Shown: positions 1 to 41,495 of the stretch, piece after piece
How the letters are laid out: every line of letters starts with the position of its first letter
Position numbering within the stretch: position 1 is the first letter of the stretch
Assembly: GCA_903915125.1 (NCBI GenBank)
Contig: CAIWRR010000064.1
Coordinates: 1-41,495 of the forward strand
Length of the DNA: 41,495 bases
Origin: Candidatus Firestoneibacteriota bacterium
Lineage (GTDB): Bacteria > Oederibacteriota > D2-FULL-39-29 > CAIOVX01
Reading direction: 5' to 3'
Notes under the pieces: generated by a model
The model's input: only the letters and a program-made list of their open reading frames with translations
The model's database searches: none
Told to the model about the DNA's origin: nothing
Position numbers and translations under genes: made by a program

Positions 1-13
1 ACACCTATAAAGA

Positions 14-43
14 GAAACTCCGGCCTTCAGGCCGCAGAGTTTC
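14..43. other. strong stem-loop in glyS upstream region
   Basis: GAAACTC-CGGCC-TTCA-GGCCG-CA-GAGTTTC: 12 paired bases with a 2-nt bulge; no T-run follows. Confidence 0.6.
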
Positions 44-78
44 ATAAGGTTTATAACGTAAAGCAAAACAATAACGGA

Positions 79-2151
79 GTGATGATGAAAGACCTGCTGG
101 TTGAAATAGGTGTTGAGGAGATCCCCGCGGGGCAGCTGAAAGGCGCCTCTGAGCAGTTCGCGGGTGGTATCAGAAAAGCGCTTGCTGACGCAAGAATAGA
201 GTCCGGCGCTGTTGAAATATTTGCAACCCCGAGAAGGATTGGGGTCGTTTTTAAATCGGTTTCCGAGGGGCAAAAAGAAGCCGCGGCCGAAGTAATGGGG
301 CCTCCGAAACGCATTGCTTATGACGCTGACGGCAAGCCCACGCAGGCGGCGCTCGGTTTCGCGAAGACCAACGGAGTCGATATCGCGGAAGTAAGAATAA
401 AATCGCTTCCAAAAGGCGAGTATCTTTGTGTTATGAAGCTCGAGAAGGGGCAAAAGACGGAAGCCCTCCTGCCTGAAATTATCACAAAGCAGATAGCCTC
501 AATAAGCTGGGCGAAAACTATGAAATGGCACGGCGACGCGAGATTCGTGCGCCCTGTCCGCTCGCTGCTCTGTCTCTTCGGGAAGGAACTCCTGAGGGTT
601 GAATACTCTGATGTTATTTCCTCAAACAGGGTTTTTGGGCACAGAATCCTAAGCCCCAACCCGGCGCAGGTATCGGAACCGGAAAAATACAGGGATATTC
701 TGAAGAAGCTTTTCGTCACGGCGTCTTTTGAAGAGAGAAAGGCGCAGGTGCTTGAGGAAGTGAAAAAGGCGCTTGCCGGGATTCCCGGAAGGGCGCTCCT
801 TGACGAAGACCTGGTTGAAGAGATTACAAACCTTGTTGAGTTTCCCTCCGGAATACTCGGCTCATTCGACAGGAAATACCTTGAGCTTCCCGGAGAGCTG
901 CTGATAGAGGTTATGAAAAAGAATCAGAAGTATTTCCCGGTGCTGGATTCCTCGGGCCGGCTGCTTCCGTATTTTATCTGCATAAGAAACGGTTCAAGCC
1001 TGCACAATGAGATAGTCAAAGAAGGAAACGAAAGGGTCCTGCGCGCTAGGTTTGAGGACGCTGCCTTCTTTTTCAACGAGGATAAAAAGACCCGCCTCGG
1101 CGACAGGGCGGTGAAGCTGAAAAATGTGGTCTTCCAGGTAGAACTTGGAAGCCTTTACGAGAAGATAGAAAGGATTAAGGTCCTTTACGCAAAGGCCTCG
1201 GTGTCATTTCCCGGTTCAGATGCTCAAAAGGTGAACAGGGCGCTGGAACTCTGCAAGGCGGACCTGGTGACAGATATGATACGCGAGTTCCCTGAACTGC
1301 AGGGGATAATGGGCAGGGAGTACGCCAAGGTTGACGGCGAAGACGCTGAAGTTGCCTCGGCTATCGCGGAACATTACCTGCCAAAATTCTCGGGGGACGC
1401 TCTTCCTCAGACGGTTACCGGCAGAGTATTGAGCATACTTGACCGCATAGACACAATCAGCGGCTGCTTTGCCATCGGGCTGGTTCCGACCGGCTCGCAG
1501 GACCCTTACGGCCTCAGAAGAAGCACTCTCGGCGTTATAAATGAAATATTGAAGTTCAATCTGGACCTTTCCGTGAAGGAGCTTGTTAAATACTCGCTTG
1601 AGACTTACGGGAGTAAGTTGAAAGGCGACGCAGGCAAAATATGCAATGATATCCTGGAATTCTTTAAGGGCAGAATGGATGTAATCCTTCGGGAAAAGGG
1701 CCTGCGCTACGACCTTGTGAACGCCGTCCTCGCTACAGACTGCAGCAATATCACCGAGGCCTTTAAACGGGCCGGAGTGCTTGACGCGCTCGCCAAAGCG
1801 GAAGGTTTTAACAATACAATGGTGACTTTCTCGAGGGTCATTAATATTATTCCGAAAGATGGAAAGCCTGCGGCAGTTAAATCGGGGCTTTTTAAGGATG
1901 AGTCCGAGAAAAAGTTGTTTGAACTTGCTGTGGCGGCGGAGAAGGAATTCAAGCAGTTGACTGCCGGCGGGAAATACGCCGAAGCTTTTGCGCTTCTTAC
2001 AAAACTTGCTCCGGCGATAGACGAGTTCTTCACCGGCGTAATGGTGATGGACAAGGACCAGGAAGTCAAGGCGAACCGCCTCGCTCTGCTCGCGTTCATC
2101 AGTTCCATGTTCCTTCAAGTGGGAGATTTCTCGAAGATTAATACCAAGTAA
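79..2151 (+). CDS. glyS: glycine--tRNA ligase beta subunit (start may be ATG 82 or 85)
   Basis: MKDLLVEIGVEEIPAGQL N-terminus, FASISWAKTMKWH-like and FVRPVRSLLCLFG regions typical of GlyS; GGAG upstream. Confidence 0.96.
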   Translation: MMMKDLLVEIGVEEIPAGQLKGASEQFAGGIRKALADARIESGAVEIFATPRRIGVVFKSVSEGQKEAAAEVMGPPKRIAYDADGKPTQAALGFAKTNGVDIAEVRIKSLPKGEYLCVMKLEKGQKTEALLPEIITKQIASISWAKTMKWHGDARFVRPVRSLLCLFGKELLRVEYSDVISSNRVFGHRILSPNPAQVSEPEKYRDILKKLFVTASFEERKAQVLEEVKKALAGIPGRALLDEDLVEEITNLVEFPSGILGSFDRKYLELPGELLIEVMKKNQKYFPVLDSSGRLLPYFICIRNGSSLHNEIVKEGNERVLRARFEDAAFFFNEDKKTRLGDRAVKLKNVVFQVELGSLYEKIERIKVLYAKASVSFPGSDAQKVNRALELCKADLVTDMIREFPELQGIMGREYAKVDGEDAEVASAIAEHYLPKFSGDALPQTVTGRVLSILDRIDTISGCFAIGLVPTGSQDPYGLRRSTLGVINEILKFNLDLSVKELVKYSLETYGSKLKGDAGKICNDILEFFKGRMDVILREKGLRYDLVNAVLATDCSNITEAFKRAGVLDALAKAEGFNNTMVTFSRVINIIPKDGKPAAVKSGLFKDESEKKLFELAVAAEKEFKQLTAGGKYAEAFALLTKLAPAIDEFFTGVMVMDKDQEVKANRLALLAFISSMFLQVGDFSKINTK

Positions 2152-2177
2152 AATACGGAGTGTGCTATACTTAACCG

Positions 2178-2423
2178 ATGAAAATTCAATTCGACCATCC
2201 ATACGTAAAGCTTGCAACGCTGAAAGCGGTGGAGCGTTACGGAACCACGACAAATATCGAGGCCAACGAGCAGCTTCTGAAGAAGTTCGGCAAGACAATC
2301 TGGAGAAAAAAACAGATAGAAGCCATCCATAAGGCGTTCGGCGTTAGTTTTGACAAGAACGACATAACGATGAACCTTGCGGCGGCCCTTGCAGCCCTCG
2401 AAATACTTAAAAAGGAAAAATAA
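2178..2423 (+). CDS. hypothetical 81-aa protein
   Basis: Intact ORF tightly packed between glyS and the HAD gene, same strand; no recognised domain. Confidence 0.6.
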   Translation: MKIQFDHPYVKLATLKAVERYGTTTNIEANEQLLKKFGKTIWRKKQIEAIHKAFGVSFDKNDITMNLAAALAALEILKKEK

Positions 2424-2429
2424 CCGCCG

Positions 2430-3110
2430 ATGAAACTAGTGATCTTTGATGTTGATAACACCCTTACCAATACAGGCAGGGCCGACCAGGATTGTTTCCT
2501 GCAGGCCGTAAACTATGTTTTTAACATAAAAGACATAGATACCGACTGGTCTCACTACAAGAATGTAACCGCCATTTCAATTCTGGATCAAATACTCCGC
2601 GCGAAGTCAGGGAAAGTCCCCAGGAAAAGAGAGATTTCGGATATGCGCGACGCGTTCCTGTCAAACCTGAAAGAAAAGTCAAAAAAGCGGCCGGGAGAGT
2701 TCTCGGAAGTGCCGGGCGCTTCAAATATGATGACGGAACTTCTCAGGAAGAGCGAATTTGCTTCCGCTATCGCGACGGGAAGTTTCGCGGACGGGGCGGC
2801 GTTTAAGCTTGAATTCGCAAAAATACCCTACAAGAAATATTGCATCGCTTCAGGCGCGGAATGTTTTACCCGGGAAGAGTTGATAGATATAGCAGTGACG
2901 AAGGCAAAGTCTGTTTACGGCGTCTCGAACTTTGAAAGCGTAATCAGCGTCGGCGACGGCATCTGGGACCTTAAGACCGCTTCGAATATCGGCATGCCCT
3001 TTGTCGGGGTGGGTAACAAGCAGGTGCTTGAACAGAACGGGGTGAAGTACTGGGTCAACGATTACCGCGACCTGCCGGGTTTCTTCAGTATGCTGGCTGG
3101 CGCTGTTTAG
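2430..3110 (+). CDS. HAD-family hydrolase (phosphoglycolate phosphatase-like)
   Basis: VIFDVDNTLTNT motif I; SVGDGIWDLKTASNIGMPFVGV motif IV. Confidence 0.85.
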   Translation: MKLVIFDVDNTLTNTGRADQDCFLQAVNYVFNIKDIDTDWSHYKNVTAISILDQILRAKSGKVPRKREISDMRDAFLSNLKEKSKKRPGEFSEVPGASNMMTELLRKSEFASAIATGSFADGAAFKLEFAKIPYKKYCIASGAECFTREELIDIAVTKAKSVYGVSNFESVISVGDGIWDLKTASNIGMPFVGVGNKQVLEQNGVKYWVNDYRDLPGFFSMLAGAV

Positions 3111-3538
3111 GAGATTTTCTTTTGCAGGACAAGCAGATCTGTTCTTGTGCCCCAGCCGGACTTCTTCCAGAACTTTCTTCCGCTGATATTACTTTTGTAT
3201 ACGAAAATATTGCATTTTGCTATTTCCAGCGCGTTTAAACCGTAGAGGCAGGCGTTAACCAGGCTTGTTCCTATACCTTTGCTTCTGAAATCCGGAGCCA
3301 CGGCGAGATGATGAATATAACCTCTTCTGCCGTCGTGCCCGCATAACACCGCGCCTATGATTCTTTTCTCCGACACGGCCACAAACGAAAGGCCGGGATT
3401 CCTTTTTAAATAAGAGTTTATCTCTTTCTTGTTGTCGCCGTCTCCGGTTCCTATGCCTTTTGTGTTGCTCCAGAGCGCAACCACTTGAGCATGGTCTTTA
3501 ATGGTCATTATTCTGATTAACATGCTGGAATCCTCCAT
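3107..3538 (-). CDS. GNAT family N-acetyltransferase
   Basis: LAVAPDFRSKGIGTSLVNACL acetyl-CoA binding motif A. Confidence 0.9.
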   Translation of the reverse strand: MEDSSMLIRIMTIKDHAQVVALWSNTKGIGTGDGDNKKEINSYLKRNPGLSFVAVSEKRIIGAVLCGHDGRRGYIHHLAVAPDFRSKGIGTSLVNACLYGLNALEIAKCNIFVYKSNISGRKFWKKSGWGTRTDLLVLQKKIS

Positions 3539-3612
3539 TATTTTGAAGTCTCTTTATGATATTATACATTATTGTGACCGTCCTGTAAAAGGCTAGGCCA
3601 ACTAGAGGTGGT

Positions 3613-4386
3613 ATGAAAAATAATTCTGTTTTTGACCAGTCGCCGTATACTTGCAGGATGGATTGGGGAATTCACGGCGCAATATCTGCCGCGGACAGGG
3701 GCGATATTATTATAATTGTTGATGTATTGAGCTTCTCTTCGGCGGTTGCCGCGGCAGTTCATCACGGTGCGGTAATCTACCCTTTCCCGATGTCAGGCAA
3801 AATAGCGGATTTTGGCAGGGCGACGGGCGCTAAAGTTCTGAAGGGAAAGAGAGAGGCAAAGCTGTCCGGGGAGCCGTCACTCTCGCCTGTTTCGTTCAAC
3901 AGGGCCTGTAAAGGAAAGAAATATGTTATGTCTTCTTTGAACGGCGCGGCTTGCGCGAAGGCCTCCGCAAAAGTTCCGGCTCTTTTTGCAGGGTCTCTTC
4001 TGAACGCGAGAAAGACCGCAAAGGCGGCGGAAAGCGTAAGGGAAAAAACTAAATCGAGTATCACCGTTATTGCCTGCGGAGAAAGAATAAACGGAAGCCC
4101 TGAACTTCGCCCGTGCATTGAGGATTATCTTGGCGCCGGAGCCATCCTAAATGAACTTTCCGGAAGTAAATCCCCGGAAGCCGGCGTCTGCTCAGGCGCT
4201 TTTGAAAATGCAAGTTCAAAACTTGAGCAGTTAGTAGGCGATTGCGCCAGCGGCAGAGAATTGAAGGCGGCCGGATTTGGAAAGGATGTATTGTTCGCGG
4301 CGAGACTCAATGTCATAAGAGAAGTGCCCGTACTTATCCAGGACGACCTGCATAAACCATACTTCAAGGCATATTCTTCTGAATGA
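3613..4386 (+). CDS. 2-phosphosulfolactate phosphatase (ComB) family protein
   Basis: IIIVDVLSFSSAV, NGAACAKA, VIACGERI...RPCIEDYLGAGAIL, CASGRELKAAGFGKDVLFAARLN pattern of the ComB family. Confidence 0.75.
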   Translation: MKNNSVFDQSPYTCRMDWGIHGAISAADRGDIIIIVDVLSFSSAVAAAVHHGAVIYPFPMSGKIADFGRATGAKVLKGKREAKLSGEPSLSPVSFNRACKGKKYVMSSLNGAACAKASAKVPALFAGSLLNARKTAKAAESVREKTKSSITVIACGERINGSPELRPCIEDYLGAGAILNELSGSKSPEAGVCSGAFENASSKLEQLVGDCASGRELKAAGFGKDVLFAARLNVIREVPVLIQDDLHKPYFKAYSSE

Positions 4387-4484
4387 AAAACTCCGGTCTC
4401 CGGGGGATATATAATGAGCGAAATTATTTTAAAATAGGGAATAAACCCTAAAACACTTAATTGAAATTACAGGGAGCCGCTAAA

Positions 4485-5408
4485 GTGCCGCAAACGGAAA
4501 GAAACATAAGAAAAGGGAAGCTATATGGCGTTATTGCTGCTTTAACCTGGGTCACAATCTGGCCGCTCTCGAAGATAATAACCAGGGATTACCCTTCAAT
4601 AGACCAGTTTTTTATTGCGTTCGTCAGGTTTTTTTCAGCGGCCCTCGCGATATTTTGCATCTTTCTGATAAAGAAAGAAAGGTCATTCCTTTCGACCGTA
4701 AAAAACCACTGGCGGCTTGCGCTGCTTCTCGGTTTTTTTGGCATTTTTGGCATGGGTTCGCTGGTATTTTTCTCAATCAAATATACCAGTTCGGTGAACT
4801 CCGCGCTGCTGATGAATTCCAACGCCATGTTCATAATAGTATTCTCCGTGTTTATCGGGGAGAAGATCACGCCTGCCAAAGGAATCGGCGCGCTGCTCGG
4901 GGCTTTCGGATGCTACCTGATAATCAATAACGGTTTTGGCCTCAAGCTGTTTTCCAGCGCGACCTTGAAAGGAGACCTGCTCGCGCTGGGAGCCGCGGTT
5001 TGTTGGGCAATATATACGGTTGTAGGCAGGGCCAGGGTTAAGAATGTAAATTCCACTCATATTTCCGCTCTGAACTTCTTCTTTGGCTCGCTGATGATAC
5101 TGGCGCTTACCTTTATACTTGGCGTACCGGCAACGGGCATATTCCAGCCGGTGCCTTTTTCAATGATGCTCTACATCGGCCTGATACCAACGGCCTATGG
5201 TTTTACCATCTGGTATTACGCGCTGGAGCATGTTGAAGCCGGCGCGCTCGGGCTTTACCAGTTCCTGGTACCGCTTCTAACAGCCATCATAGGCGTCTTA
5301 TTCCTTAATGAAACCTTCACTGTTTTTACTTTTTTCGGAATGGTTGCAATATTGTCGGGAATAATTCTTACCGGAATTATCGGCGGAGAAAAACCCGCGG
5401 GTGATTAG
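4485..5408 (+). CDS. EamA/DMT-family transporter (track ORF opens at 4461; GTG 4485 preceded by AGGGAG is a plausible start)
   Basis: about 10 hydrophobic segments, two EamA halves, YYALEHVEAGALGLYQFLVPLLTAIIGVLFLNE. Confidence 0.85.
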   Translation: MPQTERNIRKGKLYGVIAALTWVTIWPLSKIITRDYPSIDQFFIAFVRFFSAALAIFCIFLIKKERSFLSTVKNHWRLALLLGFFGIFGMGSLVFFSIKYTSSVNSALLMNSNAMFIIVFSVFIGEKITPAKGIGALLGAFGCYLIINNGFGLKLFSSATLKGDLLALGAAVCWAIYTVVGRARVKNVNSTHISALNFFFGSLMILALTFILGVPATGIFQPVPFSMMLYIGLIPTAYGFTIWYYALEHVEAGALGLYQFLVPLLTAIIGVLFLNETFTVFTFFGMVAILSGIILTGIIGGEKPAGD

Positions 5409-5420
5409 AGTTATAATGAA

Positions 5421-5450
5421 AAGGCCCCGGTCTCCCGGGGCCTTTTGTTT
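5421..5450. terminator. intrinsic (probably bidirectional) terminator between convergent genes
   Basis: Perfect 10-bp stem AAGGCCCCGG/CCGGGGCCTT, TCTC loop, TTGTTT on the 3' side and AATGAAAA on the 5' side. Confidence 0.85.
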
Positions 5451-5480
5451 ACGTTAAGAACGTTACAAACGTTATGAACG
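5447..5480. repeat. AACGTT-NNN 9-bp periodic intergenic repeat, copy 2
   Basis: GTTTACGTTAAGAACGTTACAAACGTTATGAACG directly after the terminator. Confidence 0.75.
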
Positions 5481-5481
5481 C

Positions 5482-6390
5482 TTATTCGTGATGTTTAATC
5501 TCAGACGCCGTAATTCCGCTCTTCGCCCCTGCTATAATTCCCTTTCCCTTGCAGCCGAAGTAGCCGATATATTCCCTTACTCTGTCCTTAACCGCGTTCT
5601 TGCCCGGGAGGAGGATCTTTCTCATATCTTTTTCCGCGGGGTTCTTGTTGTAGGTCGCGCCGACTGCTTCGACGAAGGAAACGGAAAGCTGGGTCGCCAC
5701 ATTAATCTTGCAGAGGCCGTTCGCGATGCCTTCTATTATTGAAGCCGGGTCAACGCCGGACGAGCCGTGAAGCACCAGTGGTATATTTACGACCTGGCGA
5801 ATTCTCTTAAGCCTCGGTATATCAAGCTTCGCGGTTCTGTCCTTCATTGCATGGACTGAGCCGATCGCGACTGCGAGGGAGTCTATCTTGGTGAGTTCAA
5901 TGAATTTTACCGCTTCATCCGGCTGGGTCATTGCTTTTTCAACCTGTTCAGGAGATACTTTGTCGGCTGACTGGAGCACTTTGCCGAGTTCCGCTTCCAC
6001 AGGGATGCCGCAGGCGTGGGACATTTCCGTGATCTTCGCCGTCATCTTTACGTTCTCTTCGAAGGAGAGCGCCGAGCCGTCGAACATAAGGGAAGTGAAG
6101 CCGGCCCTTAAACACCTTACATTCTGCAGGTAATCAGTGCCATGGTCAAGGTGAAGGATTACCGGGACCGATGCGAGTTCCGCGGCCGCTTTTACTATTG
6201 CGGTCGACATTTCAAGGCCCGCGTATTTTATCGCGCCCTGGCTTACCTGGATGATCACAGGCGCTTTTTCTTCTTCCGCTGTCTCTATGATAGCTTCCAC
6301 GAACTCCATATTGTTCGCGTTAAACGCGCCGATAGCGAATTTCTCCGCCTGCGCTTTGAGCAACCATTCCTTGCTGTTTACTAACGGCAT
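5482..6390 (-). CDS. fba: class II fructose-bisphosphate aldolase
   Basis: AFNANNMEFVEAIIETAEE, VILHLDHGTD, GSVHAMKD, LVLHGSSGV; AGGAGG upstream. Confidence 0.95.
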   Translation of the reverse strand: MPLVNSKEWLLKAQAEKFAIGAFNANNMEFVEAIIETAEEEKAPVIIQVSQGAIKYAGLEMSTAIVKAAAELASVPVILHLDHGTDYLQNVRCLRAGFTSLMFDGSALSFEENVKMTAKITEMSHACGIPVEAELGKVLQSADKVSPEQVEKAMTQPDEAVKFIELTKIDSLAVAIGSVHAMKDRTAKLDIPRLKRIRQVVNIPLVLHGSSGVDPASIIEGIANGLCKINVATQLSVSFVEAVGATYNKNPAEKDMRKILLPGKNAVKDRVREYIGYFGCKGKGIIAGAKSGITASEIKHHE

Positions 6391-6431
6391 ACTTGCCTCC
6401 TAAAAAAGAATTTAGATACCTTTGTTTGGCC

Positions 6432-6456
6432 AAAAAAAAGCCCCCTTACGGAGGCT
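6432..6456 (-). terminator. intrinsic terminator for ndk (minus strand)
   Basis: Minus-strand reading GCCTCC-GTAA-GGGGGC followed by TTTTTTTT. Confidence 0.75.
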
Positions 6457-6490
6457 TTAGTTCGCTGTTTGAGGAACAGAAAAGTTAAGC

Positions 6491-6994
6491 CTACGCCCAG
6501 ACCTTCATCGTGACATCCTTAAAGGTAGCCACTTTGGAGGCATAAACGTCAACTATGACGTCTTCGGGTTTAAACCAGAGTTTTATCTCGCGTTCCGCGT
6601 CTGTTTCGTCGGAGGAAGCGTGAATGACATTTTCGTAAACGCCTTTAGTGGTGATTCTGCCGTAGGCGCCTCTGATTGATACCGGGTCGGCTTCTTCAGG
6701 ATTGGTCGCTCCCGCAATTTCTCTGACTTTCTTGATGGCATCTTTGCCCCAATAGACCATTGCGAGCACTTTATGCCTGTCGTGATATTCGCCGAGGAGG
6801 TATTTGATAACATCATCGAAGAAAGGTTTATCTTTGAGATGCCGGTAGTGTTCCGCGGCGAGCTCCCTGTTGACCTTAACCACTTTCGCGGCTATGATCT
6901 CAAGTTTTGTTTCTGAAAGCCTGGTGAGGATGTTCCCGGTCAGGGATTTCTTCAGTCCGTCGGGTTTAACTATTACAAGGGTTGATTGGCTCAT
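6491..6994 (-). CDS. ndk: nucleoside diphosphate kinase
   Basis: STLVIVKPDGLKKSLTGNIL, GATNPEEADPVSIRGAYG, ENVIHASSDETDAEREIKLWF. Confidence 0.96.
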   Translation of the reverse strand: MSQSTLVIVKPDGLKKSLTGNILTRLSETKLEIIAAKVVKVNRELAAEHYRHLKDKPFFDDVIKYLLGEYHDRHKVLAMVYWGKDAIKKVREIAGATNPEEADPVSIRGAYGRITTKGVYENVIHASSDETDAEREIKLWFKPEDVIVDVYASKVATFKDVTMKVWA

Positions 6995-7124
6995 AGGTTA
7001 ATCTTATAACATACGGCTTTTCCTAAGTCAACGGGAAATCTGCCGAAGAGGCAACCCAATATTTTTGGTTGACTTTAGCGCCGGGAAGTAATACTTTTGT
7101 TATATAGCAAAACGGAGGTTGTTT

Positions 7125-7406
7125 ATGAATATTGTCCACGTTGCCGGTGAGAATAAAGGTAAGGTGATGATTTACGCTCTTTCCACCTGTATCTGGTGCC
7201 GCAAGACTAAACAGCTTCTGAAGGACAAGAAAGTCGCTTTTGATTACTGTGATGTGGATCTTGAAGAGGGCGCTGAGAAAGAGGCCGCGCAGAAAGCAAT
7301 AAAGAAATGGAATCCCTCGGTATCTTTTCCCACACTTGTTATTGATAATCATGACGCCGTGCTTGGCTACCAACCTGACGAAATACAGGAGAAGCTGGGG
7401 CTATGA
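7125..7406 (+). CDS. glutaredoxin-family protein (start ATG 7125 preferred over TTG 7119)
   Basis: MIYALSTCIWCRKTKQLLKDK CxxC motif, FPTLVIDN cis-Pro motif; GGAGG at 7114-7118. Confidence 0.88.
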   Translation: MNIVHVAGENKGKVMIYALSTCIWCRKTKQLLKDKKVAFDYCDVDLEEGAEKEAAQKAIKKWNPSVSFPTLVIDNHDAVLGYQPDEIQEKLGL

Positions 7407-7912
7407 CAGAAGAAGAGAAGGCTCTTGAGGCTGAAGCAGGCAGAGTTTATACGAAAATAAAGAAAGACGCTGAAGCAAACGGCTATCATTTGAACCCTGA
7501 TGCGCAGTTTGCAGGGGACCTTGTACGCGGTTTGCTCATTAATGAAAAGAGGTATGGCTACGCTGCCTGTCCGTGCAGGCTTGCTTCAGGCGTCAAGAAG
7601 GAAGATCTCGACATCATTTGTCCCTGTGATTACAGGGATGCGGATCTGGCAGCGCACGAAGCCTGTTATTGCGCGCTTTATGTGTCCGGCGGAATAAGCG
7701 CCGGCAAGGGAACGGCGAAAGCAATTCCTGACAGAAGGCCTCCCAAAGAAGCTCGCGCCGGGGTAAAGACAAAACCGGTTTTGGACAGGCAGTTGCCATC
7801 AATGCCGATTTGGCGCTGCAAAGTGTGCGGCTACCTTTGCGCCAGAGAACAACCGCCGGAAATATGCCCGATATGTAAAGCCGGAAAAGAACGGTTTGAG
7901 GTTTTTGCCTGA
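7403..7912 (+). CDS. ferredoxin:thioredoxin reductase catalytic-subunit domain fused to C-terminal rubredoxin-like domain
   Basis: ACPCR...DIICPCDYRDAD...EACYCALYV (FTR catalytic Cys pattern) + WRCKVCGYLC...PPEICPICKAGKERFEVF (rubredoxin-type Cys pairs); overlaps glutaredoxin by 4 nt. Confidence 0.88.
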   Translation: MTEEEKALEAEAGRVYTKIKKDAEANGYHLNPDAQFAGDLVRGLLINEKRYGYAACPCRLASGVKKEDLDIICPCDYRDADLAAHEACYCALYVSGGISAGKGTAKAIPDRRPPKEARAGVKTKPVLDRQLPSMPIWRCKVCGYLCAREQPPEICPICKAGKERFEVFA

Positions 7913-7914
7913 TT

Positions 7915-8079
7915 ATGAATATATCTGATTTCTGCGTTGATTGTTGGTGCTGCAAGAAAGCCCGCGAGAAGCGGGGAAGTTTCTGGTATGGCTTTGTGAA
8001 ATTTATATATCATTCCCTCTGGTGTCCTTACTGCAAGGCTTACGAAAAGGAAACCGGCAAGAAACCCTACGAGAGCTAA
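7915..8079 (+). CDS. small 54-aa Cys-rich protein (not in supplied ORF track)
   Basis: Direct translation: MNISDFCVDCWCCKKAREKRGSFWYGFVKFIYHSLWCPYCKAYEKETGKKPYES*, starting 3 nt after the FTR stop. Confidence 0.65.
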   Translation: MNISDFCVDCWCCKKAREKRGSFWYGFVKFIYHSLWCPYCKAYEKETGKKPYES

Positions 8080-8136
8080 ATTTCAGCGGCAGGAAACCGG
8101 TCAATGGGTTTCGCCCTGATAAATCATGGAGGAAGC

Positions 8137-9843
8137 ATGGCGGCTTTGGAGAATGTACTGAATAAGAGCGACAAAAGCAATTCGTTGTTTGAGGCGGAAA
8201 TAAGGAAGATAAAAATTCCGGTCTGCAAGCAGTTCTTGAAAGGCGGAAAGATTTCGCCGGTTGATTTTAAGGCTTCAAAAGATTCAGTATCCTCAAAGGA
8301 CTCAACTAAAGTCTTTGCTAGTTTCCCCAACCTTAGGGAGACCGCTTCAAAAGTAATGCAGGGAGTGCGCGGCGGTAAGAGACCTAAACTAAAGGGCAAG
8401 AGGATTGCCGTGCTCTTCTCCGGCGGGCCTGCAGCCGGCGGACACAACGTGGTCGCCGGGCTCTTTGATATGCTCGCGGCTTCCAAATGCACGCTGCTCG
8501 GCGTTAAGGCCGGGCCAAAGGGGCTCATAAACGGGGACCTTTTTATGGTTAAAGCGGAAGATATCAAAAGAATTAAGAATACCGGCGGTTTTGATTACCT
8601 CGGTTCTGACAGAACCAAGATAAAGACTGAAGAGCAGTTCGCCGCGGTAAAGAAGACCTGCGTGGACAACAAACTTGACGCTATTGTGGTGGTAGGCGGA
8701 GACGATTCCAATACCAATGCCGCTGTTCTCGCGGAGTATCTTTATATAGGAGTCAAACCGGACGGTTCCGGCGTTCAGGTAATAGGCGTTCCCAAAACTA
8801 TAGACGGAGACCTGCAGATAGGAAAGTTCCTGCCAATATCTTTCGGTTTTGACACCGCGACTAAGATTTTTGCCGAGATGGTTGGCAATATACTTCAGGA
8901 TACGCCGTCCTCCAGGAAGTACTGGCATTTCATTAAACTCATGGGACGCGCGGCAAGCCACGTCGCTCTTGAGGTGGCGCTTCAGACTAAACCTGCGATA
9001 GCTCTTATCTCGGAAGAGGTCGCGGAAAAGAAAATGGCCCTCGCCGATATAGTCAAGCAGATAGGCGACACCGTAATCAACCGCGCAGGAAACAAAATGA
9101 ATTATGGCGTGGTGGTTGTTCCGGAAGGGTTGATTGAATTTATTCCGGAAATGAACCTGTTGATTCACGAGCTTAATCATATTGTCGCGAAACACGAGAA
9201 AGAAACTGCGGAACTGGAACTTGCAAAGAAGATAGATTTTGTGAGGGCAAAACTTTCCGAAGAGCACAGCAGTCTCTTTGCGAGCCTGCCGCATTACATC
9301 CAGGAGATGCTGCTCTTTGACCGCGATTCCCACGGCAACCTTCAGGTTTCTCAGATACCGACAGAAAAGCTGCTTATTGATATGGTGAAGAAGTACGTGA
9401 AAAAAACAGCTCCCGAGACGAAATTTTCCACGCTAAACCATTTCTTCGGCTATGAAGGCAGGTGCGGCGCGCCTTCGCTCTTTGACGCGGCCTATTGTTA
9501 TAACCTGGGCCTTACAGCAGGCGCGGCTATCGTTAACGGTATGACCGGCTACATAGTGTCTTTCACGCAGCTTGATAAAGGCGGAGAGATTCTTGCTATT
9601 CCTCTTGTCGGACTCTTAAATATCGAGATGAGACACGGCAAGGAAGAGATGGTGATAGAAAAAGCGCTTGTTAAGACCGATTCTCCGGCCTTCATGTATT
9701 TCGCCGTTAACAGGGCCAGGTGGGGAGAAAAAGACCTCTTTACGTCTCCGGGGCCGCGCCAGCTCTGGGGGCCTGTCTGCAACCAGATGCCTATGACAGT
9801 GGCGTTAAATCAGGGGTATGGGAAATTAGGGTTTAAAATATAA
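8137..9843 (+). CDS. pfp: diphosphate-dependent 6-phosphofructokinase (start ATG 8137 after GGAGG; track ORF from 8104)
   Basis: LFSGGPAAGGHNVVAG, VVGGDDSNTNA (Asp in GGDD typical of the PPi type), GVPKTIDGDLQ. Confidence 0.9.
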   Translation: MAALENVLNKSDKSNSLFEAEIRKIKIPVCKQFLKGGKISPVDFKASKDSVSSKDSTKVFASFPNLRETASKVMQGVRGGKRPKLKGKRIAVLFSGGPAAGGHNVVAGLFDMLAASKCTLLGVKAGPKGLINGDLFMVKAEDIKRIKNTGGFDYLGSDRTKIKTEEQFAAVKKTCVDNKLDAIVVVGGDDSNTNAAVLAEYLYIGVKPDGSGVQVIGVPKTIDGDLQIGKFLPISFGFDTATKIFAEMVGNILQDTPSSRKYWHFIKLMGRAASHVALEVALQTKPAIALISEEVAEKKMALADIVKQIGDTVINRAGNKMNYGVVVVPEGLIEFIPEMNLLIHELNHIVAKHEKETAELELAKKIDFVRAKLSEEHSSLFASLPHYIQEMLLFDRDSHGNLQVSQIPTEKLLIDMVKKYVKKTAPETKFSTLNHFFGYEGRCGAPSLFDAAYCYNLGLTAGAAIVNGMTGYIVSFTQLDKGGEILAIPLVGLLNIEMRHGKEEMVIEKALVKTDSPAFMYFAVNRARWGEKDLFTSPGPRQLWGPVCNQMPMTVALNQGYGKLGFKI

Positions 9844-9845
9844 AT

Positions 9846-9884
9846 ATATCCGTTCATAACGTTTGGAAGGTTTATAACGTAAAC
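9846..9884. repeat. AACGTT-NNN 9-bp periodic intergenic repeat, copy 3 (inverted relative to copy 4)
   Basis: Reverse complement GGTTTACGTTATAAACCTTCCAAACGTTATGAACGGATAT. Confidence 0.65.
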
Positions 9885-9904
9885 CGGAAAGACTTAAAAA
9901 AAGA

Positions 9905-9933
9905 AAAAGGCCTGAGAAATCAGGCCTTTTCGT
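9905..9933. terminator. intrinsic terminator between pfp and the DEAD-box gene
   Basis: AAGGCCTGA-GAAA-TCAGGCCTT stem-loop, T-rich on the right, A-rich on the left. Confidence 0.85.
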
Positions 9934-9976
9934 TTTACGTTATAAACGTTAAGAACGTTACAAACGTTATAAACGA
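9932..9976. repeat. AACGTT-NNN 9-bp periodic intergenic repeat, copy 4
   Basis: GTTTTACGTTATAAACGTTAAGAACGTTACAAACGTTATAAACG. Confidence 0.8.
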
Positions 9977-9983
9977 TATTTAA

Positions 9984-11261
9984 TTAATGTTTACTCTGGT
10001 ATAAAATCTTAATCCCCGGCCCGGTATAAATATCCGAATCCTTCACCTCTGCTTTAGTCTGTCCCTGTCGGGCGCCCTTAAGCCCTCTTTTCCTTCCGCC
10101 CCACGAACTTCCCGCGGAAATAGTTGAGGACAGCTTTTCCGACGGATAAATAGGGTGCGAAGCGAGCGGTATTGACGCGTTAATTATTTTCTCGATGCTT
10201 TTTACGTCAGCGCCCTGGTCCGGAGTCGCAAGTGTTATGGCGTGCCCCTTTCTGCCTGCTCTGCCGGTCCTGCCTATGCGGTGAACATAATTCTCCGGAT
10301 CGTCAGGTATCTCGTAGTTTATGACAAGTTCGATGTCGGTCACGTCAATGCCGCGAGCGGCTATATCAGTTGCCGCGAGTATTCTGAATTTGCCTGATTT
10401 GAACCCGTCGAGGGCTTCTTTCCTCTGGGACTGTGTCCTGTCGGAATGAATCTCGGAGGCTTTGTGCCCGAGCTGGCGGAGCGTTGAAGTTATTTTTGCT
10501 GCAGCTCTCTTGGTTCTGGTGAAGAGCAGAACCGAACCGCTATATTCCTTTAAGAGTTCGTTAAGCAATTTATTCTTGAGTTCCTTACTGACAACGAAAA
10601 GTTCCTGCGTGACAGTTTCCGCCGCGGTACCTGACGGCGCGATCTCCGTCCGGACCGGCAGCTGCATGTATCTTCTCGCGATATCAACTATTCCAAAAGG
10701 CATTGTTGCCGAGAAGAGCATTGTCTGTCTTTCCTTGGGAATCAACCTGATGATCCGCTCTATCTGCGGAAGGAAGCCCATATCGAGCATCCTGTCTGCT
10801 TCGTCCAGAACAAGGACTTCAACATTTTTAATATTTACGGTTTTGCGCTCCAGATGGTCGTTAAGCCTTCCCGGAGTGGCTATAATGATTTGAGGGTTAT
10901 GAGCTAAGGCCTGGTTCTGACCGAACATAGATACTCCGCCTATAAGCACGGCAGTCTTCATTTTGAAGAGGGGGGCAAGTTTTTGAAATGATTCTTCGAC
11001 CTGGATGGCTAATTCCCTTGTTGGCACAAGCACAAGTCCGCGTCCCTTGCCGTTCGCAAGCCGCTGTATCATCGGTATAGCGAATGCAAGGGTTTTTCCT
11101 GTGCCTGTCTGCGCAATGCCAATAATGTCTTTTCCTGCTATGGCCTGCGGGATTGCTTTGCTCTGGATGGGGGTCGGAACCTTGAAATTTAACTTCTCGA
11201 GAGCATCGAAAATGCCCGGCGCAATGCCGAGCCCGTAAAAACTTTCTTTTTCATTTTCCAT
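9984..11261 (-). CDS. DEAD-box ATP-dependent RNA helicase
   Basis: AQTGTGKT, VLVLDEADRML, FSATMP, ARGIDVTDIELVINYEIP, HRIGRTGRAG motifs. Confidence 0.96.
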   Translation of the reverse strand: MENEKESFYGLGIAPGIFDALEKLNFKVPTPIQSKAIPQAIAGKDIIGIAQTGTGKTLAFAIPMIQRLANGKGRGLVLVPTRELAIQVEESFQKLAPLFKMKTAVLIGGVSMFGQNQALAHNPQIIIATPGRLNDHLERKTVNIKNVEVLVLDEADRMLDMGFLPQIERIIRLIPKERQTMLFSATMPFGIVDIARRYMQLPVRTEIAPSGTAAETVTQELFVVSKELKNKLLNELLKEYSGSVLLFTRTKRAAAKITSTLRQLGHKASEIHSDRTQSQRKEALDGFKSGKFRILAATDIAARGIDVTDIELVINYEIPDDPENYVHRIGRTGRAGRKGHAITLATPDQGADVKSIEKIINASIPLASHPIYPSEKLSSTISAGSSWGGRKRGLKGARQGQTKAEVKDSDIYTGPGIKILYQSKH

Positions 11262-11349
11262 ACAAATACAATAACACTATTTGGGCGAAAAATAAAGGTA
11301 TTAAAGGTTTTATGGCAATTATCCTGCAAGGTTTACGATTGGTTTTTGC

Positions 11350-11378
11350 TTGATTTTGGACGCCTAAAATGATAAAAT
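11350..11378 (+). promoter_or_regulatory. candidate sigma70-type promoter for the nuo cluster
   Basis: TTGATT - 17 bp - TAAAAT, about 65 bp before nuoJ ATG. Confidence 0.4.
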
Positions 11379-11442
11379 CCCTAATCTTTATTAGCTTTTT
11401 TCACCCGGAAGATTCCGGAAAACCTTATTGACGTGAGGGAAA

Positions 11443-11931
11443 ATGCTGATTCTATTGCTCTTTGCCGTAATCGCGATAATAGCCGCGATTCTGGTGGTTT
11501 CAATGAAGAACATAATGCATTGCGCGCTTTTCCTCGCGCTCTTTTTGTTGAGCGTTGCCGGCATATTTTTCTATCTTGACGCAGACTTTCTCGGTATTGT
11601 GCAGATACTTGTCTATGTGGGCGGCATTATTGTTCTCATTCTCTTCGCCGTCATGCTAACCTCCAGGGTTTCCAGCGCGCTTTTGGAACAGACGAACGAG
11701 CAGAAAGGCCTTGCCATAGCAGCCTGCCTTCTTTTGGCGGCGGCTATTACGGCCGCGGCATTCAGAACGCCTCTTGCAACCACGTTAAACCCTGTGAAGG
11801 CTGAAGGGACCACGCATTTTACCGGAGAACTTCTGCTAACTGTCTACGCGCTTCCGTTTGAAATAGCCTCTATAGTGCTTCTTGTGGCGCTTATAGGCGC
11901 TATTGTTCTTGCCGGCAAGAAGGGAGAGTAG
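11443..11931 (+). CDS. nuoJ: NADH-quinone oxidoreductase subunit J
   Basis: multi-TM; DADFLGIVQILVYVGGIIVLILFAVML motif. Confidence 0.92.
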   Translation: MLILLLFAVIAIIAAILVVSMKNIMHCALFLALFLLSVAGIFFYLDADFLGIVQILVYVGGIIVLILFAVMLTSRVSSALLEQTNEQKGLAIAACLLLAAAITAAAFRTPLATTLNPVKAEGTTHFTGELLLTVYALPFEIASIVLLVALIGAIVLAGKKGE

Positions 11932-11933
11932 TT

Positions 11934-12239
11934 ATGATGTTTTTGCCCCTCATAGGCCTCTCGGCGATAATCTTCGCAATAGGCGTTTACGGAGCGCTCA
12001 CGAGAAGGAATGCCATCGGCATACTGATGTCTCTTGAACTTATGTTCAATGCGGCAAACATTAATCTCGTAACTGCAAATAAATATCTTAACCTTGAAAA
12101 CAGCGTCGGAATAATCTTTCCGATATTTATTATAACCATTGCTGCCGCGGAAGCCGCGGTTGGCCTCGCGATCATTCTTTCCCTTTACCGTCAAACAAAG
12201 ACGGTTTATGTCGAGAAGATTAATATAATGAAATGGTAG
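11934..12239 (+). CDS. nuoK: NADH-quinone oxidoreductase subunit K
   Basis: GVYGALTRRNAIGILMSLELMFNAANINLV, AAEAAVGLAIILSLYR. Confidence 0.95.
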   Translation: MMFLPLIGLSAIIFAIGVYGALTRRNAIGILMSLELMFNAANINLVTANKYLNLENSVGIIFPIFIITIAAAEAAVGLAIILSLYRQTKTVYVEKINIMKW

Positions 12240-12245
12240 GATAAC

Positions 12246-14160
12246 TTGATAAACCACGCATACATAATACCTTTCCTGCCGCTCGCGGCCTTCGCCGTAA
12301 ATATCTTTTTCGGGAAGAAGCTGAAAGGTGTTTCCGCCTACATAGGCATAGCAGCTGTCTCTGCCGCCTTTTTGATGTCGCTCTCGATATTTTTTGCTTT
12401 TCTCGGGGGGGCTCAGCGGTTTGAAGTAAATCCGGAATGGCTTAACCTCGGCGCCGTGAAATTCGGAATGGGATTCCTGGTGGACGGGATGACCTCGGTA
12501 ATGCTTATAGTTGTGACGCTTGTAAGCCTGCTCGTTCAGATATATTCCATCGGGTACATGCACGGCGATCCGAGATATCCGAGGTATTACGCTTACCTGG
12601 GTCTCTTCACTTTCTCAATGCTGCTCCTTGTCATTGCCAATAACTTCGCGATGATGTTCGTGTCCTGGGAACTTGTGGGCGTAAGTTCTTACCTGCTGAT
12701 TGGTTTTTGGTTTGAAAAAAAAATCGGCTTCCGATGCGGGCAAGAAAGCTTTCATTACAAATAAATTCGGCGATTTCGGTTTTTCAATCGGCATCATGAT
12801 GATCTTCGCGTTCTGCGGCACGCTTAACTTTGGCGAGGTCGCGGACGCCATATCCAAAGGCACGCTTTCGGGCAGCGCTTTGACGCTTGCGGGAATACTC
12901 GTGTTCTGCGGGGCTGTCGGAAAGTCAGCGCAATTCCCGCTGCATGTCTGGCTTCCCGACGCGATGGAAGGCCCGACCCCGGTATCTGCCCTCATTCACG
13001 CGGCCACCATGGTTGCTGCAGGCGTATACCTTGTGGCAAGAACCTATTTTCTCTACGCGGCTTCACCGACGGCTTCGGCTGTCGTCGCTTATACCGGAGT
13101 GTTCACCGCCTTCTTCGCGGCTACGATGGCTCTTGTCGCAACCGATATCAAGAGAGTGCTGGCGTTTTCCACAGTCAGCCAACTGGGCTATATGATAATG
13201 GCGCTCGGCGTAGGCGGTTATACTGCCGGAATGTTTCACCTGACAACTCACGCTTTCTTCAAAGCGCTGCTCTTCCTCGGAGCGGGTTCAGTGATACACG
13301 GAGCGGCAACGCAGGATATTCGGGATATGGGCGGCCTGGGCAAGCATATGAAAATCACGATGGTAACTTTCTTCATTGCCTGCCTGGCGATATCGGGTAT
13401 ACCGCCGTTCTCCGGCTTTTACAGCAAGGACGAAGTGCTCCTTGCCGCGTTCAATTACAGCAAACCGGTCTATATCGTAGCGACTTTCACCGCATTCATG
13501 ACGGCGTTCTATATGTTCAGGCTTTTCTTCAGGACCTTTACCGGAGAGATGAGGACAAAGCTTCACCCGCACGAATCACCTTATACAATGACTATCCCGC
13601 TTATGGTTCTTGCGGCGCTCTCAATAGTTGCCGGATGGCTCTTTGTCCAGGGGCACGCGTTTGAGTCGCTGGTACATTTTAAGGAAGGAGCGGCGGAAGA
13701 GGGGAATGCTCTTGTTGTCTGGATTTCTATCGCGGCCTCTGTAATAGGCATCGGACTGGCTTTGGCTGTTTATGTCCTTAAGATTGTTCCTGACGGATTT
13801 TTTAGAAACAAATTTCCGCGTATTCATAAGGTGCTCATAAACAAGTGGTATGTTGACGAGTTCTACGACAAAACCGTGATCAAGCCGTCGCTCAATCTGG
13901 CGCGCAGGTTGTTTTCTTTCGACGCCAAATATATTGACGGCGCTGTAAATCTTACCGGTATAATAAATGTGGTGATAAGCAAACTTCATAATGTTTTCGA
14001 TAAAGCCGCTGTTGACGGCGCCGTGAACGGAGTCGCTGAAGCGGCTCAAAGCGGAGGCGGGCTTCTCCGCAGGGTCCAGACAGGACTAGTGCAGAACTAT
14101 ATGCTCCTGCTGGTTGCGGGCGCGGCGCTGGCTGTTGTCGTTTTCTTCTTTGTAAAATAG
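12246..14160 (+). CDS. nuoL: NADH-quinone oxidoreductase subunit L, frame interrupted at A9 tract (ORF 12246-12764 then ORF 12700-14160)
   Basis: First frame ends ...LVGVSSYLLIGFWFEKK|; NuoL homology resumes in another frame as SASDAGKKAFITNKFGDFGF...; both halves NuoL-like. Confidence 0.9.
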
Positions 14161-14166
14161 CAGGTT

Positions 14167-14253
14167 GATTTCACGGATTCGGGAGGGCGATTACGCGGAT
14201 TAGCGAGAGCATGGTTTAATCTTCGCAATCGGTTTAAGGAATCTGAGTAATTC
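14167..14253. repeat. degenerate GATTnCRCGGATT-type intergenic repeat remnant
   Basis: GATTTCACGGATT, GATTACGCGGATTAGCG, AATCTTCGCAATC, AATCTGAGTAATTC between nuoL and nuoM. Confidence 0.4.
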
Positions 14254-14297
14254 TGAAGAACTTGTTTTTCGAATAGTTTCAGTTGAAAGGAGGAAGG

Positions 14298-15779
14298 ATG
14301 CTATTAACACTGGTGACATTCATCCCGCTCATCGGAGGGTTGGCTCTCTTATTCGTTCCGAAGGGCAAGGACGATATCGTAAGGGGCATAGCAACCGCGG
14401 CAGCCGCGGTCGCGCTTATTCTGTCGGTTATAGTCCTTCTGGGATACGACAAGAGCCTGGCCGGAATGCAGTTTGTTGAACATCGCATCTGGATTCCTTC
14501 CCTGAATGTCACATATTATTTGGGAGTGGACGGGCTGAGCATCGCGATGCTCGTTCTTACTACGCTGCTTTCACTTATCTCTGTCATATATTCCTACAAT
14601 ATTACCTCAAGGGTAAAGGAGTACTTTTTCTTCTTCCTGCTTCTTGAAACCGGCATGCTCGGGGTTTTCCTGGCTCTTGATTTCTTCCTTTTTTATGTCT
14701 TCTGGGAAATCACCCTTGTCCCGATGTATTTCCTCATCGGCATCTGGGGCGGCCCGCGCAAGGAATACGCGGCAATTAAGTTCTTCCTTTACACCTTGTT
14801 TGGAAGCGTCATTATGCTGTTGGGTATTATCGCGCTCTATTTCGCGAGTCCTTCGCATACTTTCAATATGCTTGAGCTGGCTGAACAGGCTCCGACGTTC
14901 ACAAAATTGTTCCAGAATGTTATTTATGCGGCGCTCTTTATCGGATTCGCCATAAAGGTTCCGGTCTTCCCGTTCCATACCTGGCTTCCGGACGCCCACG
15001 TGGAAGCGCCGACGGCAGTCAGCGTAATCCTTGCCGGCGTACTGCTCAAAATGGGCACTTACGGAATGCTTAGGGTCAGTTTTAGCATACTTCCGCAGGC
15101 TGTTTTGTATTTTGCCATGCCGCTCGCGGTTCTGGCAATGATAAACATAATTTACGGCGCCTACTGTGCGATGGCGCAGAAAGACCTGAAAAAAATGATT
15201 GCCTACTCTTCAATCAACCACATGGGTTATGTTTTGCTGGGAATGGCGGCTATGACAACGGCCGGTTTAAACGGAGCCATCTTTCAGATGTTCAATCACG
15301 GTATCATAACCGGAGCGCTCTTCCTTCTGGTGGGTGTTATTTATGACAGGGCGCATACAAGGGACATCGAAGGTTTCGGCGGGCTTGGTTCAATTATGCC
15401 TGTTTATACGGGTATTATGATGGTTGCGGTTTTTGCTTCCCTGGGCCTCCCCGGTCTCTCGGGTTTCTGGTCTGAATTTATGTGTTTCCTCGGCGCATTC
15501 CAGGTTCAAAATACGTGGATGAAGATTATTACCGGCCTCTCAGCGATAGGCATCGTGGTGACAGCGGCGTATTTCCTTATAATGATTCAGAAAGTATTCC
15601 TTGGGCCGGCCAATGAAAAGTGGAAGAGCCTGCCGGAGATTAATAGGAGAGAACTTATCACTGTCGTTCCTCTTATTGTCATTATGGTGGTTCTGGGCTT
15701 CCTGCCGAGAATAGTTATGGAACTTTCTTCCAAAAACGTTGATTCAATGGTTAAGATGCTGGGGGCTATCAAGCCATGA
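14298..15779 (+). CDS. nuoM: NADH-quinone oxidoreductase subunit M (ATG 14298 after GGAGG; track ORF from TTG 14283)
   Basis: GVDGLSIAMLVLTTLL, PVFPFHTWLPDAHVEAPTAVSVILAGVLLKMGTYG, KKMIAYSSINHMG. Confidence 0.96.
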   Translation: MLLTLVTFIPLIGGLALLFVPKGKDDIVRGIATAAAAVALILSVIVLLGYDKSLAGMQFVEHRIWIPSLNVTYYLGVDGLSIAMLVLTTLLSLISVIYSYNITSRVKEYFFFFLLLETGMLGVFLALDFFLFYVFWEITLVPMYFLIGIWGGPRKEYAAIKFFLYTLFGSVIMLLGIIALYFASPSHTFNMLELAEQAPTFTKLFQNVIYAALFIGFAIKVPVFPFHTWLPDAHVEAPTAVSVILAGVLLKMGTYGMLRVSFSILPQAVLYFAMPLAVLAMINIIYGAYCAMAQKDLKKMIAYSSINHMGYVLLGMAAMTTAGLNGAIFQMFNHGIITGALFLLVGVIYDRAHTRDIEGFGGLGSIMPVYTGIMMVAVFASLGLPGLSGFWSEFMCFLGAFQVQNTWMKIITGLSAIGIVVTAAYFLIMIQKVFLGPANEKWKSLPEINRRELITVVPLIVIMVVLGFLPRIVMELSSKNVDSMVKMLGAIKP

Positions 15780-17233
15780 ACACTGTGTCACTTAAGGATT
15801 TTATATACCTGATTCCGGAGTCCTTTGTCCTCTGTCTGGGTATTTTGATACTTATATTGGATCTTTTTACCCCTGTCAATATTAGGCGCAAGCATGTACT
15901 CAATATTTCAGTTTTGGGGCTGCTGCTTTCTCTGCCGCTCCTTGTTTACGCTCCCCCAAAAGGCCTGATATTGGGAGACATGGTTTCAATTGACACCTAT
16001 GCCATCTTCTTTAAATGTATAATAGTCCTCTCGGCTGTGTTTGCGCTGACTATGGCAAAGTTCTACGCTCCGATAAAGGATGAGGTTATAGGAGAATTCT
16101 CGGCGCTTGTTGTTTTCGCAGTCCTCGGTATGATGTTCATGGTTTCATCGAGCGACCTTCTGATGATATTCTTGAGCGTGGAATTCGTAAGTATTGCTTT
16201 CTTCATTCTCACTGGATACATCAAGAACGACCCTAAGTCTGCAGAGGGAGCGCTAAAGTATTTCCTTATAGGGGCTTTTTCGGCAGGCATCTTTGTCTAC
16301 GGAATGTCACTGGTAATTATCTCAACCGGAACCTCAAATTTGAAAGCTATGTCCGGAATATTGCACGCTCCAGCGGGCTACAGCCCGCTCTTTTTAACCG
16401 GATTCCTGCTTATGCTGGTTGGGTTCGGCTACAAGATTGCGATGGTGCCGTTCCATACTTGGGCGCCCGACGCCTATGAAGGCGCTCCGACTCCGGTAAC
16501 CGCGCTTCTTTCCGCCGCTTCAAAGGCAGCGGGTTTTGCGGTATTGCTGAGGGTGGCATTGGCCGCCGTGACCGGCAGAGCAGACCTGGTACTGGCATTG
16601 GCGGTGCTTTCCGCGCTTACGATGACTGCCGGAAACCTGATGGCGCTCCAGCAGAACAATGTCAAAAGGCTGCTTGCTTACTCAGGAATAGCTCACTCAG
16701 GCTATATCCTAATGGGGGTTGTCGCGGCGTGCTCAGGAACTGAACCGGAGCTTGGAATTACCTCGGTGTTGCTCTACGCTTTTGTCTACATGCTCATGAA
16801 TATAGGCGTATTTGCCGTGATAATTGCTTTCTTCAATAAAACCGGAAACGATGACATGCAGTCCTACTCCGGTATTTCAAAGAGCAATCCTTATCTCTCG
16901 CTGGTGCTGGTCGTTTTTCTCGTTTCGCTCGCCGGGATACCTCCTACGGCCGGGTTTATCGGGAAATTTTACGTTTTCTCGGCAATAATAAAAGCCGGCC
17001 CTAAGTTCCTGTGGCTTGCGATTGTAGGAATAATGAACAGCGTGGTTGCGCTCTACTACTATTTCAGAATTGCCTATTTTGTCTATTTTGGCGCGCAGAA
17101 AGACGACGGAAAAGTTGAGATCACTGCCGGACTTGCCGTTATAGCGGGTGTTACCGCAGGTCTGGCCCTGCTAGTCTGCATTTATCCGGGACCGTTTATT
17201 TCCGCAGCCAAGGTATCTGTCTTAATACCATGA
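15776..17233 (+). CDS. nuoN: NADH-quinone oxidoreductase subunit N
   Basis: VPFHTWAPDAYEGAPTPVTALLSAASKAAGFAVLLR, KRLLAYSGIAHSGY; ATGA overlap with nuoM. Confidence 0.96.
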   Translation: MNTVSLKDFIYLIPESFVLCLGILILILDLFTPVNIRRKHVLNISVLGLLLSLPLLVYAPPKGLILGDMVSIDTYAIFFKCIIVLSAVFALTMAKFYAPIKDEVIGEFSALVVFAVLGMMFMVSSSDLLMIFLSVEFVSIAFFILTGYIKNDPKSAEGALKYFLIGAFSAGIFVYGMSLVIISTGTSNLKAMSGILHAPAGYSPLFLTGFLLMLVGFGYKIAMVPFHTWAPDAYEGAPTPVTALLSAASKAAGFAVLLRVALAAVTGRADLVLALAVLSALTMTAGNLMALQQNNVKRLLAYSGIAHSGYILMGVVAACSGTEPELGITSVLLYAFVYMLMNIGVFAVIIAFFNKTGNDDMQSYSGISKSNPYLSLVLVVFLVSLAGIPPTAGFIGKFYVFSAIIKAGPKFLWLAIVGIMNSVVALYYYFRIAYFVYFGAQKDDGKVEITAGLAVIAGVTAGLALLVCIYPGPFISAAKVSVLIP

Positions 17234-17835
17234 CGAAAATATTCATGGCGTTTCTCTTTGCAGTCTGGGCTATACCGGTTCTTGCCGATAATCAGCCTCA
17301 GCCGCAGGCGACTCCCGAGAGAAGTCAGCCGGTTTTTGGTCCCAAAATTGAAGAACTCTCCGTGAAACAGGCAGAAATAGCGGGCGAGATTCTTACAATT
17401 AAAGGTTCTGTCAGGTGGTTGTCTGAAAGAATTAGTATTGTAACGAAGGACGTTGCCTCCGGGAATAATGCGTCTGAACTTCTCGGGGCTGATTTGAAAA
17501 AAACGCAGGCTGGTTTGGATAGGGCTATAAAACAAGCCTCTGCCTTTGCGGATGACCTTGATTCTTTGAAGGCAAAACTGGGTTACCTTGCAGATGAATC
17601 AAAGGTCAGGTCTGACGATTTTAGGAGTTTGCGCGAGAACATCTCTTCTTTGAAGAAAAGCGTGGATGAGAACACCGAGAGCCTTATTGATTGCCGTAAA
17701 ACATGCCTGCAGCTGCGCGATGAATTAAACAAGAGCAGCAGGTTGACGCCGGAAGATCCTGCCGGCTGGCCCTATTGGGGAGTGGCCGGGACGGCGGTTG
17801 GGATACTCGCGTTGATTTTAGCGATAGTGAAATAA
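17230..17835 (+). CDS. hypothetical secreted/anchored coiled-coil protein
   Basis: N-terminal signal-like segment MTKIFMAFLFAVWAIPVLA, charged heptad-like central region, C-terminal TM YWGVAGTAVGILALILAIVK; ATGA overlap with nuoN. Confidence 0.75.
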   Translation: MTKIFMAFLFAVWAIPVLADNQPQPQATPERSQPVFGPKIEELSVKQAEIAGEILTIKGSVRWLSERISIVTKDVASGNNASELLGADLKKTQAGLDRAIKQASAFADDLDSLKAKLGYLADESKVRSDDFRSLRENISSLKKSVDENTESLIDCRKTCLQLRDELNKSSRLTPEDPAGWPYWGVAGTAVGILALILAIVK

Positions 17836-17846
17836 TACCATAAAAA

Positions 17847-17890
17847 AGTTTGTAACGTTCTTAACGTTTGTAACGTTTGTAACGTAAACA
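17847..17890. repeat. AACGTT-NNN 9-bp periodic intergenic repeat, copy 5
   Basis: GTTTGTAACGTTCTTAACGTTTGTAACGTTTGTAACGTAAAC upstream of yicC. Confidence 0.8.
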
Positions 17891-17904
17891 ACCAGGAGAC
17901 TATT

Positions 17905-18771
17905 ATGAATAGCATGACGGGGTTTGGGCGGGGAGTTAAAGAAGCCAAGGGCGTCCGCTATTCAGTGGAGATAAGTTCGGTAAACCACAAGTACTTCGAT
18001 GTGAGTTTCCGCATGCCCGGATCAATGAACGAATATCAGAATAAGCTGAGAGAATTGCTGCACGCAAAAATTGACCGCGGTCATATTGAAGTCAATATTT
18101 TCGCATGGGAAAACAAGGAAGAGAAAGAAATAGTCGTAAACAGCAAGCTTGCGCGGAAATATCTCGGCGCGCTATCGGGGCTTGGAAAGACGCTGAAATT
18201 AGACGGGGGAATATCCATAGACCAAATACTTAAGTTTAACGACATAATCAGGACCTCGGAACATAAGGAAACCAGCTTCCCTGCGCTAAAAGAGGCTTTC
18301 GAGACAGCCCTTAAGAGCCTGACGGCCGCAAGAAAGAATGAAGGCGCGAAAGTCTGTAAAGACATAAGCGCCAGGACAGGTTCTCTGTCAAAGATGCTCG
18401 ATACCATAATAAAGATCAACGCCAGAATAATGCCGGAAAAGAAAAAGGCAGTAACGGAAAAACTGCAGGAGATATTTAAAAATGTAGAGAAGATAGACCA
18501 GAACAGGATTTGCGCGGAAGCTTCTTTGATGGTTGAAAGGGCGGACATCTCCGAAGAAATAGCCAGACTCTCGGGGCATATCGAGGAGTTTAAGCGGATA
18601 GCCGGGGAAAACAAACCCGCCGGCAGGAAGTTTGATTTCCTCCTGCAGGAGTTCATGAGGGAGATTAACACCATCGGCAGCAAATGCAACACAAATGAAA
18701 TATCCCATATTGTTGTCGCCTTCAAGGAAGAACTTGAGAAGGTGAGGGAGCAGGTTCAGAATGTTGAATAG
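17905..18771 (+). CDS. YicC/YloC family endoribonuclease
   Basis: MNSMTGFGRG start; C-terminal KFDFLLQEFMREINTIGSKCNTNEISHIVVAFKEELEKVREQVQNVE. Confidence 0.96.
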   Translation: MNSMTGFGRGVKEAKGVRYSVEISSVNHKYFDVSFRMPGSMNEYQNKLRELLHAKIDRGHIEVNIFAWENKEEKEIVVNSKLARKYLGALSGLGKTLKLDGGISIDQILKFNDIIRTSEHKETSFPALKEAFETALKSLTAARKNEGAKVCKDISARTGSLSKMLDTIIKINARIMPEKKKAVTEKLQEIFKNVEKIDQNRICAEASLMVERADISEEIARLSGHIEEFKRIAGENKPAGRKFDFLLQEFMREINTIGSKCNTNEISHIVVAFKEELEKVREQVQNVE

Positions 18772-19393
18772 CAGCGTCTTTAGCCGGGTTATGAAAAAAT
18801 GGAGCAGGACGAGAGGCAGGCTTGTGGTGATTTCCTCGCCGACTGCCGGTGGCAAGACAACTGTCTGCGCCGCGCTTATAAAATCCGACAGAACCTGCGT
18901 GCGCTCTGTTTCGTGCACTACTCGGCGCCCGAGAAAGGGCGAGGAAGACGGGGTTGACTATTATTTTCTGGGGGAAAAAGCATTCAAAGAGAAAATAAAA
19001 CAGGGTTTCTTCTTGGAATGGGCTAAAGTGCACGACAGTTATTACGGGACGCCCGGAAGGTACGCCGAAGACCTTCTTAAAAAGGGCAAGAACGTAATTT
19101 TAACAATCGACGTGAATGGGGGCAAGCAGGTTAAGAGGAATTTTAAGGACGCGTGTTTTATCTTTCTTCTGCCGCCGTCTTTCAATGAAATGCTCAAGAG
19201 GATTAAGAGGAGAGGGACGGAAAGCAGGGCCGCGGTGAGCCTGCGTCTTTCAACGGCTGAAAAGGAGTTGAAAGAACTGCCGGCGTATCAATACCTTGTG
19301 ATAAATGACAGTCTTAACGACGCTGTCTGCAGGATAAGATCTATTATTAAAGCTGAGAATTCAAAGATAAAGCATGCCAAGGAGGCACATTAA
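18761..19393 (+). CDS. gmk: guanylate kinase
   Basis: LVVISSPTAGGKTTV P-loop region, SVSCTTRRPRKGEEDGVDYYFL, YYGTP, LTIDVNGGKQVK. Confidence 0.93.
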   Translation: MLNSSVFSRVMKKWSRTRGRLVVISSPTAGGKTTVCAALIKSDRTCVRSVSCTTRRPRKGEEDGVDYYFLGEKAFKEKIKQGFFLEWAKVHDSYYGTPGRYAEDLLKKGKNVILTIDVNGGKQVKRNFKDACFIFLLPPSFNEMLKRIKRRGTESRAAVSLRLSTAEKELKELPAYQYLVINDSLNDAVCRIRSIIKAENSKIKHAKEAH

Positions 19394-19605
19394 TGTCCAC
19401 ATTCAAGCTTGAAAAGATGCTCGACAAGGTTGACAACAAATATATGCTGACGGTTATCGCCGCAAAACGAGCGAGGGTTCTGAATGACAGGAGTTTCGAT
19501 TTTGACACAAAGTCCGCTTTCCGCAAAGCAACAAGCATCGGACTGGAAGAGGTTCTTGAAGGGAAAGTGACGCTGAAAGCAGAGGGCAAGAAGAAGTCGA
19601 AGTAA
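19393..19605 (+). CDS. rpoZ: DNA-directed RNA polymerase omega subunit
   Basis: LEKMLDKVDNKYMLTVIAAKRARVL; position after gmk. Confidence 0.85.
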   Translation: MSTFKLEKMLDKVDNKYMLTVIAAKRARVLNDRSFDFDTKSAFRKATSIGLEEVLEGKVTLKAEGKKKSK

Positions 19606-19625
19606 GTTCCCTTCCAAGGACTAAC

Positions 19626-20321
19626 GTGAGCATTAACGCAAGGGAACAGATAAAGAAACATATCAAAAGGGCCGTAGAGGATGACGGTTATATTTGTTTT
19701 AGGGAAAAGCCCGATAAACCCGAAGGCGCGAAAACTCCGCTTTTCGGGGGGAAGGCCGAAGCTCTCAAGGCGCTCTATGAAAGCATTAAAGACTGCAGGA
19801 AGTGTATTCTGGGTGACTCGCGGAAAAACTTCGTTTTCGGAGAGGGGGATCCCGAGGCAAAGCTGGTTTTTGTCGGCGAGGCCCCCGGTGCGACCGAGGA
19901 TGATCAGGGAAGACCTTTTGTTGGGAAAGCCGGCAAGCTGCTGGACAAAATAATAGAGTCCATAGGTTTCAAGAGAGAAGAGGTCTTTATTCTTAACGTG
20001 CTGAAGTGCCGCCCTCCTGATAACAGGCCGCCTGAACCTGAAGAGGAAAATCTCTGCATTCCGTATCTGAAGGCTCAGATTGAAATTATCGCCCCAAAAA
20101 TTATCTGCACGCTGGGAAATCCGGCGACTCATATTTTGTTGAAAACGGAGATAGGCATTACCAGACTCCGCGGCACAATGCAGGATTACAACGGAATAAC
20201 TGTAATTCCGACCTACCACCCTTCCGCCTGTCTCAGAAATCCTAACCTTAAAGTAGATGTCTGGCATGATGTAAAGCTGCTGAGGAAGGAATATGACAGA
20301 ATATGTCGAAGCGGCGATTAA
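19626..20321 (+). CDS. family 4 uracil-DNA glycosylase
   Basis: DCRKC, FVGEAPGATEDDQGRPFVGKAGKLLD, NVLKCRPPDNRPPEPEEENLC, YHPSACLRNP. Confidence 0.94.
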   Translation: MSINAREQIKKHIKRAVEDDGYICFREKPDKPEGAKTPLFGGKAEALKALYESIKDCRKCILGDSRKNFVFGEGDPEAKLVFVGEAPGATEDDQGRPFVGKAGKLLDKIIESIGFKREEVFILNVLKCRPPDNRPPEPEEENLCIPYLKAQIEIIAPKIICTLGNPATHILLKTEIGITRLRGTMQDYNGITVIPTYHPSACLRNPNLKVDVWHDVKLLRKEYDRICRSGD

Positions 20322-22149
20322 TGCGCCGGGAGATATTTCTTTCACATATCTGGTTCCGGAAGAGCTGAAAGGACGTCTTTCTTTATACCAGCGCGTTATT
20401 GTTCCTTTAGGCAACAGAAAAGCCATAGCCTTTGTAATAGGATTCCCTGCATCTTCTCCTGTTAAAAATCTCAAGAATATTTTGGCTGCTTATGACCCTT
20501 TGCCTGTCCTGGATAAGAATTTATCTGGCCTTGCGTTTTGGATGGCGGAAGAATATGCTTCTTCATTTGGAATGTGCCTTCACGCGATGCTTCCCGATAA
20601 GTTGAAAGTCTTCCCTCCTTTGAGAGGCAAGTTCCCGCCTTTGCCCGAGAGTTTTGTTGACGGCAGCGGTATTAAGCCTTCAGTACGGTCAATTGAACTT
20701 CCCGGAGCAAAAAGGAATGAGGAATACCTGGATATAATAAAAAAAACGGCGAAGGCCGGCGGCAAATCAATGATAATTCTTCCTGAAACGGAATCAATAC
20801 CTGGTTTTGCGGCGAAAGTCAGAGATGCCGGGGTACCGGTTGTTGAGTCGCACTCGAAACTTGCGCAAGGCAAACAATATTTAGCCCTTGCAGCCATGCA
20901 AGGCGAGGGGCCTCTGTGCGTTGTTGCTTCAAGACAGTGTCTCTTTCTGCCGGTTAGAGACTTGCGCGCAGTAATTCTCGAGGAAGAGAACGCCTCTATA
21001 TACAGGAGCGACGAAACTCCCAGATTCCTTGCCAGGGATGTACTGGTTGAGCGCGCAAAAAGCTCGGGATTTGAAGTTATTCTTGGTTCTTACCTGCTTT
21101 CGGTGGACACAAGGCTCCGTTTTCCTCCAGAAAAGAGCGAGTACTTTAAACCCGGCAGGATAACAGTAGTTGCTTTTAAGAACAGGTTTAGGATGCTCTC
21201 TCCGCTGGCCGTTAAGCCGCTTGAGGATGCTCTAAAACGCGGGAAAAACGCCGTTCTCATAACTACCAGAAAGGGTTACGCCACTGCGGTTTTTTGCGAC
21301 GATTGCGGCGATGTTATCCGCTGCAGTAAATGCGGTATACCGCTTGTTTTGCACAAAGAAGAGAACGTCCTGCGCTGCGGCTACTGCGGCGGGAAAAGCC
21401 CGGCCCGTGATGTTTGTCCAAAATGTAAAGGTGTACTCCTGTCAGGCATAGGCGATGGAGTTGAGCGAGCGGAATCTGAGCTTAGTGAACTTATTCCGGG
21501 GGTAAGTATCGCAAGGATTGACGCCGAAGTTCTTAAAAAAAAATCTGACCGGACCGGCTCTTTGGCAGAGTTTAGATCCGGGAACGGCAAGCTCGCGGTT
21601 GGAACCCACCTCGCCATTGGCTATCTGGCTGGCATGGAAGACGGAGCCGCTGTGATATCCGGTATTGAGCACATAATGAACAGAAATGATTTCCAGGCTG
21701 TTGAAAAAGCTCTTTCTTTTGTCGCAAAAGCAGCTGATACCGCTCCTGCTTCCGCAAAACTGATATTGCAGGTCAGGGATCCCAAAAATCCCGTGGCCAG
21801 AGCCGTCCAGGGCGGATCGGTTGCCGAGTTTATGAAAATAGAACTTGCTCAAAGAAAGGAGCTTCTTTACCCGCCATTCTCAAGACTGGCTTTTGTGACT
21901 CTTAACGGCAGGACAGAAGAAGAGCTTAAGACCATCATTGGAATATTTGGCGTTTCCCTGGAGACGCACAGCGGGGATGCAGTCGAAATTCTTGGCCCGC
22001 TTGAACTCGGTAAATCTCTTGGGGGACACAGGGCTCAATATCTTCTGCGCTCACAGAAAGGGGTCGGCGCCTTAATTAAGACGGCTAAGTCAAAACTTTT
22101 CCAGGATAAAAAGTTAAGAGCTAGAATGCCTGATGTAAATATTATTTGA
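20293..22149 (+). CDS. priA: PriA-like primosomal protein N' with degenerate helicase motifs
   Basis: Zn-binding FCDDCGDVIRCSKCGIPLVLHKEENVLRCGYCGGKSPARDVCPKC; PrYhARDV-equivalent TPRFLARDV; C-terminal LLYPPFSRLAFV; Walker A/DEEH/GSATPS/QVAGRAGR equivalents altered. Confidence 0.85.
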   Translation: MTEYVEAAINAPGDISFTYLVPEELKGRLSLYQRVIVPLGNRKAIAFVIGFPASSPVKNLKNILAAYDPLPVLDKNLSGLAFWMAEEYASSFGMCLHAMLPDKLKVFPPLRGKFPPLPESFVDGSGIKPSVRSIELPGAKRNEEYLDIIKKTAKAGGKSMIILPETESIPGFAAKVRDAGVPVVESHSKLAQGKQYLALAAMQGEGPLCVVASRQCLFLPVRDLRAVILEEENASIYRSDETPRFLARDVLVERAKSSGFEVILGSYLLSVDTRLRFPPEKSEYFKPGRITVVAFKNRFRMLSPLAVKPLEDALKRGKNAVLITTRKGYATAVFCDDCGDVIRCSKCGIPLVLHKEENVLRCGYCGGKSPARDVCPKCKGVLLSGIGDGVERAESELSELIPGVSIARIDAEVLKKKSDRTGSLAEFRSGNGKLAVGTHLAIGYLAGMEDGAAVISGIEHIMNRNDFQAVEKALSFVAKAADTAPASAKLILQVRDPKNPVARAVQGGSVAEFMKIELAQRKELLYPPFSRLAFVTLNGRTEEELKTIIGIFGVSLETHSGDAVEILGPLELGKSLGGHRAQYLLRSQKGVGALIKTAKSKLFQDKKLRARMPDVNII

Positions 22150-22249
22150 GGCAGAAAGACGCGCCCTGTCCCCGGGATTCGTGAGTGGTCAGGGTCAGAA
22201 AGTCAGATGATTGAGTGTTTGTGGAGGTTGAGGCATAAGGGAGGATTGA

Positions 22250-23371
22250 GTGGAAAATGAGATTAAGCATAATCTAAGAATGCGGATGGACGCAGTAATT
22301 CTAACAGCAGCTTTTTTAGCGCTATTTACAGCGCCCTTATTCCCCGCGAAAGTAATGACAGGCATAATCGGAGACCTTCTGTCCGACGATTCCGCATTAA
22401 GGCAAAAGGCGCTTTACAGGCTTGATTCCTGTGATGCGAAAGAAAAAGAAGAAATCATTAAATCCCTTGTACTTGGCGCCTGTAAACGAGAGGTTTCCCA
22501 GAAATACGCCTTGCAGGATCTTAAAGCCATTGGTGTTTCCGCTATTTCCCCGGCCATGAATATTCTCGATGATTACAGTCTTGCCGAAGAGCAACCCTGG
22601 GCGGGTTTATGCGTGTCAATCGGGAATCCGGCTATTCCTGTTCTCAAACAACTCTTAAATTCAGAGCAGAACAGGTCTCTTGCGGCAGCGGCGCTTATCC
22701 TGATGATTGATCCGAAGATTCCCGATGTTACCTGCTTTCTTTCAAGGGCTTTAAGCAGATCAAAAGATGACAAGTTGTCAATGTTTTGCCTGAGAAATCT
22801 AAGCCATGCAATTAACCCAACGGACTCGGATATAAAAGCAATAAGCGGACTTGTTGAGGCCGGAGGGAGTATGGGCTCTGCCTCGCTAAATTGCCTGGAT
22901 AAATTCGGCGTTAAATCTGCGTCGGCCGCGCCGGTAGTCATAAAAGCCCTTAAAAAAGGGGAAAAAGACAGCAAGGTCCTGGCCTTAAAGGTTCTGGGCG
23001 GCATGGCAGAAGCTTCGTATGAGTCAGTGCCATATATATGCGAGCTGGCTGCCGGAGGAGACCTGGTAATGCGGTTGAATGCTCTAAGGGCTTTGGGTCA
23101 AATAGGCGTAGACCCGTCCCGCGTTCTGCCGGTTCTTGAGGAAGCGCTAAAAGACGACGATGAGTTCGTAAGGGCCTCAGCAGGAGAGGCAACCGGACTT
23201 TTTGACAAGAAAGCCGTTCGTTCCGTCCCGGTTCTTTCCTCTGCGTTGATGGCGTCAAAAAACATTTACACGCAGGATAAAATAATCCAGGCATTGAGGC
23301 GCATTGGCACTGAAGAAGCCATCGCGGCTGTTGACAGGTTCAGGAAGGAAGTAAGGCAAAAGAAAAATTGA
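22250..23371 (+). CDS. HEAT-repeat domain protein, probably exported
   Basis: hydrophobic N-terminal segment; repeated helical units ending in VLPVLEEALKDDDEFVRASAGEATG. Confidence 0.75.
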   Translation: MENEIKHNLRMRMDAVILTAAFLALFTAPLFPAKVMTGIIGDLLSDDSALRQKALYRLDSCDAKEKEEIIKSLVLGACKREVSQKYALQDLKAIGVSAISPAMNILDDYSLAEEQPWAGLCVSIGNPAIPVLKQLLNSEQNRSLAAAALILMIDPKIPDVTCFLSRALSRSKDDKLSMFCLRNLSHAINPTDSDIKAISGLVEAGGSMGSASLNCLDKFGVKSASAAPVVIKALKKGEKDSKVLALKVLGGMAEASYESVPYICELAAGGDLVMRLNALRALGQIGVDPSRVLPVLEEALKDDDEFVRASAGEATGLFDKKAVRSVPVLSSALMASKNIYTQDKIIQALRRIGTEEAIAAVDRFRKEVRQKKN

Positions 23372-23382
23372 ATGGAGATAGT

Positions 23383-25179
23383 ATGATAACTATCCAGGAT
23401 TATGTGCATCGCATGAGAAGTTTTGCCGGGAAAACTTTTATTTCCCGGGACGAAGGCGGAACAGTAACTTTAATTGACTTCGGTCAAGCCGCAGGAATTG
23501 TAGATTCTTACTCAAAGGGATTCCTTGAACTTGGCCTGCTGCCTGGAGACAGGGTCGCCGTCTTTTCCGATAATATCCCGGAATGGATACTGATTGTTCT
23601 CGGGATAAATAATGCCGGATTAGTAGATGTACCGCGCGGCGAAAACTCCGATGAAGAAGAGATCAGGTACATAATAGAACACAGCCGTTCAAGATTAGTG
23701 ATAGCCTCCGACGAAACTATGGCAAGAAAGGCTGCAAAATACTCGCACTCTCAGGTCCTGGGTCTTTACACCATAAAGAAAGCAAACGGACTAAAACATA
23801 TTTCAGAGATCAGCGGCATAGGCGCTAAAAGCGACGCTAAAATCCCGCCGGTTTCAGGCAGTTCTTCCTGCAGCATCATCTACACCTCGGGAAGCACAGG
23901 CGCGCCAAAGGGCGTGGAACTTTCGCACGGCAATTTTACGGAGAACGCCGAAGCCTGTACCAGAGCCATAAAAATAAATTCTGCCGATAAATTCCTTTCG
24001 ATTCTTCCCGCCTGGCACGCGTTCGAAAGGATCATAAAGCTCTTTGCGCTTTCACAAGGTTGCGAGACCTTCTATTCCTCGCCTAAAAATCTTCTAAGAG
24101 ATCTGAAGGGGCAGGACCCGACTATTTTGGCCTCTGTGCCGAGAGTTTGGGAGACCATCTACGGCGCCGTAATGAGGAAGGCAGGCGAGAAGGGCAAGCT
24201 GAGAAAAGCTGTTTTCGATATCGGCGTAAAGTCTATTATTGATTCAGGGAAGAAGAATAAAACGCTGCATCCCTCCAAATTAATTGGGCAGTTGGTGAAA
24301 CCATATTTTGACTCAAAAGTATTCTCTGAAATAAGGGCGCAGCTGGGCGGCAGATTCCGTTACGGCGTTTCAGGCGGCAGTAAACTGCCCGCGCATATAG
24401 ACGATTTTTTTGCTGCGGCCGGCATTGAGCTGATAGAAGGTTATGGCCTTACGGAAACTTCTCCGGTGCTCGCAGTGCGGCGTCCCGGAGAAGCGGCCCT
24501 TTATACCGTTGGACCGCTTCTTGACAATGTCAGCGGCAGGATAATAGATCATGAAACCGGCAGAGAAATGCCGGCTGGTTGTGAAGGAATCCTATACGTG
24601 AAAGGCCCGAATATAATGAAAGGGTATTATCGCGATTATGAGAACACGCGTAAAGTACTTGACAGTGAAGGCTGGTTAGATACCGGTGACCGCGGGTATT
24701 TTGATCCGGCCGGCAACCTGGTTATAACAGGAAGGGAAAAAGACATAGTGGTGCTCTCTAACGGCGAGAATGTAAATCCTGTTAAGATAGAAGAGCGCCT
24801 TGCAAAAAGCGAATTTATTGAGAGCATTTTGATAACAGGACATGATTGGAAACATATAGGCGCGCTGATAGTCCCGCGTTTTGAGAAGTTAAATGGTTGG
24901 TGCCTTGCGGCAGGAGTAACTTACAATGAAGAAAATCTCTCATTGACGCTCGCGGAGCCGCGGGTAAGAGAATTATTCAGGCAGGAAATAAGGAAATTCA
25001 TAAACCCTAAGGAAGGATTTAAGGAATACGAACTGGTTCGCGAGTTTCGTCTGCTGCCTCAGTCTTTCATGATAGGCAGAGAGCTAACGGCCACACTGAA
25101 AATGAAGAGAAGGGTTATTGTCGAGCTTTATTCGAAATATGTGGAGAACATGGGTGAAAAGTTAAATAGGGGGCTATAA
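23383..25179 (+). CDS. AMP-dependent (long-chain) acyl-CoA synthetase (ATG 23383 preferred; track from 23368)
   Basis: IIYTSGSTGAPKGVELSH, GYGLTETSPVL, GWLDTGDRGYFDPAGNLVITGREKD. Confidence 0.94.
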   Translation: MITIQDYVHRMRSFAGKTFISRDEGGTVTLIDFGQAAGIVDSYSKGFLELGLLPGDRVAVFSDNIPEWILIVLGINNAGLVDVPRGENSDEEEIRYIIEHSRSRLVIASDETMARKAAKYSHSQVLGLYTIKKANGLKHISEISGIGAKSDAKIPPVSGSSSCSIIYTSGSTGAPKGVELSHGNFTENAEACTRAIKINSADKFLSILPAWHAFERIIKLFALSQGCETFYSSPKNLLRDLKGQDPTILASVPRVWETIYGAVMRKAGEKGKLRKAVFDIGVKSIIDSGKKNKTLHPSKLIGQLVKPYFDSKVFSEIRAQLGGRFRYGVSGGSKLPAHIDDFFAAAGIELIEGYGLTETSPVLAVRRPGEAALYTVGPLLDNVSGRIIDHETGREMPAGCEGILYVKGPNIMKGYYRDYENTRKVLDSEGWLDTGDRGYFDPAGNLVITGREKDIVVLSNGENVNPVKIEERLAKSEFIESILITGHDWKHIGALIVPRFEKLNGWCLAAGVTYNEENLSLTLAEPRVRELFRQEIRKFINPKEGFKEYELVREFRLLPQSFMIGRELTATLKMKRRVIVELYSKYVENMGEKLNRGL

Positions 25180-25217
25180 CCCGCTATTCCTCGCGCTCGA
25201 AAAACGCCGGAGCAAAG

Positions 25218-27767
25218 ATGAGACATGTAGCAATAAGATTGGTGTGTGTTTCCCTCCTTTTCACAATCAATGCGGCTTTCGGGCAAACGTTTCATCAAAT
25301 AGGTCTATCCGGCGGCGGCGCCACCTATTATCCGGCCATTTCCCCTGTAAATAAGAACTTAATGTTCGCGAGTTGTGATATGTCAGGTTTCTACAAGAGT
25401 CAGGATACCGGTATGACCTGGAATCTTGTTGATTTTCATCAGCTAAACAGCTGTAATCAATGCTACCCCGCTTTTGATCCGACTGACCAATCTAAAATCT
25501 ATAACGCATCTAAAGCTATTCTTAAAATCAGCAGCGACGCAGGAAGCACCTGGTCTACCGTGCGATCATACTCACCGGATAGCGCGATTTACAGGCTATA
25601 TGTCGACCCGTTTAGTCCGAGCGTAATCTACGCTGGGACAAACGCCGCAATTTATAAAAACAGCACGAAATGCACTGACATCACGGATTCGGCCCCAGCA
25701 GCCGGTTTCTACATATCCAATTCGGGATCAAAGTACGAGTATGCGGCAACAGCAAAAAACATCTGGCGCTCAGGCAACGACGGCGCAAACTGGGCAGTTA
25801 AAAGTCCGGCAGGCCCATCCGGTTTGAACAGTTTCTGCGGCGGGAGCAATGGCGTTACCACGAGACTGTACTGCACGGGAACCGACGGAAAGGTTTATGT
25901 TTCCGTTACTAACGGCGATAACTGGGCTGCCGCTTCCACTTCGGGCATTCCACTGACAGACAGGGGGTATCTATATTCGGTCGTTTGCGCTGAAACCAAT
26001 CCCGATGTTGCCTACGCAATGGTCAACAATGCCGCGGTTTCCTGGGATCTGAATATTTATAAGACTTCAGACGGAGGGAACAGCTGGACCAATGTTTTTA
26101 TTGCTAATCCTTTTGCCTGGCAATCAAGTCCTCCGGCAGATCCGCCGGGAGACAACGTTACGCTCGGCTGGCAGGCATATGATGAGCCGGGATGGAACAG
26201 CACTTTTACCTACGGCTTTTATGCCTGCAGGACTGATCCAAATTATGTGATTGGAGCCGGCGGAGGAGAGGTTTACCTTACAACCGACGGAGGCGCCACC
26301 TGGAACGGAGTCTATGTTAAATACGCCGATACCGGAACGCGCGGCAAGCACAAAAAATGGCAGAGCAACGGGCTGAATGTAACAACAGTCTGGAATTATT
26401 ACATACATCCGGCGGACTCGACGAAACACTATATTTGCTATACCGATATAGGACTGGCGCAGAGCAATGACAGCGGTCTGACCTGGTTCTCTTCTTGGAC
26501 CGGAACTCCTTTTCCCAACACTTTCTACGATCTGGCTTTTGATCCCAATTCACCCGGCACAATATATGGCGCTGGTTCTGCGGATCACGACATACCTACC
26601 GGCTGGGGGCAATCACAGGACACGCCGGATTATCCGGGCGGTCCGGTCATTAGCGCAGATTACGGCAAGACCTGGGCGGCAATGAGTTTTTCAGGCTTGA
26701 CGACGAAGATCTGGTCTCAGGGAACCTATCCCTATCCCTGCACAGGTATAGCGGTGGATACCGCGGGGACAGCCCTTTATATAACTCAATACGGCGATGG
26801 AGTTTATAAGTCCGTAAAGAGCGGCGGAGTTTGGGGCGCCTGGACCAAATTAAATGTTCCTGCCATAAACAATAACAATCACTTCTACAAAATTAAAGTT
26901 CACAAAGACGGGACAATCTTTGCCGGGTTGGTTGGGAGGATCACTTATAGCGGAGGAACGTGGGGTTCCGGCAGCTGGCAGACTCCTGATGCCGGAGCTG
27001 TTTATGTGTCCAAGGACGGCGGCACCACATGGAGTAATATCGCTCAGAATGTTTATTTGGGAGGTCCTTTGTACAATACAAGGCTTTTCGAGGCGGATCC
27101 GGAGAACAGCAATATTGTTTATCTCTGCGCGGCTGCATCGCGGAACGGCTCTGATTACGGCGTGTACAAAACCGTTAATGGCGGAGTTTCCTGGAGCAAG
27201 TTCACTTTTACCGGCACATATAATCAAACCTATGGAATGGCAACGCCGGAAACCGTCAGCATTGACCCGTCTAATACTGCGGTGCTCTACTTATCCTCAA
27301 ATGATAACAGCCTTTGGAAGAGCCCTGACGGAGGCATTACCTGGTCAGCGGTTTCTTTCCCGTTTCTTCCAATTGATAATGTAAGAGTCGATTCGGCAAA
27401 TGACTCCATATATATATGCTCCTATGGCTGCGGGGTTTGGACAAGCTCGCAGGGCGTTACGTTGCCGCCTCCGACAGGCGGGACTACAACTATAAACTCT
27501 GTGGTTTTTCCCAATCCCTGCAATCTTTCAGAGGGCAAGAGCGTTAAGATTGCGTCTATTTCTCTCCAGCCGACTGCACTCGAGATTTATAATAGCAGCG
27601 GCGCGCTTGTCAGGCGGCTGACGGTGTTCTCACAGGACGCGAATGGATTTTTTGTTGTTTGGGACGGGAAGAACAGCAATGGAGATATGGTCGCGCGTGG
27701 AATTTACCTCTATTCCATAATGTCGCCTGCAGGCAAAAAGACAGGAAAGATTGGTATAATTAAGTGA
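25218..27767 (+). CDS. secreted BNR/GH74-like beta-propeller protein with C-terminal FlgD-Ig-like domain
   Basis: signal peptide; repeated S.DGG.TW motifs (KTSDGGNSWTN, LTTDGGATWNG, VSKDGGTTWSN, KSPDGGITWSA); C-term VVFPNPCN...VWDGKNSNGDMVARGIYLYSI. Confidence 0.85.
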   Translation: MRHVAIRLVCVSLLFTINAAFGQTFHQIGLSGGGATYYPAISPVNKNLMFASCDMSGFYKSQDTGMTWNLVDFHQLNSCNQCYPAFDPTDQSKIYNASKAILKISSDAGSTWSTVRSYSPDSAIYRLYVDPFSPSVIYAGTNAAIYKNSTKCTDITDSAPAAGFYISNSGSKYEYAATAKNIWRSGNDGANWAVKSPAGPSGLNSFCGGSNGVTTRLYCTGTDGKVYVSVTNGDNWAAASTSGIPLTDRGYLYSVVCAETNPDVAYAMVNNAAVSWDLNIYKTSDGGNSWTNVFIANPFAWQSSPPADPPGDNVTLGWQAYDEPGWNSTFTYGFYACRTDPNYVIGAGGGEVYLTTDGGATWNGVYVKYADTGTRGKHKKWQSNGLNVTTVWNYYIHPADSTKHYICYTDIGLAQSNDSGLTWFSSWTGTPFPNTFYDLAFDPNSPGTIYGAGSADHDIPTGWGQSQDTPDYPGGPVISADYGKTWAAMSFSGLTTKIWSQGTYPYPCTGIAVDTAGTALYITQYGDGVYKSVKSGGVWGAWTKLNVPAINNNNHFYKIKVHKDGTIFAGLVGRITYSGGTWGSGSWQTPDAGAVYVSKDGGTTWSNIAQNVYLGGPLYNTRLFEADPENSNIVYLCAAASRNGSDYGVYKTVNGGVSWSKFTFTGTYNQTYGMATPETVSIDPSNTAVLYLSSNDNSLWKSPDGGITWSAVSFPFLPIDNVRVDSANDSIYICSYGCGVWTSSQGVTLPPPTGGTTTINSVVFPNPCNLSEGKSVKIASISLQPTALEIYNSSGALVRRLTVFSQDANGFFVVWDGKNSNGDMVARGIYLYSIMSPAGKKTGKIGIIK

Positions 27768-27854
27768 TTATCGGTGAAGAAATATTCCAAAGAAAAATGC
27801 TTTTATGATAAAATGTTAAAGAGGTTAAATCCTGTTATATTTAAGGGAGGAGGC

Positions 27855-28388
27855 ATGAAAATGGGCTGCTTTATGTTTAGCGCGGTATTCTGGGGCGTAA
27901 TAGTAGTAGTAATCGGACTCTCAATAATTTCAAATGCATTTGGCATAAAAATACCAATCATGAAGATCATGCTTGGTTTGCTCTTTGTTTACATGGGGAT
28001 GTCTATGCTTACGAGCGGATTTGGCTGCAAGGCAAAGTGCAAATCCTTTATGAGCGACCTAAAGGTTGATCCGTCTGATGCCAAAGAAGGCGAGTACTCG
28101 GTAATCTTCGGAAAGGGAGAGGTGGATTTAACCGCGCTTTTGCCAAAACAAAACGGGGAAGCGGTTAAAGTAAAGACCATCTTTGGAGAGAGTCATATTA
28201 AAATTGATCCGTTGAAACCTTTTAGGATAAAAATAAAAGCAGTCTTTGCAGGCGCGAGCACGCCCGACGGGAATGTTGTTTCGTTCGGGGAGTATACCTA
28301 TAATACCGAAGCTGCGAAGAATTCAGAAAATGTTATCAGCGTTGAAGTGAGCACGGTATTTGGCGGAGTAAAGATAACCGATAAGTGA
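27855..28388 (+). CDS. membrane protein with LiaF-like C-terminal domain (ATG 27855 after GGAGGAGG; track from 27774)
   Basis: TM N-terminus, C-terminal VIFGKGEVDLTAL...VKTIFGESHIKID...VSTVFGGVKI repetitive beta pattern. Confidence 0.65.
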   Translation: MKMGCFMFSAVFWGVIVVVIGLSIISNAFGIKIPIMKIMLGLLFVYMGMSMLTSGFGCKAKCKSFMSDLKVDPSDAKEGEYSVIFGKGEVDLTALLPKQNGEAVKVKTIFGESHIKIDPLKPFRIKIKAVFAGASTPDGNVVSFGEYTYNTEAAKNSENVISVEVSTVFGGVKITDK

Positions 28389-28413
28389 TTTGTTTCCGTG
28401 TGTCTAAAGGATT

Positions 28414-29304
28414 ATGAAAAAAGTTTTCTTGCTGCTGCTTTTAATAACGGCGTCTCTGGCCGCCGGGAAAATTAAGGTAATCACGAGTATATTTCCTGTT
28501 TATGACCTTTCAAGGCAGGTCGGCGGAGAGCTTTGTGATGTATCGATGTTGATACCTCCCGGCATAGAAGCGCATTCCTATGAACCTACTCCTAAGCAAA
28601 TAGCCGGGCTGGGAAAATGCGACCTATTGATTTATACCAATCCATATATGGAACCATGGATAGCGAAGGCAGCGCGGGGTGCAGGGGTTAAATCCGAAGA
28701 TCTGGTAAATTCCTGCGAGAATGTTGCTCTGCTGAGCGGAACAAATGATGAAGAAGCTGATCATCATGGCCATGGTGGAAAGGACCCTCACGCCTGGCTT
28801 GATATAGAGAATGCCGCGAAGATGACGGAAACCATTGCGTCGGCATTTGAAAGAAAGGATCCTGCGAACGCATTGCAGTACCGCCGCAACGCTAAGCTCT
28901 ATATAAAAGCGCTTCTCGATTTTGACTCTGCAGCGAAGAAATCAATCTCGGGTTTTAGGAAGAAGAAATTCTATTTCGCCGGGCATTTTGCCTATGGCTA
29001 TTTCGTAAACCGCTATGGGTTGAGCTACACTTCACCTTTTAAGGGCTTTTCTCCGGACGCAGAACCTACGCCTAAAGCTCTCGCGAAGATGTCTGAGCAG
29101 ATAAAAAAGGACGGTACAACCATTATTTACAGGGAAGAGCTGCTTTCTTCGAGGCTCGCGGACGCTCTTGCTTCCGAAGGCGGGTTGACTGTGCTTGAAC
29201 TCTCAGCCGCGCACAATGTTTCCAAGAAAGAACTGGAAAAGGGCGTAACTTTTCTGTCCATACTTAGCAATAATCTGAACAATCTTGAACGGGGGCTAAA
29301 GTGA
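28414..29304 (+). CDS. znuA: metal (zinc) ABC transporter substrate-binding protein
   Basis: ITSIFPVYDLSRQVGG, His-rich DHHGHGGKDPHAWLDIENA. Confidence 0.92.
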   Translation: MKKVFLLLLLITASLAAGKIKVITSIFPVYDLSRQVGGELCDVSMLIPPGIEAHSYEPTPKQIAGLGKCDLLIYTNPYMEPWIAKAARGAGVKSEDLVNSCENVALLSGTNDEEADHHGHGGKDPHAWLDIENAAKMTETIASAFERKDPANALQYRRNAKLYIKALLDFDSAAKKSISGFRKKKFYFAGHFAYGYFVNRYGLSYTSPFKGFSPDAEPTPKALAKMSEQIKKDGTTIIYREELLSSRLADALASEGGLTVLELSAAHNVSKKELEKGVTFLSILSNNLNNLERGLK

Positions 29305-30083
29305 GCGTTGTCGAATTCAAGAAGGTCACATATATCGCTTCAGGGAAAGCTGTCCTGGACAACATAAGTTTTACTGTTTCTCAAGGAAACTTTGTCGGTA
29401 TTGTAGGCCAGAATGGCAGCGGAAAGACTACCCTCATCAAGACTCTCCTGGGCTTGTTGGAAAAATCTTCCGGAGAGGTGAAACTATTCGGAGAAAACCC
29501 GGCGCGTTTCAGAGACTGGAAAAAAGTCGGCTACATACCGCAAAAAGTCATGACAGGCGAGAACAGATTCCCATTGACTGCGTCCGAAGCAGTGGGTCTG
29601 GGGCTGCTTTCAGGGATGAAAAGCCCGAAATCGATAGACTCCGCGGATAGAGCTAAAGTTAAAGCAACTCTGGAAACACTAAATATTACCGGAATAGCGG
29701 ACAAACTTGTAGGGAGCCTCTCGGGAGGGCAGCAGCAGCGCGTTATGCTGGCCAGAGCCCTTGTGAATGACCCTGAACTTCTGGTTCTTGATGAACCGAC
29801 CGCCGCGCTTGATGTCTCGGCCGGAGAAGCCTTTATGAAACTGATCAGAGACCTCAACGAAATGCGCAAAGTTACGGTTCTGTTGGTTACCCATGATATA
29901 GCTAACATCGGTAAATACGCCGATAAGATGCTTTATATTGACAACAAAATGGTTTTTTTCGGCACCTTCGGGGATTTCTGCGTCTCACCGGATGCGGCGC
30001 TCTATTTTGGAAAGTACGCGCAGCATATTATCTGTCACAGGCATGACCATGAAAGGGCGGAAGGAGTTGCGCGCGATGTTTGA
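29301..30083 (+). CDS. znuC: metal ABC transporter ATP-binding protein
   Basis: GQNGSGKTTLIK Walker A, LSGGQQQRVMLARAL signature, LLVLDEPTAALD Walker B. Confidence 0.94.
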   Translation: MSVVEFKKVTYIASGKAVLDNISFTVSQGNFVGIVGQNGSGKTTLIKTLLGLLEKSSGEVKLFGENPARFRDWKKVGYIPQKVMTGENRFPLTASEAVGLGLLSGMKSPKSIDSADRAKVKATLETLNITGIADKLVGSLSGGQQQRVMLARALVNDPELLVLDEPTAALDVSAGEAFMKLIRDLNEMRKVTVLLVTHDIANIGKYADKMLYIDNKMVFFGTFGDFCVSPDAALYFGKYAQHIICHRHDHERAEGVARDV

Positions 30084-30882
30084 GGCTTTACACTACTCTT
30101 TTATACAGAAGGCGCTGCTTGCGGGCGGATTTATTTCGGTGCTCTGCGCCGTCCTTGGGGTATTTCTGGTCTTAAAAAAATTCTCGCTTATAGGCGACGG
30201 GCTCTCGCACGTGACTTTTTTCTCCATAGCCCTCGGACTCTTCTTTAAAACCTCGCCGTTGTATGTGTCTGTGCCCGTAGTTGCCGTCTCTTCACTCGGT
30301 ATCTTAAAACTTACCGAGAAAGGGAAAGTTTTCGGCGACACGGCAATTGGCATTGTTTCTTCATTGGGTATTGCAGGAGGCGTGATAATTGCCAGCCTTT
30401 CCGGAGGGTTCAATCTGGACTTGATGAGCTACCTTTTCGGAAGTATCCTGACAATACAATGGGCAGAAGTAGTCCTTTCGGTGGCACTTTCTGCGCTTGT
30501 CATAGCCCTGGTAATCTTTTATTATCACGACCTGGTGGCGGCTACTTTTGACGAAGAATCAGCAAAAGTTATGGGAATAAACACAGGGCGGGTAAATAAG
30601 GTGCTGGTGCTCCTGACTTCGCTTACAGTAGTTCTTTCGATGCGCATAGTCGGGATTATGCTGGTTTCGAGTTTTCTGATAATCCCGGCGGCTTCAGCCC
30701 TTCAGCTCGGTCTCAGCTTCAGGTCAACCATACTGGCCTCCGCTGCGTTCGGTTTTGTTTCCGTCATAAGCGGGATATTCATTTCCTACGCAGCTGACAT
30801 TCCGGCCGGCGCTTCAATAGTAATGGTGAGCTTCCTGCTATTCTGCGCTGCTTTTGGTTTAAGGAAGGTTACCGGGAGATGA
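30076..30882 (+). CDS. znuB: metal ABC transporter permease (ATG 30076; track ORF from 29938)
   Basis: KKFSLIGDGLSHVTFFSIALG, MRIVGIMLVSSFLIIPAASA. Confidence 0.93.
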   Translation: MFEALHYSFIQKALLAGGFISVLCAVLGVFLVLKKFSLIGDGLSHVTFFSIALGLFFKTSPLYVSVPVVAVSSLGILKLTEKGKVFGDTAIGIVSSLGIAGGVIIASLSGGFNLDLMSYLFGSILTIQWAEVVLSVALSALVIALVIFYYHDLVAATFDEESAKVMGINTGRVNKVLVLLTSLTVVLSMRIVGIMLVSSFLIIPAASALQLGLSFRSTILASAAFGFVSVISGIFISYAADIPAGASIVMVSFLLFCAAFGLRKVTGR

Positions 30883-32102
30883 TAGAAAAAACAGAAGCCC
30901 TTGAGCGCCTCCTGCAGGTTGGCATAGCGCTTTCCAGCATGGAAAATCTTGACAGCCTGCTGGACCTGATACTGATGGAAGCGCAGGGAATTATGAGCTG
31001 CGACGGCGCTTCCATATTTCTTGTGGAAAATAACAAGCTAATATTCAAAGCTATGCGCTCAGGCACGTATTTTAAAATGTGGGGAGAGGAAAAAACAAGA
31101 GCAATATTTAAAACTTTTGAAATGCCGCTGACAAAAAACAGCATCGCCGGTTATGTGGCCTTAACGGCAACCGCTCTTAATATCTCTGATGTGTCGCGTA
31201 TACCGGCGGGCGAGCAGTACAGGTACGACCACACTTTGGACGAGCGATACGGGTATAAGACCGTTTCTTTACTGGTTATGCCGATTAAGAACAAGCAGAA
31301 TGAGGTTGTAGGCGTACTGGAAATGATAAATGCAGTTGAAAATGGGAAGGTCACGCAATTCAGCAGCGTAGATACGGAGATAGCGGAATCATTTTCTTCA
31401 CAGGCCGGAGTCGCGATACAAAATACCAGCCTGACCGAACAGCTAAGGGAAGCAAATTATGACACCATTTTCAGGCTTTCGGTCGCCGCGGAATATAAAG
31501 ATAAGGAAACCTCAAACCATATTAAAAGAGTAAGTTTCTATGCAAGGTTGATAGCCGACAGGCTCAGATATTGCTCGGAAGACTGCAAGCTCATCTTTTG
31601 GGCCGCGCCGATGCATGATATCGGGAAGCTCGGAATACCCGATGCAATACTCCAGAAGCCTGGGCCGCTTAGTCCCGAAGAACGCAAGAAAATTGAGAAG
31701 CATTGTGTAATAGGCGCGAAAGTGCTAAAAGATTCAAAGGTCCCCGTGATCCTTAAATCCAAGGTTGTAGCTTTGACCCATCATGAGAAATACGACGGCA
31801 CCGGATATCCTTTAAAGTTGAAAGGCAATGAGATACCGGTCGAAGGCAGGCTGGTAGCTATAGCGGATGTTTTCGATGCGCTGACAAGCAAGCGTGTTTA
31901 CAAAGCACAGCTTCCTGAAGATCAGGCTTTAAAAATCATGAAGGAAGGCAGAGGCACTCATTTTGACCCTGAAATGCTTGATTGTTTTTTTGACAGTATT
32001 GATGATGTCAGCGAAATCAGGAGTAGGTATGAGGATAAGGCTGAAGATATTGACAGACTGAAAGAAGTTGAGAATGAAGATCTTAAAGAATTGCTTAAGT
32101 AA
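30879..32102 (+). CDS. GAF domain + HD-GYP domain protein
   Basis: GAF-like N-terminal half; HDIGKLGIPDAIL and HHEKYDGTGYPLKLKGNEIPVEGRLVAIADVFDAL. Confidence 0.93.
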   Translation: MIEKTEALERLLQVGIALSSMENLDSLLDLILMEAQGIMSCDGASIFLVENNKLIFKAMRSGTYFKMWGEEKTRAIFKTFEMPLTKNSIAGYVALTATALNISDVSRIPAGEQYRYDHTLDERYGYKTVSLLVMPIKNKQNEVVGVLEMINAVENGKVTQFSSVDTEIAESFSSQAGVAIQNTSLTEQLREANYDTIFRLSVAAEYKDKETSNHIKRVSFYARLIADRLRYCSEDCKLIFWAAPMHDIGKLGIPDAILQKPGPLSPEERKKIEKHCVIGAKVLKDSKVPVILKSKVVALTHHEKYDGTGYPLKLKGNEIPVEGRLVAIADVFDALTSKRVYKAQLPEDQALKIMKEGRGTHFDPEMLDCFFDSIDDVSEIRSRYEDKAEDIDRLKEVENEDLKELLK

Positions 32103-32123
32103 TTCAGGTGCACGGAGGTTTTT

Positions 32124-33080
32124 GTGGAAACTATAGTAACCGGAGGCGCGGGATTTATTGGCAGCTGTCTCATTGCGAAGCTTAATTCCGAAGGTATCAA
32201 CGATATAATTGTTGTCGACCGAATAGGCAAGTCGGACAGTTGGAAAAACCTGTCCGGAAAGAAAATAAACGACTATCTGGATATTGACGTCCTTCCGGAA
32301 TACTTGAAAAGGAAAAAGCCGGGGCTTATTCTTCACATGGGGGCCTGCTCTGCAACAACTGAGACGGATACCTCCTATCTTATGGAGAACAACTACAGGT
32401 ATACCCGCATGCTCGCCGAATATTCCGCGGCAAATAAAGTGCATTTCCTGTATGCGTCTTCCGGCGCGACTTATGGCGACGGTGCCTTTGGCTACAGCGA
32501 TGCGAACGAGGTTTCAAAAAAGCTGGCGCCGCTCAACGCATACGGCTATTCAAAACAGCTCTTTGACTTGTTTGCTATACGAACCGGACTTGACAGAAAG
32601 ATTACCGGTTTCAAGTTTTTCAATGTGTTTGGCCCGAATGAATATCACAAAGGCGATATGCGCAGTGTCATAGCAAAGGCCTTCCCCTCGATACTTGCGG
32701 GAGAGAAGATGAAACTTTTCAAGTCTTACCTGAAAGATTACAAAGACGGCGAACAGAAAAGGGATTTTGTCTATATAAAAGACGCCGTTGAGATGGTTTG
32801 GTATTTTGTTGAGCATCCGGAGAAAAAAGGAATCTTCAATATAGGGACAGGAAAGGCGCGAAGCTGGAATGATCTCGCAACGGCGATGTTTACGGCTGCC
32901 GGAAGAAAACAGCAGATAGAATACATTGCGATGCCTGAAAGTCTGCGCGATAAGTACCAGTATTTTACGCAAGCCGACGTTTCGAAGCTGCAAAAGAGCG
33001 GCTGCGCTCATAAATGCATGGAGCTTGAAGAATCTGTGAAAGATTATGCTTCGTACCTTGCTGCCGGCAGGTATATCTGA
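32124..33080 (+). CDS. hldD: ADP-L-glycero-D-manno-heptose-6-epimerase
   Basis: VTGGAGFIGS, HMGACSATTETD, FKFFNVFGPNEYHKGDMRSV. Confidence 0.92.
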   Translation: METIVTGGAGFIGSCLIAKLNSEGINDIIVVDRIGKSDSWKNLSGKKINDYLDIDVLPEYLKRKKPGLILHMGACSATTETDTSYLMENNYRYTRMLAEYSAANKVHFLYASSGATYGDGAFGYSDANEVSKKLAPLNAYGYSKQLFDLFAIRTGLDRKITGFKFFNVFGPNEYHKGDMRSVIAKAFPSILAGEKMKLFKSYLKDYKDGEQKRDFVYIKDAVEMVWYFVEHPEKKGIFNIGTGKARSWNDLATAMFTAAGRKQQIEYIAMPESLRDKYQYFTQADVSKLQKSGCAHKCMELEESVKDYASYLAAGRYI

Positions 33081-33112
33081 AGGGCGTGAAATCAGCGATT
33101 AACGGAGGGTAA

Positions 33113-34153
33113 TTGGCTAAATATTTTATTTCGGGGGGGGCGGGATTTCTGGGAATAAATCTTATCCGCTGCCTATTGGATAAAGGTGAAGATGTCGTTT
33201 CTTACGATGTTCTGCCTTTCGATTACCCTGATGCAAAGGACCGGATCACACACATAGTCGGGGACATCAGGGATGCAGGCCTTACTGAGAGGGCAATGCG
33301 GGGCTGCGATATAGCCGTGCATACTGCTGCCGCGCTTCCGCTTTACAGCAGCCGTGATATCTTGACCACCGATGTTGACGGCACGAAGAATATGCTCAGC
33401 GGAGCTTTTACAAACGGCATCAAACGGTTTGTGCACATATCTTCAACCGCAGTCTACGGTATTCCCGACCATCATCCTCTGCTCGAAAACGACAGGCTTG
33501 AAGGCGTGGGCCCCTACGGGAAAGCCAAGATACTTGCCGAAGAACTCTGTCTTGAATACAGAAAGAAAGGGATGTGTGTTCCCATAATCCGGCCTAAATC
33601 TTTCGTCGGACCTGAACGCCTTGGGGTTTTTGCGCTCTTTTATGACTGGGCTAAAGACGGGCGCGGTTTTCCCATGATAGGGAGCGGAAATAACCGCTAC
33701 CAGCTTCTTGATGTGGAAGATCTTTGCTCCGCCATCTGCCTGGCTGCAACCAAAGAAGAAATCATAGCAAACGATACCTATAACATCGGGGCTAAAGTCT
33801 TTACAACTATGAAGGAAGATTACCAGGCGGTTTTGGATAAAGCGGGGTTTGGAAAGAAGATTAAGGGTTTTCCTGCCTGGCCGCTAATAGCCGCGCTTCG
33901 AGTCCTGGAATTCTTCAAACTCTCTCCGCTCTATAAATGGGTATACGAAACTGCTTCCAAGGATTCTTTTGTTTCAATAGAGAAAGCCGAAAAGAAACTC
34001 GGGTATGCTCCAAAATTCTCAAACAAAGACGCCCTTCTAAGGAACTATGAATGGTATCTTGCCAACCTAAAGAGTTTTGAAGGAAAGAAGGGGGTCTCGC
34101 ACCGCTCGCCATGGAAACAAGGAATTCTCGGATTTGTGAAACTGCTCTTTTAG
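33113..34153 (+). CDS. NAD-dependent epimerase/dehydratase
   Basis: ISGGAGFLGINLIRCL Rossmann motif, YGKAKILAEE active-site YxxxK. Confidence 0.92.
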   Translation: MAKYFISGGAGFLGINLIRCLLDKGEDVVSYDVLPFDYPDAKDRITHIVGDIRDAGLTERAMRGCDIAVHTAAALPLYSSRDILTTDVDGTKNMLSGAFTNGIKRFVHISSTAVYGIPDHHPLLENDRLEGVGPYGKAKILAEELCLEYRKKGMCVPIIRPKSFVGPERLGVFALFYDWAKDGRGFPMIGSGNNRYQLLDVEDLCSAICLAATKEEIIANDTYNIGAKVFTTMKEDYQAVLDKAGFGKKIKGFPAWPLIAALRVLEFFKLSPLYKWVYETASKDSFVSIEKAEKKLGYAPKFSNKDALLRNYEWYLANLKSFEGKKGVSHRSPWKQGILGFVKLLF

Positions 34154-34194
34154 TTTATAAATCGGCTCCGCGCTAAAATAAAGGAAAAATATAT

Positions 34195-37053
34195 ATGAGT
34201 AATATGTTTCAGAAAGAAGCAGAACGAATACTCTCTCTTGAAACGAAGAGCCGGGTGAATACTCTCGGCGGCTACGGGCCTTCAGGAGAAGTAATCTACG
34301 AGAAACACCCGTTTGGGTGTCCTTCAACGCTTATGACAAGCCGCGACAACGGCAAAGCTGTCTTCATGACAAATGGTTCCGTCTCCTTTGAGGTAAAGAC
34401 AAAAGAAGGAATGGATATTACGGTTCTTGCAGGAAGCTTCGATGCGAATGAAAAACATGAGACAAGCGCCCCCTCGGCCAATATCTGGCTCTCTCTTGAT
34501 GCCGGGAAAAAACAACGCTTAACCTCCTTAATAAACGCCGGATGTAACCTTAACTGCGTTCCTGTGTCTATGAAAATAGTCAAAATAGGCGATCCCGGAA
34601 GGGCTATGTGGTATGTCTATGAATTTAAGACTGAAACAGGCGATCATTTTAGCACAGCAGTAAAACATTCTTTTATCGCCTCAAAACAAGGCCCGGCGCT
34701 TATTCGACAAGCCTATATAAAAAATCTGGGAAAAAAACGGCTTAAGGGGAATCTTTGGGCCTATTTTAACCTTCAAGGAACTCAGAAATTTGTCTACAAC
34801 AAGCCGCTCTGGTATGACACAGGGCTTGCCGTAAACCCGGAAGAGACGGTTGTTTCATGCCGTGTTCCCTATACTGAAATACTGCAGTTGAAAAGAGTTT
34901 CCGGAATAACCGCTGGCGGTGTAACTATAAAAGAAGCCACCTGTGATTACACCGGATTTATAGGCGATACAGCTGCAGCCGCGCTTTTCCCGCAGGCTGC
35001 GCTGAAAGGAAGCTTCTTAAACGTTAACGGCAGGAAATTAAACAGATTTTCTGTGCCGACTATTTCAGCGGTCAGGGCTTCTTTCGACCTGGAGCCGGGG
35101 AAATACGGTGTTCTTGAGCAGAGTTTGCAGTATATGACAGATCCGGGGATTATCGAGGATTTTAAGTCAGGTTCTTCCTGTAGTTATCCCGGATATAAGA
35201 ATGTTGAAAAGGCGTTTACGGCCGCCGCTAAAAAACTTCTTAAAGTCACACTCGACGCGGAACGGCTGCTAAATGAAAAGACACCTGCAGCTGCGGCGTC
35301 AAGGCCGGCTTTTGAAATAGAGTTTCCCGAATCAAATGTCGTTACGGAATATGCGAGATCAGTTTGGACCGGGGTGCAGGAACTTTATGAGAATTGCAGA
35401 GCGCACGGCTCTATGCTTGCCGACGGGATAGAACTTGGCACAAGGGACCGGGGTCAGGATATGTGGCCTAAAATGAAAGAAGACGCCGCGCGGGTCAGAG
35501 CCGACCTTATACACGCTCTGAGTTTCAGGTATGTGACTGTTAAAAGCGGGCATAAGTGGTCCGCGCCAATGACCAGGACAGAAAAACTGCACGGCATGTT
35601 CCCCCGGCAATTCCCGAGCAGGTGGTTTGACAGATCAAAATCAGTGCTAAATGATAACCGTCCTTACAATGACAGCGCTGTCTGGCTTTTAAATTCTCTC
35701 AGGAAATATATTGGCGAGACCGGAGATCTTGGAATTCTTGAAGAAAGAGTCAAGTGCGTGCGCCTTACAAACCCGGATCAGCCTGAACAATCAGGGATTG
35801 CAGGCCTGGAAGCTACTTTAAGCGTGGCAGAAACAGTCCTTGAGATATTTGAATGCTACGGGCGTCACGCCAAAGACTCTCCTTATGGCATGGTCCAAAT
35901 GATGTACGGCGACTGGTGCGACCCCGTTGATATGATAGGGACTTTGATACCAGGTGACGCTTCAACCAGGGGTAAAGGAAGAGGTGTAAGCGTCAGATTG
36001 AGCGCGCATGTTTTTAACAGCATGGTTGAGTTTATAGATTTATTCTGTGCCAAAAGTTATCGCTGTAAGATGTCTAATGAGTTGCAGCCGCGAATAGAAA
36101 GTCTCAAGAAGGCAGCCAGCGAACTTAGGAAGAACATTGTGAGATTTGGCTGGGAGAGCGGAGAACAAGGAGCTTTTCTTGACGCAATTCACGAGTTTGA
36201 GCAAGACGGGAAAACTCCGGATTACGCCGCGGGAGAGACAGGCTATACTATTGGTTCGCTAAAACGCGGGGAATTTGACGGAATAAAACGCCGCGAACTG
36301 CTGACTCAGGCGCATTGCATTCCTCTGCTTTCGACGAAGAGGGAGTATTTGGATGGAATAAAGAACAGCGAAAGCATGCTGAAACAGTTGTTGCGCACCG
36401 TTGACGAGGTTTTATACGACAGAGAACTTGGGTTCAAACTCTTCAGCCCGCCAATCTCTAATGACGGGAATTCTCTTAAGCTGGTAGGCAGAATGGGGAT
36501 GATACCGGCAGGGACGGCGGAAAACGGGGAGTACCATCACGCCCAGCTTATGATGGATTTCTTCAGATTGGGTGTTCCGGGCGAGGCTGACACTGCCTGG
36601 TCGCAATTTAAGGCGGTAATATCTGCGACGAGGGATGAGTCTCTTGGCGGGCCTTTTGATATGCCGTCAACTTCCTACGCGTCTGATCCTGATGATCCGC
36701 ATTACGGCAAGGGAATGTATTTCGGGCTCTCAGGCTCCACGGACTGGATTATAGAATTTCTTCAGGAAGTAGCCGGGGTCAGGCTCTCCCTGCATGATTC
36801 CGAATGCCCGGCGATAGAAGTTACGCCGAAGCTTCCGGCGGAACTTAAAGGCAGGTTGGTTTTTAGAAGAATGATTCACAGGGCGGCCGGAACCGGGTTT
36901 GAAAGGATACCGTTAGAACTGAAAATTTCGAGCGCGAGCGGGTTAACTGAAAAAATTATGACTGTAAGGGTTAACGGGAAATCCTGTAAGAGGGCCGCTG
37001 TTGAATCGTTAAAAGGCGTCAAAGAGGTCAAAATAGATATACTTTACTGCTGA
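34195..37053 (+). CDS. GH94-like glycoside phosphorylase/hydrolase family protein
   Basis: LGTRDRGQDMW and large (952 aa) multi-domain GH94-type layout; YGDWCDP, SGSTDWIIEFLQEVAGVR. Confidence 0.75.
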   Translation: MSNMFQKEAERILSLETKSRVNTLGGYGPSGEVIYEKHPFGCPSTLMTSRDNGKAVFMTNGSVSFEVKTKEGMDITVLAGSFDANEKHETSAPSANIWLSLDAGKKQRLTSLINAGCNLNCVPVSMKIVKIGDPGRAMWYVYEFKTETGDHFSTAVKHSFIASKQGPALIRQAYIKNLGKKRLKGNLWAYFNLQGTQKFVYNKPLWYDTGLAVNPEETVVSCRVPYTEILQLKRVSGITAGGVTIKEATCDYTGFIGDTAAAALFPQAALKGSFLNVNGRKLNRFSVPTISAVRASFDLEPGKYGVLEQSLQYMTDPGIIEDFKSGSSCSYPGYKNVEKAFTAAAKKLLKVTLDAERLLNEKTPAAAASRPAFEIEFPESNVVTEYARSVWTGVQELYENCRAHGSMLADGIELGTRDRGQDMWPKMKEDAARVRADLIHALSFRYVTVKSGHKWSAPMTRTEKLHGMFPRQFPSRWFDRSKSVLNDNRPYNDSAVWLLNSLRKYIGETGDLGILEERVKCVRLTNPDQPEQSGIAGLEATLSVAETVLEIFECYGRHAKDSPYGMVQMMYGDWCDPVDMIGTLIPGDASTRGKGRGVSVRLSAHVFNSMVEFIDLFCAKSYRCKMSNELQPRIESLKKAASELRKNIVRFGWESGEQGAFLDAIHEFEQDGKTPDYAAGETGYTIGSLKRGEFDGIKRRELLTQAHCIPLLSTKREYLDGIKNSESMLKQLLRTVDEVLYDRELGFKLFSPPISNDGNSLKLVGRMGMIPAGTAENGEYHHAQLMMDFFRLGVPGEADTAWSQFKAVISATRDESLGGPFDMPSTSYASDPDDPHYGKGMYFGLSGSTDWIIEFLQEVAGVRLSLHDSECPAIEVTPKLPAELKGRLVFRRMIHRAAGTGFERIPLELKISSASGLTEKIMTVRVNGKSCKRAAVESLKGVKEVKIDILYC

Positions 37054-37088
37054 TAAGCTGAGAGCTGGAAAGAAGCCCTAATATGAAA

Positions 37089-37117
37089 TTGCTAAAAGAG
37101 CTGGAAATTGCTATAAT
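37089..37117 (+). promoter_or_regulatory. sigma70-type promoter for tRNA-Arg
   Basis: TTGCTA - 17 bp - TATAAT, -10 ends 8 nt before the mature tRNA 5' end. Confidence 0.6.
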
Positions 37118-37125
37118 TCAACACC

Positions 37126-37199
<74 letters not shown>

Positions 37200-37207
37200 T
37201 AACAATA

Positions 37208-37288
37208 AATTCGAAGTCCGCCTGCAGTTCCTGCAGGCGAGATCTCGCCTATTTGCAAGCAAATAGGCGGACAACGAAGTTCGAAATT
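37208..37288. repeat. nested inverted-repeat (cruciform-capable) element 3' of tRNA-Arg
   Basis: AATTCGAA-GTCCGCC ... GGCGGAC...TTCGAAATT enclosing CGCCTGCAG-TTC-CTGCAGGCG, GGCGAGATCTCGCC and CGCCTATTTGC-AA-GCAAATAGGCG. Confidence 0.8.
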
Positions 37289-37325
37289 AGAAACTGAGAA
37301 ACTGTGTTTGCTTTGAGGAGTGCGT

Positions 37326-37760
37326 ATGAAGAAGACTATTCTGGCTATCCTGATGTTCCTGTCGGTCTCCGTGTTTGCCCAAACTGCCGATGAATATTTC
37401 AAGAAAGGCATTGAGGCGGCGCACCACGGTCATATTGACGGGGCTATAGATAACCTGAAAAAAGCTCTAGAACTTTCCCCGGGTCTTGCGGATTGTCATC
37501 TTAATCTCGGAGTCCTTTACGCAAACAAAAAAGATTATGACAACGCTCTAACCGAGATACAGGCTTCAATAAACGCGAATCCTTCCAACTCAATGTCGCA
37601 CTATGTCATGGCCATGCTTTATGAGAAGAAGAAGGAGAGGCAAAAAGCAATTTCAGAATGGGAAGCTGTATTAAGGCTCAAACCCGCGGATGACCTTGCG
37701 GAAACTGCCGGAAAGCATATAAGGCATAACAAGGAACGCCTGAATGAGAAGGGCCAATAA
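37326..37760 (+). CDS. secreted TPR-repeat protein (ATG 37326 after GAGGAG)
   Basis: signal peptide MKKTILAILMFLSVSVFAQ; TPR units ADCHLNLGVLYANKKDYDNALTEIQASINANP. Confidence 0.88.
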   Translation: MKKTILAILMFLSVSVFAQTADEYFKKGIEAAHHGHIDGAIDNLKKALELSPGLADCHLNLGVLYANKKDYDNALTEIQASINANPSNSMSHYVMAMLYEKKKERQKAISEWEAVLRLKPADDLAETAGKHIRHNKERLNEKGQ

Positions 37761-38315
37761 ATGAAAAATATATTCATAATGCTTATTATAGCCCTCCTTT
37801 TCACGGGCTGCGCTGTCAGGTATTCCGTAAAAAAGGGATATGATTTCACAAAAATAAAACGCATAGCCGTCTGTGAGTTTTCAGGAAATTCCGTTTTTGC
37901 CAATTCCGGAGACATCGTTGCCGACGAATTTGTCATGCAGATGATAGATAAAGGCTACAATGTCATGGAGCGGAACAAAGTAAACCTGCTGATCAGGGAA
38001 AGGAATTTAGATTCATCAGATTACAGCAGACTCGGAAAACTTCTCGGCGTGGATGCAATTTTGACAGGTTCTGTTTCCAAATATTCGGAAGATGCCGGCC
38101 GCACTTTTTATTACACGGACTCAAGCGGCAATACAAGGACTGATGTCTCAATGTCGCGCGCTGTCGTAGGCGTTTCAGCGAGGCTTATCGACGTAAATAC
38201 CGGCGAGATTGTTTGGACCGCCAGAAATGACGACGAGGCTTTTGATGTCGCAAATGCCGTCACTTTTGTGGTTGCCGGACTGCTGGATTCATTCAAAACG
38301 ATAAAGCTGCAGTAA
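37761..38315 (+). CDS. CsgG/GNA1162-like lipoprotein
   Basis: Lipobox LLFTGC; RIAVCEFSGN, VMERNKVNLLIRERNL, GVDAILTGSVSKY, LIDVNTGEIVWTAR. Confidence 0.82.
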   Translation: MKNIFIMLIIALLFTGCAVRYSVKKGYDFTKIKRIAVCEFSGNSVFANSGDIVADEFVMQMIDKGYNVMERNKVNLLIRERNLDSSDYSRLGKLLGVDAILTGSVSKYSEDAGRTFYYTDSSGNTRTDVSMSRAVVGVSARLIDVNTGEIVWTARNDDEAFDVANAVTFVVAGLLDSFKTIKLQ

Positions 38316-38574
38316 TTTTCCGGAGAACTATGGGTATGATAAGCAAATACGGCTTTCAGTGGCTGCCGGGAGTAATGCTGACTATCCTTTCAATTAAGTT
38401 TCACCCGCCGGTTATAAGCATCGGTCATGGAACTGTCGGGACTCTTCTTGACAGTGCCGGTATGCTGATGGCTGCTCCGGTATTCCGCGGGCTTAGAAGT
38501 TCGTTTGAGACGATTAGCAAGGGTATGTTTGCGGACTGCTTCTTTGAAGATCAACGCGTTTGGACGGCGGGCAG

Positions 38575-39027
38575 GTGACACGCGACCTGTTTATGCTTGA
38601 AGCGCTTAAAGAAGCCCGCAAAGGGGCTGAGAAAGGAGAAGTGCCCGTAGGCGCCGTAATAGTCCTGGATGGAAAGATTATTGCCAGGGCTCACAGCCTT
38701 GTGCGCAAAAAAAAAGATCCCACCGCTCACGCAGAGATACTCGCAATCCGGAAAGCATCCGCCAGGAACCAATATGAGAGGTTAAATGGCGCTGAGATGT
38801 ACGTTACTCTGGAACCCTGCTCCATGTGCGCAGGCGCGATGGTGCTATCCAGGATAGAGAAGCTCTATTTTGGCGCGAGCGAGCCGAACACAGGCGCGGC
38901 GGGAACTGTATTTAATGTAGTTTCGGATCCTCATCATAATCACAGGATAAAGGCCTATAAAGGCGTGCTTGAAGCTGAAAGCAGCGAAATGTTAAAAGCA
39001 TTCTTTAAGGATAAAAGAAGAAAATGA
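38575..39027 (+). CDS. tadA: tRNA(adenosine34) deaminase (GTG 38575 likely start; track from 38560)
   Basis: EVPVGAVIV, TAHAEILAIRKA, EMYVTLEPCSMCAGAMVLSRI. Confidence 0.93.
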   Translation: MTRDLFMLEALKEARKGAEKGEVPVGAVIVLDGKIIARAHSLVRKKKDPTAHAEILAIRKASARNQYERLNGAEMYVTLEPCSMCAGAMVLSRIEKLYFGASEPNTGAAGTVFNVVSDPHHNHRIKAYKGVLEAESSEMLKAFFKDKRRK

Positions 39028-41384
39028 AGGCGAAGCTGGTCTCATACGCCGGAGCGGCACTGCTGCTCATTACGCTTTCGCTTTATCTGCTAACCGCTTG
39101 TCCTACGATTTATGCAGGCGATACGGGGGAGCTGGTGTCCGCCGCCTATACGCTCGGTGTCCCCCATCCGCCCGGTTATCCGCTGTTTTGCCTCACCGGC
39201 AAAATGCTGACTTTTCTCCCTGCCGGGAATGTCGCTTTTAGAGTGAACCTGCTTGCCGTCCTAACGGCCGCCGGCGCAATCCTGATATTCTTCCTGCTTT
39301 CAAAAAAAGTCTATGATGTTAAGGGATGCTTTAACATATTACTGCTGCTTCTTCTCTGTTTAATCGCAGCTTCTTCAAGAGTATTCTGGAACCAGTCTGG
39401 TATGGCAAAAGGCGCGCTCTATACCATGACAGCCTTCCTGCTTCTATCTTCTGTTCTTGCTCTGGAAACTTGGAGGAAAAACGGCCGTACTTGGCACTTC
39501 ATTGTTGCTGCCTTTCTGGCTGGTCTTTCTGTTGTAAGTCATCAGACGGCGCTGGTCTTTATTCCGGCATTTGTAACTTACTCGGTATTTACATCAATTC
39601 AAAAGAAAACACATTTCACTGTTTTTATCATGGGAACTGTTGCCTTCGCGGCCGGACTTTCCGTATTCTTTTACCTTATGCTAAGCGCGGCCCGCTACCC
39701 GCAAGTAAACTGCGGCAATCCTTCAACTTTTCAGGGAATGCTTCAGCATGTTCTGCGCTCGCAATACGGCGGACTTACAAAATACCCAAGGTCAATTTCT
39801 CTTTTTTTGCAGGAAGTAAAGGCTTGTTTCTTAATATTTACCGCGCAGTTCCCAATCTGGGTCCTGTTTATCCCATTTGCAGGCATGTTTGCCTCTTTTA
39901 GAAAGATGCTGCCACTGTTCCTGCTTTCCGCGGTTATCATAACAGCTCTTGTTTTCGGACTAATGGTGGGTACTGTCTATGACATAACCGCGGCAATGCT
40001 GGAGACCACTTCGGTCTTCATGATTCCCGCCTATTTCTTCCTGTGGTTATGGGCGTATCCGGGGACCGGGAAAATTATTGGCGGCAAGAACTCGCTTTTT
40101 CTGAAACTCTTGTTATTGCTCCTTACGGTTTCGGCGTTATTTTACAATGTTTATGTTAATGGCGGCTACGCTGATAAGAGTGCTAATTTCATGGCCGAGA
40201 GATACGCGGTTGATACGCTTCGATCCTGTCCCCCTGATTCCGTTATCTTTATGTCGGAAGACAGTCCGATGTATCAGTTGCTCTACGCGAAGACGGTTAA
40301 CAGAGCGAGACCGGATGTGAAAATAATAGATGAGACGGCCACAGCTTTCAGAACAGTCCTTACAGAAAGTGACAGCGGCGTAATTTTTAAGGGAGAAGTA
40401 TTAAAACGGGCATCTGAATATATGGAAGGCGCGCTTAAGAACGGAATGCCGGTGCTTTGCACTTCCGAAAGCTCGTTTCTTAACACCACAAAGTCTGGGA
40501 GAACCCCTTCCGGGCTGCTCTATTTGATAAAAGGCCCGAATATGCTTTCGGGGCCTAAAACAAATTATTGGGAAAACTGCCTGATTCCTGAGCCGCCTCT
40601 AAAAAGCGATGTCTTTAACAGGGATATGTACGCCCGTTATCATTTCATGAAGGCGGAAAGTCTCTTTGAATCCGGCAATAAAAAAGGTTTTATTGAGGAA
40701 ATGAAAAAAGCGGAAAGCATCTCTCAGGATATGGACTGGGTCCGTTCCGAAATGGCTATGATTTATGGAAACAGGGGTTTTAAGGCTGAAAGTCTGTCTG
40801 CCTATGAGTCTGCCGCGGCTCTTTTCAGGTATTCTACCGAAAGAAGGAATAACCTTGCTAACGCCTACCTCGCCGCAGGGCGGATAGCCGAGGCCATAAG
40901 GGAACTTGAAACCGCGTGCTCTTTAGACAAGAACCTCGCGGCGCCGCGTCATAATCTCGGCAATGCCTATTTCGCGGCAGGAAAGAGGGAAGAGGCGCGA
41001 GCCGCTTACGAAGAAGCCGCGCTGCTTGGTCAGACCGAAAGCCTTGACTCTCTGAATAACCTTGCCGGAGACCTTGAGAAAAAAGGGATGAAAGAGCAGG
41101 CCCTCCAGGAATATATCCATATTCTGTCCATTAATAAAGGCTATGTCTTTGCCTGGATAAACGCGGGAAACATATTTTACGGGCAGAACAAGCTTGAGGA
41201 CGCTATACGTTTCTACTCAAATGCGGCGGCAGTTAGGCCTGATTACCCGGAAGGATATTTTAACCTCGGTGTTGCTTACTACAAGAAAGGAGACCTTGTC
41301 TCGGCCAAGCAGTATTGGCAAAGGACCCTGCAGATAGCTCCTGCGCACGCAGGAGCGCTAAATGCGATTAAGCTTGTAAAGTAG
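39024..41384 (+). CDS. DUF2723 multi-TM protein with C-terminal TPR repeats
   Basis: GDTGELVSAAYTLGVPHPPGYPLF (DUF2723 signature), ~10 TM segments, TPR units NNLANAYLAAGRIAEAIRELETA, HNLGNAYFAAGKREEARAAYEEA. Confidence 0.9.
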   Translation: MKAKLVSYAGAALLLITLSLYLLTACPTIYAGDTGELVSAAYTLGVPHPPGYPLFCLTGKMLTFLPAGNVAFRVNLLAVLTAAGAILIFFLLSKKVYDVKGCFNILLLLLLCLIAASSRVFWNQSGMAKGALYTMTAFLLLSSVLALETWRKNGRTWHFIVAAFLAGLSVVSHQTALVFIPAFVTYSVFTSIQKKTHFTVFIMGTVAFAAGLSVFFYLMLSAARYPQVNCGNPSTFQGMLQHVLRSQYGGLTKYPRSISLFLQEVKACFLIFTAQFPIWVLFIPFAGMFASFRKMLPLFLLSAVIITALVFGLMVGTVYDITAAMLETTSVFMIPAYFFLWLWAYPGTGKIIGGKNSLFLKLLLLLLTVSALFYNVYVNGGYADKSANFMAERYAVDTLRSCPPDSVIFMSEDSPMYQLLYAKTVNRARPDVKIIDETATAFRTVLTESDSGVIFKGEVLKRASEYMEGALKNGMPVLCTSESSFLNTTKSGRTPSGLLYLIKGPNMLSGPKTNYWENCLIPEPPLKSDVFNRDMYARYHFMKAESLFESGNKKGFIEEMKKAESISQDMDWVRSEMAMIYGNRGFKAESLSAYESAAALFRYSTERRNNLANAYLAAGRIAEAIRELETACSLDKNLAAPRHNLGNAYFAAGKREEARAAYEEAALLGQTESLDSLNNLAGDLEKKGMKEQALQEYIHILSINKGYVFAWINAGNIFYGQNKLEDAIRFYSNAAAVRPDYPEGYFNLGVAYYKKGDLVSAKQYWQRTLQIAPAHAGALNAIKLVK

Positions 41385-41416
41385 ATGGGCGGATGCTCAG
41401 ATGCGCGGATGCGCAG
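41384..41416. repeat. short tandem GGATGCKC-type intergenic repeat
   Basis: GATGGGCGGATGCTCAGATGCGCGGATGCGCAG immediately after the last CDS stop. Confidence 0.5.
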
Positions 41417-41495
41417 TAACTTCAAAGACATCGACCAGAAACTGAAGATTGGATGCAATGGAGAACGAGAGTTTAGAACTACGGCTACCTTAGAG

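Follow-up and report, generated by a model that had tools for sequence, protein, structure and literature searches.

The paired arrays at positions 9849 to 9977 of the analysed DNA are one copy among hundreds of an interspersed repeat, and this repeat looks like a new family in Firestonebacteria. Judged from sequence and placement, the role of the arrays lies most likely at the mRNA level; we assign a probability of roughly 45% to the reading that they form a mosaic repeat acting in 3' UTR or intercistronic RNA. The window, that is, the whole 41,495-nt stretch that was analysed, is part of contig C64 of a 2.0-Mb MAG comprising 277 contigs (G000), which was examined together with three congeners (G001, G002, and G003) and genomes of a sister family (G004 to G008).

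The initial annotation had described two facing arms around a terminator between a phosphofructokinase-family gene and a DEAD-box gene, and both arms and the stem were recovered (Table 1). The left array is situated between the stop (9843) of the upstream phosphofructokinase-family gene and the terminator, and it follows AACNTTANR on the minus strand, so that it reads GTTYRTAAN along that gene. The right array reads GTTYRTAAN along the convergent DEAD-box helicase gene (stop 9984-9986). The left array has orthologs in the three congeners, the right array has fewer units in G003, and a different hairpin replaces the stem-loop in G001 and G002. The inverted pair is only one arrangement among several; between co-directional genes, the majority of copies are single arrays that directly follow a stop codon.

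Table 1. Arrays and adjoining hairpins in the window.
Feature	Position	Strand	Location and description	Basis
Two-unit array	43-60	-	Upstream of gene starting at 79	
Terminator-like hairpin	5419-5446	none	Adjoins the 5450 array; recognised in the sequence and conserved in congeners	Alignment
Single array	5450-5482	+	Between hairpin 5419-5446 and stop of convergent class II aldolase gene (5482-6390, minus strand)	
Left array	9849-9881	-	Minus strand reads GTTTACGTT-ATA-AACCTT-CCA-AACGTT-ATG-AACGG	Sequence, pattern scan
Terminator-like stem-loop, bidirectional, intrinsic type	9904-9931	none	Spacer between both arrays	
Right array	9936-9977	+	5 units; inner edge GTTTTACGTTA	Sequence, pattern scan
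Single array	17845-17886	-	Between stop of gene 17230-17835 and ribosome-binding site of YicC-family gene	

The window contained 16 matches to AACGTTNNNAACGTT with at most two mismatches, compared with 1.69 expected and a maximum of 6 in 100 shuffles, and 15 of the 16 were in four intergenic spots (46-60, 5450-5482, 9849-9977, and 17845-17886). At the three main sites, the flanking genes were kept in all four species and the array was mostly kept, with unit number and dialect differing among the species. The array beside the aldolase gene has four units in the window and five in G003, with identical edges; the one preceding the YicC-family gene (at 17905), which is in sense relative to that gene and to gene 17230-17835, is down to about one unit in G003.

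Across copies, the general unit is AACNTTANR. Six positions were near-constant in the first 44 arrays of G003, in which G occupied N in approximately 75% of the units, with C or T in the remainder, and YR or AG mostly filled the last two positions; the same pattern held in 78 G003 arrays of at least three units (704 kb). In the sister family, C, T, or A predominates at N. The palindromic core AACGTT that had been taken to define the unit is therefore a dialect of the genus of the window, and the core is non-palindromic in related genomes; each lineage draws on few unit types. At the inner edge, TACGTTA is mostly preceded by CTT, GTT, TTT, or CCT, and T opens 68 of the 78 arrays. Among the edges previously regarded as shared, the inner edge (CTT/GTT/TTT)TACGTTA proved to be a conserved feature of the family, whereas the outer ATAT edge was not shared. 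Arrays comprise approximately 2-7 units; some stand alone, and others form inverted pairs with a spacer or terminator in between. Their phase relative to the reading frame of the upstream gene was unbiased (22/22/14) and thus gave no indication of a C-terminal coding or tandem-stop role.

We scanned whole genomes on both strands with the three-unit pattern ACGTTNNNAACGTTNNNAACGTT, allowing one mismatch and counting overlapping windows separately. The numbers of matches on the two strands were 245 and 249 in G000, 128 and 135 in G001, 118 and 114 in G002, and 344 and 348 in G003, totals that are not array numbers because the matches overlap and count both strands; the reversed pattern gave 0 matches in each of the four genomes. 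Extrapolation from G003, in which 704 kb of stretches partly chosen for arrays held 78 of them, suggests approximately 200 arrays per genome. The genome-wide comparison with chance and with coding sequence, which the initial annotation had proposed, thus placed the copies far above chance and mostly outside coding sequence, in support of a dispersed non-coding repeat family.

Arrays of the general unit were present in 9/9 genomes of the order, uncultured lake bacteria of the Firestonebacteria, and in 0/36 other genomes of the phylum; isolated cases occurred in 2/339 genomes from the rest of the domain. Among Ignavibacteria, 8 of 149 genomes had one to ten matches of a strict four-unit pattern, and the Ignavibacteriales MAG G059 carried arrays of like build, some of them after terminators. 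MAG contamination is unlikely as a full account of these arrays because the eight genomes have their own dialects. In 2.9 million viral contigs, the one exact three-unit pattern that was tried was absent. Two loci look like unrelated 9-bp minisatellites, namely 14 units of an AACGTKATT type in an uncultured Prevotella MAG (L117, 141-263) and a local run of exact AACGTTATG units at G055:C74:43772-43829. At a contig end of G000 (L048, C9, 5972-6181), four tandem arrays with a 53-bp period alternate between two unit orders. Second versions of the 4461-8000 region of the window occur in G001 (L255) and G002 (L251), the former seemingly identical to the window in the part compared; contigs of co-occurring strains may be shared among the MAG bins.

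Placement relative to genes was analysed in G003, for which a simple home-made codon-usage method called 632 genes; the stretches were partly picked for holding arrays, a selection that should not affect orientation or position. The array centre fell in coding sequence in 3 of the 78 cases. The 74 arrays in gaps were distributed over co-directional (58), convergent (15), and divergent (1) gene pairs, with divergent gaps, where promoters lie, depleted (p 0.001) and convergent gaps enriched (p 0.003). With sense defined as GTTYRTAAN along the upstream gene, single arrays in co-directional gaps were in sense in 35 cases and antisense in 5 (p 1.4e-6), and paired arrays were evenly divided (9 and 9); single, partnerless arrays made up at least half of the co-directional copies. 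The results further revealed that, of 59 sense arrays with an upstream gene on the same strand, 47 began no more than 15 nt from its stop codon, compared with 14.6 expected under uniform placement, and that 16 of the 78 arrays contained the stop codon of the sense-sharing gene. In convergent gaps, 14 of 15 arrays lay closer to the stop codon of the flanking gene along which they read in sense, evidence against the idea that replication direction set the orientation. Arrays in G000, the sister family, and Ignavibacteria were also often near stops, in small numbers and by inspection.

The best explanation of this strand-specific placement after stops is either an effect exerted in the transcript or insertion by a process able to sense transcription. 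On the reading we prefer, the array, the transcription of which we infer from its position, would form the first part of a 3' UTR or intercistronic RNA and act there. It would damp or protect the 3' boundary of the cistron, as REP/BIME elements do, through translation termination, 3'-end decay, or read-through; REPs near stop codons act on translation (PMC12306157). Single arrays would operate through a repeated RNA motif and inverted pairs through a long imperfect hairpin, and units and cassettes would be renewed by recombination between the numerous copies. The evidence for this reading comprises the stop-adjacent sense bias, the scarcity of arrays in divergent gaps and their enrichment in convergent ones, the kept positions, the slower change at constant positions, and the folding of inverted pairs. 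A more specific proposal, which we consider unlikely, is that an RNA-binding protein recognises 9-nt modules, in which GUU and UAA are constant and other positions vary, in the early 3' UTR of many genes and sets mRNA 3'-end fate or translation termination, the system having moved between Firestonebacteria and Ignavibacteria. If the arrays do act in mRNA, approximately 9% of the genes of one lineage (57 of the 632 called in G003) share a stranded modular 3' element, a parallel, at the other gene end, to the TAACTGA arrays; we found no description of a modular 3' element of this kind with a 9-bp unit in the open-access literature. Because orthologous sites differ naturally in unit number and dialect, such an effect could be tested directly.

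Folding differed between the two arrangements. Ten inverted pairs had a mean folding energy of -31.5 kcal/mol versus -16.2 for shuffles (mean z -5.7), and the site at 9849-9977 reached -49.4 versus -20.8 kcal/mol (z -9), part of which is contributed by the terminator; single arrays remained near background (z about -1). At variable positions, the arms do not clearly match beyond chance (Watson-Crick pairing 45% versus 43% in shuffles, p 0.17; with G-U pairs, p 0.03). The hairpin is therefore not the general working part. Moreover, the constant positions make some pairing between any two arms inevitable, and folding alone is therefore no proof of selection for a hairpin. A search of Rfam 15 gave 27 matches, all below threshold (best 33.3 bits; cut-off 107).

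We compared 217 orthologous gaps between G003 and G000 and found arrays in both genomes in 25, in G003 only in 2, in G000 only in 5, and in neither in 185; many of the G000 contigs had been picked for arrays, so these rates are not unbiased. Some orthologous pairs differed by exactly one unit, and others differed in dialect, spacer, and even terminator between flanking genes that were approximately 80-93% identical. Gaps within aligned arrays were most often of 9 bases. Among four related genomes, divergence was 3.5-5.5% at constant positions, 8.5-16% at variable positions, and 10-11% in spacers; the contrast between constant and variable positions was significant in five of six detection settings (p 0.067 in the remaining one). 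The slow change at constant positions could result from copying between repeats, and detection also favours consensus matches. Between two Firestonebacteria families, arrays stood near the stop of the ortholog at 1 of approximately 5 comparable genes.

These comparisons bear on a serious rival, rather unlikely in our judgement, in which the arrays would be a selfish or mobile cassette family of REPIN or MITE-like type. A putative recombinase or transposase would spread array-spacer-array cassettes that survive where they are harmless, after stops and before ribosome-binding sites, and the strand bias would come from the insertion mechanism. The replacement of whole cassettes by others with a different dialect and spacer at orthologous sites fits this rival, as do the common dialect of paired arms (r 0.43, p 0.0024), the related spacers at some different loci, and the patchy distribution in Ignavibacteria. 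By contrast, 25 of the 27 G003 array positions with an ortholog hold an array in G000, and the many single, partnerless copies also speak against it. The MITE-like character suggested initially is supported in part: inverted arms were seen, cassettes differ at orthologous sites, and hairpin elements occur inside arrays, but no clean empty site with a target duplication was seen for an array among the orthologous sites compared, and no transposase could be tied to the arrays. Y1_Tnp genes exist in 8/9 genomes of the order; arrays flanked 0 of the 6 RAYT-like (Y1) loci inspected, the nearest being approximately 0.4-1.1 kb away (L297/L298), and a RAYT-linked REP was rejected for these loci. REPINs are REP doublets mobilised by RAYT transposases, and both mobility and function have been proposed for them (PMC3116915). 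They resemble the Firestonebacteria pairs in that conserved ends in inverted orientation enclose a variable spacer and fold together into a hairpin; however, the Firestonebacteria ends are tandem arrays and many copies are single. By this analogy, mobility and a role in mRNA can both be true.

An array bound as DNA by a putative cooperative protein with a 9-bp footprint (a nucleoid protein, a polar road-block, or an insulator) appears improbable. The strict 9-bp phase, the six near-constant positions, and the intergenic location would agree with such binding. The strong strand bias and stop-codon proximity of single arrays would fit a polar road-block but are not expected of symmetric double-strand binding. 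For the same reasons, and because the core is non-palindromic outside the genus of the window, the iteron-like protein-binding array with palindromic cores put forward in the initial annotation was not borne out. Another improbable account, a functionless neutral minisatellite that changes by slippage, recombination, and gene conversion at tolerated gene ends, would suit the gains and losses of units in multiples of 9, the varying length at orthologous sites, and the few unit types per lineage, but it leaves unexplained the orientation to the upstream gene, the stop-codon proximity, and the recurrence of one unit at hundreds of unrelated sites as well as in a second phylum. Even if selfish or neutral, the family would clearly exemplify short degenerate arrays that are retained at gene ends across species despite the turnover of their sequence.

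The arrays are best classed as an interspersed intergenic repeat belonging neither to the GTAG/CGTC REPs nor to the TAACTGA arrays, the families whose behaviour comes closest to theirs. Mycobacterial interspersed repetitive units are likewise oriented, lie between co-transcribed genes at stop/start junctions, and vary in copy number, but their unit is tens of bases long and lacks a 9-bp period. TAACTGA heptamer direct repeats occur in Beggiatoaceae, Cyanobacteria, and Bacteroidetes, with 169 sets in one genome, and only a suggested role has been published for them (MacGregor 2015, PMC4679880). Both families consist of short tandem direct repeats that are mostly intergenic and mostly in one orientation to genes, are patchy across distant phyla, and change length by whole units between strains. 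However, the TAACTGA unit is a near-invariant 7-bp sequence just before start codons, and no tandem unit of this kind was present in the Firestonebacteria arrays, the 9-bp unit of which has three variable positions and lies just after stops, often in inverted pairs around a spacer; the strand-biased placement beside genes is thus common to both but directed toward the stop instead of the start codon.

Similar to REP/BIME elements, the arrays are short, high-copy, and extragenic, lie near gene 3' ends, often within 15 nt of a stop codon that they sometimes supply, and form inverted pairs that would give RNA hairpins. REPs are palindromes of 20-40 bp that carry the tetranucleotide GTAG or CGTC at one end (PMC3733652), and they are GC-rich, whereas the Firestonebacteria repeat consists of AT-rich 9-bp direct repeats and has neither tag in its consensus (AACNTTANR, inner edge TACGTTA). 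Plasmid iterons share the tandem direct repeats and constant period but serve one replication origin; they were ruled out by hundreds of dispersed matches over many contigs instead of a few clusters beside a Rep gene. A DNA uptake sequence (DUS/USS) was also ruled out: coding sequence had 0.020 copies of AACNTTANRAAC per kb and intergenic sequence 3.7 per kb, nearly all of them within arrays.

Several other repeats were observed. A second dispersed element of approximately 70 bp, GCCGCACTTCGTGCGTC...ATGCCGGACTACGTCCGGCATAGCAGAAT, lies inside or beside G003 arrays with ATAA on both sides, as if inserted into them, at C22 about 5146-5225 (L078), C11 3904 (L065), and C60 159577 (counted on the minus strand); six of eight copies found with a strict pattern adjoin an array unit. 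One of the inspected Y1 genes (L297, 1192-1869, 226 aa, RAYT-like) is bracketed by inverted repeats of the GGGGACAGCGCCATTTA type (1080-1200 and 1905-1930) that are unrelated to the arrays. The window gap 14164-14251 holds a short dispersed repeat with 77-83% identity over 60-90 bases to several other loci in congeners. A third, hairpin-rich element, ACACCTATAAAGAGAAACTCCGGCCTTCAGGCCGCAGAGTTTCATA with its partner CTTTCAGATGCCGG...CCGGCATGAATAATATTAACA, recurs in array-holding gaps, including window positions 1-45 and the L079/L227 region, and its presence differs between orthologous sites.

Follow-up and report, generated by a model that had tools for sequence, protein, structure and literature searches.

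PriA is commonly portrayed as a helicase, yet Escherichia coli can live without the motor, which makes its conservation puzzling. In actinobacterial PriA the ATPase motifs are degenerate. A PriA pseudohelicase has been published from Deinococcus radiodurans (Lopper et al. 2015, PMC4504706); it has no measurable ATPase activity and negligible unwinding activity, and it binds single-stranded DNA, forks and DnaB. The PriAs of Deinococcus-Thermus also carry arginine for lysine in Walker A (PMC4504706). As reported in the same article, the K230R variant of E. coli PriA has lost ATPase and helicase activity and primosome assembly persists. The sequence-only reading of the locus described below had invoked Deinococcus as a precedent, and the literature bears this out (PMC4504706).

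Domains kept and motifs erased

The window, that is, the whole stretch of 41,495 nucleotides that was analysed, belongs to a contig of the order Candidatus Firestonebacteria. At 20293-22149 (+ strand, as are all features of this gene given below) it carries a priA-like gene, a putative PriA pseudohelicase of 618 amino acids, with an ATG start and the intact open reading frame that the sequence-only reading had reported. The protein scored 244.8 bits against the NCBIfam priA model TIGR00595, whose cut-off is 230.35, matched the Pfam families PriA_3primeBD and Zn_ribbon_PriA, and recovered the PriA structures of E. coli and Klebsiella at E values of about 1e-50. The gene is firmly a PriA orthologue.

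The protein was aligned with E. coli PriA and other canonical PriAs, about 20 in all, and the columns conserved in at least 90% of canonical PriA were taken as landmarks. The 3′ DNA-binding domain (residues 8-101, 20314-20595; PF17764, E 5.7e-21) keeps 12 of 15 landmark residues. The Cys-rich zinc module inserted in lobe 2 (21295-21426; PF18319) consists of four CxxC pairs, CDDC, CSKC, CGYC and CPKC at residues 335, 344, 362 and 375; all eight cysteines are in place, as had been claimed, and they are present in 9/9 members of the order, with 12 of 13 landmarks kept in the Cys-rich region. The C-terminal domain (21850-22146), also described earlier as retained, keeps the YPP and LGP landmarks and 6 of 8 columns. 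The helicase-motif columns are another matter, with only 14/34 kept in lobe 1 and 5/18 in lobe 2. Two features are additional to the first description. Between the 3′ DNA-binding domain and lobe 1 a short linker (20605-20694) stands where E. coli PriA has its winged helix; this domain is missing, and in the nine order members 8-19 residues take the place of about 78. The C-terminal Asp-Pro that is conserved in canonical PriA (D728-P729 in E. coli) is lost as well. AlphaFold2 was run on the protein together with three close relatives and gave a mean pLDDT of 39; a scan of viral contigs, made to deepen the alignment for structure prediction, yielded no PriAs.

The signatures of an SF2 DNA helicase, namely Walker A (GxTGSGKT), Walker B (DEEH) and motifs III, V and VI, are absent from the protein, and each of the degenerate strings quoted in the sequence-only reading was found in its place. 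At motif I (from residue 136, 20698-20730) the alignment gives -LPGAKRNEEYL where canonical PriA has GVTGSGKTEVYL, and the column of the catalytic Walker A lysine, K230 of E. coli, is occupied by arginine in 9/9 order members. Motif II reads EEEN instead of DEEH (residues 230-233, 20980-20991), identical in all nine, so that three acidic residues are left. Motif III, GSATPS in canonical PriA, reads GSYLLS (residues 265-270, 21085-21102) and GSYSLS in the sister family. At motif V, GTHLAIGYLAG stands for GTQMxAKGxDF (from residue 437, 21601-21633). At motif VI, KAADTAPA stands for QVAGRAGR (21727-21750), within a stretch FVAKAADTA that starts at residue 476, and both arginine fingers are lost. 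The P-loop glycines and threonine are gone, and so are the residues most important to motifs V and VI. The comparison with canonical PriAs, that of E. coli among them, thus upholds the loss of motifs behind the earlier description of the helicase core as apparently dead.

Distribution, selection and gene order

The degenerate form is a lineage trait of the order. It was found in 9/9 genomes, two of them 98% complete, which fall in two families with a PriA identity of about 38-40% between them, and all nine proteins exceed the TIGR00595 cut-off with 239-273 bits. An intact second PriA had been named as an observation that would speak against the sequence-only reading; by profile search no second or intact PriA was found in the window's genome, a fragmented metagenome-assembled genome (87.8% complete, 277 contigs), or in any of the nine. 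The other TIGR00595 matches in the window's genome were considered as candidates for a second PriA and rejected, being short helicase-core matches inside long ORFs that correspond, by length and by score on the RecG model, to RecG, Mfd and UvrB. The phylum is represented by 36 further genomes; near-complete canonical PriAs (547-649 bits) occur in 33, and the remaining three, which are 61-93% complete, contain only PriA fragments or no clear PriA. Within this phylum it was also possible to see that the canonical, motif-bearing PriAs L020, L023 and L025 lack most of the winged-helix domain; the domain is therefore no strict hallmark of PriA, and its loss is separate from that of the motor. The winged helix may have been lost first and the motor later, with L020 as a plausible picture of the ancestor.

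The gene is under strong purifying selection, and not evolving neutrally, the other outcome that had been named against the sequence-only reading. By the Nei-Gojobori method the least saturated pair (dS 0.91) gave a dN/dS of 0.099 and the other pairs with finite dS gave 0.05-0.14, values that are approximate since many pairs are saturated in dS; no pair came near neutrality. The former motif regions are constrained no less than the rest of PriA, with EEEN and GSYxLS fixed in 9/9. Considering that the former motifs stay constrained in this way, the helicase lobes have been remodelled and not abandoned.

The gene also sits at the orthologous locus. It is preceded by gmk, for guanylate kinase (18761-19393, +), by rpoZ, for the omega subunit of RNA polymerase (19393-19605, +), both conserved upstream neighbours of priA, and by a gene for a family-4 uracil-DNA glycosylase, UDG4 (19626-20321, +), which overlaps the start of priA by 29 bases. 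In 9/9 genomes of the order the genes run gmk-rpoZ-UDG4-priA, and the reading frames of UDG4 and priA overlap; UDG4 also precedes canonical priA in two further families (L020, L022) belonging to the phylum. An operon-specific role of PriA with UDG4 was set aside, since UDG4 also lies beside canonical priA in these related families. Directly downstream, the window encodes a HEAT-repeat protein (22250-23371, +), which is 47-51% identical within the genus and diverges much faster than its neighbours; it was not seen in the priA flanks of the sister family. Elsewhere in the window there are a 425-residue ORF with a helicase core and a weak match to the RecG model (9984-11261, −), probably a DEAD-box-type helicase, and an 849-residue BNR/sortilin-like repeat protein whose C-terminal domain is FlgD-Ig-like or type IX sorting-like (25218-27767, +).

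Proposed function, alternatives and recurrence

We propose, with a probability of roughly 0.74, that the window PriA, the only one found in the organism, is an ATPase-dead platform that binds forks and loads DnaB. The protein would descend from a canonical PriA that has lost the normal SF2 binding and hydrolysis of ATP and, with it, the unwinding of DNA. Abandoned replication forks would be recognised via the 3′ DNA-binding domain and the C-terminal domain, and the intact zinc module together with the remodelled helicase lobes would form a rigid platform for the recruitment and loading of DnaB, in which the loader DciA probably takes part. If the lagging arm is unwound at all, this would be the task of another helicase such as RecG or one of the UvrD type. 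Motor-less fork recognition and DnaB loading seems the best reading because the PriA of D. radiodurans binds forks and DnaB without ATPase activity, and the helicase-independent PriA scaffold suggested by the sequence-only reading gains support from the loss of the ATPase motifs with DNA-binding and zinc modules kept across nine genomes. As for partners, profile searches found DnaB and DciA encoded in the window's genome, and RecG, SSB and UvrD-type helicases in the order; those missing from single genomes look like a consequence of assembly incompleteness. For Caulobacter it has been suggested that DciA and PriA work together (PMC9825169).

Three features, read from the alignment, would weigh against such a platform: the altered SSB pocket, the disappearance of the winged-helix DNA contact of E. 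coli PriA and the continued constraint on the former motif regions. In Klebsiella PriA the pocket for the SSB tail includes Tyr86. The corresponding tyrosine (Y87 in E. coli numbering; residue 87, 20551-20553 of the window) is glutamate in 9/9 order members and tyrosine in 25/25 canonical rows, and Lys371 of the same pocket falls in an alignment gap in the order. The SSB of the order genomes keeps its acidic tail, DDDKPPF or EEDKPPF, and the PriA of S. aureus, likewise devoid of the pocket, still binds SSB.

The chance that the gene is a decaying pseudogene or an artefact of assembly or sequencing is next to nil. A point in favour is that the window comes from a fragmented assembly, but the full-length form recurs in nine separate genomes of two divergent families, its dN/dS is far from neutral, and the eight cysteines, EEEN and GSYxLS do not vary; cross-genome conservation refutes both a pseudogene and a frameshift artefact. 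It is unlikely, to a lesser degree, that the protein has taken on a different task as a scaffold or in binding DNA, possibly together with the overlapping UDG, and that replication restart in these organisms is independent of PriA. The exchange of the SSB-pocket tyrosine for glutamate throughout the order, the constant overlap with UDG4 and the constraint on the former motif regions with their newly fixed residues would agree with such a change, and this constraint could reflect a new function there; on the other side, the pairing of canonical PriA with UDG4 in related families means that it marks no new role, the order genomes hold no other PriA, and the best-kept parts are the 3′ DNA-binding domain, the zinc module and the C-terminal landmarks, through which known PriAs bind forks and assemble primosomes. 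It is also very improbable that the lobes retain a divergent form of nucleotide binding, with arginine in the role of lysine, for weak movement on DNA or as an ATP switch. The arginine is fixed in 9/9 and recurs in 15/20 PriAs of a second phylum, and the acidic residues of motif II are left, but the P-loop has lost its glycines and threonine, and motifs V and VI their essential residues, among them the arginine fingers; furthermore, K230R by itself abolishes the ATPase of E. coli PriA, and the PriA of D. radiodurans, also with arginine at this position, has no measurable ATPase (PMC4504706).

That second phylum was reached through G057, one of the sampled distant genomes, which also has a motif-less PriA. 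Among 41 genomes drawn from its phylum there was no PriA with a canonical score (the best had 289 bits), and the 20 PriAs that were fully read (L096-L115) are all without Walker A, Walker B and motif VI and all keep the eight cysteines; the position of the Walker A lysine is occupied by arginine in 15 and by glutamine in five. The question of origin, which is distinct from that of mechanism, is whether the form in the order and these dead PriAs derive from a single event, by transfer or from a common ancestor. We regard this as rather doubtful. The degenerate PriAs all lie on one side of a branch with support of 99/98 for all columns and 81/78 without the motif columns, those of the order being nearest to family f31 of the second phylum; gmk is upstream in both groups, and the Walker A arginine is common to many. 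However, long branches and the loss of the same columns pull degenerate rows together, and because of the long branches the placement of dead PriAs in the trees was not trusted. On a profile built from firestonebacterial PriA, canonical PriAs, with 203-325 bits, nearly all rank above those of the second phylum, with 136-210 bits, though fast evolution in the latter could also lower its scores. The winged helix is lost in the order but kept in several families of the second phylum, and the UDG4-priA arrangement ties the order to the canonical PriAs of its own phylum. Independent loss of the motor in the two groups is therefore favoured, not proven.

The equally dead, zinc-intact PriAs of the second phylum suggest that loss of the helicase is recurrent in PriA, and this recurrence is the more interesting part of the finding. 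Best PriA E values were weak (about 1e-20 to 1e-95) in roughly 40 of the 376-389 sampled bacterial genomes, from some twenty families, most others having about 1e-120 or better; the count was made by eye on scores only and includes some contig fragments or split hits, and these genomes are candidates for further PriA pseudohelicases. The general proposition stands at even odds in our estimation: PriA motor loss would be recurrent in bacteria, in Firestonebacteria, in the second phylum and probably in more, with the eight-cysteine module always kept and arginine usual in Walker A, which would imply that PriA is universally selected for loading DnaB without ATP, the helicase being optional. From lineages that shed the motor and retained the modules for DNA binding and zinc it can be seen which parts of PriA are indispensable. 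The firestonebacterial protein, with 618 residues and neither winged helix nor ATPase motifs, may offer a compact minimal model of DnaB loading that needs no helicase activity, in an organism with DciA.

Comparison with known PriA systems

Like the canonical PriA of E. coli and Klebsiella (TIGR00595, PDB 6dcr and 4nl4), the window PriA has the 3′ DNA-binding domain, the lobe framework, the eight-cysteine module and the C-terminal domain in the same domain order; unlike it, it has no ATPase motifs, no winged helix and no Asp-Pro end, and the tyrosine of the SSB pocket is replaced by glutamate. The E. coli K230R protein is a precedent for the way in which it may work, considering that ATPase-dead alleles assemble primosomes and support viability (PMC4504706); K230R differs in being one engineered change to a helicase that is intact in all other respects. 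With respect to actinobacterial PriA, the window protein reaches at most 139 bits on the models of that branch (NCBIfam PRK14873) and up to 267 bits on the main PriA models, and because of these lower scores it is considered to be unlike the actinobacterial branch. In the searchable literature we found neither the actinobacterial precedent of a degenerate PriA, nor PriA pseudohelicases other than that of Deinococcus, nor a report of one for the Firestonebacteria lineage.

The PriA of D. radiodurans and that of the window are both orthologues without working Walker A and B, with arginine in Walker A and with the DNA-binding parts kept; for the D. radiodurans protein, action without hydrolysis of ATP has been demonstrated. 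The features of the D. radiodurans type, namely loss of Walker A and B, replacement of lysine by arginine, a sole PriA and a gene under selection, were all found in the window PriA. The differences are that the published defect of the D. radiodurans protein concerns motifs I and II, whereas the window PriA has also lost motifs III, V and VI and the winged helix, and that the former, from a different phylum, is known by its biochemistry and the latter from its sequence. The pseudohelicase kind of PriA was thus already known; what is new is the lineage, as far as the searchable literature goes, the minimal version devoid of the winged helix, the more thorough erasure of the motifs and the second phylum.
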